Source: Pseudarthrobacter enclensis
Lineage (GTDB): Bacteria; Actinomycetota; Actinomycetes; Actinomycetales; Micrococcaceae
NCBI RefSeq assembly: GCF_030811655.1
Contig: NZ_JAUSRE010000024.1
Location: 1 to 64,000 of the forward strand
Direction of reading: 5' to 3'
Length of the DNA stretch: 64,000 nt
Part shown: piece by piece, positions 1-64,000 of the stretch
Layout: each line of letters starts with the position of its first letter
Position numbering within the stretch: position 1 is the stretch's first letter
The notes under the pieces: generated by a model
The model's database searches: none
What the model was told of the DNA's origin: nothing
Seen by the model: the letters and a program-made list of their open reading frames with translations, nothing else
Translations under genes and position numbers: made by a program

Positions 1-269
1 CAGTATGACCCGCCCCTGCCATCCCCCCCACCCCGGCCCGGGGTGGTCCGCCCGGCGCCGGCGCTGTAAGGGGGGTCAACCAACCCCAAAAAACTGGGGC
101 CCCCCCCCCCCCTGGGGGGGGGCGCGGCCCCCCCCACGAAAGGGGCCTCTCGGCGTCAGCCTTATTAAGCCCTTCCGGGCCAGGGTGGGCTGCTGAGGAA
201 AAGATCCCATGGTGATGGGATCAGTTGGTGGACAATGGGGTCCACATGGTGAGATAGGGTTGTTGCTCG
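1..269. other. Region upstream of the ilv leader; partly suspect sequence
   Basis: No convincing gene is present. Bases 100-112 are a run of 13 C, 114-122 a run of 9 G and 128-135 a run of 8 C, next to an A6 run, which is unlike anything else in the window and suggests a badly resolved contig end. Two clean hairpins follow: GATCCCAT/ATGGGATC (203-210 and 215-222) and GTGGAC/GTCCAC (228-233 and 240-245). They could belong to the terminator or leader of an upstream gene; I cannot assign them. Confidence 0.5.
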
Positions 270-299
270 TTGACACCCATCTTGCCAAGAGGGAAAACT
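270..299 (+). promoter_or_regulatory. Promoter of the ilvBNC leader
   Basis: A consensus -35 box TTGACA (270-275) is separated by 18 bases from an AAAACT -10-like box (294-299). The leader-peptide ATG lies 6 bases further on, at 306. This places the transcription start at or next to the A of the ATG, so the leader peptide would be translated from a leaderless RNA. I recall the same arrangement being described for Corynebacterium glutamicum ilvBNC; the start site here is inferred. Confidence 0.65.
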
Positions 300-305
300 G
301 AACGC

Positions 306-365
306 ATGACCTTCGTTACCGCCGGCACCGTAGTCGTCGTCCTTACCAAGCGCGTGGCACATTAG
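306..365 (+). CDS. ilvB leader peptide (19 aa)
   Basis: A very short ORF encodes MTFVTAGTVVVVLTKRVAH, with four consecutive valine codons (GTA GTC GTC GTC) followed by a leucine codon. A terminator hairpin lies 27 bases after its stop and ilvB begins about 120 bases after it. This is the layout of a transcription attenuator sensing charged tRNA-Val and tRNA-Leu. GTTACC inside the ORF (315-320) is complementary to GGTAAC just after it (372-377), a plausible pausing hairpin. CCTGG (369-373) can pair with CCAGG (409-413), a plausible antiterminator. The ATG is 6 bases from a -10-like box, consistent with leaderless translation. Confidence 0.8.
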   Translation: MTFVTAGTVVVVLTKRVAH

Positions 366-391
366 CCCCCTGGTAACGAACCGTCACGCGC

Positions 392-428
392 AAACCCCTC
401 ACCAGCCGCCAGGCCGAGGGGTTTTTTT
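392..428 (+). terminator. Attenuator terminator before ilvB
   Basis: AAACCCCTC (392-400) pairs with GAGGGGTTT (416-424), and the run of seven T (422-428) gives a canonical intrinsic terminator. It lies between the Val-rich leader peptide and ilvB, so it is the attenuation site rather than the end of an upstream gene. The loop holds CCAGG, which could pair upstream and compete with this hairpin. Confidence 0.85.
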
Positions 429-485
429 ATTCCCACCGTTCCAAACCAGTTCCAAAACCAGAGAAGATCCACAAGGAAGAGTCCG

Positions 486-2393
486 ATGAGCAAAGGATCG
501 CCCATCAGCCCCTCGCTGATGGCCACCAAGTCCGCTGGAGCCGCCAAGGCTCCGGAACGCGCCGACCGGACGGCTGACCATGCCGCCGTCGTCGCCGACC
601 TTGCCGCCGTCTCTCCTGTCCTTGGGCCGAACAACGTCGTACCCCCGACGGTGATGACCGGCTCGCAAGCAATCGTCCGCTCGCTCGAAGAACTCGGCGT
701 CGACGATATTTTCGGTTTGCCTGGTGGCGCGATCCTGCCCACCTACGACCCCTTGATGGCCTCCACCATGAACCACGTGCTGGTCCGTCACGAACAGGGA
801 GCCGGCCACGCCGCGCAAGGCTACGCCATGGTCACCGGCCGGGTGGGCGTCTGCATCGCCACCTCGGGCCCCGGCGCCACCAACCTCGTTACCGCCATCA
901 TGGATGCCCACATGGACTCCGTGCCCCTGGTGGCCATCACCGGCCAGGTATCCAGCGGCGTGATCGGCACCGACGCCTTCCAGGAAGCCGACATCGTGGG
1001 CATCACGATGCCCATCACCAAGCATTCCTTCCTGGTGACCGATCCCAACGACATCCCGCACGTCATGGCCGAGGCCTTCCACCTGGCTTCCACGGGGCGC
1101 CCCGGTCCCGTGCTGGTGGACGTGGCCAAGGACGCCCAGGTGGGACAGATGACCTTCTCCTGGCCGCCGAAGATCGACCTGCCCGGCTACCGGCCGGTCA
1201 CGCGCGGACACAACAAGCAGGTGCGGGAGGCCGCCAAGCTCATTGCCGCCTCCACCAAACCCGTGCTGTACGTGGGCGGCGGTGTGGTCAAGGCCCACGC
1301 CTCGGCCGAACTGTTTGCCCTCGCCGAGGCAACCGGAGCCCCTGTGGTGACCACCCTGATGGCCAAGGGCGCGTTCCCCGACTCGCATCCGCAGCACGTG
1401 GGCATGCCCGGCATGCACGGCAGCGTTTCCGCCGTCACGGCCCTGCAGCAGTCTGATCTGCTGATCACTCTCGGCGCCCGTTTCGACGACCGCGTCACCG
1501 GTGTGCTGAAGACCTTCGCGCCAAACGCCAAGGTGATCCACGCCGATATCGATCCCGCCGAAATTTCCAAGAACCGCACCGCCGACGTACCCATCGTCGG
1601 GTCCGTCAAGGAGATCATCCCTGAGTTGACCGAGGCCGTGCGCAGCCAGTTCGAGGCCACCGGAGCCCCGGACCTGACCACCTGGTGGGCGTTCCTGAAC
1701 AACCTCAAGGAAACCTACCCGTTGGGCTGGACGGAGCCGGACGATGGCCTGATCGCCCCCCAGAAGGTCATCAAGCGGATTGGTGAACTGACCGGACCCG
1801 AAGGCGTGTACGTGGCCGGCGTCGGCCAGCACCAGATGTGGGCCGCCCAGTTCATCAAGTACGAGCGCCCCCACGCGTGGCTGAACTCCGGCGGCGCCGG
1901 CACCATGGGCTATGCCGTCCCGGCCGCCATGGGTGCCAAGGTAGGGGAGCCGGACCGTGTTGTCTGGGCCATCGACGGTGACGGCTGCTTCCAGATGACC
2001 AACCAGGAACTGGCCACCTGCGCCATCAACAACATCCCCATCAAGGTTGCTGTCATCAACAACTCCTCCCTGGGCATGGTGCGGCAGTGGCAGACCCTCT
2101 TCTACGAGGGCCGCTACTCCAACACCGACCTCAACACCGGCCATGACACCGTCCGCATCCCGGACTTCGTTAAGCTGGGGGAGGCCTACGGCTGCGCGTC
2201 CTTCCGCGTAGAACGCGAGGAGGACATCGACGCCACCATCCAGAAGGCCCTCGAGATCAACGACCGCCCCGTGGTCATCGACTTCGTGGTGAGCCCCAAC
2301 TCCATGGTGTGGCCGATGGTGCCCGCCGGCGTGAGCAACGACCAGATCCAGGTTGCCCGCAACATGACCCCGGAATGGGAAGAGGAAGACTGA
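486..2393 (+). CDS. ilvB: Acetolactate synthase large (catalytic) subunit
   Basis: This TPP- and FAD-dependent enzyme makes 2-acetolactate from two pyruvates, or 2-aceto-2-hydroxybutyrate from pyruvate plus 2-oxobutyrate: the first common step to valine, leucine and isoleucine. The 635-residue protein has about 55 low-complexity residues before the catalytic domain. It carries the conserved active-site glutamate in [15 protein letters not shown] (near residue 103) and the TPP/Mg site GDGCFQM...[12 protein letters not shown] (near 497-535). An AGGAAG ribosome site precedes the ATG. The gene follows a leader peptide and attenuator and is followed two bases later by its regulatory subunit ilvN, so the two are co-translated. 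Confidence 0.97.
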
Positions 2394-2395
2394 GC

Positions 2396-4017
<1,622 letters not shown>

Positions 4018-4050
4018 GGCTGCCTTCGCCACCATTCAGACCCAACGGTG

Positions 4051-4092
4051 AGGCCGGGTTCACACTTAACAATGTGAGCCCGGCCTTTCCGT
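4051..4092 (+). terminator. Terminator of ilvBNC
   Basis: AGGCCGGG-TT-CACA (4051-4064) pairs with TGTG-AG-CCCGGCCT (4073-4086), with a short loop, then TTCC. It lies just after the ilvC stop and before the serA promoter region. Confidence 0.75.
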
Positions 4093-4097
4093 CGGCC

Positions 4098-4103
4098 TAG
4101 ACT
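4098..4103 (+). promoter_or_regulatory. Probable -10 box of serA
   Basis: TAGACT lies 37 bases before the serA GTG, just past the ilvBNC terminator. No good -35 box is visible. It would give a leader of about 30 bases containing the GAGGATCA ribosome site. Confidence 0.4.
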
Positions 4104-4140
4104 TGTTTCATCCCCAGGACTGCAACGCAGAGGATCAGCC

Positions 4141-5730
4141 GTGTCAAAACCCGTAGTACTGCTCGCCGAAGAACTCTCCCCCGCCACCGTCGAGGCCCTT
4201 GGCCCGGACTTCGAAATCCGCCAGACCGACGGCGCCGACCGTTCCCAGCTGCTCTCGGCGATCAGCGACGTGGATGCCATCCTGGTCCGCTCCGCCACCC
4301 AGGTGGACGCCGAAGCGATCGCCGCGGCCAAGAACCTGAAGGTCATAGCCCGCGCCGGCGTTGGCCTGGACAACGTTGACATCAAGGCCGCCACCCAGGC
4401 CGGCGTGATGGTGGTCAACGCCCCCACGTCCAACATCGTGTCCGCCGCGGAACTCACCGTGGGCCACATCCTCAGCCTGGCCCGCCACATCCCGCAGGCC
4501 AGCGCCGCCCTCAAGGACGGCGAATGGAAGCGCTCCAAGTACACCGGCATCGAACTGTTCGAAAAGAAGATCGGCATCATCGGCCTGGGCCGCATCGGCG
4601 CCCTGGTTGCCGCCCGCCTCAAGGGCTTCGACACCAAGATCCTGGCCTACGATCCCTACATCACCTCCGCCCGCGCCGCCCAGCTGGGCGTGCAGCTGGT
4701 CACCCTGGACGAGCTCCTGGCCCAGTCCGACTTCATCACCATCCACATGCCCAAGACCCCCGAGACCGTGGGCATGCTTGGCGCGGACGCCTTCCGGAAG
4801 ATGAAGAACACCGCCTACGTGGTCAACGTGGCCCGCGGCGGCCTCGTTGACGAAGAAGCGCTCTTCACGGCCCTGCAGGACGGCGAAATCGCCGGCGCCG
4901 GCGTGGACGTCTTCGCCAAGGAACCCAGCACCGACCTGCCGTTCTTCAAGCTCGACAACGTGGTGGTCACCCCGCACCTGGGTGCCTCCACGGATGAAGC
5001 CCAGGAGAAGGCCGGTGTTTCCGTTGCCAAGTCGGTCCGCCTGGCCCTCGCCGGCGAACTGGTGCCGGACGCCGTCAACGTTGCCGGCGGCGTCATTGCC
5101 CCAGACGTCCGGCCGGGCATCCCGCTGATCGAAAAGCTGGGCCGCATCTTCACCGCGCTGACCCACGCATCCCTGACCCAGTTCGATGTGGAAGTGGCCG
5201 GCGAAATCTCCTCCCTCGACGTCAAGGTGCTCGAACTTGCAGCTCTCAAGGGAATTTTCGCCGACGTCGTCACCGAGCAGGTCTCCTACGTCAACGCCCC
5301 GGTCATTGCCGAGCAGCGCGGGATCAACGTCCGCCTCATCACCACCCCTGAGACTGAGTCCTACCGCAACGTCCTGACCCTGCGCGGCGCCCTCAGCGAC
5401 GGCAGCCAGATCTCGGTGTCCGGCACCCTGACCGGCCCCAAGCAGATCGAAAAGCTCGTGGGCATCAACGGGTTCGAAGTTGAAATTCCCATCAGCGAGC
5501 ACCTCGTGGTGGTTGCCTACACGGACCGGCCCGGCGTCATCGGAACCATCGGACACATCCTCGGCATGAACAACATCAACATCGCCGGAATGCAGGTTGC
5601 CCGCTCCAACGAAGGCGGCCAGGTGCTCGCCCTGCTGACCATCGACAGCTCCGTTCCGCAGCAGGTGCTGGATGCCATCAAGGCCGGCATCGGCGCCGAA
5701 ATGGTCCGCGAAGTGGACCTGGAAGACTAA
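4141..5730 (+). CDS. serA: D-3-phosphoglycerate dehydrogenase
   Basis: It oxidises 3-phosphoglycerate to 3-phosphohydroxypyruvate with NAD+, committing carbon to serine. The 529-residue protein is the long actinobacterial form: substrate domain (1-100), Rossmann NAD domain with GLGRIGALVAARLKGF (near 149-164) and the catalytic RGGLVDEEAL and HLGAST segments, an extra ASB domain (about 315-450), and a C-terminal ACT domain (VVAYTDRPGVIGTIGHIL, about 455-529) expected to sense serine. The GTG start follows GAGGATCA. It stands alone between the ilvBNC terminator and the ABC operon. Confidence 0.96.
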   Translation: MSKPVVLLAEELSPATVEALGPDFEIRQTDGADRSQLLSAISDVDAILVRSATQVDAEAIAAAKNLKVIARAGVGLDNVDIKAATQAGVMVVNAPTSNIVSAAELTVGHILSLARHIPQASAALKDGEWKRSKYTGIELFEKKIGIIGLGRIGALVAARLKGFDTKILAYDPYITSARAAQLGVQLVTLDELLAQSDFITIHMPKTPETVGMLGADAFRKMKNTAYVVNVARGGLVDEEALFTALQDGEIAGAGVDVFAKEPSTDLPFFKLDNVVVTPHLGASTDEAQEKAGVSVAKSVRLALAGELVPDAVNVAGGVIAPDVRPGIPLIEKLGRIFTALTHASLTQFDVEVAGEISSLDVKVLELAALKGIFADVVTEQVSYVNAPVIAEQRGINVRLITTPETESYRNVLTLRGALSDGSQISVSGTLTGPKQIEKLVGINGFEVEIPISEHLVVVAYTDRPGVIGTIGHILGMNNINIAGMQVARSNEGGQVLALLTIDSSVPQQVLDAIKAGIGAEMVREVDLED

Positions 5731-5813
5731 CGCGACACACCGGCCGAAACGCCGAAACCGCACCTTCGCCGGGGCATCTCCGGGCGGAGCCACGTATGAT
5801 TGGCCGGTCTGCT

Positions 5814-5841
5814 TACAATGGCTTGGTCCTGATTCAGGACC
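5814..5841 (+). promoter_or_regulatory. Promoter with overlapping palindromic operator of the ABC exporter operon
   Basis: A near-perfect -10 box TACAAT (5814-5819) is followed by a perfect 17-base palindrome, GGTCCTGA-T-TCAGGACC (5825-5841), which would sit at the transcription start. A second inverted repeat GCCGGC-AG-GCCGGC follows at 5845-5858. No clear -35 box is seen, which fits a regulated promoter. The palindrome is a candidate repressor site; no regulator gene lies nearby. Confidence 0.5.
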
Positions 5842-5947
5842 GTAGCCGGCAGGCCGGCCAATACCCTTTGCACATCCGTCCGCCATGCTCCACGTCTGCC
5901 CGGGCGGATGGAGGTGCGCGCACGCAATCCAGGTTTCAGGGAGTTCC

Positions 5948-8746
5948 ATGAACGCCGTCCAGAGGTTCATCAGAAGCAGGGTGCTGCTGTTGACCGCGGC
6001 CATCTTGATCGCAGCCATGTGCTTGTCGGTCCTCGTCCAAAGCCAGTCGCAGGCTGCGCTCAACCGGACGGTTGATGAGAATTCGAGGGGGCTCTACGAC
6101 ATCCTGGTCCAGGCCAAGGCGCCCTCCGGGGCGCTCCTGCAGCCGGAGATCGCCAACGGGGCCGGCGGCATCGGCTTCGACCAGCTGGACTCCATCCGGA
6201 AGCTTTCAGGGACCTCCGTCGCCGCCCCTATCAGCCTGGTCTCCCGCGTCACCCAGAACCTGGAAACACCCCGGCTGGACGCCATGGACTACCTCGGCTA
6301 CAACGCAGGGCTGGCCGGCGCCTCCACGGCGGACCAGGCCGCCGGTGCCACGGCGCCGGACAAGTGGCCCGCGCCCGAATCCGTGCTGACGGACACCGCC
6401 AAGAAGTACCGGCTCACTGCCAGTGCCGTCAGCTCGGACGGGAAGTCGGAGCAGACCCTGTTCAAGACCACCGCTGAGGGCACCCTCGGTAAAGCCCGGC
6501 TCGTGGAGGAAAAGACGCAGGGTGGCACCAGCATCCGCATCGCCCCGCCTGCGGGGGAGACCGGCATCAAGTTCCCCGCCCCCGCCGGCGGCTCCGAGCA
6601 CAACCTCTTCAACCTTTCCGTCGCACTGCCGCTCGCACCTGAGGTCACCGAGTCGGTCGTGGCCGTAGACCCCGCGGCAGAACGTGCCCTGTTGGGCTCG
6701 GCGGGTGACTTCCTGGCTCCGCTGGAGAAGGCACCCCCCGCCGACGCGCGCGACGCCGGCGCCGTGGGCCGCTACCTGCAGGGGCTGTTCAGCAGCGGCA
6801 TCAGCATGGACCAGCTGAAGGAAGGACCCGACTTTCTGGGCGTCAAGCTCAAGTACTGGGCGCCCCTGATGACCCAGTACCAGCAGGCCAAGAGCAGCGG
6901 CCAGCTGACCAGCGGCTCGCAGGCCGTTCCGCTGATCGTGCGCTCCGGCACCTCGCTGGACCTGAAGTACAACGTCAAGATCGAGGAAATTGACGACGCC
7001 GGCAAGGTGGTCAAGGACGTCGGCACCGTCTCCAAGTCGCTGGGCAAGGATTACCTGCCTTTCGTTTCCAAGGATCCCTTCGTATTGTCGTGGCCCGGTT
7101 CAACGGACCACTCGTCCCTGCTGGGCAGCAACGGAAACTTCAACCCGGGCCTTTACACGCCCGCCAAATGGAGCACTGACTTTGCCGGCGCCCCCAAGTA
7201 CACGGATGGCGGAACCGCCGCCAACGGCGCCGTGGACAAGACCGCAGTGCCCGGCGACTGGGTCACCGTCAACCGCCTGCCGGACAAGGCCGCCAACGGT
7301 GCTCCCGTCGACCAGACCCAGCGCGATCCCGTGGACGAGCGGTCCTACCGGGACAACCTTTCCACCGGCCAGCAGCAGGCCGCGCAGCCGCTGCCCATGG
7401 TCTACGGCACCTTCGACCCCGCTGCCGTCGCGGCAGCCTCGGGCGACGTCAACAAGCTCCCGCTGGGTGGCTACGATCCCACGCCCTTCACCCTGGTCAA
7501 GGACGCGTCCGGCAAGGACGTTCCGTCCGCACAGCTTAAGCCGTCGCTCAGCGCCACGGGACTGGCCAGCCAGTCCGCCGGTGCCATCACCGACTACTAC
7601 GGACTCGCCGCCGCCCGCGGCTACAAGCAGAACGCTGCGGTCATCGACGCCATCCGTGTCCGCGCCAAGGCCCCCGGCAGCTGGAAGGACGCCCAGCCCG
7701 AGGTGGAGAAGCTCGCCGCAGAGATCCGGGACATGGGCCTGGACGCCACCGTGGTGGCCGGCTCAGCCCGCGAGGACACCAGTATTTTCGTGCCCGGCTA
7801 CTCCAAGGACGACGCCGGCAAGGAATCGCCGCTGGGCACGGTCCAGCAGTCCTGGGTGCGCCAAAACGCCGCGGAAGCAGTCACCGGAGCGCTGTCCGGA
7901 ACCAACATCACCCTGCTCTTCCTGACGCTGTGCGGAGCGGCCCTCCTGACGGGTGCCTCGACGGTGAGCTATATCCGCAAGCGCCGCAGGGAGGCAGGCA
8001 CCCTTCGCGCCATGGGCTGGACCCAGCGGCGGATCCGCAGCTGGGTGCTTGAGGAATTCGGCGTCGGTGCGGTGCTGCTCGCTGCCGCAGGCCTGGTGCT
8101 GAGCCTGCTGAGCTGGAGCATTGCCACGGCCCTGGTGTGCGTTGCGGTCCTGGTCCTGTACTGCGGCGCGGCCCTGTTCGCCGCCCGTCAGCTGCGCCAC
8201 CGCGACGAGATCGACCAGGAACCGCAGCATGACGAACGGCTCATCCAGGTCGATTCCCCGCTCACCTTCGCCAACCGCCAGCTGAGCACCAACAAGTTCA
8301 ACACGCTGTCGCTGGCCGTCGCCGTCGGCGTCTTCGGTGCCGCCGTGGGCGGGCTGATCGCCCTCCTCATCGACATCCCGCGGGCAGCCGGCGCCAGTGC
8401 CCTGAGCGGCCTGGCCGCGGCCAGCGTAACGCTGCCCAGCATCCTGCTGGCGCTTGCCGGGGTGACCGTGGGACTGGTGCTCACGCTGGTGACCGGCCGC
8501 TTCGAACTCAACGCCAAGCGACAGTACCTGGGCATCCTCCAGGCCATGGGCTGGAACCCCGACATGCTCCGCCAGGTGCGGTTCTTCGAAAACGCACTGG
8601 TGGGAGCCGTGGCCCTGCCGCTGGGCGTGCTGGGCGCCCTGGGCATCGGCCTGCTGCTGGCACCCTACGCAGCCATCTGGGCTGCCGCCGCGGGGCTGGT
8701 GGCTGTAATTTGCTGGATACCGATTGCAACGAAAGTGGTCCAATGA
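5948..8746 (+). CDS. FtsX-type ABC transporter permease with very large extracellular region
   Basis: A 932-residue membrane protein. An N-terminal transmembrane segment (VLLLTAAILIAAMCLSVLV, about 12-30) is followed by an extracellular stretch of about 620 residues. The C-terminal half has several membrane helices with the FtsX signature region (RRREAGTLRAMGWTQRRIRSW, and later AKRQYLGILQAMGWN). The ATG at 5948 has an AGGGAG site; an ATG at 5885 in frame lacks one and would encode a non-membrane tail. The TGA overlaps the ATG of the ATPase gene (ATGA), so the two form one MacB/FtsX-like exporter or mechanotransmission complex. The substrate cannot be told from sequence. Confidence 0.85.
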   Translation: MNAVQRFIRSRVLLLTAAILIAAMCLSVLVQSQSQAALNRTVDENSRGLYDILVQAKAPSGALLQPEIANGAGGIGFDQLDSIRKLSGTSVAAPISLVSRVTQNLETPRLDAMDYLGYNAGLAGASTADQAAGATAPDKWPAPESVLTDTAKKYRLTASAVSSDGKSEQTLFKTTAEGTLGKARLVEEKTQGGTSIRIAPPAGETGIKFPAPAGGSEHNLFNLSVALPLAPEVTESVVAVDPAAERALLGSAGDFLAPLEKAPPADARDAGAVGRYLQGLFSSGISMDQLKEGPDFLGVKLKYWAPLMTQYQQAKSSGQLTSGSQAVPLIVRSGTSLDLKYNVKIEEIDDAGKVVKDVGTVSKSLGKDYLPFVSKDPFVLSWPGSTDHSSLLGSNGNFNPGLYTPAKWSTDFAGAPKYTDGGTAANGAVDKTAVPGDWVTVNRLPDKAANGAPVDQTQRDPVDERSYRDNLSTGQQQAAQPLPMVYGTFDPAAVAAASGDVNKLPLGGYDPTPFTLVKDASGKDVPSAQLKPSLSATGLASQSAGAITDYYGLAAARGYKQNAAVIDAIRVRAKAPGSWKDAQPEVEKLAAEIRDMGLDATVVAGSAREDTSIFVPGYSKDDAGKESPLGTVQQSWVRQNAAEAVTGALSGTNITLLFLTLCGAALLTGASTVSYIRKRRREAGTLRAMGWTQRRIRSWVLEEFGVGAVLLAAAGLVLSLLSWSIATALVCVAVLVLYCGAALFAARQLRHRDEIDQEPQHDERLIQVDSPLTFANRQLSTNKFNTLSLAVAVGVFGAAVGGLIALLIDIPRAAGASALSGLAAASVTLPSILLALAGVTVGLVLTLVTGRFELNAKRQYLGILQAMGWNPDMLRQVRFFENALVGAVALPLGVLGALGIGLLLAPYAAIWAAAAGLVAVICWIPIATKVVQ

Positions 8747-9498
8747 CAAACCCGACGAACGTCCAGCGCAGCCGCAGGAGCGGCTCCAACGAGGTCCCCC
8801 TGCAGACCCGGGCCAACACCATCGTCAAGTCGGCCGACCACGCCACCCCGCTGGAAATGCGCGACATCACCATCCGTTACGGCGGCGGTAAAGGCGGGGC
8901 CGAGGCCGTCAGCGTGGTGGAAGGCTTCGACCTGACCCTGCACGCAGGCGAGATGCACTGCGTCGCCGGCCGAAGCGGCTCCGGAAAGACCAGCATTTTG
9001 ACTGTCGGCGCGGGACTCACCCTGCCGACGTCCGGCCGCGTTTTCTGGGAAGGTGATTCCCTCGAAAGCATGGGCGACGACGAAATCGCCGACCGCCGTC
9101 GTGCCCTCATCGGCTACGTGGACCAGGGCGGTGCCCTGATTGACGGCATGAGCGCCCTCGAAAACGTCCTCCTGCCCGCCGTCCCCGACGGCGAGGTGGA
9201 CCAGCGGCGCGACATGGCCAAGGACCTGCTGGACCTGGTGGGCCTGGGCCGGCGCATGCGGCACCGTCCCGCACAGCTGTCCGGCGGCGAACGCCAGCGT
9301 GTGGCAATCGCCCGCGCTCTGATCCTGGGCACCAGGGTGCTGGTGGTGGATGAGCCCACCGCCTCCCTGGACCGTGCCTCCGCCAACCGCATCATCAGCA
9401 TCCTGAAGGACACCACGTCCGACGGCATCGCCGTCCTGGTGGCCTCGCACGACCACGAGCTGGTCCGCCTGAGCGATACCCTGACAGAACTGATCTAG
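8743..9498 (+). CDS. ABC transporter ATP-binding protein (MacB/LolD type)
   Basis: A 251-residue ATPase that powers the preceding FtsX-type permease. It has Walker [10 protein letters not shown] (near residue 81), the signature [15 protein letters not shown], Walker [13 protein letters not shown] and a switch histidine in VASHDHELV. About 40 extra residues precede the ABC domain. The ATG overlaps the permease TGA by four bases, showing translational coupling. The family usually extrudes peptides, lipoproteins or drugs or acts on the cell envelope; the cargo here is unknown. Confidence 0.88.
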
Positions 9499-9533
9499 CC
9501 CACTCCATCGCACCGAAGGTAACCGTCCGCACC

Positions 9534-11090
9534 GTGACTGCTTCAGAGAAAACGCCGTTCTACATCACCACGGCCATCACCTACCCCAACGGCGTGCCGC
9601 ACATCGGGCATGCCTATGAGTACATTGCCACCGACGCCATGGCCCGCTTCAAGCGGCTGGACGGCTATGACGTGATGTTCCTGACCGGCACGGACGAGCA
9701 CGGCATGAAGATCGCCCAGACGGCGGAGAAGGAAGGCATCACCCCCAAGGAACTGGTGGACCGGAACGTCGCGGTCTACAAGGAGGCCCACTCCGCCCTG
9801 GGCATCAGCTACGACCGGTTCATCCGCACCACGGACGCAGACCACTACGCCGCCTCGCAGGCCATCTGGAAGAAAATGGAGGCCAACGGCGATATCTACC
9901 TCGACAAATACGAGGGCTGGTACTCCGTGCGAGACGAGGCGTTCTACGCCGAGGATGAGACCGTGGTGAAGGACGACGGCGTGCGCTACTCGAAAGAGAC
10001 GGACACCGAGGTGACGTGGACGGCGGAGGAGAGCTACTTCTTCCGGCTGTCCGCCTACCAGGACAAGCTGCTGGCCCTCTACGAATCCCACCCGGAGTTC
10101 GGCGCCCCGCAGTACAGGTTCAACGAGGTCATCAGCTTCGTCAAGCGCGGCCTGGAGGACCTGTCCATCAGCCGGACCACGTTCGACTGGGGTGTTCCGG
10201 TCCCGGGCAACGACAAGCACGTCATGTACGTGTGGGTGGACGCGCTGACCAACTACCTCACCGGCGTGGGCTATCCGGACACGGAGTCGGAGAAGTTCCG
10301 GAAGTACTGGCCTGCCGACCTCCACATCATCGGCAAGGACATCTCCCGCTTCCACGCCATCTATTGGCCGGCTTTCCTGATGAGCGCGGGACTGGAGCTG
10401 CCCAAGCGGGTAATGATCCACGGCTTCCTGCACAACAACGGGGTCAAGATGTCCAAGTCCCTGGGCAACGTGGTGGCGCCGGCGGACTTCGTTGCGCAGT
10501 ACGGCCTGGACCAGGTGCGCTTCTTCTTCCTGCGCGAGGTGCCGTTCGGGGCGGACGGCAGCTACAACCATGAGGCCATCGTGGGCCGGATGAACTCGGA
10601 CCTGGCGAACAACTTCGGCAACCTGGCTCAGCGCTCCCTGTCCATGGTGGCCAAGAACTGCGCAGGGGCGGTGCCGGTACCAGGTGCTTTCACCGAGGCG
10701 GACTCTGCCATTCTTGCCCAGGCCAACGGGCTGCTGGATGCTGCCCGCGCCGCCTTCGACAAGCAGGAATTCAGCCGGGCCCTGGAGTCCCTCTGGGGCG
10801 TGCTGCACCATACCAACGCCTACTTCGCGGAGCAGGCGCCCTGGGTCCTGCGGAAGACCGACGTCGAACGCATGAATACCGTCCTGTACGTGACGCTTGA
10901 AGTGCTGCGCATCGTGGCCATCCTGGCCCAGCCCGTCATGCCCAACGCCACGGCCAGGCTTCTGGAGGCCCTGGGCCAGCCGGAAGGCAACGCCCGGCAG
11001 TTTGCTGCCATCGCCACGCCGATCGTGGCCGGCACAACCTTGCCTGCGCCCGCTCCGGTGTTCCCCAAGTTCGAGGAACCGGCGGAGTAA
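9534..11090 (+). CDS. metG: Methionine--tRNA ligase
   Basis: It charges tRNA-Met with methionine. The 518-residue protein has the HIGH motif as [10 protein letters not shown] (residues 22-31) and KMSKS as [12 protein letters not shown] (near 304). At the connective-peptide position ([17 protein letters not shown], near 128) the zinc-binding cysteines of other MetRS classes are missing, so this is the zinc-free type. It also lacks the C-terminal tRNA-binding domain. The GTG start is 35 bases after the ABC ATPase stop, which may mean co-transcription. Confidence 0.95.
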
Positions 11091-11143
11091 GCCACCCCCT
11101 GCCAACTAGGGCGGATGCGCTCCTGTCCAAAAGCTGAGACAGC

Positions 11144-11174
11144 TTGACCAGCATATGGATGTCTTGGCTACCCT
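11144..11174 (+). promoter_or_regulatory. Leaderless promoter of leuB
   Basis: TTGACC (11144-11149) and TACCCT (11169-11174) are 19 bases apart, and the leuB ATG at 11181 follows after six bases. No Shine-Dalgarno sequence is present, so transcription should begin at the start codon. Confidence 0.6.
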
Positions 11175-11180
11175 GAAAAC

Positions 11181-12233
11181 ATGAGCGCATCCTCCATCGA
11201 TCTTGCAGTTATTCCCGGCGACGGCATCGGCCCCGAAGTTATTGCCGAGGCCCTCAAAGTCCTGGAAAAGGCCGTCGCCGCGGAGGGTGCCGAGCTCAAG
11301 CAAACGCACTACCAGCTCGGTGCCGAGCACTGGCTCGCCACGGGGGAGACCCTCCCGGACCACGTCCTGGAAGACCTGAAGACCCGGGATGCCATCCTCT
11401 TTGGTGCCGTGGGCGCCGCTCCCGGCGACACGCGCATCCCTTCGGGAATCATCGAGCGTGAGCTGCTCCTCAAGCTCCGCTTCAGCCTGGACCACTACGT
11501 CAACCTGCGGCCTTCCCGGCTCTACGGCACGGTGGGCAGCCCGCTGGCCAACCCGGGAACCATCGACTTCATCGTGGTGCGCGAGGGAACCGAGGGCCCG
11601 TATGTCGGCAACGGCGGTTCGCTGCGGGCGGGAACCCCGCACGAGGTAGCCACGGAAGTGTCCCTGAACACGGCCCACGGCGTGGAGCGCGTGGTCCGCG
11701 ATGCCTTCCGCCGCGCCAGCCTCCGGGAACGCAAGCACGTCACCCTGGTGCACAAGCACAATGTCCTGGTCTTCGCCGGGCACTTGTGGAAGCGCACGGT
11801 TGAAGCTGTCGCCCAGGAATTCCCCGGTGTCACCCACGACTACCTGCACGTGGACGCCGCCACCATCTTCATGGTCACCGATCCGTCCCGTTTCGACGTG
11901 ATCGTGACCGACAACCTGTTCGGCGACATCATCACCGACCTCGCCGCTGCCATCACGGGCGGCATCGGCCTGGCAGCGTCCGGCAACATCAACATGGACC
12001 GGACTGCACCCTCCATGTTCGAGCCGGTCCACGGCTCCGCGCCGGACATCGCCGGGCAGGGCAAGGCAGACCCCACCGCGGCCATCCTTTCCGCAGCCCT
12101 CCTGCTGGACCACCTGGGCTACGCCGACGCCGCCCGCCGGATCGAAGCGGCCGTTGTTGCGGACGTCGAAAAGCGCGACGGCACGGCACGCAGCACCAGC
12201 GCCGTCGGCGACGCCATCGCCGCCGGCCTCTAG
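11181..12233 (+). CDS. leuB: 3-isopropylmalate dehydrogenase
   Basis: It oxidatively decarboxylates 3-isopropylmalate to 2-oxoisocaproate with NAD+ in leucine synthesis. The 350 residues include the opening [19 protein letters not shown], the substrate-binding arginine region ([12 protein letters not shown]), the [25 protein letters not shown] segment (given here only as landmark [12 protein letters not shown] for the metal-binding aspartates) and [18 protein letters not shown]. There is no ribosome site before the ATG; a -10 box six bases upstream indicates a leaderless message. The gene is separate from leuCD, but an IclR-type leucine regulator occurs at 21,665 in this window. Confidence 0.96.
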
Positions 12234-12305
12234 CTGTACTGCCCCGGCAGGTTGCCGGCGGCTTCGGGCGTAAGCTTGTCTCGAATCACCAAATGCCGCC
12301 TTGCA

Positions 12306-12319
12306 GTTCAGCGCTGAAC
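12306..12319. promoter_or_regulatory. Palindrome upstream of ilvE
   Basis: GTTCAGCGCTGAAC is a perfect 14-base palindrome ending 26 bases before the ilvE start. It could be an operator or an RNA hairpin near the ribosome site. There is no direct evidence for a binding protein. Confidence 0.35.
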
Positions 12320-12345
12320 CCGGGGCGGCCGATCGTGGAGGAACC

Positions 12346-13458
12346 ATGACTCAGACCGCCCATGGCGTCGAATTCACCCGGCAGCCCTCGGAGAACCCGA
12401 AGTCCGCCGAAGAGCGTGCAGCCATCCTGGCAAACCCGGGATTCGGCAACTACTTCACCGACCACACCGCCATCGTCGACTACAGCGTTGACGCGGACGG
12501 CAACGGCGGCTGGCACGACGCGCGCATCGAACCCTACGGTCCGATTGTCCTGGACCCCTCCGCAGCCGTGTTCCACTACGGCCAGGAAATTTTCGAGGGG
12601 CTCAAGGCCTACCGGCACGCGGACGGCTCCGTCTGGACCTTCCGCCCCGAAGCCAACGCGGCACGCCTGAACAAGTCCGCCCGCCGGCTTGCCCTGCCAG
12701 AGCTGCCGGCCGAATACTTCCTTGGCGCGATCCGTGAACTGGTGGCCGTTGACAAGGAGTGGGTTCCTTCCGGCGACGGCGAGGCCCTGTACCTGCGGCC
12801 CTTCATGATCGCCACGGAGGCTTTCCTGGGTGTCCGCGCTGCGCGTGAAGTGTCTTTCCGGGTGATCGCATCACCTGCCGGCAACTACTTCGGCGGCGAA
12901 CTCAAGCCGGTGTCCATCTGGATCTCGCGCCAGTACGCCCGTGCAGGCCGCGGCGGCACCGGCGACGCCAAGTGTGGCGGCAACTACGCTGCCTCCCTGA
13001 TCGCACAGCAGGAAGCCGAAGCCAACGGCTGCAAGCAGGTGCTGTTCCTTGACCAGGCCAACGACAATGCTGTCGAAGAGCTGGGCGGCATGAACGTGTT
13101 CTTCGTCATGAAGGACGGCTCGCTGGCAACCCCCGCGCTGACCGGCACCATCCTGGAAGGCGTCACCCGCATGTCCGTTATCCAGGTGGCCAAGGACATG
13201 GGCCGCGAGGTGGCCGAACGCAAGATTACCCTCGACGAGTGGCGCGACGGCGTGGCCTCCGGGGAGATCACTGAGGTCTTCGCCTGCGGCACCGCAGCGG
13301 TCATCACCCCCATTGGAGTCCTGAAGGACGCCACCGAATTCATCGGCTCCGAGGACGCCAAAGCCGGCGAGGTAACCATGGCCATCCGCGAAAAGCTCCT
13401 GGGCATCCAGACCGGCGTCGAGCCGGACACACACGGCTGGCTCACCCGCCTGGCATAG
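12346..13458 (+). CDS. ilvE: Branched-chain amino acid aminotransferase
   Basis: This PLP enzyme of fold class IV performs the last step to valine, leucine and isoleucine. In its 370 residues are the [20 protein letters not shown] entry, the PLP lysine in [12 protein letters not shown] (near residue 209) and the [13 protein letters not shown] phosphate loop. The ATG at 12346 has a GGAGGA site six bases upstream; an in-frame TTG at 12301 lacks one. It lies 112 bases after leuB and is closed by a 13-bp terminator shared with the convergent gene. Confidence 0.95.
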
Positions 13459-13480
13459 TTCCGGGCTGCAAAGTACGACG

Positions 13481-13515
13481 GCGCCTGCCGGACTTTGGTC
13501 CGGCAGGCGCTGTTC
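13481..13515. terminator. Bidirectional terminator between ilvE and the 197-aa gene
   Basis: GCGCCTGCCGGAC (13481-13493) and GTCCGGCAGGCGC (13498-13510) form a perfect 13-bp stem with a TTTG loop. It sits between two convergent genes. Confidence 0.75.
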
Positions 13516-13539
13516 TGCGTTACGGCCTACGGCGGTGAT

Positions 13540-14133
13540 TCAGCGCCGCGCTGCCTTCCGTGCGGCGTTCTTCATGGCTTTGCGCGACACCGGCTTGAGT
13601 GCCTTGCGGGCTGCTTCCTCCGACAGGGCCCGGTTGCGTCGGGCGTCGACGATGTCGTTCCACAGCGTGGTGGCGAAGACACCGCCATCCTGGGCGTAGA
13701 CATCGTACGGGTAGCCGGCGAAGACGGAGGGCGTGGCGCCGCCGGTGAACAGGTCTTTGTTGCCAGCCTTGGCCACGGCGTCGCCCAGAGCCCAGGTGCG
13801 GGTCAGGTGGCGGGTGAGGTTTTCCTGCACGAACACGTTGGCGTCGCTGGAACGGGATGCCTGGTCCAGCAGGGTTTCCAGGTCTGCGGCCAGGATTGCG
13901 GCGCCGGCCTGGTCCGCCGGTGCGGATGCAGCGTCCACTTCCGCAGTGATCGCGGCGACGGCTTCGGTCCAGTCGGCCGTCTCGCGGAACTTCTTCCAGG
14001 TGGGGAACCACACGATGCTGCCTGTGGCGTGATTGTGGACGTGCAGCAGGCCGGTGGCCTTTTCGGTAGCCGAGTGGTCGTGGCCGTCTGCGTCGGCTTG
14101 GGCGAGAAGGTCTGCGAGTGTTGCGGTGCTCAT
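13540..14133 (-). CDS. Conserved hypothetical protein, function unknown
   Basis: A 197-residue protein I do not recognise. The N-terminal third carries LLHVHNHATGSIVWFPTWKK (near residues 29-48), the middle is alanine-rich and helical, and the C-terminus is strongly basic (KALKPVSRKAMKNAARKAAR), like a nucleic-acid or membrane contact tail. There is no signal peptide or membrane helix. The ATG at 14133 has an AGGAAG about 15 bases upstream; G/C third-position bias supports it as real. It is convergent with ilvE and divergent from the metallo-hydrolase gene. Confidence 0.7.
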   Translation of the reverse strand: MSTATLADLLAQADADGHDHSATEKATGLLHVHNHATGSIVWFPTWKKFRETADWTEAVAAITAEVDAASAPADQAGAAILAADLETLLDQASRSSDANVFVQENLTRHLTRTWALGDAVAKAGNKDLFTGGATPSVFAGYPYDVYAQDGGVFATTLWNDIVDARRNRALSEEAARKALKPVSRKAMKNAARKAARR

Positions 14134-14266
14134 GGGAGATCCAGGCTTCCTGTGGGGAACGTGGTGCTGTCATCGGGTGCCAACCCGGGGCGCCCGCAGT
14201 TCTATTCCGCCATCCTGTGGTGGAGACGGACTGGGGAGGGGCGGCGCCGGATGCAAGGATGGTTCA

Positions 14267-15091
14267 GTGACCTCCCATCCCGGCCCCGCCCTGCAGCGCA
14301 GCTCCCCGCTGACCCGTTTCATCCTGGCCCCCAATCCCGGCCCCATGAGCCTGGACGGCACCAACTCCTTCCTTGTTGCTGCCCCGGGGCACTCCGCCCT
14401 GGTGGTGGTGGACCCGGGCCCCCTGGATGAAACGCACCTGTGCGCGCTGGCCGGGGCGGGCGACGTCGAACTTGTCCTGGTGACGCACCGGCACCCAGAC
14501 CACACGGCAGGATCCGCACGCCTGCATGAACTGACGGGTGCGCCGGTCCGTGCCGCGGACCCGGCCCACTGCCATGGCGGGGGAAAGCCCCTGGCCAACG
14601 GCGAAGCCATCCATGCGGCAGGAGTGGACATCACCGTGCTGGCCACCCCGGGCCATACCTCGGACTCCGTCTGCTTCCACCTGCCGGCGGACGGTCAATG
14701 CGGATCGGTGCTCACGGGGGACACCGTCCTTGGCCGGGGCACTACCGTGCTGGACTATCCGGACGGCACCCTTGGCGAGTACCTCGCATCCCTGGACCGG
14801 CTGGAAGCCCTGGGGCCCGCCACGGTCCTTCCCGCCCACGGCCCCGTGCTGCCGTCCCTTGAGGCGATCGCCAGGGATTACCGGGCGCACCGGGAGGACC
14901 GGCTGGCGCAGGTCCGCGCCGCGCTGGGCCTGCTGGGCCGGGATGCATCCGTGGGTGAGGTGGCCGACGCCGTCTATGCCGACGTCGGACCTTCCGTCCG
15001 GCGGGCTGCCGAACTGTCCGTGGCCGCGCAGCTGTCCTACCTGCGCGGTGGCGCCGAAGGGCAACCCGGCGCCGGCGGGACGGTAGGGTAG
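14267..15091 (+). CDS. Metallo-beta-lactamase-fold hydrolase (glyoxalase II-like)
   Basis: A 274-residue MBL-fold enzyme. The zinc signature appears as VTHRHPDHTAGSARLHELTG (near residue 66), with further metal ligands in TPGHTSDSVCFH, LTGDTVLGRG and PAHGPV. A C-terminal helical region of about 70 residues resembles LACTB2-type proteins. The substrate is not predictable: thioester, RNA or lactone hydrolysis are all known in the family. The GTG at 14267 starts at the conserved domain; a weak -10-like AAGGAT lies six bases before it. The TAG is five bases before the FAH-family ATG. Confidence 0.82.
   Translation: MTSHPGPALQRSSPLTRFILAPNPGPMSLDGTNSFLVAAPGHSALVVVDPGPLDETHLCALAGAGDVELVLVTHRHPDHTAGSARLHELTGAPVRAADPAHCHGGGKPLANGEAIHAAGVDITVLATPGHTSDSVCFHLPADGQCGSVLTGDTVLGRGTTVLDYPDGTLGEYLASLDRLEALGPATVLPAHGPVLPSLEAIARDYRAHREDRLAQVRAALGLLGRDASVGEVADAVYADVGPSVRRAAELSVAAQLSYLRGGAEGQPGAGGTVG
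15084..15089 (+). promoter_or_regulatory. -10 box of a possible leaderless promoter for the FAH-family gene
   Basis: TAGGGT ends seven bases before the ATG at 15097, inside the stop region of the preceding gene. The AGGAG just before the ATG is too close (two bases) to act as a normal ribosome site, so a leaderless start is plausible. Confidence 0.4.
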
Positions 15092-15096
15092 GAGCC

Positions 15097-15873
15097 ATGC
15101 GTATTGCCAGGTTTGTAGTCGATTCCGATCCCCTGTACGGCGTTGTTGAAGGTGAACCGGGCAGTGAGGAAATCACTGTCATCCACGGCGATCCCTTCTT
15201 CAATGGAGTGGAGCGGACGTCCGTGCGCCACAAGCTGGAGGACGTCCGGCTGCTGGCGCCCATCATCCCCCGCAGCAAGGTGATCGGCGTCGGCCGGAAC
15301 TTCGTTGAGCACGCGAAGGAACTGGGCAACGAGGTCCCGGCCCAGCCGCTGTTGTTCCTGAAGCCCAACACCGCCGTCGTTGGTCCCAACGATCCCGTGG
15401 TGCTGCCGGAATTCTCGGAGGAGGTGTCCTTCGAAGCCGAACTGTGCGTGGTTATCGGCCGGATCTGCAAGGACGTCCCCGAGGAGCGCGTGGATGACGT
15501 CATTTTCGGCTACACCTGCGGCAATGACCTCACCGCGCGCGACGTGCAGAAGACGGACCTGCAGTGGACCCGCGCCAAGGGCTTCGACACCTCCGCCCCG
15601 CTGGGGCCCTGGATCGAAACCGACCTGGACACCGAAGACCTCCAGATCACCGGCAGGCTCAACGGGGAAGTGCGCCAGGACGGCAGCACCAGCCAGATGA
15701 TCCGCGGCGTGCGTGAACTGGTGTCCGTGGTATCCCAGGCCTTCACCTTGCTGCCGGGCGACGTGATCATGACCGGCACCCCCGCGGGTGTTGGCCTGGT
15801 CAAGGAAGGCGACCGTTTCGAGGTGGAGATCGAGGGCATCGGCCGCCTCTCCAACCCGATCGTCCGCCGCTAG
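15097..15873 (+). CDS. Fumarylacetoacetate hydrolase family protein
   Basis: A 258-residue FAH-fold protein. Landmarks are [28 protein letters not shown], the metal-binding [11 protein letters not shown] (Glu-x-Glu type), [14 protein letters not shown] and the C-terminal MTGTPAGVG. The family covers acylpyruvate hydrolases, oxaloacetate decarboxylases and isomerases of aromatic catabolism, so the exact substrate is open. It lies between an MBL-fold hydrolase and gltX on the same strand. Confidence 0.88.
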
Positions 15874-15931
15874 CCGGGTCCTGCGGGACGGGAGGGCTGC
15901 ACCCGGGCAGGCGGGTAAAGTTGAAGCCACT

Positions 15932-17446
15932 ATGAGTATCGCTTCTTCGTCACCCGCCGCCTCCATCCCGCCCGTCACCGCCGAGACGCCCGTCAGGGTC
16001 CGTTTCTGCCCGTCACCCACGGGCACCCCGCACGTGGGGCTGATCCGGACGGCCCTGTTCAACTGGGCCTACGCGCGCCACACCAAGGGCACGCTGGTCT
16101 TCCGGATCGAGGACACGGATGCCGCGCGCGACAGCGAAGAAAGCTACCACCAGCTGCTGGACGCGCTGAAGTGGCTGGGCATCGACTGGGATGAGGGCGT
16201 GGAAGTGGGCGGCCCCCACGAGCCGTACCGGCAGTCCCAGCGCGGCGACATCTACCAGGACGTCATCAAGCGGCTGCACGACGGCGGTTTCATTTACGAG
16301 TCCTTCTCCACCCCGGAGGAGATCGAGGCACGCCACCGCGCCGCCGGCCGGGACCCCAAGCTGGGCTATGACGGCTTTGACCGGCACCTGACGGAGGAGC
16401 AGCTGGCGCAGTACCGGTCAGAGGGCCGCCAGGCCGTCCTCCGCCTCCGCATGCCGGATGAGGACATCACGTTCAACGACCTGGTCCGCGGTGAGATCAC
16501 GTTCAAGGCCGGATCCGTGCCCGACTTCGCCGTGGTCCGTGCCAACGGTGCACCGCTGTACACCCTGGTCAACCCCGTGGATGACGCCCTGATGGGCATC
16601 ACCCATGTGCTGCGCGGCGAGGACCTGCTCAGCTCCACCCCGCGACAGGTTGCGCTGTACAGGGCGCTTTACGCGATTGGCGTCGCCGAGTACATGCCGG
16701 AGTTCGGCCACCTGCCCTACGTGATGGGTCAGGGCAACAAGAAGCTTTCCAAGCGCGATCCCGAGTCCAGCCTCTTCCTGCACCGCGAGAGGGGCTTCAT
16801 CCCCGAAGGGCTCCTGAACTACCTGTCCCTGCTGGGCTGGTCCCTCAGCGCTGACGAGGACATCTTCACGGTGGAGCAGCTCGTTCAGCACTTCAACATC
16901 CACGACGTCCTGGGCAACCCTGCCCGCTTCGACCTCAAAAAAGCCGAGGCCATCAACGGCACGCACGTCCGGATGCTCGAGCCCAAGGCGTTCCGTGACC
17001 GGGTGGCCCATTACCTGCGCGAAGCCGGACTGGTGGGGGAGATCCTGACGGACCGCGAGGAAGAGATTGTCACCGAAGCCGCACCCCTGATCCAGGAGCG
17101 CATCACGCTGCTGGGCGAAGCACCGGAGATGCTGGGTTTCCTGTTCAAGGCCGACGACGCCATCGACATCGCCGATGACGCCCGGAAGGGCCTTCCCGAC
17201 AACCTTTCCGAGGTGCTGGACGCCGCCATCGCCGCACTGGAGTCGGTGGAGGACTGGACGGCGGAAGACATCCAGGCCGCCCTGAAGCAGGCCCTGGTGG
17301 AGGACATGGGGATCAAGCCGCGGCTTGCGTTCGGGCCCGTCCGCACGGCTGTTTCCGGCCGCCGCGTCTCGCCGCCCCTGTTCGAGTCCATGGTGATCCT
17401 GGGCAAAGAGTCCTCCCTGCGCCGGCTCCGCGCCTTCCGCGGCTGA
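15932..17446 (+). CDS. gltX: Glutamate--tRNA ligase
   Basis: It charges tRNA-Glu. The 504-residue class I synthetase has its HIGH motif as [20 protein letters not shown] (residues 30-49) and KMSKS as [12 protein letters not shown] (near 271). The ATG at 15932 is chosen over an in-frame ATG at 15788, which lies inside the preceding gene. A TAAAGT -10-like box (15916-15921) ends ten bases before the ATG, so the leader is only a few bases long. The stop overlaps the next ATG (TGATG). Confidence 0.95.
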
Positions 17447-18183
17447 TGAGTGCCCCAAGCCGGGCGCGTGCCGGTGTCCTGACCACGCCGTTCGGGGTGG
17501 TCAGGGGCGTACTGTTCGACATCGACGACACCCTGGTGGACCTGGAGTACTCAATGACCACCGCCCTGCGGGAGGTCAGTGAGCACCTCCTGCCCGGCCT
17601 GGACCAGGCCGGGTGGGAGCGGTTCGGCCGCATCTTCACCCATGAGACGACGCACTTCTACGACCGCTACCTGGCCGGGGAGCTGACCTTCAACGAACAG
17701 CGGCTCCTGCGTGGGCGGGCCGCGCTTGGGCATTTCGGGGTGGAACTGGCCGACGGTGAGGAATCGCACCGGTGGCTGACGGCGTACATGGAAAAGCAGC
17801 CTGCATACGTCAAGCCGTTTCCCGACGTGCTGCCCCTGCTGGACGCCCTGGACGGTGCGGGCGTCCCTTACGGAGCCGTGAGCAACAACGTCCACGACTA
17901 CCAGCGGGCCAAGCTGGACGGCGCGGGGTTGGAGCGGATCACCCATCTGGTGGGGACCGACACCCTGGGTGTGGCCAAGCCCAACCCGGCAATGTACCTC
18001 GAAGGCGTCCGGCTGCTCGGCACGGCCCCGGGAGAAACGCTGTATGTGGGGGACAACCGCCTGCTTGACGCGGAAGGCTCGACGGCGGCCGGGCTCGTGG
18101 GCGTCTGGCTCAACCGGGTGGGGGAAATCGTGGAGGACTTCGACGACGGCATGGTCGCGTCCCTCGATCAGCTTTTGAAGTAG
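17446..18183 (+). CDS. HAD-superfamily hydrolase
   Basis: A 245-residue HAD phosphatase with the nucleophile motif FDIDDTLVD (near residue 25), a helical cap, AVSNNVHDYQRAKL (motif II), and the KPNPAMY and YVGDNRLLDAEGS motifs (III and IV). The start codon overlaps the gltX stop by one base, so translation is coupled. Substrate is unknown; small phosphorylated metabolites are usual for this subfamily. Confidence 0.87.
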   Translation: MSAPSRARAGVLTTPFGVVRGVLFDIDDTLVDLEYSMTTALREVSEHLLPGLDQAGWERFGRIFTHETTHFYDRYLAGELTFNEQRLLRGRAALGHFGVELADGEESHRWLTAYMEKQPAYVKPFPDVLPLLDALDGAGVPYGAVSNNVHDYQRAKLDGAGLERITHLVGTDTLGVAKPNPAMYLEGVRLLGTAPGETLYVGDNRLLDAEGSTAAGLVGVWLNRVGEIVEDFDDGMVASLDQLLK

Positions 18184-18198
18184 CGATCAGACCGTCAC

Positions 18199-18230
18199 GG
18201 CCGCGGTCCTGTCAGTGCAGGACCGCGGCC
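18199..18230. terminator. Bidirectional terminator
   Basis: GGCCGCGGTCCTG (18199-18211) pairs with CAGGACCGCGGCC (18218-18230), a perfect 13-bp stem with a six-base loop, between the convergent HAD and heptad-repeat protein genes. Confidence 0.75.
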
Positions 18231-18254
18231 ACTGCCAACGGTTTGTGCCTGTTT

Positions 18255-19862
18255 TCAGCCTGCCGTTCCGGTCCGCAGGGCGCGCCTGCGAAGAAGGAAG
18301 TAGGCTGCGACGGCGGCGCCCACCAGGAGTACCACCAGCATCAGGGCGATTACAGGGTTGTCCAGCCACGACGACGGCGAAACAGCTGCGACTTTTGAGT
18401 GCAGCTCCTGCGTTCCGGCCGCGATTTTCGAGTTGCCGTCGGCCAGCTTGCCGGCGCCTTCGGCGAGTTTGCCTGAACCGTCGTCGAGCTTGCCGTTGCC
18501 CTCCGCGAGCTGGCCCGTGCCGTCAGCCAGCTGCGTGGAACCTGATTGAAGCTGCCCCGTGCCCTGGCTCAGGGTGGCGGTGCCGTCGGAGAGTGCCTGG
18601 GTTCCGGCCAGCAGGCCCGGATTGGCAGGATCGCCGTCGCCGCTGACCCCGGCGCTGAGTTTTGTGGTGCCGTCCTGCAGGTTGTTGGCGGCGTAGATCA
18701 GGCCAGGACTGTCCGGGTCGCCGGGAACGCCGTCCATGCCGACCCTGATTTTGGCGGTGCCGTCAGCCAGCATGGTGGTCCCCAGCACCATGCCGGGGTT
18801 CTGCGGGTCGGTGGCGTTGAGCTTTTGCGCCAGGATGCCGAACCCTGCCTTCAGCCGGCCCGCGCCGTCGTTCAACTGGCCGGCCCCGGAGTTCACCTTG
18901 TCAGTTCCCGCCTTCAGCTGGCCGGCGCCGTCGTTCAGTGCACCGGCACCGTCATCCACTTTTGCTGCGCCGGCATCGAGCTGGGCTGCGCCGGCGTAGG
19001 CCCTCCGGCCGCCGTCCGCCAGTTTGGCGATCTGGTCCTTGAGCACCGCCAGGGGCACCAGGCCCTGGGGTCCGTTGGCTGCGGCTTCGAGCTGGTCCAG
19101 TCCCTGGCTGAGTGCCGCAAGTCCGTCCCCCTTGGTGGGATCATTGCCGGCGCCCGGGTACCCCTTCAGCTGGCCCGCCCCGGCTGCAAGCTGGCCAGTG
19201 CCGTTCTTCAGTGCTGCCGTCCCGGCGCTGAGGCTGGCGGCGCCGGCGTCAAGCTGCCCGGTACCGGCCAGGAGCTGGCCCGTACCCGCCGCGAGCTGCC
19301 CCGCACCATCGGCCAGATTGTCCGGTGCGTTTCCGGCAGCCGTGGGAGTCAGTGCCGCGGAAAGGGCGACGGCGCCAGCCTGCAGCTTCCGGGCGCCGTC
19401 GTCCACCTGGTATACGCCCGGGACGAGTTTATTCAGGACGTCATTCTGCAGCTTGGTGGTACCGGCATGGAGTTTGTCCACACCCGGCGCCAGCTGGTCC
19501 CGCACCCCCGAAAAGACTTTCCCGGCGCCGGACTGCAGGGCCTGGGCCCCCGCGTTCAATTCGGTACTGCCATCTTTGACCTTGCGGGCGCCGTCCTTTA
19601 CCTGTACCGAGCCCTTGTCCGCGGCCCCGGCGCCCGTGGCCAGCTGCCCCGAACCGTCCTTAAGCTGCGCTGCTCCGGCGGCTGCCTGCTCTGCCCCGTC
19701 CATCAGCTGGGCAGCTCCGTTGGAGATTTGACCGGTCAGGTAGGTGTAAAAGGCAAGGAAGAGGACCAATAGCAGGGACAGGGCGACGATTGCTGTGGAT
19801 TGGGACCGAAGTCCGGGCCTGGCTGATGCGATGGCTGCAGTGCGGGTTGTCAACGCTGACAC
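18255..19862 (-). CDS. YhgE/Pip-like membrane protein with long Leu-x-x-Gly heptad repeats
   Basis: A 535-residue protein with one membrane helix near the N-terminus (IVALSLLLVLFLAFYTYLTG, about 27-46), about 450 residues of repeats of the type xxxLxxGxxxLxxG (for example QLKDGSGQLATGAG), and a C-terminal helix (VIALMLVVLLVGAAVAAYFL, about 506-525) ending in RRR. This matches the heptad-repeat class of YhgE/Pip proteins, which form envelope-spanning stalks and are often linked to export. The GTG start has a GGAA site. A TetR-like double operator lies about 105-135 bases upstream. Confidence 0.8.
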   Translation of the reverse strand: MSALTTRTAAIASARPGLRSQSTAIVALSLLLVLFLAFYTYLTGQISNGAAQLMDGAEQAAAGAAQLKDGSGQLATGAGAADKGSVQVKDGARKVKDGSTELNAGAQALQSGAGKVFSGVRDQLAPGVDKLHAGTTKLQNDVLNKLVPGVYQVDDGARKLQAGAVALSAALTPTAAGNAPDNLADGAGQLAAGTGQLLAGTGQLDAGAASLSAGTAALKNGTGQLAAGAGQLKGYPGAGNDPTKGDGLAALSQGLDQLEAAANGPQGLVPLAVLKDQIAKLADGGRRAYAGAAQLDAGAAKVDDGAGALNDGAGQLKAGTDKVNSGAGQLNDGAGRLKAGFGILAQKLNATDPQNPGMVLGTTMLADGTAKIRVGMDGVPGDPDSPGLIYAANNLQDGTTKLSAGVSGDGDPANPGLLAGTQALSDGTATLSQGTGQLQSGSTQLADGTGQLAEGNGKLDDGSGKLAEGAGKLADGNSKIAAGTQELHSKVAAVSPSSWLDNPVIALMLVVLLVGAAVAAYFLLRRRALRTGTAG

Positions 19863-20071
19863 TTCCTAACTTTCCGCCGGACGGCGCTGCCCGGTGGTGT
19901 GAACCGTGGTTGGTATGGCGTTCCCGTGTCCTCGTGGGTGCCCGGAGCAACAGGGCTGGGAGGTTGTTACCGATCGGTAACTTACTCGAGAGTAACCACA
20001 TCGACCTGCCCTGGGCAAGGGTTTGGCTGGATTGCTCCGCAGGGCGCGCCTGTGTGGCGGCGAGCCTCGAT
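19863..20071. other. Intergenic region between the heptad-repeat gene and the tRNA promoter
   Basis: No gene is seen. It holds the palindromic operator pair at 19966-19996 described separately. The rest shows no coding bias in any frame that I can support. Confidence 0.5.
19966..19996. promoter_or_regulatory. Paired palindromic operator, TetR type
   Basis: GTTACCGATCGGTAAC (19966-19981) is a perfect 16-base palindrome. It is followed immediately by TTACTC-GA-GAGTAA (19982-19995). Both share TTAC...GTAA half-sites typical of TetR-family operators. They lie upstream of the minus-strand heptad-repeat gene, in the right place to repress it. No TetR gene is in the window. Confidence 0.6.
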
Positions 20072-20100
20072 TTGTGCGAGCCGAAAGTCTCGGGTAAAGT
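20072..20100 (+). promoter_or_regulatory. Promoter of the tRNA-Gln/tRNA-Glu unit
   Basis: TTGTGC (20072-20077) and TAAAGT (20095-20100) are exactly 17 bases apart, about 65 bases before the first tRNA. Confidence 0.6.
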
Positions 20101-20164
20101 AATTTCTCGTGCTGAGGCGCACGGAGCAGGGAAAAAGCCCTGAAAACCGGCCCGAAAGTGCCAT

Positions 20165-20236
20165 TGGGATATGGTGTAATTGGCAACACTACGGTTTCTG
20201 GTACCGTCATTCTAGGTTCGAGTCCTGGTATCCCAG
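20165..20236 (+). tRNA. tRNA-Gln (anticodon CTG)
   Basis: The acceptor arm TGGGATA (20165-20171) pairs with TATCCCA (20229-20235), discriminator G. The anticodon stem ACGGT/ACCGT encloses TTCTGGT, giving anticodon CTG (20198-20200). The T arm contains GGTTCGAGTCC. CCA is not encoded (GCTC follows). Confidence 0.95.
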
Positions 20237-20364
20237 CTCTGGTTTGAAGGCTGATTTCAGCCTCGGAACAGAAGGTTTCAGGCCGGTCCGTCGATTTGAA
20301 ACCACAGCAAAGTGTGTGAAATACTCACTGAGCTTGAGCAGCGGAAACGCTGTCGAAAGTACTC

Positions 20365-20440
20365 GGCCCCATCGTATAGCGGCCTAGTACGCCGCCCTCT
20401 CACGGCGGTAACGCGGGTTCGAATCCCGCTGGGGTCACCA
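20365..20440 (+). tRNA. tRNA-Glu (anticodon CTC)
   Basis: The acceptor arm GGCCCCA (20365-20371) pairs with TGGGGTC (20430-20436), discriminator A, and CCA is encoded at 20438-20440. The anticodon stem CCGCC/GGCGG encloses CTCTCAC, giving anticodon CTC (20399-20401). It follows tRNA-Gln after 128 bases and is closed by a strong terminator. Confidence 0.95.
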
Positions 20441-20443
20441 CCG

Positions 20444-20477
20444 AAATGGTCCCGGGCAACGGCCCGGGACCATTTTT
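20444..20477 (+). terminator. Terminator of the tRNA unit
   Basis: ATGGTCCCGGG (20446-20456) pairs with CCCGGGACCAT (20463-20473), followed by T5: a textbook intrinsic terminator directly after tRNA-Glu. Confidence 0.9.
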
Positions 20478-20499
20478 GTTTCCCCAACCATCGCGTGCT

Positions 20500-20710
20500 G
20501 GCCAGGACGCGCCATCACCTCCTGCGGCAATCCGGGCAACGCCCCATCAGATCCCGCCATTTCTTGGAAACGACCTATTACTTCCCGCAGCGAGTGTGCG
20601 AAGCCTCACGTTTCCCCCGGCCTGGGGCGGAAGCAGACCATCGATTTGTTGTTTAAAGTGATGGCGCGTTGGCAGGAAAGGTGCGGCAGGTGATGGGGCG
20701 TTGCGGGGTA
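20500..20710. repeat. Extragenic inverted-repeat cluster
   Basis: A 13-base word CAACGCCCCATCA (20537-20549) recurs as its exact reverse complement at 20691-20703. Close variants lie at 20506-20517 (GACGCGCCATCA) and, inverted, at 20659-20671 (TGATGGCGCGTTG). Related CATCACCTCCTGC-like words flank the copies. The layout resembles a palindromic extragenic repeat family, with no coding capacity of its own. Confidence 0.55.
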
Positions 20711-20771
20711 CTGCCGGCGGGCGGCGCGCCGGGGCCGCTGACTCCTCCTGTTCGGCTGGCATGGTGATGCT

Positions 20772-21024
20772 GTGACCTCCCACGACGGGCACGGTCGCCC
20801 GGGCCCCACCCAACCGGCCCATGTCCCGGCAGCCGTGGGGCTCCTGGGAGGAGATCCGCGATGGCCTGGGCGAAGTCACGCTGCCGTTGGCCCTGCCGGG
20901 GGCAAGGCGCGGCGACGGCTCACCAACGCCGTGACGGCCGCGGGACGGGAGCTGGTGGTGGTCCCGGTGGAACGGCAGATTGCCCAACTCGCCGCTTTCA
21001 ATAAGGCGTTCGAGAAGGTAGGCC
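20772..21024 (+). pseudogene. Decayed coding remnant, function unknown
   Basis: Three consecutive stretches with strong G/C third-position bias lie in different frames: from GTG at 20772 (VTSHDGHGRPGPTQPAHVPA), then an overlapping frame reading WEEIRDGLGEVTLPLALPGA (about 20838-20900), then back to LTNAVTAAGRELVVVPVERQ (about 20918-20980). Two frameshifts would be needed to join them. The remnant runs into the 3' end of the convergent DUF1697 gene. I cannot assign a family with confidence; the PLALPGA region faintly recalls the N-terminus of actinobacterial dynamin-like GTPases. Sequencing error is the alternative explanation. Confidence 0.35.
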
Positions 21025-21026
21025 GC

Positions 21027-21587
21027 TTATTTGCCGGTTGCCCCGCTGGCCGGAAGAGCCGCGGCGGCGTCACGGACCTTGATGAGCGTCCGAAGGTTGC
21101 GGGTTGTGGTCGAGGCCTTGAATTTGGCTTTGGCGCTGATTTTGCTGAAGGGGCTTTCCAGGGTTCCTCCCACCGGTGCCAGCCAGGCAAGCGCTTCCGG
21201 TCCCAGCCGTTGTTGCTCGTGACTGTCCAGGGCGGCTCCCGCGGCCTCCAGTTCATCGAGGACTGCGGTGTCCGATGACAGGGTGATGTACGAGTGGGTG
21301 GACCCGTCGTCGTCAGGATAGGGGCAGGCCGCCACCAGTTGGGCCACCCTGCGGGCGTCCAGCACCACCACCCATGCCTCGTAGCCGAATGCTGAGCGGA
21401 GGCACTTTTCGCATTCCTGCTTGACGGCGGCTGCGTCCAGGCTGCTGGAGAGCACCACGTTACCGCTGGCCAGCAGTGTGGCTGCGTCCGGGAAACCGGA
21501 GCCTTTCAATGCGTCCCTCAGAGCCGCCATTTTGATATTGATTCCGCCAACGTTGATGCCGCGGAGGAACACCGCATAGCTGCCCAT
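21027..21587 (-). CDS. DUF1697 family protein
   Basis: A 186-residue protein starting with the family hallmark YAVFLRGINVGGINIKMAAL and continuing through FPDAATLLASGNVVLSS; the C-terminal third has a basic KAKFKASTTTRNLRTL segment typical of the family. The biochemical function is unknown. The ATG lies six bases after a TAGGCT box (21594-21599 on the minus strand) and has no ribosome site, so the message is probably leaderless. Confidence 0.88.
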   Translation of the reverse strand: MGSYAVFLRGINVGGINIKMAALRDALKGSGFPDAATLLASGNVVLSSSLDAAAVKQECEKCLRSAFGYEAWVVVLDARRVAQLVAACPYPDDDGSTHSYITLSSDTAVLDELEAAGAALDSHEQQRLGPEALAWLAPVGGTLESPFSKISAKAKFKASTTTRNLRTLIKVRDAAAALPASGATGK

Positions 21588-21664
21588 GGGCCCAGCCTAG
21601 CGCCAGGATGGCCTGGGGCGGACCCGGCGTCGGGCGTTGTTCCTGTTCTGTCGTTGCCCGCGGG

Positions 21665-22384
21665 TCAGTCGTTGTTCTTGCGCAGAGCCTCAGTAAGGAG
21701 GCGTCCGGCGTTGCAGACAACTTCCGCGTGCAGGCGGCCCGGCTGGCGGGTCAGGCGCTCAATGGGGCCGGAGATGGAGACAGCTGCAATCACCCTGCCC
21801 GACGGGCCCCTCACCGGTGCCGAAACAGAGGCGACCCCAGGCTCGCGTTCGCCAAGGCTCTGTCCCCAGCCCCGCCGTCGTACGCCCGCCAGAACGGTGG
21901 GAGTAAAGCGGGCCGACTGCAGGCCCTCAAGGAGCCGGTCATGGTCCTCCCAGGCCAGCAGGACCTGGGCCGCCGAACCTGCCTTCATGGACAGCTGCGT
22001 GCCCACCGGAATGGTGTCGCGCAAACCAATGGGGCGCTCGGCGGAGGCAACGCAGACACGCCAGTCGCCCTGGCGCCGGAAGATCTGGGCGCTTTCGCCC
22101 GTGGCGTCGCGCAGTTGCATGAGCACGGGGCCAGCAGAGGCGATGAGGCGGTCCTCACCGGCGGCGGAAGCGAGTTCAACGAGGCGGCTGCCGAGCACGA
22201 AGCGGCCCTGGATGTCGCGGCTTACCAGGCGGTGGTGGACCAGCGCCAAAGCCAGGCGGTGGACGGTGGGCCGGGCCAGGCCGGTAGCGGCCACCAGCTG
22301 TGCCAGCGTGGTGGGTCCGGCCTCGAGTGCATCGAGCACCTGGGCCGCTTTATCAATGACACCGACTCCACTAGAATTGTCCAT
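21665..22384 (-). CDS. ltbR: IclR-family transcriptional regulator of leucine genes
   Basis: A 239-residue IclR regulator with an N-terminal winged helix-turn-helix (TTLAQLVAATGLARPTVHRL, residues 26-45) and a C-terminal effector domain (LMQLRDATGESAQIFR...GPIERLTRQPG). Its position divergent from leuC matches the leucine/tryptophan regulator called LtbR in corynebacteria and NdgR in streptomycetes, known to control leuCD. The ATG at 22384 is chosen over an upstream frame extension because it sits six bases after the -10-like CAATAT, which overlaps the shared operator; this implies autoregulation. The symbol is by analogy. Confidence 0.82.
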   Translation of the reverse strand: MDNSSGVGVIDKAAQVLDALEAGPTTLAQLVAATGLARPTVHRLALALVHHRLVSRDIQGRFVLGSRLVELASAAGEDRLIASAGPVLMQLRDATGESAQIFRRQGDWRVCVASAERPIGLRDTIPVGTQLSMKAGSAAQVLLAWEDHDRLLEGLQSARFTPTVLAGVRRRGWGQSLGEREPGVASVSAPVRGPSGRVIAAVSISGPIERLTRQPGRLHAEVVCNAGRLLTEALRKNND

Positions 22385-22389
22385 GTAAT

Positions 22390-22414
22390 GATATTGCCGT
22401 CTCAATATCTGAGA
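22390..22414. promoter_or_regulatory. Operator between the IclR gene and leuC
   Basis: Two overlapping dyads are present: GATATTG-N6-CAATATC (22390-22409) and TCTCA-N5-TGAGA (22400-22414). They cover the -10 box of the IclR gene and lie upstream of leuC, the expected place for an IclR-type repressor to act on both genes. Confidence 0.6.
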
Positions 22415-22497
22415 TGCAAATCTTTCGGCTGGCGCACTGCGGAGCCGTCCTGATTCAGTTGGACTATTCAGCCAAACAGCAGTGAAGGGAGATGGCC

Positions 22498-23970
22498 ATG
22501 GCAAAAACATTGGCCGAGAAAGTCTGGGACGCACATGTGGTGCGCAAAGGTGACGGTGACGGTGCCAACGCCCAGCCCGACCTTCTCTACATCGACCTCC
22601 ACCTGGTCCACGAAGTCACGTCCCCGCAGGCGTTCGAAGGCCTGCGCCTGGCCGGCCGCAAGCTGCGCCGGCCGGACCTGACTATTGCGACGGAGGACCA
22701 CAACACCCCCACACTGGACATCGACAAGCCGATTGCCGACCTCACCAGCCGTACCCAGATCCAGACCCTGCGCAACAACTGCGCCGAGTTCGGTGTCCGG
22801 CTGCACAGCCTGGGCGACGCCGAGCAGGGCATTGTCCACGTCGTTGGTCCGCAGCTGGGGCTCACCCAGCCGGGCATGACGGTTGTCTGCGGCGACTCGC
22901 ACACCTCCACGCACGGCGCCTTCGGTGCCCTGGCCATGGGCATCGGCACGTCCGAGGTGGAGCACGTCATGGCCACCCAGACCCTGTCGCTCAAGCCGTT
23001 CAAGACCATGGCCATCAACGTCGAAGGCACCCTGCGCCCGGGCGTGACCGCCAAGGACATTATCCTCGCCGTGATTGCCAAGATCGGCACCGGAGGCGGG
23101 CAGGGCTACGTCCTGGAATACCGCGGCTCCGCCATCCGGGCGCTCTCCATGGAAGCACGGATGACCATCTGCAACATGTCCATCGAGGCCGGCGCCCGGG
23201 CCGGCATGGTGGCGCCGGACCAGACCACCTACGAGTACATGAAGGGCCGTCCCCACGCGCCTGAAGGCGCGGACTGGGACGCCGCCGTCGAGTACTGGAA
23301 CACGCTGCGGACCGATGACGACGCCACCTTCGACGTACAGGTGGACCTGGACGCCAACACGCTGGAGCCGTTCGTCACCTGGGGCACCAATCCCGGGCAG
23401 GGGGTGTCCCTGTCAGAGGCCGTGCCGAATCCCTCAGACTTCGGCGACGAAAATGCCAAGGCCGCGGCGGAACGTGCGCTGCAGTACATGGGGCTCGAAG
23501 CCGGTACACCCATGAAGGAGATCCGGGTGGACACGGTCTTCCTGGGTTCGTGCACCAACTCGCGCATCGAGGACCTGCGGGCCGCTGCGGACATCATCCG
23601 CGGCCGCGAAAAGGACCCGAAGGTGCGGATGCTCGTGGTCCCCGGATCGGCCCGCGTCCGGCTCGAAGCCGAGGCTGAGGGCCTGGACCGCGTGTTCAAG
23701 GATTTCGGGGCCGAATGGCGGTTCGCCGGCTGCTCCATGTGCCTGGGCATGAACCCGGACCAGCTGGAACCGGGGGAGCGGTGCGCCTCCACCTCCAACC
23801 GCAACTTCGAAGGCCGGCAGGGCAAGGGCGGCCGCACCCACCTGGTCTCCCCGGTGGTGGCAGCGGCCACGGCTGTGCGCGGAACGCTCAGCTCGCCGTC
23901 GGACCTTGAACCGGCACCCGAACCGGTGGTTGAGCCTGTCGAAACCCCATCCGCAAGCCACGCAGCCTAG
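22498..23970 (+). CDS. leuC: 3-isopropylmalate dehydratase large subunit
   Basis: The large subunit of the 4Fe-4S isopropylmalate isomerase of leucine synthesis. About 490 residues begin [15 protein letters not shown]. Motifs are [36 protein letters not shown] (first cluster cysteine) and [12 protein letters not shown] (the CxxC pair). I prefer the ATG at 22498 because AAGGGA ends seven bases before it; the in-frame ATG at 22492 is too close to that site. The last residues ([14 protein letters not shown]) are encoded by an intergenic-type repeat. leuD follows nine bases later. Confidence 0.96.
23925..23947 (+). repeat. Dispersed repeat inside the leuC 3' end
   Basis: GGTGGTTGAGCCTGTCGAAA plus CCC matches a short repeat I recall as abundant in intergenic regions of Micrococcales. 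Here it is read as VVEPVETP in the tail of LeuC, past the catalytic domain. A diverged copy lies at 29058-29079. Confidence 0.6.
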
Positions 23971-23979
23971 GACAACACC

Positions 23980-24582
23980 ATGGAAAAGTTCACCAAGCAC
24001 ACCGGCGTCGGCGTCCCGCTGCGCCAGAGCAACGTCGACACCGACCAGATCATCCCCGCGGTGTACCTCAAGCGCATCACCCGCACCGGCTTCGAGGACG
24101 CCCTGTTCTCCGCCTGGCGCAAGGACCCTTCCTTCATCCTGAACCAGGAGCCCTACAATGCCGGCTCGGTCCTGGTGGCCGGCCCGGATTTCGGCACCGG
24201 CTCCTCGCGTGAGCACGCCGTCTGGGCGCTGAAGGACTACGGTTTCAAGGCCGTCCTGTCCTCGCGCTTCGCGGACATCTTCCGCGGCAACTCCGGCAAG
24301 CAGGGACTGCTGGCCGCGCAGGTGGCGCAGGATGACATCGAGCTCATCTGGAAGGAACTCGAAAACGCCCCAGGCACCCAGGTCACCGTGGACCTCGAGT
24401 CCAAGACCGTGGTGTGCGGCAATATCGTGGCGCCGTTCGACATCGATGACTACACCCGCTGGCGCCTCCTCGAAGGCCTGGACGACATCGGGCTCACCCT
24501 CCAGCACGAAGCCGATATCACCGCCTACGAGGAAACCCGCCCGGCGTTCAAACCGAAAACACTGCCGGCCAGGGTTTCCTAG
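23980..24582 (+). CDS. leuD: 3-isopropylmalate dehydratase small subunit
   Basis: The 200-residue small (swivel-domain) subunit, partner of LeuC. It contains [20 protein letters not shown], the substrate-binding [20 protein letters not shown] and [17 protein letters not shown]. It is nine bases after leuC in the same operon. A GC-rich hairpin follows. Confidence 0.96.
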
Positions 24583-24595
24583 GCACCAGGCTTGT

Positions 24596-24646
24596 CCGGC
24601 GGCGGGAGCGCGTCCGCCACGCCCCGCCGCCGGCACCCCCTTATTT
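24596..24646 (+). terminator. Probable leuCD terminator
   Basis: CCGGCGGCGGG (24596-24606) pairs with CCCGCCGCCGG (24623-24633) across a 16-base loop, followed by CTTATTT. The U-tract is short, so this is a moderate call. Confidence 0.45.
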
Positions 24647-24728
24647 CGGTTCGGTAACGCGACCTCCTATGCTTGGTTGGAGCCTTTGCAAGGTGTTTGG
24701 GGGCTAGTGATCGTGAGGAAACCGGTAT

Positions 24729-26054
24729 ATGAGTAGTGTTCTGACAATCCGCGGCGGTGTCCCGCTTACAGGCCGCGTCAGCGTCCGTGGGGCAAAGAAC
24801 CTTGTTCCCAAGGCAATGGTGGCGGCGCTGCTGGGCAACGAACCCTCGGTGTTGCGGAACGTGCCGGAGATCAAGGACGTGGAGGTGGTCACCTCCCTCC
24901 TGCAGCTGCACGGCGTGACAGTGGAGAAAGATCCCGTTAACGGGGACCTCACGCTCGACCCCAAGGCGGCCAAGACGGCGCCGAGTACCGCCATCGACGC
25001 CCATGCCGGCGACTCGCGGATTCCCATCCTGCTGTGCGGGCCGTTGATCCACGCCATCGGCGAAGCCTTCATCCCGGACCTGGGTGGATGCAAGATCGGC
25101 GACCGGCCCATCGACTACCACCTGGACGTGCTGCGCCAGTTCGGTGCCGTCGTCGAGAAACGCCCCGGTGGCATCCACATTTCCGCTCCCAAGGGCCTGC
25201 AGGGAGCCAAGATCTCGCTGCCGTACCCGTCCGTCGGAGCCACGGAGCAGGTCCTGCTGAGTGCCACCCGCGCAGAAGGCATTACGGAACTTTCCGGTGC
25301 CGCCACAGAGCCTGAAGTCATTGACCTGATTGCCGTGCTGCAGAAGATGGGCGCCATCATCAGCGTCCAGACTGACCGCACCATCCGCATTGAGGGCGTC
25401 CGGGACCTGGGCGGCTACAACCACCGGGCGCTCTCGGACCGCAACGAATCGGCGTCCTGGGCGTCGGCCGCGCTGGTGACCCGCGGTGACATCTTCGTTG
25501 AGGGTGCGTCCCAGCGCGACATGATGACGTTCCTGAACACCTACCGCAAGGTGGGGGGCGGAATGGACATCGGCGAGGACGGCATCCGGTTCTACCACAA
25601 GGGCGGAAAGCTGAACCCGCTGGTCCTTGAGACGGACGTCCACCCGGGCTTCATGACCGACTGGCAGCAGCCGCTGGTGGTGGCCCTGACCCAGGCCGAG
25701 GGCGTGTCCATCGTCCACGAGACGGTATATGAGAACCGCTTTGGCTTCACTGACGCCCTGATCCGCATGGGCGCCAGCATCCAGGTCCACCGCGAGTGCC
25801 TGGGGAGCGTTCCCTGCCGGTTCGGCCAGCGCAACTTCCTTCACTCTGCGGTGATTTCCGGCCCCACCCAGCTCAAGGGAACCGATATTGACGTTCCGGA
25901 CCTGCGCGGCGGATTCAGCCACCTGATCGCCGCATTGGCCGCCACGGGAACGTCGCGGGTCACCGGCATCGACATCATTAACCGGGGCTACGAGCGCTTC
26001 ACCGAGAAGCTGGCCGGCCTCGGTGCCGATTTCGACATCACCACCACGAAGTAG
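24729..26054 (+). CDS. murA: UDP-N-acetylglucosamine 1-carboxyvinyltransferase
   Basis: It transfers enolpyruvate from PEP to UDP-GlcNAc, the first committed step of peptidoglycan synthesis and the target of fosfomycin. The 441-residue protein has the inside-out alpha/beta barrel layout. RGAKNLVPKAMVAALL sits near residue 20. The catalytic cysteine is present in DLGGCKIGDRPIDYHL (Cys near residue 121), so it should be fosfomycin-sensitive. The ATG has GAGGAAACC upstream. It heads a murA / plsC-like / gpsA / ddl run. Confidence 0.94.
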   Translation: MSSVLTIRGGVPLTGRVSVRGAKNLVPKAMVAALLGNEPSVLRNVPEIKDVEVVTSLLQLHGVTVEKDPVNGDLTLDPKAAKTAPSTAIDAHAGDSRIPILLCGPLIHAIGEAFIPDLGGCKIGDRPIDYHLDVLRQFGAVVEKRPGGIHISAPKGLQGAKISLPYPSVGATEQVLLSATRAEGITELSGAATEPEVIDLIAVLQKMGAIISVQTDRTIRIEGVRDLGGYNHRALSDRNESASWASAALVTRGDIFVEGASQRDMMTFLNTYRKVGGGMDIGEDGIRFYHKGGKLNPLVLETDVHPGFMTDWQQPLVVALTQAEGVSIVHETVYENRFGFTDALIRMGASIQVHRECLGSVPCRFGQRNFLHSAVISGPTQLKGTDIDVPDLRGGFSHLIAALAATGTSRVTGIDIINRGYERFTEKLAGLGADFDITTTK

Positions 26055-26063
26055 AGCGGGATT

Positions 26064-26834
26064 GTGAAGGAATCTGCCAAGAGCAGGGCCACGTTTGCGT
26101 TCATCGCGGGCATTGCCAGGCCGCTGCTGAACCTCATGATGGCCAAGTCGTGGGAGGGCACGGAAAAACTGCCCGCCGGCGGTTTCATTGCTGCTCCCAA
26201 CCACTGCACCGAAATCGACCCCCTGGTCGTGGGCCACATGCTGTACAACCAGAAGCGGGCGCCGCACTTCCTGGCCAAGGCTGCGCTGTTCAAGGTTCCT
26301 GCCCTGGGCACGCTCCTGCGCGCCACCAAGCAGGTGCCGGTGGAACGTTCGACGGCGGGCGCGAACCGGTCGCTCCAGGTGGCCCAGGAGATCGTGGCTG
26401 AGGGTGGTGCCATCATCATCTACCCGGAGGGAACGCTGACCCGCGATCCCGATTTGTGGCCGATGAAGGGACACACCGGCGCCGCGAGGCTCGCCCTCGA
26501 AGGCGGAATCCCTGTGGTCCCCATCGCCCACTGGGGCGCGCATGAGGTCTTTCCCCGGTACGGCAAGACCTTCCACGTCTTTCCCCGCAAGCGTTCGCGG
26601 GTGGTGGTGGGAGACCCCGTGGACCTCAGCGCCTTTGCCGGCCGCCCCCTTGACAAGGCCACGTTGACCGAAGCCACCGACGTGATCATGGATGCCATCA
26701 CCGGGCTGCTGGCAGGACTGCGCGGCGAGCAGCCGCCGGCGAAACGCTGGGATCCGGCCAAGCAGCAGCAGTCGAAGCATGGCCGGTTCGTTGAACGCGG
26801 GCGACAGCCCAACGCAGGAACGGACCCTTCGTGA
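26064..26834 (+). CDS. 1-acyl-sn-glycerol-3-phosphate acyltransferase family protein
   Basis: A 256-residue PlsC-like acyltransferase, expected to acylate lysophosphatidate or a related acceptor at the membrane. The catalytic H(X4)D motif is NHCTEIDPLV (near residue 48) and the glycerophosphate-binding motif is YPEGTLTRD (near 121). Start is GTG, nine bases after murA; its TGA overlaps the gpsA GTG. Being next to gpsA fits phospholipid synthesis. Confidence 0.88.
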   Translation: MKESAKSRATFAFIAGIARPLLNLMMAKSWEGTEKLPAGGFIAAPNHCTEIDPLVVGHMLYNQKRAPHFLAKAALFKVPALGTLLRATKQVPVERSTAGANRSLQVAQEIVAEGGAIIIYPEGTLTRDPDLWPMKGHTGAARLALEGGIPVVPIAHWGAHEVFPRYGKTFHVFPRKRSRVVVGDPVDLSAFAGRPLDKATLTEATDVIMDAITGLLAGLRGEQPPAKRWDPAKQQQSKHGRFVERGRQPNAGTDPS

Positions 26835-27880
26835 CCGCTGAGGCCAAGCCTGGAGCAGCCCGCACCGTGGCCGTCCTCGGCGCAGGGTCCTGGGGGACCA
26901 CCTTCGCGAAGATCCTCGCAGATGCCGCCATCGCCACTGGAACGCCGCGTGCCATCAAGCTGTGGGGCCGGCGCGCCGAAGTGGTCGAAGAGATCAACAG
27001 CAAGCACCGCAACAGTGACTACCTCAAGGACATCGTCCTGCCGGAGAACATCACTGCCTCCACCGACGTCCGGGACGTACTGTCAGGAGCCGAGCTTGTA
27101 GTGCTGGCCGTGCCCGCCCAGTCCCTGCGCCCGCAGCTGCGGGAATGGAAGGACATGATCGCGCCCGGAGCAGTTGTGGTCTCCCTGATGAAGGGCCTGG
27201 AGCTCGGGACCGACGCGCGGATGAGCGAGGTCATCAGCCAGGAACTGAACCTGCCGCGCGAACGCATCGCGGTGGTCTCCGGACCCAACCTCGCCATGGA
27301 AATCGCGCGCGAGGAGCCCACGGCATCGGTAGTGGCCTGCAGCGATTCCGCCACTGCCGGCTGGCTGGCCAGGAGCTGCACTGCCCCCTACTTCCGTCCC
27401 TACACCACGGCCGACGTCGTCGGCGTCGAAATTGGCGGCATCGTCAAGAACGTGATCGCACTGGCCGTCGGCATCTGTGAAGGCAAGCAGATGGGTGACA
27501 ACACCAAAGCTTCCGTGATTACCCGGGGCCTCGCGGAGACGTCGCGGCTTGCGCTGGCGCTGGGCGGGGAGGCCAAGACCATGGCCGGACTCGCCGGGCT
27601 CGGCGACCTCGTCGCTACCTGTTCATCGGCGCTGTCACGGAACCACACCGCAGGACGGCTACTGGGCGAGGGCCTGACATTGGAAGAGGTGGGCCGCAAG
27701 ATGACCCAGACCGCCGAGGGCATCAAGTCCGGGCAGGCTGTCCATGAACTTGCCGGCAAGCTCGGCGTCGAAATGCCCATCACTGCCGCCGTTGTAGCGG
27801 TGCTGGCGGGCAAGCTGTCCGTTGACCAACTGGGGCCGGTTCTGCTGTCCCGGGAATTGAAACCTGAAGGCGATTACTGA
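26831..27880 (+). CDS. gpsA: Glycerol-3-phosphate dehydrogenase (NAD(P)+)
   Basis: It reduces dihydroxyacetone phosphate to sn-glycerol 3-phosphate for phospholipid synthesis. The 349-residue protein has VAVLGAGSWGTTFAKILADA (Rossmann motif near residue 12), VSGPNLAMEIAREEP, and the catalytic lysine region VEIGGIVKNVIALAVGI. The GTG start overlaps the acyltransferase stop (GTGA). ddl begins two bases after its stop. Confidence 0.95.
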   Translation: MTAEAKPGAARTVAVLGAGSWGTTFAKILADAAIATGTPRAIKLWGRRAEVVEEINSKHRNSDYLKDIVLPENITASTDVRDVLSGAELVVLAVPAQSLRPQLREWKDMIAPGAVVVSLMKGLELGTDARMSEVISQELNLPRERIAVVSGPNLAMEIAREEPTASVVACSDSATAGWLARSCTAPYFRPYTTADVVGVEIGGIVKNVIALAVGICEGKQMGDNTKASVITRGLAETSRLALALGGEAKTMAGLAGLGDLVATCSSALSRNHTAGRLLGEGLTLEEVGRKMTQTAEGIKSGQAVHELAGKLGVEMPITAAVVAVLAGKLSVDQLGPVLLSRELKPEGDY

Positions 27881-27882
27881 CC

Positions 27883-29031
27883 ATGTCCCAAGACACACCT
27901 GCCACCGGAGAAACGCGCACCACCAGGAAACCGCGCGTCGCCGTGCTGTTCGGCGGCCGCTCCAGCGAGCACTCCGTCAGCTGCGTCACCGCAGCAGGCG
28001 TGCTTGGCGCGATCAACAAGGACAAGTACGAGGTGATCCCCATCGGGATCGCCAAGACCGGCCAGTGGGTTCTGGCCCCCTCAGAAACAGCACAGTGGTC
28101 CCTCTCAGCGTCGGCCCTCCCGGAGGTTGTGCCCTCCGCAGAAACCGTCACCCTCGCCGAGATCGGCGGTGAACATCAACTGATCGTTGCCTCACCCAAC
28201 CAGGTGCCGCAGGAACTTGGCGCCGTTGACGTGGTCTTCCCGCTGCTGCACGGCCCCTTCGGCGAGGACGGCACCATCCAGGGACTCCTTGAGCTTTCGG
28301 ACACCCGCTATGTGGGCGCAGGAGTGCTGGCATCGGCCGTCGGCATGGACAAGCACTACATGAAGGTGGTCTTTGAAGCCGCCGGACTCCGTGTTGGCCC
28401 GTACGTCACCGTCACTGACAGGCAGTGGCGCCGGGACCCCGAATCCGTCCGGAAACAGGTTGACCGGCTGGGGTTCCCTGTGTTCGTCAAACCGGCCCGG
28501 GCAGGTTCGTCCATGGGCATCTCCAAGGTGGACGCGCTCGAGGACCTGGACGCCGCCATCGAAGAAGCGCGCCGCCACGACCTTAAACTCGTGATCGAAG
28601 CCGGAATCGTTGGGCGCGAGATCGAATGCGCGGTCCTGGAGGGCAGGGGGACCGATGCGCCCCGTACCTCGATGCCCGGTGAAATTTCCGTAGCCGGCGG
28701 GACCCACGAGTTCTACGACTTCAATGCCAAGTACGTCGAGGATGACGCCGCAGCCCTCAGCTGCCCGGCCGACATCCCGGCGGAGGCCATCTCCCGGGTC
28801 CGCGAACTGGCTGCCACTGCGTTCGACGCGGTGGGTGCCGAAGGCCTCAGCCGCGTGGACTTCTTCTATACGCCCGACGGCGAGCTGATCATCAACGAGA
28901 TCAACACGATGCCCGGCTTTACGCCCAAGAGCATGTACCCGCAAATGTGGGCTGCCTCGGGCCTGGACTACGCGGACCTGATCGACGAACTCATTTACCT
29001 GGCCCTGAACCGCAGGACCGGCCTCCGCTAG
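27883..29031 (+). CDS. ddl: D-alanine--D-alanine ligase
   Basis: An ATP-grasp ligase making the D-Ala-D-Ala dipeptide of the peptidoglycan stem. In the 382 residues: AVLFGGRSSEHSVSCVTAAG at the N-terminus, VFPLLHGPFGEDGTIQGLLE, the ATP-grasp lysine in FPVFVKPARAGSSMGISKV and the metal-binding EINTMPGFTPKSMYP. The tyrosine at the usual specificity position (EFYDFNAKY) is that of D-Ala rather than D-Lac ligases. It closes the run begun by murA. Confidence 0.95.
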   Translation: MSQDTPATGETRTTRKPRVAVLFGGRSSEHSVSCVTAAGVLGAINKDKYEVIPIGIAKTGQWVLAPSETAQWSLSASALPEVVPSAETVTLAEIGGEHQLIVASPNQVPQELGAVDVVFPLLHGPFGEDGTIQGLLELSDTRYVGAGVLASAVGMDKHYMKVVFEAAGLRVGPYVTVTDRQWRRDPESVRKQVDRLGFPVFVKPARAGSSMGISKVDALEDLDAAIEEARRHDLKLVIEAGIVGREIECAVLEGRGTDAPRTSMPGEISVAGGTHEFYDFNAKYVEDDAAALSCPADIPAEAISRVRELAATAFDAVGAEGLSRVDFFYTPDGELIINEINTMPGFTPKSMYPQMWAASGLDYADLIDELIYLALNRRTGLR

Positions 29032-29057
29032 CGGCGGGTCCAGCCACCGCTGTGTCC

Positions 29058-29079
29058 GGTGGCTGGGCCTGTCGAAACC
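29058..29079 (+). repeat. Diverged copy of the leuC-tail repeat
   Basis: GGTGGCTGGGCCTGTCGAAA plus CC differs at two or three positions from the element at 23925-23947. It lies between the convergent ddl and DUF3515 genes and ends at the DUF3515 stop codon. Confidence 0.55.
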
Positions 29080-29585
29080 TACTGGCTTTTCGGCAGGTTC
29101 TGCAGGTCCTCCTGGCCCACGCAGTTCCGCACTGAGGGGACTTTTGCCGCCGCTGCGGCAAGGTCAGCCAGGACGGTGGCAGAACTTATCTTGTCCGGGT
29201 CCAGGAGGATTTCCGTGGCAGGTTCCCGGCCGTAGGTGGTCAGCGTCCACACGGGGTCCCCTTCCTTGATGACCCAGTCGACTCCGTTGACGGTGACGCA
29301 CCGGTCCGTCGTCGGCCCCGGCACGTTAACGCCACAGCGAAGGATCACCAGCGAGGGATCACCCCAGGCCGCGGTTGCCTGGCTGTTGGTCTTGCGCAGC
29401 GTCGAATCGCCGATGGTATCCGGGAGCGCCACCATCATGGGTGCGCATGCGGGATTGGCAGCGTCTTTAGCGGCGGTGACGTCAACGTCGGGGGAGCAGG
29501 CTGTCAACGCCAGGATGGCGATTGCCCCGACCATCGCCATCCTGGCGGCGGCGCGGGCGGACAGGGGCAACTGGGGATGGTGCAT
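29079..29585 (-). CDS. DUF3515 lipoprotein
   Basis: A 168-residue secreted lipoprotein. A signal peptide with hydrophobic core (MAMVGAIAILALTAC, lipobox LTAC, Cys near residue 30) is followed by the DUF3515 domain with four further cysteines that could form disulfides. Function is unknown. It regularly sits between ddl and thiL in Micrococcales. The ATG is six bases after TAGGCT (29592-29597, minus strand), so the message is probably leaderless. Confidence 0.85.
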   Translation of the reverse strand: MHHPQLPLSARAAARMAMVGAIAILALTACSPDVDVTAAKDAANPACAPMMVALPDTIGDSTLRKTNSQATAAWGDPSLVILRCGVNVPGPTTDRCVTVNGVDWVIKEGDPVWTLTTYGREPATEILLDPDKISSATVLADLAAAAAKVPSVRNCVGQEDLQNLPKSQ

Positions 29586-29642
29586 GCCTCCAGCCTATCG
29601 CCGCCGAACGCCCCGTCAGGACACGATGTCGGCCGGGCGCGG

Positions 29643-29648
29643 TAGCGT
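29643..29648 (+). promoter_or_regulatory. -10 box of leaderless thiL promoter
   Basis: TAGCGT ends six bases before the thiL GTG at 29655, and no ribosome site is present. No -35 box is evident. Confidence 0.45.
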
Positions 29649-29654
29649 AGTGGC

Positions 29655-30701
29655 GTGCCTGAAGACCTCCGCAACCGCGTTGACCGCCAGCCCACCGTCG
29701 CCGGACTTTCCGAAGCAGACCTGCTGGCCCGGATCTTTCCGCGCCTTCGCATGGAGGACTCCCACACCATCAACACCGTGCTGGGGCCCGGGGATGACGC
29801 GGCAATCGTCGCAGCGCCGGACGGGAAGACCGTCATCAGCATCGACACCCAGGTCGAGGACCAGGACTTCCGGCTCCTCTGGCCCAACGGCTACCGCACC
29901 ACCGGGTTCGACGTCGGGTGGAAGGCAGCGGCACAGAATCTCAGCGACATCAACGCAATGGGGGCCCGCGCCACGTCCATGGTGGTCAGTCTCACCCTTC
30001 CCGTAGACACGCCCGTCAGCTGGGTGGAGGACCTGGCGGACGGGCTGACGGCGGGCATCCGGGAGCTGGGCGCAACGCAGTGTTCAGTGGCGGGCGGCGA
30101 CCTGGGCCGTGGGCGCGAAATTTCGGTGACGGTAGCGGTCCTGGGAACGCTCGACGGCGGCCGGCCGGTCCTCAGGTCCGGCGCGCAGCCTGGGGATATC
30201 CTGGCGCTGGCAGGAACAGTGGGACATGCCGCTGCCGGTTTGGCCCTGCTTGAATCGGACGTGGCCGTGGACACGCTTGCACCGGCGGAGCGTGTCTTCG
30301 TCGACCTGCAGAGCCGGCCCCGCCCGCCCCTCGACGCCGGGCCCGCGGCCCGGGCCGCAGGTGCCACCGCAATGCTCGACATTTCGGACGGACTGCTGCG
30401 TGACGGAGGGAGGCTTGCCGCCGCCAGCAATGCCGGCGTCGCCCTCGATCCCGCGGCCCTGGCCCGCTTGGCGGGCCTGCTGGCGCCCGCAGCCGAACTG
30501 CTGGGGGCCGATGCCGAAGCCTGGGTGCTGGGGGGCGGTGAGGACCACGGCCTGCTGGCCACATTCCCTGCCGGCGTTCAGCTGCCACCCGGATTCACTG
30601 CGATAGGCTCGATACATGCACTCGGTACCGACGAAGGCCCGGGTGTCCTGACAGCGCGCCGGCCCGGGGACACCGGGGGATGGGATCACTTTGCACACTA
30701 A
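29655..30701 (+). CDS. thiL: Thiamine-monophosphate kinase
   Basis: It phosphorylates thiamine monophosphate to thiamine pyrophosphate, the last step of cofactor synthesis. The 348-residue protein shows the AIR-synthase-like fold motifs: GPGDDAAIVAAPDGKTVIS, FDVGWKAAAQNLSDINAMGA, VAGGDLGRGREISVTV and the C-terminal LDISDGLLRDGGRLA and VLGGGEDHGLLAT. The GTG at 29655 follows a -10 box directly. The 3' end overlaps the next gene by 11 bases. Confidence 0.93.
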   Translation: MPEDLRNRVDRQPTVAGLSEADLLARIFPRLRMEDSHTINTVLGPGDDAAIVAAPDGKTVISIDTQVEDQDFRLLWPNGYRTTGFDVGWKAAAQNLSDINAMGARATSMVVSLTLPVDTPVSWVEDLADGLTAGIRELGATQCSVAGGDLGRGREISVTVAVLGTLDGGRPVLRSGAQPGDILALAGTVGHAAAGLALLESDVAVDTLAPAERVFVDLQSRPRPPLDAGPAARAAGATAMLDISDGLLRDGGRLAAASNAGVALDPAALARLAGLLAPAAELLGADAEAWVLGGGEDHGLLATFPAGVQLPPGFTAIGSIHALGTDEGPGVLTARRPGDTGGWDHFAH

Positions 30702-31710
30702 GGTTGCCGCCAACGCGCTGGCGATGAAGAGGTGGCTGGGCAAGGCTGAAACTGCCTTGGGAAACCACAGCGACCGGCTCAACGCCATCAACATCTTTCC
30801 GGTGGCAGACGGCGATACCGGCACCAACCTCTACCTCACCGTCCGCGCCGCCGCCCGTTCGCTGGTCCTCGCAGAGGACCAGCCGGCACCGGTGGACGTC
30901 GGGGAAGTCCTTGCAATGGCGGGCCAGGCGGCCATGGAGGAGGCGCGGGGCAACTCGGGCACCCTTTTTTCGGTGTTCCTTTGTGCTGCTGCGGAGCCGC
31001 TGGCCGGACACACCCGGATGACATCCACCCTTCTGTCCGCTGCCCTGAACCGGGCGCAGATCCGCGCCTGGTCCGCATTGAGCGATCCTGTCCCGGGAAC
31101 CATGCTTTCCGTGATGGAGGCTGCCGCCCGCGCGGCCGCCGCAGTGGACGCCGGACAGGACGGCGATGACAGCAACCACGCCCTCGGCCTCGCCCTGGAT
31201 GCGGCCGTGGAGGGCGCGCTGGCTGCCGTCGTCCACACCGAAGAGCAGCTCGACGCACTGCAGTCTGCCCACGTGGTGGACGCGGGAGGGGTGGGTATGC
31301 TCCTCATCCTGGACTGCCTGCGGTCCGCAATCCTGGGCGAGGAACTGCAGGACGAGCTCCTCGACGGCCTGCACGGGTACGACGTCTCCGATCCCCACAT
31401 CCACGCTTCCATGCCGGACGACGACGGTGTGGAGGTCATGTGCACCATCAGCCTTTCGCCTTTGAACGCCGCCACCCTCCGCCAGCGGCTGGATGAAATC
31501 GGCGAATCCGTGATTATGAGCCAGGTGGGAAGCGGCCCGGACACTGAAGGCAACTACCGGTGGCGGATACACGTGCACGTCCCGGAGCCCGAGCCCGCCG
31601 TGGCCGTCATCCGGTCCCTCGGTGAACCGTCCCAGATCAGCATCAGCGAACTTGCCCTTCCCAGGGACCCGGATGTTAATGCAGTGAACACCGGCGGGCA
31701 TGAACGCTGA
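30691..31710 (+). CDS. DAK2-domain protein (FakA-like, short form)
   Basis: A 339-residue protein whose N-terminal half is a DhaL/DAK2 nucleotide-binding domain: INIFPVADGDTGTNLYLTV (three Asp Mg site, near residue 34) and EEARGNSGTLFSVFL. A middle domain ends with WRIHVHVPEPEPAV. Full-length FakA fatty-acid kinases have about 200 more residues, which are absent here. Likely role is phosphorylating a fatty acid or triose, but this is inference. The TTG start has GGGGGAT nine bases upstream and overlaps thiL by 11 bases; the 3' end overlaps recG by 11 bases. Confidence 0.8.
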   Translation: MHTKVAANALAMKRWLGKAETALGNHSDRLNAINIFPVADGDTGTNLYLTVRAAARSLVLAEDQPAPVDVGEVLAMAGQAAMEEARGNSGTLFSVFLCAAAEPLAGHTRMTSTLLSAALNRAQIRAWSALSDPVPGTMLSVMEAAARAAAAVDAGQDGDDSNHALGLALDAAVEGALAAVVHTEEQLDALQSAHVVDAGGVGMLLILDCLRSAILGEELQDELLDGLHGYDVSDPHIHASMPDDDGVEVMCTISLSPLNAATLRQRLDEIGESVIMSQVGSGPDTEGNYRWRIHVHVPEPEPAVAVIRSLGEPSQISISELALPRDPDVNAVNTGGHER

Positions 31711-33973
31711 GCTGGACCTGGCCCTGGAGCGGAGGATCGGGAAGCGCTCCGCTGCGGTCATCGAGAAACATCTTGGCATCACCACGGTCGAAGGCCTCCT
31801 GACCTATTTTCCCCGCCGGTACCTCACCCGCGGGGAGCTGACCCCCATCAGCGAGCTTCCGCTCGACGAGGAGGTCACCCTGATCGCACGGGTGCTCTCC
31901 AGCAGTACCCGGCACATGCAGGCCCGCCGGGGGACCATCACCGATGTGATCGTCTCCGACGACGACGGCCAGCAAGGGCTGCGCCTGGTGGGGGGCCGCG
32001 ACTTCCGCGGCAAGGTGCCCGGCACCCTCAAGATCAGCTTCTTCAACGGCTACAAGGCCAAAACCGAACTCCTGCAGGGGCGGCGTGCGCTGTTCTCGGG
32101 AAAAGTGACCAGCTTCAAAGGGCAGCTGGGCCTCACCAACCCGGACTTCCTCATCCTGGACGACGACCCCTTCGTGCAGGGGGACGCCGACGCCGGAAGG
32201 CTCGCGGCCATGCCCATCCCCGTATATCCGGCCACGGCCAAGCTCCCCAGCTGGAAGATCCAGAAGGTAATCGCCACCCTGCTGGAAACCACCGATCTCG
32301 GTTCGCTCGCCGATCCTGTCCCGGAGGCAGTTGCCACGCGAGAGGCATTCCTGCCCGTTGCGGACGCGTACCGGCTGATCCATGCGCCGGAGACGGCAGC
32401 CGACTGGCAACGGGCCCGCGAGCGTTTCCGCTTCCAGGAAGCACTCGTGCTGCAGTCCGCCCTCGCGCGGCGGCGGGCCCAGCTCGCCGCAGAGGAGGCC
32501 ACGGCACGGCGCCCGCTCAGCGACGGTATCCTTGCCGCGTTCGACCAGAACCTGCCCTTCACCCTTACAGGGGGCCAGACAGCCGTCGGCAGCACCCTCG
32601 CCGGCGAACTGGCGCAGGACACCCCCATGAACCGGCTGCTGCAGGGCGAAGTGGGGTCCGGCAAGACAGTCGTGGCTCTGCGCGCCATGCTGCAGGTGGT
32701 CGACGCCGGGGGGCAGGCCGCGCTCCTGGCGCCCACCGAAGTCCTCGCTGCCCAGCACTACGACTCCATCCGGCGCACCCTGGGGCCGCTGTCCGGCGAC
32801 GGTCTGCTGGGCGGCCTCGCCGCGGGCAGCGGCCCGTCCGTCCAGGTCACGCTGCTGACCGGTTCCATGCCCACTGCGGCGCGGAAGCAGGCCATGCTGG
32901 ACGCCGCGTCCGGTACGGCAGGAATCGTCATCGGCACCCATGCGCTGCTCAGCGACACCGTGTCCTTTTACGACCTGGGCTTGATTGTGGTTGACGAACA
33001 GCACCGCTTCGGCGTCGAACAGCGCGACGCACTGCGCGCCAAGGCCAGGAAGCCGCCGCACCTGCTGGTCATGACCGCCACCCCGATTCCGCGCACCGTT
33101 GCCATGACCGTGTTCGGCGACCTCGAAACCTCCACCCTGGAGGAACTGCCCAAGGGCCGGGCCCCCATCACCACTCATCTGGTTGGCCTGGCGGAAAACC
33201 CGGGATGGGTCGCCCGGATCTGGGCACGCGCCCGGGAAGAGATCAATGCGGGCCACCAGGTGTATGTCGTCTGCCCCAAGATTGGGGCGGACGACGACGG
33301 CGACTTCAGTCCGGGCGAAGCCGAACCGCCGGGCCTTGACGCCGAGGAAAGCCAGCGGGAACTGGCCTCGGTGACAGCCGTCGTTGAGCACCTCCAGGCC
33401 GAGCCGTCGCTGGCCGGAGTTCCGCTTGCCCCCCTCCACGGGCGCCAGGACCCGGACCTGAAGACGGAAACCATGGCCGGGTTCACGGCCAACCGCATCA
33501 AGCTGCTGGTCTCCACCACCGTGATCGAAGTGGGGGTGGACGTGCACAACGCCACCCTGATGGTCATCCTGGACGCCGACCGGTTTGGCATGTCCCAGCT
33601 GCACCAGCTCCGAGGCCGGGTGGGCCGCGGCGGCCTGCCCGGGACGTGCCTGCTCGTGACCGCCCTGGAACCCGGCCATCCGAGCCGCCGGCGGCTGGAA
33701 GCCGTGGCAGCCACCACGGATGGGTTCGTCCTTTCCCAGGAGGACCTTAAGCTCCGGCGCGAGGGAGACATCCTGGGCGCTTCCCAGTCGGGCGGACGGT
33801 CAACACTGAAGCTTCTCAGGGTCCTTGACCATGAGGACGTGATCGCAAGGGCGAGGGAAGACGCCCAGGCGATTGTCGGCGCCGATCCGCTGCTGGCCGG
33901 CCACCCTGAACTGGCCGATGCCATCGAGAAGTACCTCAACCCCGAGAAGGAGGCGTTCCTTGAACGCGGTTAG
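31700..33973 (+). CDS. recG: ATP-dependent DNA helicase RecG
   Basis: A branched-DNA helicase that regresses stalled forks and processes Holliday junctions. The 757-residue protein has an N-terminal wedge/OB domain, Walker A LQGEVGSGKTVVALRAM (near residue 319), the DEAD-type box VVDEQHRFGVEQRDALR (near 430), TATPIPRT, and C-terminal motifs TTVIEVGVDVHNATLMV and QLRGRVGRGG. It overlaps the DAK2 gene by 11 bases. Confidence 0.95.
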   Translation: MNAELDLALERRIGKRSAAVIEKHLGITTVEGLLTYFPRRYLTRGELTPISELPLDEEVTLIARVLSSSTRHMQARRGTITDVIVSDDDGQQGLRLVGGRDFRGKVPGTLKISFFNGYKAKTELLQGRRALFSGKVTSFKGQLGLTNPDFLILDDDPFVQGDADAGRLAAMPIPVYPATAKLPSWKIQKVIATLLETTDLGSLADPVPEAVATREAFLPVADAYRLIHAPETAADWQRARERFRFQEALVLQSALARRRAQLAAEEATARRPLSDGILAAFDQNLPFTLTGGQTAVGSTLAGELAQDTPMNRLLQGEVGSGKTVVALRAMLQVVDAGGQAALLAPTEVLAAQHYDSIRRTLGPLSGDGLLGGLAAGSGPSVQVTLLTGSMPTAARKQAMLDAASGTAGIVIGTHALLSDTVSFYDLGLIVVDEQHRFGVEQRDALRAKARKPPHLLVMTATPIPRTVAMTVFGDLETSTLEELPKGRAPITTHLVGLAENPGWVARIWARAREEINAGHQVYVVCPKIGADDDGDFSPGEAEPPGLDAEESQRELASVTAVVEHLQAEPSLAGVPLAPLHGRQDPDLKTETMAGFTANRIKLLVSTTVIEVGVDVHNATLMVILDADRFGMSQLHQLRGRVGRGGLPGTCLLVTALEPGHPSRRRLEAVAATTDGFVLSQEDLKLRREGDILGASQSGGRSTLKLLRVLDHEDVIARAREDAQAIVGADPLLAGHPELADAIEKYLNPEKEAFLERG

Positions 33974-34015
33974 CAACGAAAGGGCAGCGGGCCCGGGCGC
34001 ATCGCGGTGCGCGCC

Positions 34016-34723
34016 GTGACCCGGATCATTGCGGGCGCCGCCGGCGGCACGCCGCTCACGGCCGTCCCGGGATCACTGACCAGGCCCACCACGGACCGCG
34101 TCAAGGAAGCGCTGTTCTCCCGCCTGGATGCCTTCGACGTCATTGCGGGGTCCCGGGTGCTGGACCTTTATGCCGGATCGGGGGCCCTGGGCGTGGAAAG
34201 CGGAAGCAGGGGAGCGCATGCAGTGGACCTGGTGGAGTCCGATGCCAAGGCCAGCGGCGTATGCCAGCGCAACGCGGACCTCATCAACGGGGTGTTGGGC
34301 CGCAAAGCCGTGACCGTCCACCGCTCCAGGGTTGAGCCATTCCTGGACCGCGCCGGGGAAGCCGCAGCCTGGGACCTGGTGTTCCTGGATCCGCCCTACC
34401 CGCTGGAGGAAGCGGGACTGTCCGCGGTGCTGGGGAAGCTGGCTGAACACCTGGCTCCGGGCGCTGTGGTGGTGGTGGAACGGTCCTCCCGCTCCCCGGA
34501 ACCTGGATGGCCGGACGGGCTGACGAGGTTTGCGGAAAAGAAGTACGGGGAAACCCGGTTGTGGTTCGCCGAACCATTCGTGCCCGATGCCATCACCCCC
34601 GATGACCTTGCTGACGCCGCTGCTGTTGATGCTGAAGAATCCGGCGCTCAGGGGTTCAGCCCGAGAAGGGGTCCAGGTCCACTCCCGCCAGGACGCGTGC
34701 AGGGTGGGGACCGCGGGCAGTAA
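34016..34723 (+). CDS. rsmD: 16S rRNA (guanine966-N2)-methyltransferase
   Basis: It methylates G966 of 16S rRNA. The SAM motif VLDLYAGSGALGVE (near residue 46) and catalytic FLDPPYPL (near 122) are clear. I use the GTG at 34016 (VTRIIAGAAGG, the usual family start) although an in-frame GTG lies at 34007; neither has a good ribosome site. About 30 extra C-terminal residues run 68 bases into the end of the convergent methyltransferase-like gene. Confidence 0.9.
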   Translation: MTRIIAGAAGGTPLTAVPGSLTRPTTDRVKEALFSRLDAFDVIAGSRVLDLYAGSGALGVESGSRGAHAVDLVESDAKASGVCQRNADLINGVLGRKAVTVHRSRVEPFLDRAGEAAAWDLVFLDPPYPLEEAGLSAVLGKLAEHLAPGAVVVVERSSRSPEPGWPDGLTRFAEKKYGETRLWFAEPFVPDAITPDDLADAAAVDAEESGAQGFSPRRGPGPLPPGRVQGGDRGQ

Positions 34724-35447
34724 GTTCGGCTGTCCAGGGTTCCGGCCATGGCCCCTGGGTCCCCACGAGGATGATGTTGCCCGGATACCGTCGTTCGAAC
34801 ATCCCGGCCTCGCCGAACGCGGCCACGCCGCCCATCGCTTCCCGCATTGCCGCCACCTGGCTCCGGACCAGGGTGAGTGCCGGTTCATCGCCCACGTTGA
34901 CCAGCAGCAGCCCGTCCCGGCTCAGGCGTTCCCGGGCTTCCCGGTAAAAACCACTGGTGGCGATGTGGGCCGGCGCTTCGGGGCCGGAAAAGATGTCCAG
35001 GATGACGACGTCGAACGTCAGGCCGTGAGGAAGTGCGCCGAGGGCCCCGCGTGCGTCGCCGATGATGGTGGTGAGGTCGGTTCCTTCAGGCATGGGAAGG
35101 TGCCGGAGGACAAAGTCGAGCAGTTCGCGTTCGAGTTCCACTGCGTACTGCACGGAGCCCGGGCGGGTTGCCTGGACGTACCGGGCCAAGGTTAGGGCAC
35201 CTGCTCCGAGGTGAAGCGCCCTGAGGGGCTGACCTTGCGGGGCTGCCAGGTCCACCACATGCCCGATCCTGCGGAGGTATTCGTAAAAGATCTCCTGCGG
35301 CCGGTCCAGGTTCACGTGTGACTGTTCCGCTCCACCGATGCTGAGCACAAAACCGCCGTCGGTGAAAGCATCAGGTTCGATCGTGGCATGCTGGCCCGTC
35401 ATCCGCAGGAACCTGTTGGCTGTCCGGCCACTTCCCCCGGCCATCAC
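34656..35447 (-). CDS. Spermidine synthase-like SAM-dependent protein
   Basis: A 263-residue protein with the spermidine-synthase fold: RALHLGAGALTLARYVQATR (glycine loop, near residue 78), the ELE acidic position, VVILDIFSGPEAPAH (where the catalytic aspartate lies in true synthases) and RDGLLLVNVGD. It lacks the N-terminal beta-barrel of polyamine-making enzymes, so a methyl- or aminopropyl-transferase of unknown acceptor is safer. GTG (35447) or ATG (35444) overlaps the stop of the upstream aminotransferase gene, so the two are coupled. Confidence 0.75.
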   Translation of the reverse strand: MMAGGSGRTANRFLRMTGQHATIEPDAFTDGGFVLSIGGAEQSHVNLDRPQEIFYEYLRRIGHVVDLAAPQGQPLRALHLGAGALTLARYVQATRPGSVQYAVELERELLDFVLRHLPMPEGTDLTTIIGDARGALGALPHGLTFDVVILDIFSGPEAPAHIATSGFYREARERLSRDGLLLVNVGDEPALTLVRSQVAAMREAMGGVAAFGEAGMFERRYPGNIILVGTQGPWPEPWTAELTARGPHPARVLAGVDLDPFSG

Positions 35448-36673
35448 AGCCGGTCGCGCAGGGTTGCCAGCCGCGTGGCGGCCTCCTCCAGGACTTCCAC
35501 CCTCTTGCAGAAGGCAAAGCGAAGCAGGCTCCTCGTCCGTTCGGCTCCTTCCGGGTGGCAGAAGACCGGAACGGGGATGGCGGCCACGCCAACCAGCGAC
35601 GGCAGGCGCCGGGCGAGGTCCAGGGCGTCCGTGATGCCAAGCGGCGCAGTGTCCACGTTGACGAAGTACGTTCCCCTGGGCGTGAAGACGTCAAAGCCGG
35701 CGGCGCGGAGCCCGGCACTGAGGATGTCCCGCTTCCGTCCCAATGCCGAGGCGATGCCCTGGTAAAACGCATCCGGCAGCGCCAGGCCTGCGGCGATCGC
35801 TGCCTGGAAGGGCGTCCCGGAACTGTAGGTGAGGAATTGTTTCACCGTGCGCACCGCTGAGACCAGGTCCTCTGGACCGCTCAGCCAGCCGATTTTCCAG
35901 CCGGTCAGGGAAAACGTCTTTCCGGCCGATGAAATGGTGATGGTGCGGTTTGGAGCACCCGGCAGGGTGGCCACGGGGGTATGCGTGACGCCGAAAGTGA
36001 GGTGTTCATAGACCTCGTCGGTGATGATGATGGCGTCGTGCTTCTCCGCAAGCTCCACCACGCGCTGCAGGACCGTTGGTGGAAAGACGGCACCCGTGGG
36101 ATTGTGCGGGTTGTTCAGCAGGACCACCCGTGTCCGCTCGTTAAAGGCCGCTTCCAGCGCCGCCAGGTCGGGCATGAAGTCGGGGGCGGCCAGCGGTACG
36201 GTGGCGTGGGTGGCGCCGGAGAGTCCGATGATGGCGCCGTAGGAGTCGTAGAACGGCTCAAAGGTCAGTACCTCGTCGCCCGGACCGGCGAAAGCGAGGA
36301 GGGCCGCCGCGATGCCTTCGGTGGCCCCAGTGGTGATGATGACCTCGGTCGCGGGATCCGGGGCCAGCCCATAGAAGCGTTCCTGATGCGCCGCCACGGC
36401 CTCGCGGAGTTCGGGCAGTCCCTTGCCCGGCGCGTACTGGTTGGCGCCTGCTGCGATGGCTGCCCGGGCTGCCTCCCGGATTTCGGCCGGCCCATCCTCA
36501 TCAGGGAAGCCCTGCCCCAGGTTGATGGCGCCGGTCTGGACGGCCAGGGTGGTCATCTCCTCGAAAATGGTGACGCCCAGCCCGCCACCAGGCGCCAGGA
36601 GGTTGGCTCCGAGCGCGGCCCGCTGCCAGGGAGCAGGTGCCAAGGGGGCGGAAAGTTCCCGTGGTGGATGCAT
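35444..36673 (-). CDS. Class I/II PLP aminotransferase
   Basis: A 409-residue fold-type I aminotransferase. Landmarks are INLGQGFPDEDGPAEI, LNNPHNPTGAVF, ITDEVYEHLTF, the PLP lysine in ISSAGKTFSLTGWKIGWLSG and the C-terminal arginine in RFAFCK. It most resembles kynurenine/methionine aminotransferases of the YbdL/DapC-like group; N-succinyldiaminopimelate aminotransferase is also possible. The ATG at 36673 lies six bases after TACCAT with no ribosome site, so the message is probably leaderless. Longer readings run into the divergent coaD gene. Confidence 0.85.
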   Translation of the reverse strand: MHPPRELSAPLAPAPWQRAALGANLLAPGGGLGVTIFEEMTTLAVQTGAINLGQGFPDEDGPAEIREAARAAIAAGANQYAPGKGLPELREAVAAHQERFYGLAPDPATEVIITTGATEGIAAALLAFAGPGDEVLTFEPFYDSYGAIIGLSGATHATVPLAAPDFMPDLAALEAAFNERTRVVLLNNPHNPTGAVFPPTVLQRVVELAEKHDAIIITDEVYEHLTFGVTHTPVATLPGAPNRTITISSAGKTFSLTGWKIGWLSGPEDLVSAVRTVKQFLTYSSGTPFQAAIAAGLALPDAFYQGIASALGRKRDILSAGLRAAGFDVFTPRGTYFVNVDTAPLGITDALDLARRLPSLVGVAAIPVPVFCHPEGAERTRSLLRFAFCKRVEVLEEAATRLATLRDRL

Positions 36674-36679
36674 CCAGTC

Positions 36680-36710
36680 ATGGTATCCCGGGCTTCCCAT
36701 GGGGTAGGTT
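36680..36710. promoter_or_regulatory. Back-to-back leaderless promoters (aminotransferase and coaD)
   Basis: On the minus strand, TACCAT (36680-36685) ends six bases before the ATG at 36673. On the plus strand, TAGGTT (36705-36710) ends six bases before the coaD ATG at 36717. The start codons are only 43 bp apart, so RNA polymerase could not occupy both promoters at once. Confidence 0.6.
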
Positions 36711-36716
36711 CGGACC

Positions 36717-37217
36717 ATGCGACGCGCTGTGTGCCCTGGATCCTTCGACCCCATCCACAACGGCCATCTCGAAGTCATTGCACGGGCTGCCGGCCTCTTC
36801 GACGAGGTCATTGTGGCCATCTCCACCAACTATGCGAAGAAGTACATGTTCAGCCTGGAGGAGCGGCTGGAGATGGCGCGCGAAACTTTGGCTTCGCTCA
36901 AGGGCATTGTGGTGGAGCCGGTGGGGGCAGGCCTCCTGGCGGAGTACTGCCGCCACCGTGGCGTGTCCGCCATTGTCAAGGGCCTCCGGTCTTCATCAGA
37001 CTTCGACTACGAGCTGCCCATGGCCACCATGAACCGCCAGCTGAGCGGCGTGGAGACGGTGTTCCTTCCGGCTGAGGCGAGCTACGTGCACCTCTCCTCC
37101 ACCCTCATCAAAGAGGTGGCAAGCCTGGGCGGCAGCGTGTCAGACTACGTGCCACGGTCGGTGCACCGGCGCCTGGTTTCCGGCGAGCCTTCGTCGGATC
37201 AGCAGCCAAGACGGTAG
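36717..37217 (+). CDS. coaD: Pantetheine-phosphate adenylyltransferase
   Basis: It transfers AMP to 4'-phosphopantetheine to form dephospho-CoA. The 166 residues contain the nucleotidyltransferase motif CPGSFDPIHNGHLEVIARA (residues 5-23, HxGH) and the ISTNYAKKYMF and VKGLRSSSDFDYELPMA segments. The ATG is six bases after a TAGGTT box and lacks a ribosome site. It starts the coaD-DUF177-rpmF-rnc-mutM run. Confidence 0.95.
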   Translation: MRRAVCPGSFDPIHNGHLEVIARAAGLFDEVIVAISTNYAKKYMFSLEERLEMARETLASLKGIVVEPVGAGLLAEYCRHRGVSAIVKGLRSSSDFDYELPMATMNRQLSGVETVFLPAEASYVHLSSTLIKEVASLGGSVSDYVPRSVHRRLVSGEPSSDQQPRR

Positions 37218-37252
37218 GCTGGATCGGTACTTCGGCGCTTCCTCCTGCCGGT

Positions 37253-37282
37253 TTGAGTCGCCATGGCTCTTCAGGCTAAGAT
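37253..37282 (+). promoter_or_regulatory. Promoter of the DUF177-rpmF-rnc-mutM unit
   Basis: TTGAGT (37253-37258) and TAAGAT (37277-37282) are 18 bases apart. Transcription would start near 37289, leaving a short leader containing AGGAG at 37306-37310. Confidence 0.55.
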
Positions 37283-37315
37283 GGTACGTCGGTCATATGT
37301 TCAACAGGAGTTCTC

Positions 37316-37864
37316 ATTAACAGAGATGCTGGTTCGCCCCTGGCGTTCGACGTCAAGGACCTCGGGCGCAGCCCGGGAAGCATGCGGACGCTGAAGGAAC
37401 ATGTACCCGCACCGGGTGATCTTGGTGTGGCGCTCATTGGTGTTCAGGAAGGCTCGGATGTCGGGCTCGACCTGAGGCTTGAGGCCGTACACGAAGGAAT
37501 TCTGGTATCAGGAACCGTTGTCGCCGAAGTAACCGGTGAATGCGGCCGATGCCTGGATCCCCTTGCGTATGACCTTGAGGTCAATGTGCAAGAACTTTTC
37601 TTCTACGAGGGCGCTGAGCTCTCGGATGGAGAAGAAGATGAAGAGCAACGTCGAGTCGAGCACGATGTAATCGATCTTGAACCGGTGTTGCGGGACGCGG
37701 TTGTCACCAATCTGCCGTTCCAGCCGGTGTGCCGGGAAGACTGCCAGGGCCTTTGCTCCGAATGCGGAGTTCGCCTGGAAGACGAGCCGGGGCACCACCA
37801 CGAGGTCCTGGATCCTCGCTGGGCTGCCCTAGCTGATATGGCTAAGCCTGACCGGCAAAATTGA
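37316..37864 (+). CDS. DUF177 (YceD family) protein, apparent ATT start
   Basis: A 182-residue protein of the YceD/DUF177 family, conserved next to rpmF and linked to 23S rRNA maturation in other bacteria. C-terminal cysteines (CGRCLDPL, CREDCQGLCSECG) could bind zinc. The first in-frame ATG, at 37382, would cut off the conserved SPLAFDVKDLGRSPGS. Between the upstream in-frame stop at 37277 and that segment there is no ATG, GTG, TTG or CTG in frame. ATT at 37316 is five bases after AGGAG, so an ATT start is the best reading. Confidence 0.75.
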   Translation: MNRDAGSPLAFDVKDLGRSPGSMRTLKEHVPAPGDLGVALIGVQEGSDVGLDLRLEAVHEGILVSGTVVAEVTGECGRCLDPLAYDLEVNVQELFFYEGAELSDGEEDEEQRRVEHDVIDLEPVLRDAVVTNLPFQPVCREDCQGLCSECGVRLEDEPGHHHEVLDPRWAALADMAKPDRQN

Positions 37865-37900
37865 TTTGTACGTGTTTGTCTAGAGAGAAATGAGTTAGCC

Positions 37901-38104
37901 GTGGCTGTTCCCAAGCGGAAAATGTCTCGCTCGAATACCCGCGCCCGCCGCTCGCAGTGGAAGGCGACCGCCCCCCACCTGGTGAAGACCGTTGAAAACG
38001 GCCAGGTCACCTACAGCCTGCCGCACCAGGCAAAGGTCGTTACCGACTCTGCCGGCACCGCGCTGTTCCTTGAGTACAAGGGCCGCAAGGTCGCTGACGT
38101 CTAA
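37901..38104 (+). CDS. rpmF: 50S ribosomal protein L32
   Basis: A 67-residue ribosomal protein with the typical opening [20 protein letters not shown]. No zinc-ribbon cysteines are present, so it is a zinc-independent form. GTG start. It lies between DUF177 and rnc, a conserved order. Confidence 0.95.
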
Positions 38105-38125
38105 TCGGCCCCAACAGGCTGAACG

Positions 38126-38854
38126 ATGTCTTCAACTGAAGAGCTTCTGAAGCGTCTCGGTGTCTCTATTGACGCCGGGACGCTTCGTCTTGCGCTTACC
38201 CACCGCTCGTACGCGTACGAGAATGGCGGCATACCCACCAACGAGCGTCTCGAGTTCCTCGGTGACTCCATCCTGGGCTTTTCCGTCACCGACGCCCTCT
38301 ACCGGGACAATCCGGACCTGCCCGAAGGCGAGCTCGCCAAGCGCCGGTCCGCCGTCGTCAGCACGCGTGCCCTCGCCGGCATCGGGCGCAGCCTGGGCAT
38401 TGGCGATTACATCTACCTGGGCCAGGGCGAAAAGCTCACCCACGGCAAGAACAAGGCCTCCATCCTTGCGGACACCATGGAAGCCCTGATCGGGGCAACC
38501 TACGTCTCCAATGACATCGAGACTGCCCGCCAGCTGGTCATGCGGCTCATCGGTCCGCTGCTGAAGGACGCGGCCGTACTGGGTGCGGGAACGGACTGGA
38601 AGACCAGCATCCAGGAACTCGCGGCCAGCCGGCAGCTGGGCACCATCCATTACGCGGTGGACGGCTCCGGCCCGGACCATGCCCGCACCTTCACCGCCGT
38701 CCTAAACATCGGTGGCACGGCCTACGGCAAGGGTTCCGGGCACTCCAAGAAGGAAGCCGAACAGGAAGCGGCAGCCGACGCATGGCGGGTGCTGTCAGGC
38801 AACGGGTCCCAGGCGGCGGCCGGAACCTCCACTGGTTCCGTGGCCGCCAAGTAG
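38126..38854 (+). CDS. rnc: Ribonuclease III
   Basis: A double-strand RNA endonuclease for rRNA and mRNA processing. The 242-residue protein has the catalytic signature NERLEFLGDSILGFSVTDAL (near residue 37), ADTMEALIGATYV with the second acidic cluster, and a C-terminal dsRNA-binding domain (TSIQELAASRQLG...GSGHSKKEAEQEAAADAW). It is 22 bases after rpmF and seven bases before mutM. Confidence 0.95.
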   Translation: MSSTEELLKRLGVSIDAGTLRLALTHRSYAYENGGIPTNERLEFLGDSILGFSVTDALYRDNPDLPEGELAKRRSAVVSTRALAGIGRSLGIGDYIYLGQGEKLTHGKNKASILADTMEALIGATYVSNDIETARQLVMRLIGPLLKDAAVLGAGTDWKTSIQELAASRQLGTIHYAVDGSGPDHARTFTAVLNIGGTAYGKGSGHSKKEAEQEAAADAWRVLSGNGSQAAAGTSTGSVAAK

Positions 38855-38860
38855 CCATCC

Positions 38861-39829
38861 GTGCCTGAACTGCCCGAGGTGGAGGTTGTCCGCCGTGGCC
38901 TGGTGAACTGGGTCCGCGGCAGGACCATCGATGCCGTGGAGGTGCTGGATCCACGCTCCATCCGCCGGCACGCGCTGGGAGCTGCCGACTTCATCGGAAA
39001 CCTTGAGGGTGCGGTGGTGTCCGACGTCGTTCGGCGCGGCAAATTCCTGTGGATGCCCCTGGCGGACAGCACCGCGGCCGCGGCCGAGGATCCCGGCACT
39101 GCCCCCGCGCCCAAGGCGGCACTGATGGCGCACCTGGGCATGAGCGGGCAGCTGCTGATGCAGGACCCGTCCGTCCCCGACGAGAAGCACCTCAAGGTCA
39201 GGTTCCGGCTCAGCCACCGCGAAGGCATGCCCGGGCAGTTGCGGTTCGTGGACCAGCGGATCTTCGGTGGCCTTTTTGTCACCAGCCTGGTCCCCACGGA
39301 CGACGGCGGCCCCGGTGGCCTCGCAGAATCACCCCTGCCGCTGATTGCGGAGGAAGCGGCGCATATTGCCCGCGACCCCCTGGACCCGGCCTTCTCTTTC
39401 GACCTGTTTTACCAGCGCCTGCGAAAGCGCAGGACCGGGCTCAAGCGTGCGCTGCTGGACCAGGGCCTGGTGTCCGGGATCGGCAACATCTACGCCGACG
39501 AAGCCCTGTGGCGCGCCCGGCTGCACTACGCCCGGCCCACTGACACCCTCCGCCGGAGCGAGGCCCGGCGCGTCCTCGACAGCGCGCGGGATGTCATGCT
39601 CGACGCGCTGGATGCAGGCGGCACCAGCTTCGATTCCCTCTACGTCAACGTCAACGGGGCCTCGGGCTACTTCGACAGGTCACTCAACGCGTACGGCCGT
39701 ACAGGCGAACCCTGCAAGCGCTGCGCCGCAGCCGGCATCCACTCGATCATCCGCAGGGAACAGTTCATGAACCGCTCATCGCACACCTGTCCGGTGTGCC
39801 AGCCGCGGCCCCGCAACGGCCGCTGGTAG
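38861..39829 (+). CDS. mutM: Formamidopyrimidine-DNA glycosylase
   Basis: A repair glycosylase/AP lyase removing 8-oxoguanine and formamidopyrimidines. The N-terminal catalytic [13 protein letters not shown] (after removal of the initiator Met from the GTG start), the helix-two-turn-helix region ([18 protein letters not shown]) and the C-terminal zinc finger (CKRC...CPVC) are all present. At 322 residues it is longer than most, with insertions around the acidic loop near residues 66-86. It is translated seven bases after rnc. Confidence 0.95.
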
Positions 39830-39877
39830 CGGCCGCCGTCCGGCCCACCCCGCAGGGACGCAGGAACCCGCGCAGGG

Positions 39878-40849
39878 TCAACGGGGGCCGTAGTACTCCG
39901 CCAGCCGCTCCAGTCCTTCATCGAGTGATACGGCCGGCGTCCAGTCCAGGAGTTCCCTGGTGGCGCGCTGGTCGAACCAATGGGCTGTGGACAGCTGTTC
40001 GGCCAGGAACTTGGTCATGGGCGGCTCGTCCCGCTTTCCAAGCCTGAGCCACGCCCTTTCCACCACCGAACCCGCCACGCGCGCCAGCCCTCCGGGCAGG
40101 GACCAGGACGGCGCAGGCACGCCGCCGGCAGCGCAGATGCCGGCAATCAGTTCGCCTACGGGGCGGGGCTCGCCGTTGCTGACCACCAATGCCCGGCCAT
40201 GGATGTGCCCTATCCGCTCCAATGCCGCAACAATCGCCGCGGCTGCGTTGTCCACGTACGTCGTGTCGATCAGCGCAGCGCCGCCGTCCAGCAGGGGCAA
40301 CCGGTTCCGGGCCGCGCGGGCCAGTACACGTTCCACCAGTTGGGTGTCCCCGGGGCCCCACACCACGTGGGGCCGTACGGCGGCGACGCGGAACCCCGCT
40401 GAATCCGCGGCCAAGGCGAGCAATTCTGCCTGCGCCTTGGTGCGGGAGTAATCACCGTGGGCACGCACCGGATCAGCCGGCCCGGCACCCAGTCCTGCGA
40501 TGGCGGCGCCCGAATTGGCCACAGACGGGGAGGACACAAAAACGAAGTCGCCGACCCCGGCTTCACGCGCAGCCAGCAGCAGCCGCCGCGTTCCCTCGAC
40601 GTTCACCTCGTCAAACTCGTCGGCGCGGCCGGTGAAGGAGACTTTGGCTGCCAGGTGGACCACTGCTTCAGCACCCCTGACGGCAACGCCGACCGCCGCA
40701 TTGTCGGTGAGTGACCCGCACTGGTCCGTGGCGCCGTCGACCCCTGAAGGACGCCGCTGGAAGGTGGTCACGGCATGGCCCCTGTGCACCAGGAGTCCCG
40801 CAACCGCCCTGCCCAGCAGTCCGCTCGCTCCGGTGACGAGGACCCTCAT
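39878..40849 (-). CDS. oleD: OleD-type NAD(P)H-dependent 2-alkyl-3-oxoacid reductase
   Basis: A 323-residue short-chain/epimerase-family reductase that in the Ole pathway reduces the 2-alkyl-3-ketoacid to the 2-alkyl-3-hydroxyacid. It has the Rossmann opening MRVLVTGASGLLGRAVAGLL and the active-site tyrosine/lysine in GDYSRTKAQAELLAL (YxxxK). The ATG at 40849 overlaps the oleBC stop (ATGA), giving translational coupling. The upstream frame extension is a shadow of oleBC. Assignment rests mainly on the cluster. Confidence 0.88.
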   Translation of the reverse strand: MRVLVTGASGLLGRAVAGLLVHRGHAVTTFQRRPSGVDGATDQCGSLTDNAAVGVAVRGAEAVVHLAAKVSFTGRADEFDEVNVEGTRRLLLAAREAGVGDFVFVSSPSVANSGAAIAGLGAGPADPVRAHGDYSRTKAQAELLALAADSAGFRVAAVRPHVVWGPGDTQLVERVLARAARNRLPLLDGGAALIDTTYVDNAAAAIVAALERIGHIHGRALVVSNGEPRPVGELIAGICAAGGVPAPSWSLPGGLARVAGSVVERAWLRLGKRDEPPMTKFLAEQLSTAHWFDQRATRELLDWTPAVSLDEGLERLAEYYGPR

Positions 40850-43515
40850 GGCGTTCCCGGGCGGCCGCCGGCCAGCACGGATGCAGCCCAGCGGGCCACG
40901 CGGGTCCTGTCGATCTTGGCGTTGTGGCGGATATCGGTAGGCTGCGCGGGGACAACCAGGACCGCAGCCACGGATACGCCCGCAGTCCGAGCCGCTTCCC
41001 GCACCTGCCCGGCAAGTGCCGTTCCGGCAAGGCCTGCTTTGCGGGCCGGCGGGACCGTCTCGAGGACGGCCGCCACGGCCTGGGTCCCGGCCGGTCCGAC
41101 GCCCACGACGGCGGCCATCCGCACCGCATCCAAGCGCTCCAGCGCCTGTTCGGCGCCCACTGGGGTCACCGCACCGCCGGGGGCTGTCACGACATGGGCC
41201 AGCCGGCCTTCCACCCACAGCCGTCCCTGGGCGTCCAGGTGGCCCACGTCGCCAGTCCGGTGCCAGCCCGGCAGGTCTGCGCTTACCTGCTGGGTCAGCC
41301 AGAGGCGGTCGTAGGCTTCCTTGACATGCGGGGCACTGACCAGGATCTCGCCCGTTGTCCCGGCGGTGGTGACCGCCGTGTTTCCGGGAGCGGTGCCGTC
41401 AGGCGCCAGGGGGATGACTGCCACGCGGGCGCCATGGACGGGCCGCCCTACGCAGACGCCGTTGCCGGCGCCCGGCGTCGTTCCGTCAGCAGCGTCTGCC
41501 GCAGCCACCTGGATTTGTTCGAAGGTGATGTCCGTGACAGCGAGCGCCTCGGTCATCCCGTAGGGGGTGTGCAGCGACGCGGCCGGAAGGAGTGCCTGGA
41601 CCTCCGCCAGGAGCGGTTCCGGAACTGGAGCCCCGGCGGAGAGGAGCAGGCCAACCCTTCCGAGCGCTGCCCTGGCTTCCTCAGTGAGGCCGCCGCGGGT
41701 GGCAACAACGTTCCGCAGGGCAGCCGGCGACGCGAAGACAACCGTGGCGTCGATGGCCGCCACGGCGTCGGAGAGGGCGCGTGCCGTCAGGGTTCGCGGC
41801 GCGGTGACGTCCATGGCCGGCGTCACCGACACGGCTCCCAGGGCCGGCCCCAGTAAGGCGAACGGAGCGAACCCAGCCACCAGCCCCTGGCCGGGACGGA
41901 TTCCGAACGTTCCGGCCACGGTGTCGCGCATGGCGGCAAGCTGCCGGTGGGAGTACAGCACGCCCTTGGCCGGTCCGGTGGATCCGGAGGTAAAAAGCAC
42001 GGCGGCGGGCGAGTCCGGGGCAGGGATGGCTGCCGGGGGGTCCCCGGCAGCCACAGTGGGGCGGGCGGCTCCCGCCCTGGCCAGTGCGGCGAGGGAGGTT
42101 TCAACCCCCAGGAGCTTGCGGCGCCCCGGCGGGAGGTCCTGTACGCTGACGCGCCTGGCGGCCCACCCCAGGGCACGGGCCGCCGCCAGGGCCCTGTCGA
42201 TCCCGATCAACACGTCCGGGGTGGCGCCCTTCACCGCCCGGCTCAATCCCTTGACGCCCAGTCCGGCATCGGCAACCACCACCACGGCTCCCAGACGCAG
42301 GCACGCGTAAAGGGCCACCGTGAGGTCCACTCCGGGCGGAACCATCAGGCTCACCCGGCTGCCCGGGCCAACGCCCGCCTGCCGCAGGCCGGCGGCGAGA
42401 TGCCCAACGCTGTCTTCCAACTGCTTCCAGGTGAGTGAACGGGCCACACTGCCGTCCGCTGCCATTTCGACGACGGCGCGTCCGCCTGCTGAGGGCCCTG
42501 CCGCGAGTTCCGCCAGGGGCGCCCAGAGGGGAACGGAACCGGGGCGCCCAGCCGGAGTGGCAGCTTTGGCAACACTGTCCCCGTCCGCCTCAAAGCGCGC
42601 GGCAAGCCAGTCAAAAACCGCAGGTGTGATGTCCCGGTCCTCGGCCACCAGGTGTCCGGCGCCTTCGTAGCGGTGGACGTCCGCATGCGGGAGCCGGCCA
42701 AGGAGGTCCTTCAGATACCGGTCGGAGAAGATTGGGTCCCGGGGACCCCACAGCATCAGCGCCGGGACCTCCAGCCGGCGAACACCTTCAGCCACATTGT
42801 TGAGCGCGGCGAAGCTCGGGTGGGAGGCATCAACGGGGATGTCCGCCACGAAGTTTCCCACCCCGGCGCGGCGGGATGCGCCACGGTAGGGGGCCATGAA
42901 GGCGTTCCGCACCGACGTGGGCAGCGGCGGGCTGGCAAGCGAATGCGTCACCCGCAGGAAAGCGTCGGTGGTGGTGGTTCCCCATTGGTGCACGGCCGGA
43001 TGCAGGGCCAGGCGCAGTGCTGCCGGGATGGGTGAGCCGGCCGGCTGGTGGACGGCAGTGTTGGTCAGCACCACGCCCGCGAGCTGGTCCTGGTGCGCCA
43101 GTGCCCAGCCGAGGCTGATCACCCCGCCCCAGTCGTGGCCTACTGAGACCACAGGACCTTTCAGTGCCAGCGCGGCGGTGAGGTCGCCCAGGTCATTGAT
43201 CCTGTCGGCAAGGCGCCGGAAAGTTCCCGTGCGTTCCGAGAACCCCATGTCGAGCTGGTCCACGGCCACTACGCGCCACGGGTGCGCGGGGTCGCAGCCG
43301 GCCGCCAGCAGCCTCCGCCACAGGTAGGACCAGGTGGGGTTGCCGTGGACACACAGCAGAGTGCCCTTCGGAGCCAGGCCGCGGCCGGAAAGCTCTGCGC
43401 CGTTGTCCAGCAGGTGCCAGCGGCGTACCGTGCCCGGCGCATCAGCGCTTGACGTGGAGGGGACATCGATTTCGCGCGACCACTGGGCGTCGACGCCCGG
43501 CCACTCAACGGTCAC
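40846..43515 (-). CDS. oleBC: OleBC fusion: beta-lactone decarboxylase and beta-lactone synthetase
   Basis: An 889-residue two-domain protein. Residues 1 to about 310 are an alpha/beta hydrolase of the haloalkane-dehalogenase type: CVHGNPTWSYLWR (near 55), nucleophile Asp in VGHDWGG (near 128), His in GAGHLVAEDR (near 288). This is OleB, which releases CO2 from a beta-lactone to give a cis-olefin. From about 325 onward is an AMP-forming domain with FTSGSTGPAKG (near 508), PYGMTEA, RTGDVGHLDAQGRLWVEGR and a C-terminal NAKIDR lysine: OleC, which closes the lactone. The GTG start overlaps the oleA stop (GTGA). Such fusions are known in actinobacteria. Confidence 0.92.
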   Translation of the reverse strand: MTVEWPGVDAQWSREIDVPSTSSADAPGTVRRWHLLDNGAELSGRGLAPKGTLLCVHGNPTWSYLWRRLLAAGCDPAHPWRVVAVDQLDMGFSERTGTFRRLADRINDLGDLTAALALKGPVVSVGHDWGGVISLGWALAHQDQLAGVVLTNTAVHQPAGSPIPAALRLALHPAVHQWGTTTTDAFLRVTHSLASPPLPTSVRNAFMAPYRGASRRAGVGNFVADIPVDASHPSFAALNNVAEGVRRLEVPALMLWGPRDPIFSDRYLKDLLGRLPHADVHRYEGAGHLVAEDRDITPAVFDWLAARFEADGDSVAKAATPAGRPGSVPLWAPLAELAAGPSAGGRAVVEMAADGSVARSLTWKQLEDSVGHLAAGLRQAGVGPGSRVSLMVPPGVDLTVALYACLRLGAVVVVADAGLGVKGLSRAVKGATPDVLIGIDRALAAARALGWAARRVSVQDLPPGRRKLLGVETSLAALARAGAARPTVAAGDPPAAIPAPDSPAAVLFTSGSTGPAKGVLYSHRQLAAMRDTVAGTFGIRPGQGLVAGFAPFALLGPALGAVSVTPAMDVTAPRTLTARALSDAVAAIDATVVFASPAALRNVVATRGGLTEEARAALGRVGLLLSAGAPVPEPLLAEVQALLPAASLHTPYGMTEALAVTDITFEQIQVAAADAADGTTPGAGNGVCVGRPVHGARVAVIPLAPDGTAPGNTAVTTAGTTGEILVSAPHVKEAYDRLWLTQQVSADLPGWHRTGDVGHLDAQGRLWVEGRLAHVVTAPGGAVTPVGAEQALERLDAVRMAAVVGVGPAGTQAVAAVLETVPPARKAGLAGTALAGQVREAARTAGVSVAAVLVVPAQPTDIRHNAKIDRTRVARWAASVLAGGRPGTP

Positions 43516-44534
43516 CAAACGATTTCCAGCATGGCGGTGTTCAGGCCCGAACCCACGCCCATGCACAAAACGCGGTCCCCGGCACCCAGGGACTGCGACT
43601 CGGCGGCAAGCGTCATGGGAAGGGATGCGGGACCCACGTTGCCCCAGTGCGGGAAGGTGATGGGCACCTTGTCCGGATCCAGGTCGATCGCGTCGATGAT
43701 GGCCTGTGTGTAGGCGTTGCTCACCTGGTGCGTGACGTAACGGTCCATCGCCGCCCAGTCCCACTCGGGCTGTGCCTCGTGCCAGGCGTCGACCACGAGC
43801 TGGAGGCCGCCGTCGAGCAAACCCTTCGTGTCCGTGTGCATGCCGTCGATGCCGCCCACGCACAATTCGTGGTGCTCCGTGCCGGCCCGCATCACGCCGC
43901 CCAGCACCCGGTGCGCCCCCGGGTGCTGGTCCGCAGGTCCCAGGACGGCCGCTGCCGCTCCCGAGCCAAGCGTCAGCGTGGCAAATTCGCGGTTGAAGTC
44001 GTCACGGGTGGTTTCGGGCCGCTGAAGCCTGGCCAGCGTGGCCTCCTGGGTCAGCTGGGCGTCCTCGCCGTTGACCACAACGGCGTACCTGATCTGCCCG
44101 GAATCAATCATGTTCGCCGCCAGGGTCAGGGCGTTGACGAAACCGAGGCAGGCATTGGCAAGGTCGAAGTTCATGGCCGACGACGGCAGGCCAAGGCCAT
44201 GGTGGATCTTCACCGCCACGGACGGTTCCAGGTTGCGCCGGGTCACCGAGGTATTGATCAGCAGGCCGACCTCCGAGGCTTCAATGCCAGCCTCCGCCAG
44301 CGCCTTTGCGCCGGCCTCCACCGCAGCATCGTCGAAGGATGTTCCGGGAGCCCACCACCGGCGGTGCGTGATGCCCGCAACGCGCTCCAGCAGCCGTGGC
44401 GGGAACTTCAACCGCTTCAGGGTTGAGGCCAGCCGGCGGTCAAAGTCGGTGGAGCTCACAATCCTGGGAGCTTCAACGCTGCTGACCGAGAGCAGCGCGG
44501 TGTTGCTGTGGCGGAAGGTTGCATTACCTGCCAA
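43512..44534 (-). CDS. oleA: OleA: head-to-head fatty acyl-CoA condensing enzyme
   Basis: A 340-residue thiolase-fold (ketosynthase III-like) enzyme that joins two acyl-CoAs to a 2-alkyl-3-ketoacid, the first step of long-chain olefin synthesis. The catalytic cysteine is in NFDLANACLGFVNALTL (near residue 128), and the FPHWGNVGPASLPMTL segment carries the histidine of the active site. The TTG start is supported by AAGAGGGG seven bases upstream. It heads oleA-oleBC-oleD, all overlapping by four bases. Confidence 0.93.
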   Translation of the reverse strand: MAGNATFRHSNTALLSVSSVEAPRIVSSTDFDRRLASTLKRLKFPPRLLERVAGITHRRWWAPGTSFDDAAVEAGAKALAEAGIEASEVGLLINTSVTRRNLEPSVAVKIHHGLGLPSSAMNFDLANACLGFVNALTLAANMIDSGQIRYAVVVNGEDAQLTQEATLARLQRPETTRDDFNREFATLTLGSGAAAAVLGPADQHPGAHRVLGGVMRAGTEHHELCVGGIDGMHTDTKGLLDGGLQLVVDAWHEAQPEWDWAAMDRYVTHQVSNAYTQAIIDAIDLDPDKVPITFPHWGNVGPASLPMTLAAESQSLGAGDRVLCMGVGSGLNTAMLEIVW

Positions 44535-44574
44535 TTCAAGCCCCTCTTCGTTTCCGTCCCGCGTTCATGCGGTG

Positions 44575-44601
44575 ACTGTACCCACATAAACGCAGGCTCA
44601 A
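44575..44601 (-). promoter_or_regulatory. Possible ole operon promoter
   Basis: On the minus strand, TTGAGC (44596-44601) and TACAGT (44575-44580) are 15 bases apart, slightly short. They lie about 40-65 bases before the oleA start. Confidence 0.4.
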
Positions 44602-44762
44602 GAGCTTAACTATGCCTTTGCCACGCCGGAACCTGCATATTCGCGGTGGCGCGGGCGCCGGCTCCCGGGCGCTGCTGCGGGGAAATGTCCGTCCTGCGCA
44701 GTAGATTGTAGTGAGCCTTTTCCAGCAATCTGCCCTACCCGCTCCAGGAGACCAGAAAAGCC

Positions 44763-47700
44763 TTGCACCTCAAAAGCCTCACCGTCCGGGGGTTCAAGTC
44801 CTTTGCGTCTGCCACCACGTTCGACTTCGAACCCGGCGTCACCGCCGTCGTGGGTCCCAACGGGTCCGGCAAGTCCAACGTGGTGGATGCCCTGGCCTGG
44901 GTCATGGGCGAGCAGGGGGCGAAAACCCTCCGCGGCGGCAAGATGGAGGACGTCATTTTTGCCGGAACGTCCGGGCGGCCCCCACTGGGCCGTGCCCACG
45001 TTTCCCTGACCATAGACAACGCCGACGGCGCACTGCCCATCGAATACAGCGAAGTAACCATTTCCCGGACACTGTTCCGCACTGGCGGGTCCGAGTACGC
45101 CATCAATGGTGCCGGCTGCCGGCTGCTGGATATCCAGGAACTGCTCTCCGATTCCGGGCTCGGCCGGGAAATGCACGTCATCGTCGGCCAGGGGCAGCTG
45201 GACCGGGTACTCCACGCCACTCCGGAGGACCGCCGCGGATTCATCGAGGAAGCGGCAGGGATCCTCAAGCACCGGCGCCGCAAGGAAAGGACGGTCCGCA
45301 AGCTGGAGGCCATGCAGGCCAACCTCCAGCGGCTCACGGACCTCACCGGGGAGATCCGCCGCCAGCTCACGCCCCTGGGCAAGCAGGCGGAGGTGGCACG
45401 CCGGGCCCAGCGGGTGCAGTTCGACGTCCGGGATGCGCGTGCCCGCCTGCTGGCCGACGACCTCGTCCAGCTGCAGCTCGCCCTGGAGCAGGACGTGGCG
45501 GATGAGGCCGCGCTGAAAGCCCGGCGCACCGCTGTCGAGCAGGAACTTGAGGCCGGACGCAGGCAGCAGGCCGGGCTGGAACAACTGGCAGCGGAGGCCA
45601 CGCCCCGGTTGAATGCGGCCCGGGACACCTGGTACCGGCTGTCCACCGCACGTGAACGGCTGCGGTCGCTCGGCTCGCTTGCCACCGAGCGCAGCCGCCT
45701 GTTGGGCTCCGATGATGCCGCCCCGCCCTCCGGCCGCGACCCCGACCAGCTTGAGCGCCAGGCGGCGCGCGTGCGGCAGGAGGTGGCCGAACTCGAACAG
45801 GACATCGAAGCACGGCGAAGTGCCCTGGAGGCGGCCAGCACGGCTAAGGCGGAAGCGGAAGAGGCGGCCCGCGCCGAGGACCAGCGGCTCACGGCGCAGC
45901 TCCGCGCCGCGGCTGACCGGAGGGAGGGCCTGGCCCGCCTGGCCGGACAGGTTGCTGCCGCCCGGTCCCGTGTGGAGTCGGCACAGGCGGAACTGGGGCG
46001 GCTCCGCGACTCGCTTGCCGCGGGGACCGAGCGCCGCGCCCGGGCCCAGGCGGAGTTCACCGAGCTGGAAAACCAGGTGGCCGGGGTGGAGGAAGGAGAG
46101 GAGTCCCTGGACGCCGACTATGAGGCCGCCAGCGGGGTTTTGGACGCGGTGCTCCAGGAAATCGCGGATCTCAAGGCCGCTGTCAACGAGGGGGTGCGCA
46201 AGCGGGACGCCCTGGCGGCGCGGCTCGATGCCCTGAAGCTTGGCCTTGACCGCAAGGACGGCGCCCGGCACGTGCTGGAATCAGGGCTGGCGGGAGTGCA
46301 GGGGAGCCTTGCAGCGGCGATCACGGTCCGGAGCGGGTACGAAGCAGCTGTAGCCGCAGCCCTGGGCGAGGCGTCCGAGGCAGTCCTCGTCCAGGATGGG
46401 GCCACGGCGGCCGGAGTAATCCAGCGGCTCAAGGACGACGACGCCGGCAGGGCGTCGCTGCTCCTCGCCTCCGCCGCCGCCAAGCACGGGGAGGACAAGG
46501 ACAACGTGGCGTTGCCGGGCGGAGCGGTGTGGGCCGCCGACCTGGTGGACGGACCTGCCGGCCACCTTGCCCTGGTCCGGCACCTGCTCAGCGGAACCGC
46601 CGTCGTGACCGGCATCGACGCCGCGGCCGCGCTCGTCGCATCGCTGCCGGGCATCACGGCCGTCACCGGCGAGGGTGACGTCTTCACCGCCGTCTCGGCT
46701 GCCGGCGGCTCGGCCAAGGCCCCGTCACTCCTTGAGGTACAGGCAGCAGTGGACGACGCCGGCCGCGGCCTGTCCGCGGTCACCGCGGACCTGGAGCGGA
46801 ACAGGTTTGCCCTGGCCGCCGCCGAGGCCCGCCGCGCCGGAGCGCAGGAGGAGGCGGACGCGGCCCTGGACCGGCTGCACGAATCGGATGCCCGGTTGGC
46901 CGCCGTGGCAGAGCGCCTGGGCCACCTGAACTCGGTGCTGCGCAGCGCCGTGGGCGAAAGCGACCGGTTGGCGGCCTCCCTGGCCAGGGCCGGGGACAAT
47001 GTTGCTGCCGAAGAAGAAGCGCTCGCCGCCATCACCGCCCGGCTGGCCGCGGCCCAGGAAGCGCCCGTTGAAGAGGAGCCTTCCACCGAACAGCGGGACG
47101 CCCTGGCACAGGCCGCATCAGCCGCCCGCGCGGCGGAAGTGGAAGCGCGGCTGTCCCTGCGCAGCGCCGAGGAACAGCTGGTGGCCACCCGCAACAGGGT
47201 GTCCTCCCTGGAACGTGCTGCCGCCACGGAACGCCGTGCCCGGGAAGAAGCCGCACAGCGCGCCCGGCGGCGCCGCGTCCAGGCGAAACGCGCGGCCGCC
47301 GTGTCCGCAGGTGTGGACCTGGCGCTGCGCTACGTGGACGTCTCGGTGGACCTGGCCCGGCATGAACGCGACCTTGCCGAGGAGACCCGTGAACTGCGTG
47401 ACCGTGCCCTGCGGGACATCCGGGACGCCAATGAAACCCTGGCCCGGGAACTGGCAGACCTCACAGACAACGTTCACCGGGACGAGCTGGCGCGGGCGCA
47501 GCAGCGGGCCAGGATAGAAGCTGTGGAAACCCGGTCCGTGGACGAACTGGGCATCACCCCGGAGGCATTGGTGGCGGAATTCGGCCCCCACGTGCCGGTC
47601 CCTGTGCCCGCGGAGGAATCGGGCGACAAGTGGGCGGCCCTGCGCGCCCCTGTGGACGGCAACGGCGAAGAGATCAGGGCCGGCAAACCCTACGTCCGGC

Positions 47701-48350
47701 AGGAACAGGAGAAACGGCTGCGGAAGGCTGAGCGCGACCTCGCCAGCCTGGGCAAGGTGAACCCCCTGGCGCTGGAGGAATTCGCGGCGCTGGAGGAGCG
47801 GCACCAGTTCCTCAGCACCCAGCTTGAGGACCTGAAGGCCAGCCGCCGCGATCTGCTGGACATCATCAAGGAAGTGGACGACCGGGTCCAGCGCGTCTTC
47901 GCCGAAGCGTTCCAGGACACCCAGGCCCAGTTCGTGCGGGTCTTCGAGCGGCTCTTCCCGGGCGGCGAGGGCCGCCTGGTCCTGACGGATCCCGATGACA
48001 TGCTGACTACCGGGATCGAGGTGGAGGCACGTCCGGCCGGGAAGAAGATCAAACGGCTGTCCCTGCTCTCCGGCGGTGAGCGGTCCCTGACGGCCGTGGC
48101 GCTGCTGGTGGCCATCTTCAAGGCGCGGCCGTCGCCGTTCTACGTCATGGACGAGGTGGAGGCTGCCCTGGACGATACCAACCTCGGCCGCCTGATCACC
48201 ATCTTCGAGGAACTCCGGGAATCCAGCCAGCTCATCGTCATCACCCACCAGAAGCGGACCATGGAAGTGGCGGATGCGCTGTACGGCGTCACCATGCGCG
48301 GCGACGGCGTCTCAACCGTCATCAGCCAACGCCTCGGTGCCGAGGTATAG
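44763..48350 (+). CDS. smc: Chromosome segregation protein SMC
   Basis: An ATPase that organises and separates the chromosome with ScpA and ScpB. The 1,195-residue protein has the N-terminal HLKSLTVRGFKSFASATTF and Walker A GPNGSGKSNVVDAL (near 32), long coiled coils, a hinge (about 500-660, with SLLEVQ at its end), and the C-terminal signature LSGGERSLTAVALLVAIF (near 1,102) and Walker B FYVMDEVEAALDD. The TTG start begins at the conserved MHLKSL. ftsY follows on the same strand. Confidence 0.95.
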   Translation: MHLKSLTVRGFKSFASATTFDFEPGVTAVVGPNGSGKSNVVDALAWVMGEQGAKTLRGGKMEDVIFAGTSGRPPLGRAHVSLTIDNADGALPIEYSEVTISRTLFRTGGSEYAINGAGCRLLDIQELLSDSGLGREMHVIVGQGQLDRVLHATPEDRRGFIEEAAGILKHRRRKERTVRKLEAMQANLQRLTDLTGEIRRQLTPLGKQAEVARRAQRVQFDVRDARARLLADDLVQLQLALEQDVADEAALKARRTAVEQELEAGRRQQAGLEQLAAEATPRLNAARDTWYRLSTARERLRSLGSLATERSRLLGSDDAAPPSGRDPDQLERQAARVRQEVAELEQDIEARRSALEAASTAKAEAEEAARAEDQRLTAQLRAAADRREGLARLAGQVAAARSRVESAQAELGRLRDSLAAGTERRARAQAEFTELENQVAGVEEGEESLDADYEAASGVLDAVLQEIADLKAAVNEGVRKRDALAARLDALKLGLDRKDGARHVLESGLAGVQGSLAAAITVRSGYEAAVAAALGEASEAVLVQDGATAAGVIQRLKDDDAGRASLLLASAAAKHGEDKDNVALPGGAVWAADLVDGPAGHLALVRHLLSGTAVVTGIDAAAALVASLPGITAVTGEGDVFTAVSAAGGSAKAPSLLEVQAAVDDAGRGLSAVTADLERNRFALAAAEARRAGAQEEADAALDRLHESDARLAAVAERLGHLNSVLRSAVGESDRLAASLARAGDNVAAEEEALAAITARLAAAQEAPVEEEPSTEQRDALAQAASAARAAEVEARLSLRSAEEQLVATRNRVSSLERAAATERRAREEAAQRARRRRVQAKRAAAVSAGVDLALRYVDVSVDLARHERDLAEETRELRDRALRDIRDANETLARELADLTDNVHRDELARAQQRARIEAVETRSVDELGITPEALVAEFGPHVPVPVPAEESGDKWAALRAPVDGNGEEIRAGKPYVRQEQEKRLRKAERDLASLGKVNPLALEEFAALEERHQFLSTQLEDLKASRRDLLDIIKEVDDRVQRVFAEAFQDTQAQFVRVFERLFPGGEGRLVLTDPDDMLTTGIEVEARPAGKKIKRLSLLSGGERSLTAVALLVAIFKARPSPFYVMDEVEAALDDTNLGRLITIFEELRESSQLIVITHQKRTMEVADALYGVTMRGDGVSTVISQRLGAEV

Positions 48351-48468
48351 CGGAGGCCTGCAGGGACACTGGCAGCGCCGGTACCCAGGCGGCAGGCGGC
48401 GCAAACGGGCAGGTCAGGTGCGTGCCGGCCGCCGGATCCGGGCGCACCGTTTGTGAGAAGCTAGGGGA

Positions 48469-49671
48469 GTGAATGACATCCTTCCCATTGTCCTGTCCAT
48501 TCTTGCTGCGCTGGTGGTCATCGGCGGCCTGATTCCGGTCCTGCTCAAGACACGGAGGAACATCACCCGCTACCCCGGAACCCGGGACGCCAACGACCCC
48601 GAGATCCGCTCCGGCGGCAGCACGGCAGTGGCGGACCGCGACGGGACCATCGAACGCAAGGCGCCGGAGGGTGTGGACCTCGAAGGGCTGGACACCACGG
48701 TCCCGGACACTGCGGCGGGGCTGGAAACCATCCCCGTGGAAACCCCGCTCCCCGTCGCGGGGCGCCTTACCCGGCTGCGGGAGCGCCTGGTCCGCTCCAA
48801 CAACATCATGGGAAAGGGCCTGCTGGCGCTGCTCTCCAGCGACCGCATCGATGAGAGCGTCTGGGACGAGGTGGAGGAAACGCTCCTGCTCGCCGACCTG
48901 GGTACCGAACCCACCATGCAGCTGGTGGACGCCCTCCGGGAGCGGGTCAAGGTGCTGGGAACCCGGACCCCCGAACACGTCAAGGCCATGCTGCGCGAAG
49001 AACTCATCAAGCTCGTGGACCCCACCATGGACCGCAGCCTCAACGTGCAGCGGCATGCCGACAAGCCCGCCGTGATGATGGTGGTGGGAGTGAACGGGGT
49101 GGGCAAGACCACCACCGTGGGCAAGCTGGCCCGCGTGCTCGTGGCCGAGGACAAGGACGTGCTGCTGGGCGCCGCGGACACCTTCCGCGCCGCTGCCGCC
49201 GAGCAGCTGGCCACGTGGGGCCAGCGCGTGGGGGTCCCCACCGTGAAGTCGGACATCGACGGCGCCGACCCCGCCTCGGTTGCCTATGAAGCCGTAAAAG
49301 CCGGCATCGAGCAGGAAGTCGATGTGGTCATGATCGACACCGCCGGGCGCCTGCAGAACAAGGTGGGCCTCATGGACGAACTTGGCAAGGTCAAGCGCGT
49401 CGTGGAGAAGCTGGCCGAGGTGGACGAGGTCCTGCTGGTGCTGGATGCCACCACCGGCCAGAACGGCCTGAACCAGGCGAGGGTCTTCTCCGAGGTGGTC
49501 AACATCACCGGCATTGTCCTGACCAAGCTGGACGGAACCGCCAAGGGCGGCATCGTCGTCGCCATCCAGAAGACCTTGGGCGTGCCCGTCAAGCTCATCG
49601 GACTGGGCGAAGGCGCGGACGACCTGGCTCCGTTCGACACCGAAGGCTTTGTTGACGCCCTGCTGAACTGA
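48469..49671 (+). CDS. ftsY: Signal recognition particle receptor FtsY
   Basis: The membrane receptor that docks SRP-ribosome complexes. The 400-residue protein begins with a membrane helix (ILPIVLSILAALVVIGGLI, residues 4-22), typical of actinobacterial FtsY. A linker and the NG domain follow: GVNGVGKTTTVGKLARVL (near 207), DTAGRLQNKVGLMDEL (near 290), TKLDGTAKGG. The GTG start has AGGGGA just upstream. Its SRP partner ffh lies at 54,405. Confidence 0.96.
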   Translation: MNDILPIVLSILAALVVIGGLIPVLLKTRRNITRYPGTRDANDPEIRSGGSTAVADRDGTIERKAPEGVDLEGLDTTVPDTAAGLETIPVETPLPVAGRLTRLRERLVRSNNIMGKGLLALLSSDRIDESVWDEVEETLLLADLGTEPTMQLVDALRERVKVLGTRTPEHVKAMLREELIKLVDPTMDRSLNVQRHADKPAVMMVVGVNGVGKTTTVGKLARVLVAEDKDVLLGAADTFRAAAAEQLATWGQRVGVPTVKSDIDGADPASVAYEAVKAGIEQEVDVVMIDTAGRLQNKVGLMDELGKVKRVVEKLAEVDEVLLVLDATTGQNGLNQARVFSEVVNITGIVLTKLDGTAKGGIVVAIQKTLGVPVKLIGLGEGADDLAPFDTEGFVDALLN

Positions 49672-49680
49672 GCTGTTGGG

Positions 49681-50922
49681 CTAGCTGCCTGCCCTGCGGA
49701 GCGACTCGCGGGTGGGCAGCCATCCGAGGGCGGCCAGGAGCAGGATGGCGCCGGTCACCCCGAAAGCCCAGCCGAAGCCCAGCCGGTCCGCCAGCAGGCC
49801 TGCCACCACCGGCCCCACGATAGCGCCGACGTCGGACATCATCTGGTAGACGGCCAGGACCTTGCCGCCGGAGCGGCCGTTGCCAATGACATCGGCCACG
49901 GCAGCCTGCTGGGCGGGACCGAACAGTCCCGACCCGACGCCGGCGAGCGTCGACGCCCCAAGGAACCAGGGCAGGTCGGAGGTAAGCCCGATCCCGGCGG
50001 TTGCCAGGGCCGCCACCAGCAGTCCCGAAATCATCATGGGCTTTCGCCCCAGGGAGTCCGCCAGGCGCCCCGAGAAAGTCAGTGCGGCGGCGTTGCCCGC
50101 AGCGAAGACTGCCAACGCCAGTCCTGCCGCCTGCGGGCCTGCTCCGAAGGCGGCCGCTGCGAACAGTGGCACCGTTGCCATCCGCACGCCAAAGGTGGCC
50201 CACCCGTTGGCGAAGCTGGAGGCCAGGGCCGACCGGTACGTCCCGGCGGTCAGGGCGTCACCGAACCGCATGTCAGGCGCCCGCAGCTGAGTCTCGCCCT
50301 GATCCCTTCGCTGGTGGCTGAGCTGGGTCTGCACCACGAAGGCGGCAACGAGCAGCGCGGCTGCGTAGGCGAGGAACGGTACCCGCAGGCCGAGCCCTGC
50401 CAGCAAACCGCCCACTATCGGCCCGCACACGTTCCCGATCAGGAACGCCGACGCGTAGGCCCCGGAGACCCTGCCCCTGCTCTGGGGCGGGGCCAGCCTT
50501 ATCACCAGGGCCATCGAGGCCACCGTGAACATCACTGACCCCGCCCCGCCCAGGCCCCGGAACAACAGCAGCTGCCAGTAATCCTGGGCAAAGGCGCACG
50601 CTGCCGTGGACAATGCCACGATCAGGAGCCCGGCAACGTAGACCGGCCGTTCGCCGCGCTTTCCGATCAGGGCGCCGCCGGCCGGAGCAAACGCCAGGCG
50701 CATGAACGCGAAGATCGCCACGATGACCGCGGCCTCGGTGTTGCCCACCCCAAAGGTTGTTGCGAACTGCGGCAATACCGGCGCAACAAGCCCGAATCCA
50801 AGCGCAATGAGGAACGCCGCGGCCAGCATCACCTTGATGTCCCTGGGAAGTTTCTCCCTCTGCGGCCTCAGCCGGCCCAAAAACCTCGAAGTGGCGCCGC
50901 TTGAGCGGGGTGGTGCCGTCAT
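49681..50922 (-). CDS. MFS transporter (drug/metabolite efflux type)
   Basis: A 413-residue major facilitator with about 12 membrane helices. The RxGRRP-type loop after helix 2 reads GKRGERPVYVAGLL, and SQGRGRVSGAYASAFLIGN (as SRGRVSGAYASAFLIGN) matches the motif C-bearing efflux group; a second half repeats as DSLGRKPMMISGLL. Substrate is unknown. It is convergent with ftsY (nine-base gap) and divergent from amtB. Confidence 0.87.
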   Translation of the reverse strand: MTAPPRSSGATSRFLGRLRPQREKLPRDIKVMLAAAFLIALGFGLVAPVLPQFATTFGVGNTEAAVIVAIFAFMRLAFAPAGGALIGKRGERPVYVAGLLIVALSTAACAFAQDYWQLLLFRGLGGAGSVMFTVASMALVIRLAPPQSRGRVSGAYASAFLIGNVCGPIVGGLLAGLGLRVPFLAYAAALLVAAFVVQTQLSHQRRDQGETQLRAPDMRFGDALTAGTYRSALASSFANGWATFGVRMATVPLFAAAAFGAGPQAAGLALAVFAAGNAAALTFSGRLADSLGRKPMMISGLLVAALATAGIGLTSDLPWFLGASTLAGVGSGLFGPAQQAAVADVIGNGRSGGKVLAVYQMMSDVGAIVGPVVAGLLADRLGFGWAFGVTGAILLLAALGWLPTRESLRRAGS

Positions 50923-50971
50923 GGTGCAGGAGTCCTTGCTGGAGTGGGAGCCGGGTGGCCGGGCGGGTGCG

Positions 50972-50987
50972 GAAACATAACCGTAAC
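50972..50987. promoter_or_regulatory. Candidate GlnR box upstream of amtB
   Basis: GAAAC (50972-50976), six bases, GTAAC (50983-50987) fits the actinobacterial GlnR half-site pattern of GnnAC words spaced by six. It lies 160 bases before amtB. A weaker GTAAC-N6-GCAAT occurs at 51025-51040. GlnR commonly activates amtB-glnK under nitrogen limitation; binding here is inferred. Confidence 0.5.
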
Positions 50988-51146
50988 AAGGCGGATATCC
51001 ACCATTTACTTCCTAGAGGTTGTTGTAACAGGCCCGCAATCTAAATCCTCCGCGGGCGAAACACGCCGACGCCACACTCATTACAGGACGCAAAAGGCGT
51101 TGGCAGGCGGACAAGTCCGCACCGAAAGCAAGAGAGGACGTAGGCC

Positions 51147-52502
51147 ATGGAACTCACCGCAGGTCTCGTTTGGCTCCTGGTGGCTGCAGCACTCGTGCTG
51201 TTCATGACCCCGGGCCTGGCATTCTTTTACGGCGGCATGACGCGCGCCAAGTCGGCACTGAACATGATGATGATGAGCTTCGTCGCCATCGGAACGGTCG
51301 GCATCACATGGGTGTTGTGGGGCGCCTCGATGTCCACGAGCAACCAGGACAACTTCTACCAGATCTTTGCAAACCCGTTCAGCCACTTCGGCCTGCACAA
51401 CTTCACGGACCCGGCAGACCTGCTGAAGGTGGGCTACGCGGCAACCTTCGCCATCATCACTGTCGCCCTGATCTCCGGCGCGGTCGCGGACCGCGCAAAG
51501 TTCTCCGCCTGGGTGATCTTCACGCCGATCTGGGCAACGCTGGTCTACGCACCGCTGGCCTTCATGGTGTGGGGTGGCGGACTGTTCTCCAAGGACGGCT
51601 GGTTCGGCCAGACCTTCGCTCCGGTCATCGACTTCGCCGGTGGCACCGTGGTGCACATCAACGCCGGTGTTGCCGGCCTGGTCCTGGTGCTGATCATTGG
51701 TAACCGGAAGGGCTTCGGCAAGGACCCGAACCACCGCCCGCACAACATTCCGTTCGTCATGCTCGGTGCAGCCATCCTGTGGTTCGGTTGGTTTGGCTTC
51801 AACGCCGGCGCCGCTGCCACGGTTGAGCAGGCCGGCCTGATCTGGATCAACACCCTGGCAGCCCCGGCCGCCGCGATGCTGGGCTGGCTCGCAATCGAAC
51901 GTATCCGGGACGGCCACCCCACGTCGCTGGGCGCCGCTTCCGGTGTCGTGGCCGGCCTGGTTGCCATTACGCCGGCCTGTGCCAACGTTTCCCCGCTTGG
52001 TGCGATTGCCCTGGGCGTCCTCGCCGGTATCGCCTCGGCCCTGGCCGTCGGCCTGAAGTTCAAGCTCGGCTATGACGACTCCCTGGATGTTGTGGGCGTC
52101 CACCTCGTCTCAGGTGTCATCGGAACCGTCGCCATCGGCTTCCTCGCCACCCCCGACCAGGGAGCTGCCGGTCTGTTCTACGGCGGCGGCGCAACCCAGC
52201 TGGTGGCCCAGGTTCTGGCAGCACTGTTCTCGATCGTCTTCACCGCCGTGATGACCCTGATCATCGCTTACCCCATCCACAAGACCATGGGCTTCCGCAT
52301 CTCCGAGCACCAGGAAATCGCCGGTGCAGACCTCAGCCTGCACGCCGAGACTGCCTACGAGTTCGGCGTCGGCGGCCACGGCGGCAGCTTCCAGCCGCTG
52401 CACGACATGGTGACCGGCAAGACCCAGGCGGAAGCCCGGGAATCCGCATCCGGTGCACAGAAGACACAGTCAGCAACAGGCAAGGAAAGCGTGGGGGCAT
52501 GA
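51147..52502 (+). CDS. amtB: Ammonium transporter
   Basis: A 451-residue Amt/Rh membrane channel with 11 expected helices. It starts with the periplasmic-facing LVWLLVAAALVLFMTPGLAFFYGG and carries the signature DFAGGTVVHINAGVAGLVL and the pore histidine region GVHLVSGVIGTVAIGF. A hydrophilic C-terminal tail of about 50 residues follows. The ATG has GAGAGGA upstream. Its stop overlaps the glnK ATG, so channel and regulator are co-translated. Confidence 0.96.
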   Translation: MELTAGLVWLLVAAALVLFMTPGLAFFYGGMTRAKSALNMMMMSFVAIGTVGITWVLWGASMSTSNQDNFYQIFANPFSHFGLHNFTDPADLLKVGYAATFAIITVALISGAVADRAKFSAWVIFTPIWATLVYAPLAFMVWGGGLFSKDGWFGQTFAPVIDFAGGTVVHINAGVAGLVLVLIIGNRKGFGKDPNHRPHNIPFVMLGAAILWFGWFGFNAGAAATVEQAGLIWINTLAAPAAAMLGWLAIERIRDGHPTSLGAASGVVAGLVAITPACANVSPLGAIALGVLAGIASALAVGLKFKLGYDDSLDVVGVHLVSGVIGTVAIGFLATPDQGAAGLFYGGGATQLVAQVLAALFSIVFTAVMTLIIAYPIHKTMGFRISEHQEIAGADLSLHAETAYEFGVGGHGGSFQPLHDMVTGKTQAEARESASGAQKTQSATGKESVGA

Positions 52503-52837
52503 AACTGATCACTGCAATCGTCAGGCCGGAGAAGCTCGAGGCCATCAGGGAAGGGCTGGAAGCCTACGGCGTCCAGGGCCTCACCGTCAGCGCAGCCAGC
52601 GGGTACGGGAGGCAGCGCGGCTACACCGAGGTTTACCGCGGAGCGGAATACAACGTGGACCTGCTGCCCAAGATCCGGGTGGAAGTGCTGGCCACGGATG
52701 AGCAGGCCGACGACATCCTGGACGTGATCATTGCCAGCTCCAATACCGGCAGGGCCGGGGACGGCAAGGTCTGGACCATCGACGTCCATGAAGCAGTGCG
52801 CGTCCGGACTGGCGAACGCGGAGTGGCCGCCATTTAG
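52499..52837 (+). CDS. glnK: Nitrogen regulatory protein PII
   Basis: A 112-residue PII signal protein that binds ATP/ADP and 2-oxoglutarate and blocks AmtB. It has MKLITAIVRPEKLEAIREGL, the T-loop with both tyrosines (GYTEVYRGAEYNVDLLPK, modifiable Tyr near residue 51) and the C-terminal TGRAGDGKVWTIDV. ATGA overlap with amtB. The glnD gene that usually follows in actinobacteria is absent here. Confidence 0.95.
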   Translation: MKLITAIVRPEKLEAIREGLEAYGVQGLTVSAASGYGRQRGYTEVYRGAEYNVDLLPKIRVEVLATDEQADDILDVIIASSNTGRAGDGKVWTIDVHEAVRVRTGERGVAAI

Positions 52838-52864
52838 CGAAGCCACCGAAAGCGGCAGTTGAAA

Positions 52865-52902
52865 CAGGGCGGGCGGGAACCGGAAGGTTTCCGCCCGCCC
52901 TG
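52865..52902. terminator. Terminator between glnK and zwf
   Basis: A 16-bp stem (52865-52880 with 52887-52902, CAGGGCGGGCGG paired with CCGCCCGCCCTG plus four further pairs) with the loop CGGAAG separates the two convergent genes. Confidence 0.75.
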
Positions 52903-52916
52903 CCTGTCTTTGACCC

Positions 52917-54320
52917 TCAGTCTTTGTGCCCGTTGGTGGGCCAGGACGCCGGACCCGCCGAGCCGGCGTCGTACTCCTCAAGGGGCACCTCGCCGTCCTC
53001 CCATGCCTTCAGTACCGGCTCGACGATCCGCCAGCAGTCCTCCGCCGTGTCGCTCCGGACGGACAGCAGGGGATCGCCTGTCAGCACGCCTTCCAGCACT
53101 TCGCCGTAGGGCAGGAGGTCGGAGGCGCTGAGTTCCGCTTCCAGGGTGACCCGGCCCAGGCTGAAGATGTTCCCGGGCCCGTTGACGTCGACGTCGAACT
53201 CCAGCGTGTCCGGGCCAAAACCGATCCGCAGCTTGTTGGGGGAGTCCACGCCCGTGAAGCCTTTGGGCAGGTGGGGCACCGGAAGGAAGGTGACCACCGC
53301 TTCCTTGCGCTTGTCGCCCAAAGCCTTGCCGGAGCGCAGGATGAAGGGCACGCCCCGCCAGCGCCAGTTGTCAATGACCACCTGGATTTCGGCAAGGGTT
53401 TCGGTTTCCCTGCCGGCGTCCACGCCCTCCTCCTTGGCGTAGTCGGGCACGTCCTTGCCCGCCGTCGTGCCGGCCGTGTAGCGCGCCCTGCGTGTCGAGC
53501 GGGTAAACGGCGCCTTCACACTGCTGGCGCGAAGGACCGTGGAGACCGCGTCGCGGAGGTCGCGCTCGCCGATGGTGGCCGGCGGTTCAATGGCCATGAT
53601 TGCCATGACCTGCAGGAGGTGGCTTTGGATCATGTCGCGAAGAGCGCCGGCGTTGTCGTAGTAGCGGGCGCGTCCTTCCAGGGCGAGGTCCTCGTCAAAG
53701 AAGATTTCAACCTTCTCCACGTGCTGCCTGTTCCACACCGGCTCGAGGAAGTTGTTGGCGAACCGCAGGCCCAGGATGTTCAGGACCGTGGCCTTGCCCA
53801 GGAAGTGGTCCACGCGGTGGATGTGGTCCTCCGGGACCAACCGGGCCAGCGTCGCGTTAAGTGAGCGCGCCGACTCCTCGCTGGAACCAAACGGCTTCTC
53901 CATGACCAGGCGGGTGCCCTCCGGGACTTCCTGGGGCTGCAGGGTTTCGCAGGCACGCTGGCTGATCCGTGGCGGAAGTGCAAAATACACCGCCACCGGG
54001 CCTTCCAGGGTCTTCAGCAATGCCGCCAGGGCGCCCGCGGCCGTGACGTCCACCTGGTGGTAGACCGTCTCCTTTTCCAGCAGCGCAAGTGCGTCTCTCC
54101 CTGCTGCGTCGGCAGTGTCCGCCGCCACGGCAAAGGACGATTCCACCCGCTCCCGCCATTGCTCGGGAGTCCAGGGATCCGACCCGGCCCCCACAAGGCT
54201 GAGGCCCTCCGCCCGTCCGGCAGCAACAAGCCGCGCCAGGCCCGGCAGCAGGAGCCTGCCGGTGAGGTCGCCCGATGCGCCGAGGATGAGCAGCGTCTTC
54301 ACAGTTGTTTGGCTCGTCAT
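52917..54320 (-). CDS. zwf: Glucose-6-phosphate 1-dehydrogenase
   Basis: It oxidises glucose 6-phosphate to 6-phosphogluconolactone, entering the pentose phosphate pathway. The 467-residue protein has LLILGASGDLTGRLLLPGLA (nucleotide motif), MEKPFGSS and the substrate-binding HRVDHFLGKATV. The C-terminal domain is complete, but it is shorter than the usual 500-515 and lacks opcA and tal neighbours, so it is probably a second, divergent zwf paralogue. The ATG at 54320 is divergent from ffh. Confidence 0.88.
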   Translation of the reverse strand: MTSQTTVKTLLILGASGDLTGRLLLPGLARLVAAGRAEGLSLVGAGSDPWTPEQWRERVESSFAVAADTADAAGRDALALLEKETVYHQVDVTAAGALAALLKTLEGPVAVYFALPPRISQRACETLQPQEVPEGTRLVMEKPFGSSEESARSLNATLARLVPEDHIHRVDHFLGKATVLNILGLRFANNFLEPVWNRQHVEKVEIFFDEDLALEGRARYYDNAGALRDMIQSHLLQVMAIMAIEPPATIGERDLRDAVSTVLRASSVKAPFTRSTRRARYTAGTTAGKDVPDYAKEEGVDAGRETETLAEIQVVIDNWRWRGVPFILRSGKALGDKRKEAVVTFLPVPHLPKGFTGVDSPNKLRIGFGPDTLEFDVDVNGPGNIFSLGRVTLEAELSASDLLPYGEVLEGVLTGDPLLSVRSDTAEDCWRIVEPVLKAWEDGEVPLEEYDAGSAGPASWPTNGHKD

Positions 54321-54404
54321 TTTGCCAGCATGCCACCTGACCTGCCTGACTTGGTACCCTAGATAGTCGAGTCCCGATCATCTCCTGAAAGAAGTTCACG
54401 GCGC

Positions 54405-55985
54405 GTGTTCAATTCACTCTCTGACCGGTTGACAGCAACCTTCAAGAATCTCCGCGGCAAGGGCCGCCTCACGGAGGCCGACGTTGATGCCACCGTCCGC
54501 GAGATCCGCCGTGCCCTTCTGGACGCCGACGTCGCCGTTCCGGTGGTGCGCGAATTCACCGGGCGGGTCCGCGAACGTGCGCTGGGGGCCGAGGTTTCTG
54601 CAGCGCTGAACCCCAGCCAGCAGATCGTCAAGATCGTCAACGAGGAACTCCAGGAGATCCTCGGCGGCGAAACGCGGCGGATCCGGCTGGCCAAGAACGG
54701 TCCCACCATCATCATGCTGGCCGGCCTCCAGGGTGCGGGCAAGACCACCCTTGCCGGCAAACTGTCCAAGTGGTTGAAGGCCCAGGGCCACAGCCCCATG
54801 CTGGTTGCCTGCGACCTCCAGCGCCCCAATGCCGTCACGCAGCTGCAGGTTGTGGGCCAGCGCGCCAACGTTCCGGTCTTCGCACCGCACCCGGGAGCCA
54901 CCTCCCAGGAGCTGGACCAGCCCGCGGGTGACCCTGTCGCCGTCGCCCGCGCCGGCGTCGAGGAAGCACGCCAGAAGCTGCACGACGTCGTCATCGTCGA
55001 TACCGCCGGCCGCCTGGGCGTGGACGCCGACATGATGGAACAGGCCCGCCAGATCCGCCGGGCCATCGTCCCCAACGAAGTCCTCTTCGTGATCGACTCC
55101 ATGATCGGCCAGGACGCCGTCAACACGGCGCTCGCCTTTGATGAAGGCGTGAACTTCACAGGCATCGTGCTCTCCAAGCTCGACGGCGACGCGCGCGGCG
55201 GTGCCGCACTTTCCGTTGCGTCGGTCACCGGCAAGCCGGTCATGTTCGCATCCACCGGCGAAGGCCTGGACGACTTTGAACTCTTCCACCCGGACCGGAT
55301 GGCCTCGCGCATCCTGGACATGGGCGACATCCTCACGCTCATCGAACAGGCCGAAAAGGCCTGGGACAAGGATGAAGCTGCCCGGATGGCGAAGAAGTTC
55401 GCCGACCAGGAAGACTTCACCCTCGAGGACTTCCTCGCCCAGATGCAGCAGATCCGCAACATGGGCTCCATGAAGAAAATGCTCATGATGATGCCCGGTG
55501 CGCAGAACATCCGGCAGCAGTTGGAGCAGTTCGATGAGCGCGAGATCGACCGCGTCGAAGCGATCGTCCGGTCCATGACGCCGCATGAGCGGCTGGCGCC
55601 CAAGATCATCAATGGCTCACGCCGCGCCCGGATCGCCCGCGGCTCCGGCGTCCACGTCTCCGAGGTCAACGGCCTGCTGGAGCGCTTCGCCCAGGCCCAG
55701 AAGATGATGAAGAAGATGGCCCAGGGCGGAATGCCGGGGATGCCGGGTATGCCCGGGCTGCCCGGTGCCGGCGGCGGGTCCCGGAAGAACGCCAAGAACG
55801 CGCCCAAGAAGAAGGCCAAGTCAGGCAACCCCGCCAAGGCGGCCCAGGAGCGCAAGGAGGCAGAAGCGCGCCGGGCCAACGCTGCCAAGGCGATGCCCAC
55901 CGGCGCCGCCTTCGGGCAGGGCGGCGATTTCGATCCCTCCCAGCTGAACCTGCCCAAGGGCTTCGACAAGTTCCTGGGCAAGTAG
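54405..55985 (+). CDS. ffh: Signal recognition particle protein Ffh
   Basis: The SRP54 GTPase that binds signal sequences and SRP RNA. The 526-residue protein has an N domain, G domain with AGLQGAGKTTLAGKLSKWL (near 107), DTAGRLGVDADMM, SKLDGDARGG, and a methionine-rich M domain (MKKMLMMMPGAQ, and GGMPGMPGMPGLPG). The C-terminal tail is lysine- and alanine-rich. Start is GTG. It works with FtsY at 48,469. Confidence 0.96.
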   Translation: MFNSLSDRLTATFKNLRGKGRLTEADVDATVREIRRALLDADVAVPVVREFTGRVRERALGAEVSAALNPSQQIVKIVNEELQEILGGETRRIRLAKNGPTIIMLAGLQGAGKTTLAGKLSKWLKAQGHSPMLVACDLQRPNAVTQLQVVGQRANVPVFAPHPGATSQELDQPAGDPVAVARAGVEEARQKLHDVVIVDTAGRLGVDADMMEQARQIRRAIVPNEVLFVIDSMIGQDAVNTALAFDEGVNFTGIVLSKLDGDARGGAALSVASVTGKPVMFASTGEGLDDFELFHPDRMASRILDMGDILTLIEQAEKAWDKDEAARMAKKFADQEDFTLEDFLAQMQQIRNMGSMKKMLMMMPGAQNIRQQLEQFDEREIDRVEAIVRSMTPHERLAPKIINGSRRARIARGSGVHVSEVNGLLERFAQAQKMMKKMAQGGMPGMPGMPGLPGAGGGSRKNAKNAPKKKAKSGNPAKAAQERKEAEARRANAAKAMPTGAAFGQGGDFDPSQLNLPKGFDKFLGK

Positions 55986-56002
55986 CAGTTTCGCGTAATC
56001 AG

Positions 56003-56053
56003 GAAGCGCCAGATGCCGTCTTGACCGTTCAAGACGACACCTGGCGCTTCTTC
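56003..56053 (+). terminator. ffh terminator
   Basis: GAAGCGCCAG (56003-56012) pairs with CTGGCGCTTC (56041-56050), and CGTCTTGA/TCAAGACG forms an inner stem (56017-56024, 56029-56036); TTC follows. Confidence 0.7.
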
Positions 56054-56076
56054 GTTGGGATGTCGGCACCGTGGAA

Positions 56077-56082
56077 TAGGGT
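56077..56082 (+). promoter_or_regulatory. -10 box of a leaderless alpha/beta-hydrolase promoter
   Basis: TAGGGT ends six bases before the ATG at 56089. A weak TTGGGA (56055-56060) lies 16 bases further upstream. No ribosome site is present. Confidence 0.5.
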
Positions 56083-56088
56083 TGGGAC

Positions 56089-58796
<2,708 letters not shown>

Positions 58797-58826
58797 CTAG
58801 CCTGACCGGGCATCGAAAGGAGCCCC

Positions 58827-59909
58827 ATGGCAGACATCATCCACTTCCGCGGGCCCGTCCTGGCCGCCGCGGACCAGGTACGGCACGGGCTGTGGTCCGT
58901 GGACGGAAGGCTCACCTTCAGCAAGCCCGCAACCCATCCGGGCAGGGTGCTCGACGGATGGGTGCTGCCGGGCTTCGTGGACGCGCACTGCCATATCGGG
59001 CTGGGGGCCGCCGGCCCGGTGGATCCGCCTGTTGCCAGGGAACAGGCACTGGCCGACCTCACCGCCGGAACCCTGCTGGTCCGTGACGCGGGGTCCCCTG
59101 CCGATACCCGCTGGATGCAGGGCGGAACGGAGTTCCCGGTGCTGGTCCGCGCCGGGCGGCACATCGCCCGTACCCGCCGCTATCTGCGGGGCTTCGCGGA
59201 GGAGGTGGAGCCTGAGGGCCTCGTGGAGGCCGTGCGCAAGCAGGCACGCGACGGCGACGGCTGGGTCAAGCTGGTGGGGGACTGGATCGACCGCAGCGCC
59301 GGCGACCTGGCGCCTTCCTTTCCTGCCGCCGTCGTACGTGATGCCGTCCAGGCGGCCCACGACGAAGGTGCCCGGGTGACCGCCCACTGCTTTGCCGAAG
59401 ACACCCTGGACCAGATGCTGGACGCAGGGATCGACTGCATCGAGCACGCCACCGGACTCCTGCCGCGGCACCTGCCCCGGTTCGCCGAACAGGGCGTACC
59501 GATCGTTCCCACGCTGATCAACATTGCCACCTTCCCGGACATTGCGGCGCAGGCCGACGCCAAGTTCCCCCGCTATGCGGCCCACATGCGGGCCTTGTGG
59601 GAACGGAGGCTGGAGCGGGTGGCGGAGGCCCATGCCGCCGGCGTGCGTATTTTTGCCGGCACGGATGCGGGCAGCGTGATCCGGCACGGCCGGATTGCCG
59701 ACGAGATCCTTGCCCTGCACGGCGCCGGCCTCCCCATGGCTGCAGCCCTTGACGCGGCCTGCTGGGCAGCGCGCGCCTGGCTGGGGGCGGACGGCCTGGG
59801 GGAAGGGGCGCGCGCCGACGTCGTGGTGTGCCGGGAAGATCCACGGGCGGTGCCCGGGACGATCAAGGCCCTGGAACACGTGGTGCTGGGCGGACGCATC
59901 ATCCGCTGA
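58827..59909 (+). CDS. Amidohydrolase family protein
   Basis: A 360-residue metal-dependent amidohydrolase. LPGFVDAHCHIGLG (near residue 46) supplies the HxH metal pair, KLVGDWID the bridging lysine position, TAHCFAED and CIEHATGLL the later histidines and FAGTDAG the aspartate. The bound substrate could be a cyclic amide, imide or dipeptide; exact reaction is open. AAAGGAGCC precedes the ATG. It is divergent from thiC. Confidence 0.87.
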   Translation: MADIIHFRGPVLAAADQVRHGLWSVDGRLTFSKPATHPGRVLDGWVLPGFVDAHCHIGLGAAGPVDPPVAREQALADLTAGTLLVRDAGSPADTRWMQGGTEFPVLVRAGRHIARTRRYLRGFAEEVEPEGLVEAVRKQARDGDGWVKLVGDWIDRSAGDLAPSFPAAVVRDAVQAAHDEGARVTAHCFAEDTLDQMLDAGIDCIEHATGLLPRHLPRFAEQGVPIVPTLINIATFPDIAAQADAKFPRYAAHMRALWERRLERVAEAHAAGVRIFAGTDAGSVIRHGRIADEILALHGAGLPMAAALDAACWAARAWLGADGLGEGARADVVVCREDPRAVPGTIKALEHVVLGGRIIR

Positions 59910-59938
59910 CCCACGGCGCTGCGGGGACTTGGAATAAA

Positions 59939-59950
59939 TTGAAGCTTCAA
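59939..59950. promoter_or_regulatory. MarR-type palindrome upstream of the VOC gene
   Basis: TTGAAGCTTCAA is a perfect 12-base palindrome in an A+T-rich patch (ATAAATTGAAGCTTCAAGTA), 59 bases before the GTG of the VOC protein. This spacing and sequence suit a MarR-family repressor, but no such gene is in the window. Confidence 0.5.
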
Positions 59951-60009
59951 GTAATTTTAATGGGTGACAGGCCGCCAATGGGACGGCCTCCAACGCAAGG
60001 AGCCTTCAC

Positions 60010-60885
60010 GTGACTAGAGCATCCAGCACCCGGGATCTTCTTCCCGCCGACCTCGCCATGGGCACGGTGATGCTCAAGGTGGGCGACATGAAGGTTATGA
60101 CCGACTACTACCAGCGGGCGCTTGGCCTTGAGGTGGTGGCCGAGCAGGACGGCGGCCTCTATTTCGGCAGGCTCGGCCGGCCGCTGGTCCACCTGGCGCC
60201 CGCGCCCGGGCTGCACCTTCCCGGCAGGGGGGAGGCGGGCCTGTTCCATACCGCCCTGCTGTTCGAGGACCAGGCGTCCCTTGCCGCCACCGTCGCAACG
60301 GCCGCGCAGTACGAGCCCCGGTCCTTCACCGGGAGTGCCGACCACCTGGTGAGCGAGGCCTTCTACTTCACCGATCCCGAAGGAAACGGCATTGAGTTGT
60401 ACTGGGACCGGCCGCGCAGCAACTGGTCCTGGAACGGGACTGACGTGGTCATGGACAGCCTGGCCCTGCCGCCCCAGCGCTACCTTGAGCAGCACCTGAC
60501 CGAGCAGTCCCTGGAAGGCCAGCGGCAAACATCCGCTGGCGTGGGCCACGTGCACCTCCAGGTGGGCGACGTCCAGACCGCCCGGGACTTCTACGTGGGA
60601 ACACTGGGCTTCGAGAAGACGGCGGGCTGGCACGGGCAGGCGCTGTTCGTTTCCGCGGGCCGCTACCACCACCACATGGCCATGAACGTCTGGAACAGCC
60701 GCGGCGCCGGCCCCCGCAAGGACACCCTTGGGCTGGGTGAGGTGCTCATCGAAGTTCCCTCGGGTGACGACGTCGGCGCACTGGCTGACCGGCTCAAGGT
60801 CGCCGGGGTGCCCTCGCACCACACGGGAGCCGAGCTCCGCTTCGAAGACCCGTGGCGCAACCGGATCCGGGTGGCCGTCCACTGA
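60010..60885 (+). CDS. Two-domain VOC-superfamily protein (glyoxalase/dioxygenase type)
   Basis: A 291-residue protein with two tandem vicinal-oxygen-chelate domains, each a pair of beta-alpha-beta-beta-beta units. The first starts MGTVMLKVGDMKVMTDYYQR (near 17) with FTDPEGNGIELYWDRP; the second starts VGHVHLQVGDVQTARDFYVG (near 178) with YHHHMAMNVW. This resembles CatE/MhqO-like catechol 2,3-dioxygenases. Metal-ligand His and Glu are present, but a ring-cleavage substrate is not certain. Start GTG after AAGGAG. Confidence 0.85.
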   Translation: MTRASSTRDLLPADLAMGTVMLKVGDMKVMTDYYQRALGLEVVAEQDGGLYFGRLGRPLVHLAPAPGLHLPGRGEAGLFHTALLFEDQASLAATVATAAQYEPRSFTGSADHLVSEAFYFTDPEGNGIELYWDRPRSNWSWNGTDVVMDSLALPPQRYLEQHLTEQSLEGQRQTSAGVGHVHLQVGDVQTARDFYVGTLGFEKTAGWHGQALFVSAGRYHHHMAMNVWNSRGAGPRKDTLGLGEVLIEVPSGDDVGALADRLKVAGVPSHHTGAELRFEDPWRNRIRVAVH

Positions 60886-60893
60886 GCCACCGC

Positions 60894-60939
60894 GCTGCCG
60901 GCGGCGTCCGGCCCCAGGACCGTTGCGTGCGCCGGCAGC
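60894..60939 (+). terminator. Weak hairpin after the VOC gene
   Basis: GCTGCCGGCG (60894-60903) pairs with CGCCGGCAGC (60930-60939) across a 26-base loop. No U-tract follows, so termination is uncertain. Confidence 0.35.
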
Positions 60940-61025
60940 TTCGCAGCTACTAGGCTGATCCCGTACGGACGGGCAGCACGCAGTGCCCGGCACGCAGTTC
61001 CGCCAACGGAAGAAGGGCACACGCC

Positions 61026-61478
61026 ATGGGCTTCACCGAAATTTTTGTTGCCACCCATGACGCCGCGCTGAAACGCGCCGGCATCCTCGACGAAGGACGC
61101 GCCTCCGCGGAAAGCGCCCCCGCCGGCCAGGCTGTGCGCATCCAGGGAATCAGTGACTTCGAGGTGGAGCAGCTCGGCGACCTTGCCGGCACTGCCGTTC
61201 ACGCCGCCGGGGCCGATTATGAGTTGACCATGGTGGACGTGGCCAGCGATTCCCTCCTTGCCGTGCCGCCGGCGATGGTGCGCGCCCTCGCGGACCTGCT
61301 CTCCTACGAGACCGAAGGCGAAGGCAACGTCCTGGATGACGTCGCCGTCCACTGGGCCGCCCAGGAAGACATGCCGTTCGGTGCCGGACAGGCCAGGACC
61401 TACGTGCAGCAACTGGCGCAGCTTGCGGCCGGAATCAATGATTCGGAGCGGACGGGACTGTACGTCTGGTCGGCCTGA
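61026..61478 (+). CDS. Small conserved protein, function unknown
   Basis: A 150-residue acidic protein I do not recognise. It is predicted soluble, with strong coding bias; the central part (DFEVEQLGDLAGTAVHAAG) and the C-terminal GINDSERTGLYVWSA look like an alpha/beta fold. The ATG is preceded by AGAAGGG about 10 bases upstream. A TAGGCT -10-like box lies at 60951-60956. It sits alone between the VOC gene and the rpsP operon. Confidence 0.65.
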   Translation: MGFTEIFVATHDAALKRAGILDEGRASAESAPAGQAVRIQGISDFEVEQLGDLAGTAVHAAGADYELTMVDVASDSLLAVPPAMVRALADLLSYETEGEGNVLDDVAVHWAAQEDMPFGAGQARTYVQQLAQLAAGINDSERTGLYVWSA

Positions 61479-61498
61479 AGCGCCGGACGCCCCCAAAG

Positions 61499-61527
61499 TC
61501 GAAATAACGCCACTCGTCTGGCACAAT
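61499..61527 (+). promoter_or_regulatory. rpsP operon promoter
   Basis: TCGAAA (61499-61504) and CACAAT (61522-61527) are 17 bases apart. The extended core TGGCACAATAGAC closely matches the TGGCAAAATTAAC core at the rplS promoter, suggesting a shared ribosomal-gene promoter type. Confidence 0.5.
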
Positions 61528-61660
61528 AGACAGGTACTCGATCTGCGCGGCCCCTCTCTCCGCGTCCGGATCCTGTCCTTCGAACCCGCAAGTACGGCCC
61601 GCCCCACGGGTGCAGAAAGCCGGGTTCACCCCTTTTTCTGAAACAGGAGTGACCACAAAA

Positions 61661-62083
61661 GTGGCCGTAAAGATTCGCCTTAAGCGCTTCGGCAAGATGC
61701 GCGCCCCGTACTACCGCATCGTCGTTGCGGACTCACGCACCAAGCGTGATGGCCGTGCCATCGAGGAAATCGGCAAGTACCACCCCACCGAAGAGCCCTC
61801 ATTCATCGAGGTCAACTCCGAGCGTGCACAGTACTGGCTGTCCGTCGGCGCCCAGCCGTCCGAGCAGGTCGCCGCGATCCTGAAGATCACCGGTGACTGG
61901 CAGAAGTTCAAGGGCCTGCCGGGCCAGGAAGGCACCCTCAAGACCAAGGTCGAGAAGGAAGCCTTCGTTGCACCGGAGAAGGGCTCCGTCATCATCCCGG
62001 AAGCCATCACCAAGAAGGCATCCAAGTCTGACGCTGCCGAGGCCCCGGCCGACGCCGAAGCTGAGACCACCGAGGCTGAGTAG
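61661..62083 (+). CDS. rpsP: 30S ribosomal protein S16
   Basis: A 140-residue S16 with the conserved [20 protein letters not shown] start and a long acidic C-terminal tail typical of actinobacteria. GTG at 61661 follows AGGAG 12 bases upstream and fits the family start; an in-frame ATG at 61610 does not. khpA starts two bases after its stop. Confidence 0.96.
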
Positions 62084-62084
62084 A

Positions 62085-62327
62085 TTGCTGGCAGAAGCGC
62101 TGGAGCACCTGGTCCGGGGAATCGTTGATTCCCCGGATGACGTCAAGGTCAGTTCCAAGAGCAACCGCCGCGGGGACACCCTCGAGGTGCGCGTTCACCA
62201 GGACGACCTGGGACGGGTGATCGGCCGCCAGGGCCGCACGGCGCGCGCATTGCGCACCGTGGTGGCGGCACTGGCCGGCGGCGAACCGGTGAGGGTCGAC
62301 GTCGTCGACACCGACCGCCGCCGCTGA
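62085..62327 (+). CDS. khpA: KH-domain RNA-binding protein KhpA
   Basis: An 80-residue single KH-domain protein (GxxG loop in GRVIGRQGRTARALRTVV, near 46). It pairs with KhpB in other Gram-positives to bind RNA and influence cell size. The TTG start lies one base after the rpsP stop. A perfect 15-bp hairpin follows it. Confidence 0.88.
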   Translation: MLAEALEHLVRGIVDSPDDVKVSSKSNRRGDTLEVRVHQDDLGRVIGRQGRTARALRTVVAALAGGEPVRVDVVDTDRRR

Positions 62328-62351
62328 GCGCTCGGCAACACTTAGTTCTGC

Positions 62352-62392
62352 TCCGGCCCCTCCACCACCTGGTGGAGGGGCCGGACTGCTTT
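62352..62392 (+). terminator. Hairpin between khpA and rimM
   Basis: TCCGGCCCCTCCACC (62352-62366) and GGTGGAGGGGCCGGA (62371-62385) form a perfect 15-bp stem with the loop ACCT, followed by CTGCTTTG. It splits the rpsP-khpA and rimM-trmD halves. The U-tract is weak, so partial termination or a processing site is possible. Confidence 0.65.
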
Positions 62393-62444
62393 GATCAACA
62401 CAGTGCTTCACCACAAACCACCACAACCCGGAACAGAGGAACAG

Positions 62445-62990
62445 ATGCAGCTTCAGGTGGCACGGATTGGCAAGCCGCACGGCATTCGCGGGGAAGTCAC
62501 GGTCCAGGTGCTGACCGACGCCCCGGAGGACAGGTTTGTCCCCGGCACGGAGTTCGTGGTTGAACCTGCCGCGTCCGGACCCCTGACCGTCAGCAGTGCC
62601 CGCTGGAACAAGGACATCCTGCTGCTGGGCTTCGAGGAAGTGGCGGACCGCAACAGGGCCGAGACCCTCCGCGGTGCCAAGCTCTTCATCGAAACCGAAG
62701 AACTCGACGAGGACGACGACGAGGGCTGGTACGAGCACGAACTCGTCGGACTGGAGGCCCGGGTCGGCTCGCAGGTGGTGGGCAAGGTAACGGCGCTGAA
62801 CACGATGCCGGTCCAGGATCTGCTCATGGTCACAACCCCCGGCGGCGAGGAAATCCTCATCCCCTTCGTGGAGCAGATCGTGCCCGAGGTCAACATCGAG
62901 GACGGCTTCATCCTCCTCACCCCGCCGGACGGACTCTTCGAACTCAACTCCGACGACGCAGGCGCCCCGGAAGAGGAAGGCACGGACTAG
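62445..62990 (+). CDS. rimM: 16S rRNA-processing protein RimM
   Basis: A 181-residue ribosome maturation factor that assists 30S assembly around S19. It has the N-terminal barrel (QLQVARIGKPHGIRGEVTVQ) and the PRC-barrel domain with the characteristic YEHELVGLEA and ILIPFVEQIV. The ATG has GAGGAAC upstream; the frame upstream to 62391 has no ribosome site. trmD follows with no gap. Confidence 0.95.
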   Translation: MQLQVARIGKPHGIRGEVTVQVLTDAPEDRFVPGTEFVVEPAASGPLTVSSARWNKDILLLGFEEVADRNRAETLRGAKLFIETEELDEDDDEGWYEHELVGLEARVGSQVVGKVTALNTMPVQDLLMVTTPGGEEILIPFVEQIVPEVNIEDGFILLTPPDGLFELNSDDAGAPEEEGTD

Positions 62991-63803
62991 ATGCGGATCG
63001 ACGTCGTCAGCATCTTTCCCGAATACCTTGCCCCTCTGGAGCTTTCGCTGATCGGCAAGGCACGCCAGGACGGAATCCTGGACCTGCACGTCCACGACCT
63101 GCGCGGCTTCACCACGGACAAGCACCGTTCCGTGGATGACACCCCGTACGGCGGCGGCGCCGGCATGGTCATGAAGCCCGAACCCTGGGCCCAGGCACTC
63201 ACCGCCGTGGCCGAAGGACGCCCGGACCCGCAGCGCAAACCCGTGCTGATCGTTCCGTCACCGGCAGGGGAGCGGTTCACCCAGGCCCTTGCCTACGAAC
63301 TGGCAGAGGAGCAGCACCTCGCGTTCGCCTGCGGGCGGTACGAGGGCATCGATGAACGCGTCATCGAATGGGCCCAGGAACACTTCACCGTCCGTCCCGT
63401 AAGCCTGGGAGACTATGTTCTCAACGGCGGGGAAGTGGCCGTCCTGGCCATGGTGGAGGCCATTGGACGCCTGCTTCCCGGCGTGGTGGGCAACCCCGAG
63501 TCCCTGGTCGAGGAGTCCCACTCCGACGGCCTCCTGGAGTACCCCGTTTACACCAAGCCCTCCGTGTGGCGGGACCGCGAGGTGCCGCCGGTGCTCCTCA
63601 GCGGCAACCACGGCAGGATTGCGCAGTGGCGCCGGCACGAACAGTACCGCCGGACTGCGGAGCGCCGCCCGGACCTCCTGCAGGGGTTCGACGCCGGCAG
63701 CCTGCCCCGCGCCGACCGCACAGAATTGCACAATCTGGGGTACGACGTCGTGGACGGCCGCCTGGTACACCGCGCGGAAGCAGGCACCGCGCAACGGGAT
63801 TAG
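62991..63803 (+). CDS. trmD: tRNA (guanine37-N1)-methyltransferase
   Basis: A SPOUT-fold enzyme that methylates G37 of tRNAs, preventing frameshifting. In the 270 residues: [16 protein letters not shown] at the start, [17 protein letters not shown] and the knot region [15 protein letters not shown] and [19 protein letters not shown]. The ATG is immediately after the rimM stop. rplS normally follows. Confidence 0.96.
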
Positions 63804-63813
63804 TGCCGCGGAA

Positions 63814-63842
63814 TTGGCGTAACCCTGCTGCTGTGGCAAAAT
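63814..63842 (+). promoter_or_regulatory. Promoter upstream of the next gene (probably rplS)
   Basis: TTGGCG (63814-63819) and CAAAAT (63837-63842) are exactly 17 bases apart. The core TGGCAAAATTAAC resembles the rpsP promoter. The remaining 158 bases of the window hold no complete gene and look like a leader. Confidence 0.6.
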
Positions 63843-64000
63843 TAACGCTTGTGTGTCTGCTGGGTCCGCACCTGCCACAGGGGGTAGCGCGGCCAACAGC
63901 CGGACAACCGGCCCCATCAAACCATGAAGCGGCCGGACCACTTTACTTCGGCGGTAATACCCGGCCTGCTCTCCAGCAGCCGGGCTTGCCTGCCGTGACC

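Follow-up and report, generated by a model that had tools for sequence, protein, structure and literature searches.

The OleABCD olefin operon of Pseudarthrobacter enclensis: a probably ancestral place beside smc, and variable presence and location within the genus

In Pseudarthrobacter enclensis, a compact set of genes for head-to-head olefin synthesis lies between mutM and smc, which raises the question of whether the set was inserted there or has occupied an old place from which relatives have lost or relocated it. The window, that is the whole stretch of 64,000 nucleotides analysed here, comes from an assembly of 4.74 Mb in 59 contigs. An earlier note on this DNA had claimed a complete pathway with OleB fused to OleC, four-base overlaps at every junction and an insertion between two genes that lie close together in many relatives. 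G and L numbers below are our handles for genomes and loci.

The operon, its enzymes and its predicted product

The genes oleA, oleB, oleC and oleD are clustered in a single run of overlapping genes, the order of which is kept by relatives. The features of the locus are as follows:

38861–39829, plus strand: mutM, convergent with oleD, 48 bp between them (direct reading)
40849–39878, minus strand: oleD, 323 aa, ATG start, SDR-type reductase; SDR residues GASGLLG, Ser106, Tyr134 and Lys138 conserved in 101 of 102 rows, the exception being a gap in G244
40846–40849, minus strand: ATGA, four-base overlap of the oleBC stop and the oleD ATG start
43515–40846, minus strand: oleBC fusion, 889 aa, GTG start (direct reading); OleB-like alpha/beta hydrolase half at about aa 34–305, OleC-like AMP-dependent ligase half at about aa 357–881
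43512–43515, minus strand: GTGA, four-base overlap of the oleA stop and the oleBC GTG start
44534–43512, minus strand: oleA, 340 aa, TTG start, thiolase-fold head-to-head condensing enzyme; active-site residues Cys129, Glu103, His269 and Asn299 invariant in 102 of 102 alignment rows
44535–44643, minus strand: oleA upstream block, ATATGCAGG...GGCATAGTTAAG...GGGTACAGTCACCGCATGAA...GAGGGG
44763–48350, plus strand: smc, TTG start, divergent from oleA, 228 bp between them

Overlaps at every junction is a correct description, since only two junctions exist, GTGA and ATGA, and both overlap by four bases. The oleA/oleBC overlap is conserved in 40 of 48 genus loci and the oleBC/oleD overlap in 47 of 48 (gene starts were taken from tblastn, and some misses may reflect alignment starts). 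Both overlaps occur in one of 12 more distant loci (L046), the others having gaps or different overlaps and one value (L050) being an artefact. A foreign origin by composition was considered and rejected, the G+C of ole (0.70–0.71) equalling that of neighbouring smc (0.715). Elsewhere in the window, a TPP riboswitch scores above the Rfam gathering score (58642–58749, minus strand).

Family, structure and residue checks speak for a complete OleABCD pathway with an OleB–OleC fusion, as had been proposed. OleA matches NF006720, a model named for 3-oxoacyl-ACP synthase III and not for OleA, with 462.6 bits against a cut-off of 285, and its residues 10–340 align to structure 3row_A with the active-site residues aligned (331 residues, E 5.8e-80). 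The structure search annotates 3row_A as 3-oxoacyl-[ACP] synthase III; we take it to be the Xanthomonas OleA structure, and we likewise assume for the Cys, His and Asn and their partner Glu the roles known from Xanthomonas OleA work. The Xanthomonas campestris OleABCD system is like the present one in its OleA, alignable over 331 residues with the active site, and in the logic of the pathway; it differs in having oleB and oleC as two genes instead of a fusion.

OleBC is a single open frame, the two halves of which a domain search assigns to the alpha/beta hydrolases and to the AMP-binding domains. The OleB half is a haloalkane-dehalogenase-like hydrolase with an Asp nucleophile; its motifs GHDWGG and HGNPTW and its residues Asn59, Asp128, Trp129, Asp260 and His288 do not vary in any of the 102 rows. 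The OleC half matches OlefBLtnSynXan with 288.8 bits (E 7e-86; equivalog cut-off 900) and has the ligase motifs, whose residues are retained in 98 to 100 of the 102 rows, all exceptions falling in broken rows (G218, G143, G248 and G298). The catalytic residues of the fused protein, whose loss the earlier note had named as one of two grounds for giving up its reading, are intact on closer alignment, with the OleB set invariant and OleC losses confined to broken rows. OleD matches NF042422, the OleD model for 2-alkyl-3-oxoalkanoate reductase, with 281.1 bits (E 1.3e-83; cut-off 580). OleC and OleD thus score below the NCBIfam equivalog cut-offs, possibly because the two models carry the names of Xanthomonas and Shewanella; these low scores count against the assignment. 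The roles of the OleB, OleC and OleD residues are presumably those known from haloalkane dehalogenases, adenylate-forming enzymes and SDRs, respectively. Between this oleA and those of six relatives, second codon positions differ far less (0.003–0.029) than third positions (0.28–0.37), which argues that the ole genes are under constraint by purifying selection. In five genomes OleBC is split into pieces in different frames (G298, G143, G248, G306 and G218, one of them with an internal TGA), which may reflect ongoing decay or sequencing errors.

According to PMC7158056, OleA condenses two acyl-CoAs to a product that OleD reduces; OleC then forms a beta-lactone, which decarboxylation by OleB converts to a cis alkene. 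Applied to this operon, OleA would join two acyl-CoAs head to head, without decarboxylation, to a 2-alkyl-3-keto acid, OleD would reduce this to the hydroxy acid, the OleC half would close the beta-lactone and the OleB half would remove CO2, giving a cis internal alkene that is probably branched and of C27–C29. Such olefin chemistry, predicted for this strain from its genes, would agree with published Micrococcales olefins, which are mostly C27–C29 and anteiso-branched, with traces only in Arthrobacter and Pseudarthrobacter strains (PMC7158056). The same source first reports olefins for Pseudarthrobacter and Paenarthrobacter and notes them as published for Arthrobacter strains. That the cluster yields beta-lactones or ketones instead of alkenes seems to us highly improbable. 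Clusters of oleACD without oleB are thought to give beta-lactones (PMC7064751), and lone oleA copies with intact frames occur in G243 and G252, whereas the OleB half is present here with nucleophile, Trp, Asn, acid and His invariant in all 102 rows.

The block upstream of oleA mostly accompanies the operon: both by eye and in blastn, loci that occupy different sites resemble one another in it. It is shorter at some loci, for example L119 and L123. The oleA TTG start is preceded by the ribosome-site-like run GAGGGG, and TACAGT in the block is, we assume, a -10-like motif. The block may hold a promoter, and one promoter between oleA and smc would probably drive the whole coupled operon; a sigma-70 consensus scan detected no promoter in the block, and a consensus scan found no terminator between mutM and oleD. 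Before smc, a -10-like TAGATT lies near 44701–44710 and can be made out by eye in the majority of intervals, whether ole+ or ole-. Also by eye, the smc upstream regions of these two kinds of interval are alike mainly at TAGATT and near the start, a pattern consistent with two exchanged haplotypes, and in G239, which is ole+ with other cargo next to smc, the smc upstream region resembles the ole- type.

Presence and place of the operon in genus and family

Within the genus, OleBC was found in 113 of 198 genomes (109 of the 187 of good quality) and OleA in exactly the same 113, always at most 4 kb from OleBC; no oleA match at E 1e-60 was found in the 85 genomes without OleBC. mutM matched in 197 of the 198 genomes and the first 300 aa of smc in 195. 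Location was scored in 98 of the 113 ole+ genomes, among the matches listed, and the remaining 15 were left out. Where both mutM and smc were located (78 genomes, among the matches listed), the operon lies between them in 46 and elsewhere in 32; in the other scored genomes it lies beside the single flank seen (6) or away from the single located flank (14). mutM and smc are on one contig in 31 of the 32 relocated cases, and about 1 kb apart from start to start in 20 of the 32. That they are neighbours in relatives lacking ole holds good as well: the spacing is about 1 kb from start to start in 32 of 52 genomes, these being the ole-less genus genomes with both positions known among the matches listed. 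The spacing also falls into classes, of about 3.5 and 9.3 kb where ole is absent and of 8.3 and 14 kb where it is present.

At six loci (L156, L160, L161, L162, L163 and L260), the mutM–smc interval contains other cargo in varied arrangements, with or without ole. By Pfam, the cargo of L156, L160, L161 and L162 is an MFS gene, alone or together with a large secreted DMFA2_C/DUF4082 protein. This secreted protein has 1.6–1.9 kaa and is of DMFA2_C/DUF4082/Big-domain type.

To count the contexts in which ole occurs, flanks were clustered for 85 loci from the window's genus and those near it, several of which represent one genome in two collections. This gave 28 upstream and 28 downstream groups, the mutM–smc place counted in, and 12 groups after merging on any shared neighbour. 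The higher figure is an overcount, because G252, though first scored as a new site, shares the site that we call e3; the lower figure is an undercount, because loci become linked through common transporter and regulator families. We claim as a bound that the cluster occupies between 12 and 28 contexts.

The family gives a different picture of the mutM–smc place from the one that the earlier note had drawn. In a family sample, OleBC is present in 90 of 120 genomes. The search for smc in other genera covered 80 of 85 ole+ genomes (G115–G119 were left out), and ole lies at most 6.5 kb from smc in 45 of the 80, including all tested ole+ members in 14 of 24 genera; the other 35 have it at 6.5–25 kb (5), far away (10) or on another contig (13), or have no smc match (7). 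The arrangement smc–oleA–oleBC–oleD–mutM, in this orientation, recurs in 12 of 13 named loci with 55–65% OleBC identity, among them A. agilis, A. echini, two Rothia nasimurium and one locus with a doubtful Vibrio title. At the thirteenth, Frondihabitans (L054), which is an outgroup row in the rooted tree, ole is not at mutM–smc. Among named loci nearer the window, 7 have both flanks, 1 has mutM alone and 14 with long flanks have neither. In the protein tree rooted on Rothia and Frondihabitans, the base consists mostly of mutM–smc rows (the broken rows G218 and G248 are doubtfully placed in it, and the DNA tree was used for tests).

Because ole adjacent to smc is common to many other genera, the mutM–smc place looks ancestral, and an insertion of the operon at this point is doubtful. 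The family-ancestral site was probably beside smc, and the ole-less and relocated states within the genus look derived. A recent arrival in the mutM–smc interval of the window's own lineage is the alternative, which we regard as rather unlikely. The interval is empty in the sister genome G124, among others, and the window's ole clade (21 rows, including the long misfit G218) is nested in a 66-row group otherwise made up of relocated clusters, so that a return to mutM–smc is possible. Distant genera and most basal rows, however, have the identical place and orientation, and the G+C match to smc leaves no foreign mark. As a side observation, the locus titled Vibrio cholerae strain 35D (L067) is an Arthrobacter-like mutM–ole–smc–ftsY region, and either its title is wrong or its assembly contaminated, probably.

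Tree conflict and probable movement between sites

The ole and host trees conflict, and ole has very likely been transferred between strains of the genus. The host marker consisted of two genes, mutM and the smc N-terminus, which themselves flank one ole site, so that any bias should favour agreement and not conflict; its tree holds 101 of the 198 genomes (77 ole+ and 24 without). Distances in ole and marker are loosely correlated (r 0.57 over 2926 pairs). The ole genes of the mutM–smc strains G205, G271 and G304 differ from those of the e3 strains by 0.12–0.13 at marker distances of 0.19–0.20, and the closest-marker pairs of different location class differ by 0.22–0.23 in ole at marker distances of 0.15–0.17. 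Forcing together the ole genes of 45 strains of one host clade was rejected (AU p 2e-108), as was forcing together the hosts of one ole clade on the marker tree (AU p 3.5e-6), in tests on quick trees with groups named after the trees had been seen. Location, scored as between mutM and smc or elsewhere, requires two changes on the ole tree and four on the marker tree; presence or absence requires 15 on the marker tree, which holds 101 genomes.

Of eleven locus pairs compared by blastn, two are plainly at the same site (G243/G009 and G241/G237), and nine have non-continuous flanks, some with additional flank DNA in common at a distance. Similarity in these nine pairs ends on the right within -8 to +23 bp of the oleD end. 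On the left it ends between -117 and -143 relative to the oleA start in five pairs (G243/G252, G273/G272, G273/G266, G255/G243 and G182/G168) and at -15, -76, -81 and -217 in the other four. Close relatives at different sites thus have little in common beyond promoter and operon. Whole-genome searches and complete loci place site e3 in G252, G243, G009, G283 and G301; it is empty in G255 and G282, both of which carry ole elsewhere. In the tested relatives, the blocks that flank ole in G273 and in G272 are found far away from ole, the nearest at about 45 kb. The empty e3 and the distant flank blocks together imply that about ten close relatives use at least three sites, namely e3 and those of G273 and G272; none of the three is occupied by the ole of G255, G266 or G282. 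As a partial control, flank blocks of 5–7 kb are contiguous or nearly so in relatives, and ole is not.

Apparent relocation might instead be flank replacement, with ole staying put and its neighbours turning over. G252 seemed to be a new site yet shares e3 with extra DNA on either side, and the mutM–smc interval is also filled by other modules, namely the MFS gene and the large secreted protein. We nevertheless consider this reading very improbable, as in genomes of one to three contigs (G243, G255, G266, G273 and G282) the orthologues of another strain's ole flanks are separated from the resident ole by distances of about 45 kb up to megabases, and e3 is empty in two genomes whose ole sits elsewhere. 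At e3 in G243, a 3.7 kb block has also entered, which obscures any direct repeats or target duplications there. Palindromes of the GACGACG..CGTCGTC type lie beside e3 (L110, about 11820–11855 and 3170–3225; CGAACGGACACTTG...CAAGTGTCCGTTCG) and recur in several stretches.

The same compact set at many places in some relatives and absent from others suggests movement and swapping between strains. What we hold to be very likely is that this is an OleABCD operon whose site beside smc was probably ancestral, and that within the genus it has been lost, transferred and re-established, all or none, together with its upstream region.

A stronger reading, which we put forward tentatively, is that the ole operon is an itinerant promoter-plus-operon cassette of about 4.8 kb with nearly constant ends, repeatedly copied between sites and strains without a mobility gene, leaving partial copies behind, and that the mutM–smc interval is an old docking place for ole and other modules. 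No transposase, integrase or recombinase was found within the operon or, by Pfam, among 20 flank genes (10 upstream and 10 downstream at 12 loci, chosen with a G+C-based gene finder as the nearest ones; four gave no Pfam hit). Stand-alone oleA copies whose frames are intact lie at L257 5515–6534 in G243 and at L258 4747–5766 and L259 4967–5986 in G252. The three copies have 89–97% DNA identity to the G243 operon copy, and two are followed by the first codons of oleBC; they may be what is left of duplicated cassettes, or else additional condensing enzymes, and we infer that they fit copy-then-loss better than clean cut-and-paste. Strictly constant cassette ends were also considered, an idea weakened by the variable left edges and by loci that, by eye, retain only about 45 bp of the oleA upstream block. 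The right end of the operon varies over about 45 bp, and the oleD stop is often supplied by the new flank.

A related possibility is a mobile unit with defined ends, in which promoter and operon are recognised and moved by machinery encoded elsewhere. Similarity stopping near the unit between loci with different flanks, on the right in all nine pairs and on the left in five, speaks for it, as does the lack of a mobility gene among the scanned flank genes. The scattered left edges of the other four pairs and the short upstream remnants count against it, however, as do oleD tails that differ between loci, and no terminal repeats or target duplications came to light; moreover, ends that fall at the limits of function could also be a product of selection. 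We judge such a unit unlikely, and prefer loss, transfer and re-establishment of the operon with its upstream region.

Known systems and significance

An oleA–oleBC–oleD operon was reportedly described in Micrococcus luteus by Beller in 2010, and Frias is said to have found both producers and non-producers in Arthrobacter already in 2009. PMC7158056 gives oleA, oleBC and oleD as the actinobacterial operon and reports ole from nearly every Micrococcaceae species that has a complete genome. The Micrococcus luteus operon, known here by its description in that source, is like the present one in gene order, OleBC fusion, Micrococcaceae host and predicted branched alkenes. As the gene set has the published architecture, the cluster is not new in kind; cluster and product class are already known, and the operon is in a family-typical place.

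For Granulosicoccus, PMC7064751 describes the first oleBC fusion outside Actinobacteria and suggests transfer. The Mobilicoccus and Granulosicoccus clusters of that source share with ours the OleBC fusion in an ole cluster; the transfer seen here differs in being within one genus and in involving a change of chromosomal site. Among 26 named distant loci, an OleBC frame spanning the entire match was found in 6, all Actinomycetota, and the OleBC-match frames of L100 and L079 run to about 826 and 628 codons, respectively. L063–L066, L068 and L073 (five Acidimicrobiaceae/Ilumatobacter-type MAG loci and one Actinomycetota MAG) also combine a fused oleBC with oleA and oleD. These lie outside Micrococcales, the sole Gram-positive order with ole clusters in a 2020 survey.

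To a pathway already solved the operon as such contributes little, but its scattered distribution does contribute something. Ole is almost always ubiquitous at genus rank and lateral transfer rare among the lineages compared, according to PMC7158056, whereas one GTDB-style genus has ole in 113 of 198 genomes, at many sites and with strong conflict between trees. Among the titles and abstracts of a literature search, which left most subscription papers outside, none concerned relocation of ole within Arthrobacter. If near-constant ends and movement without a mobility gene hold true, the operon would be a tractable case for how ordinary metabolic operons relocate, and natural pairs of strains with and without ole could, likewise if true, be used for testing the function of membrane alkenes.
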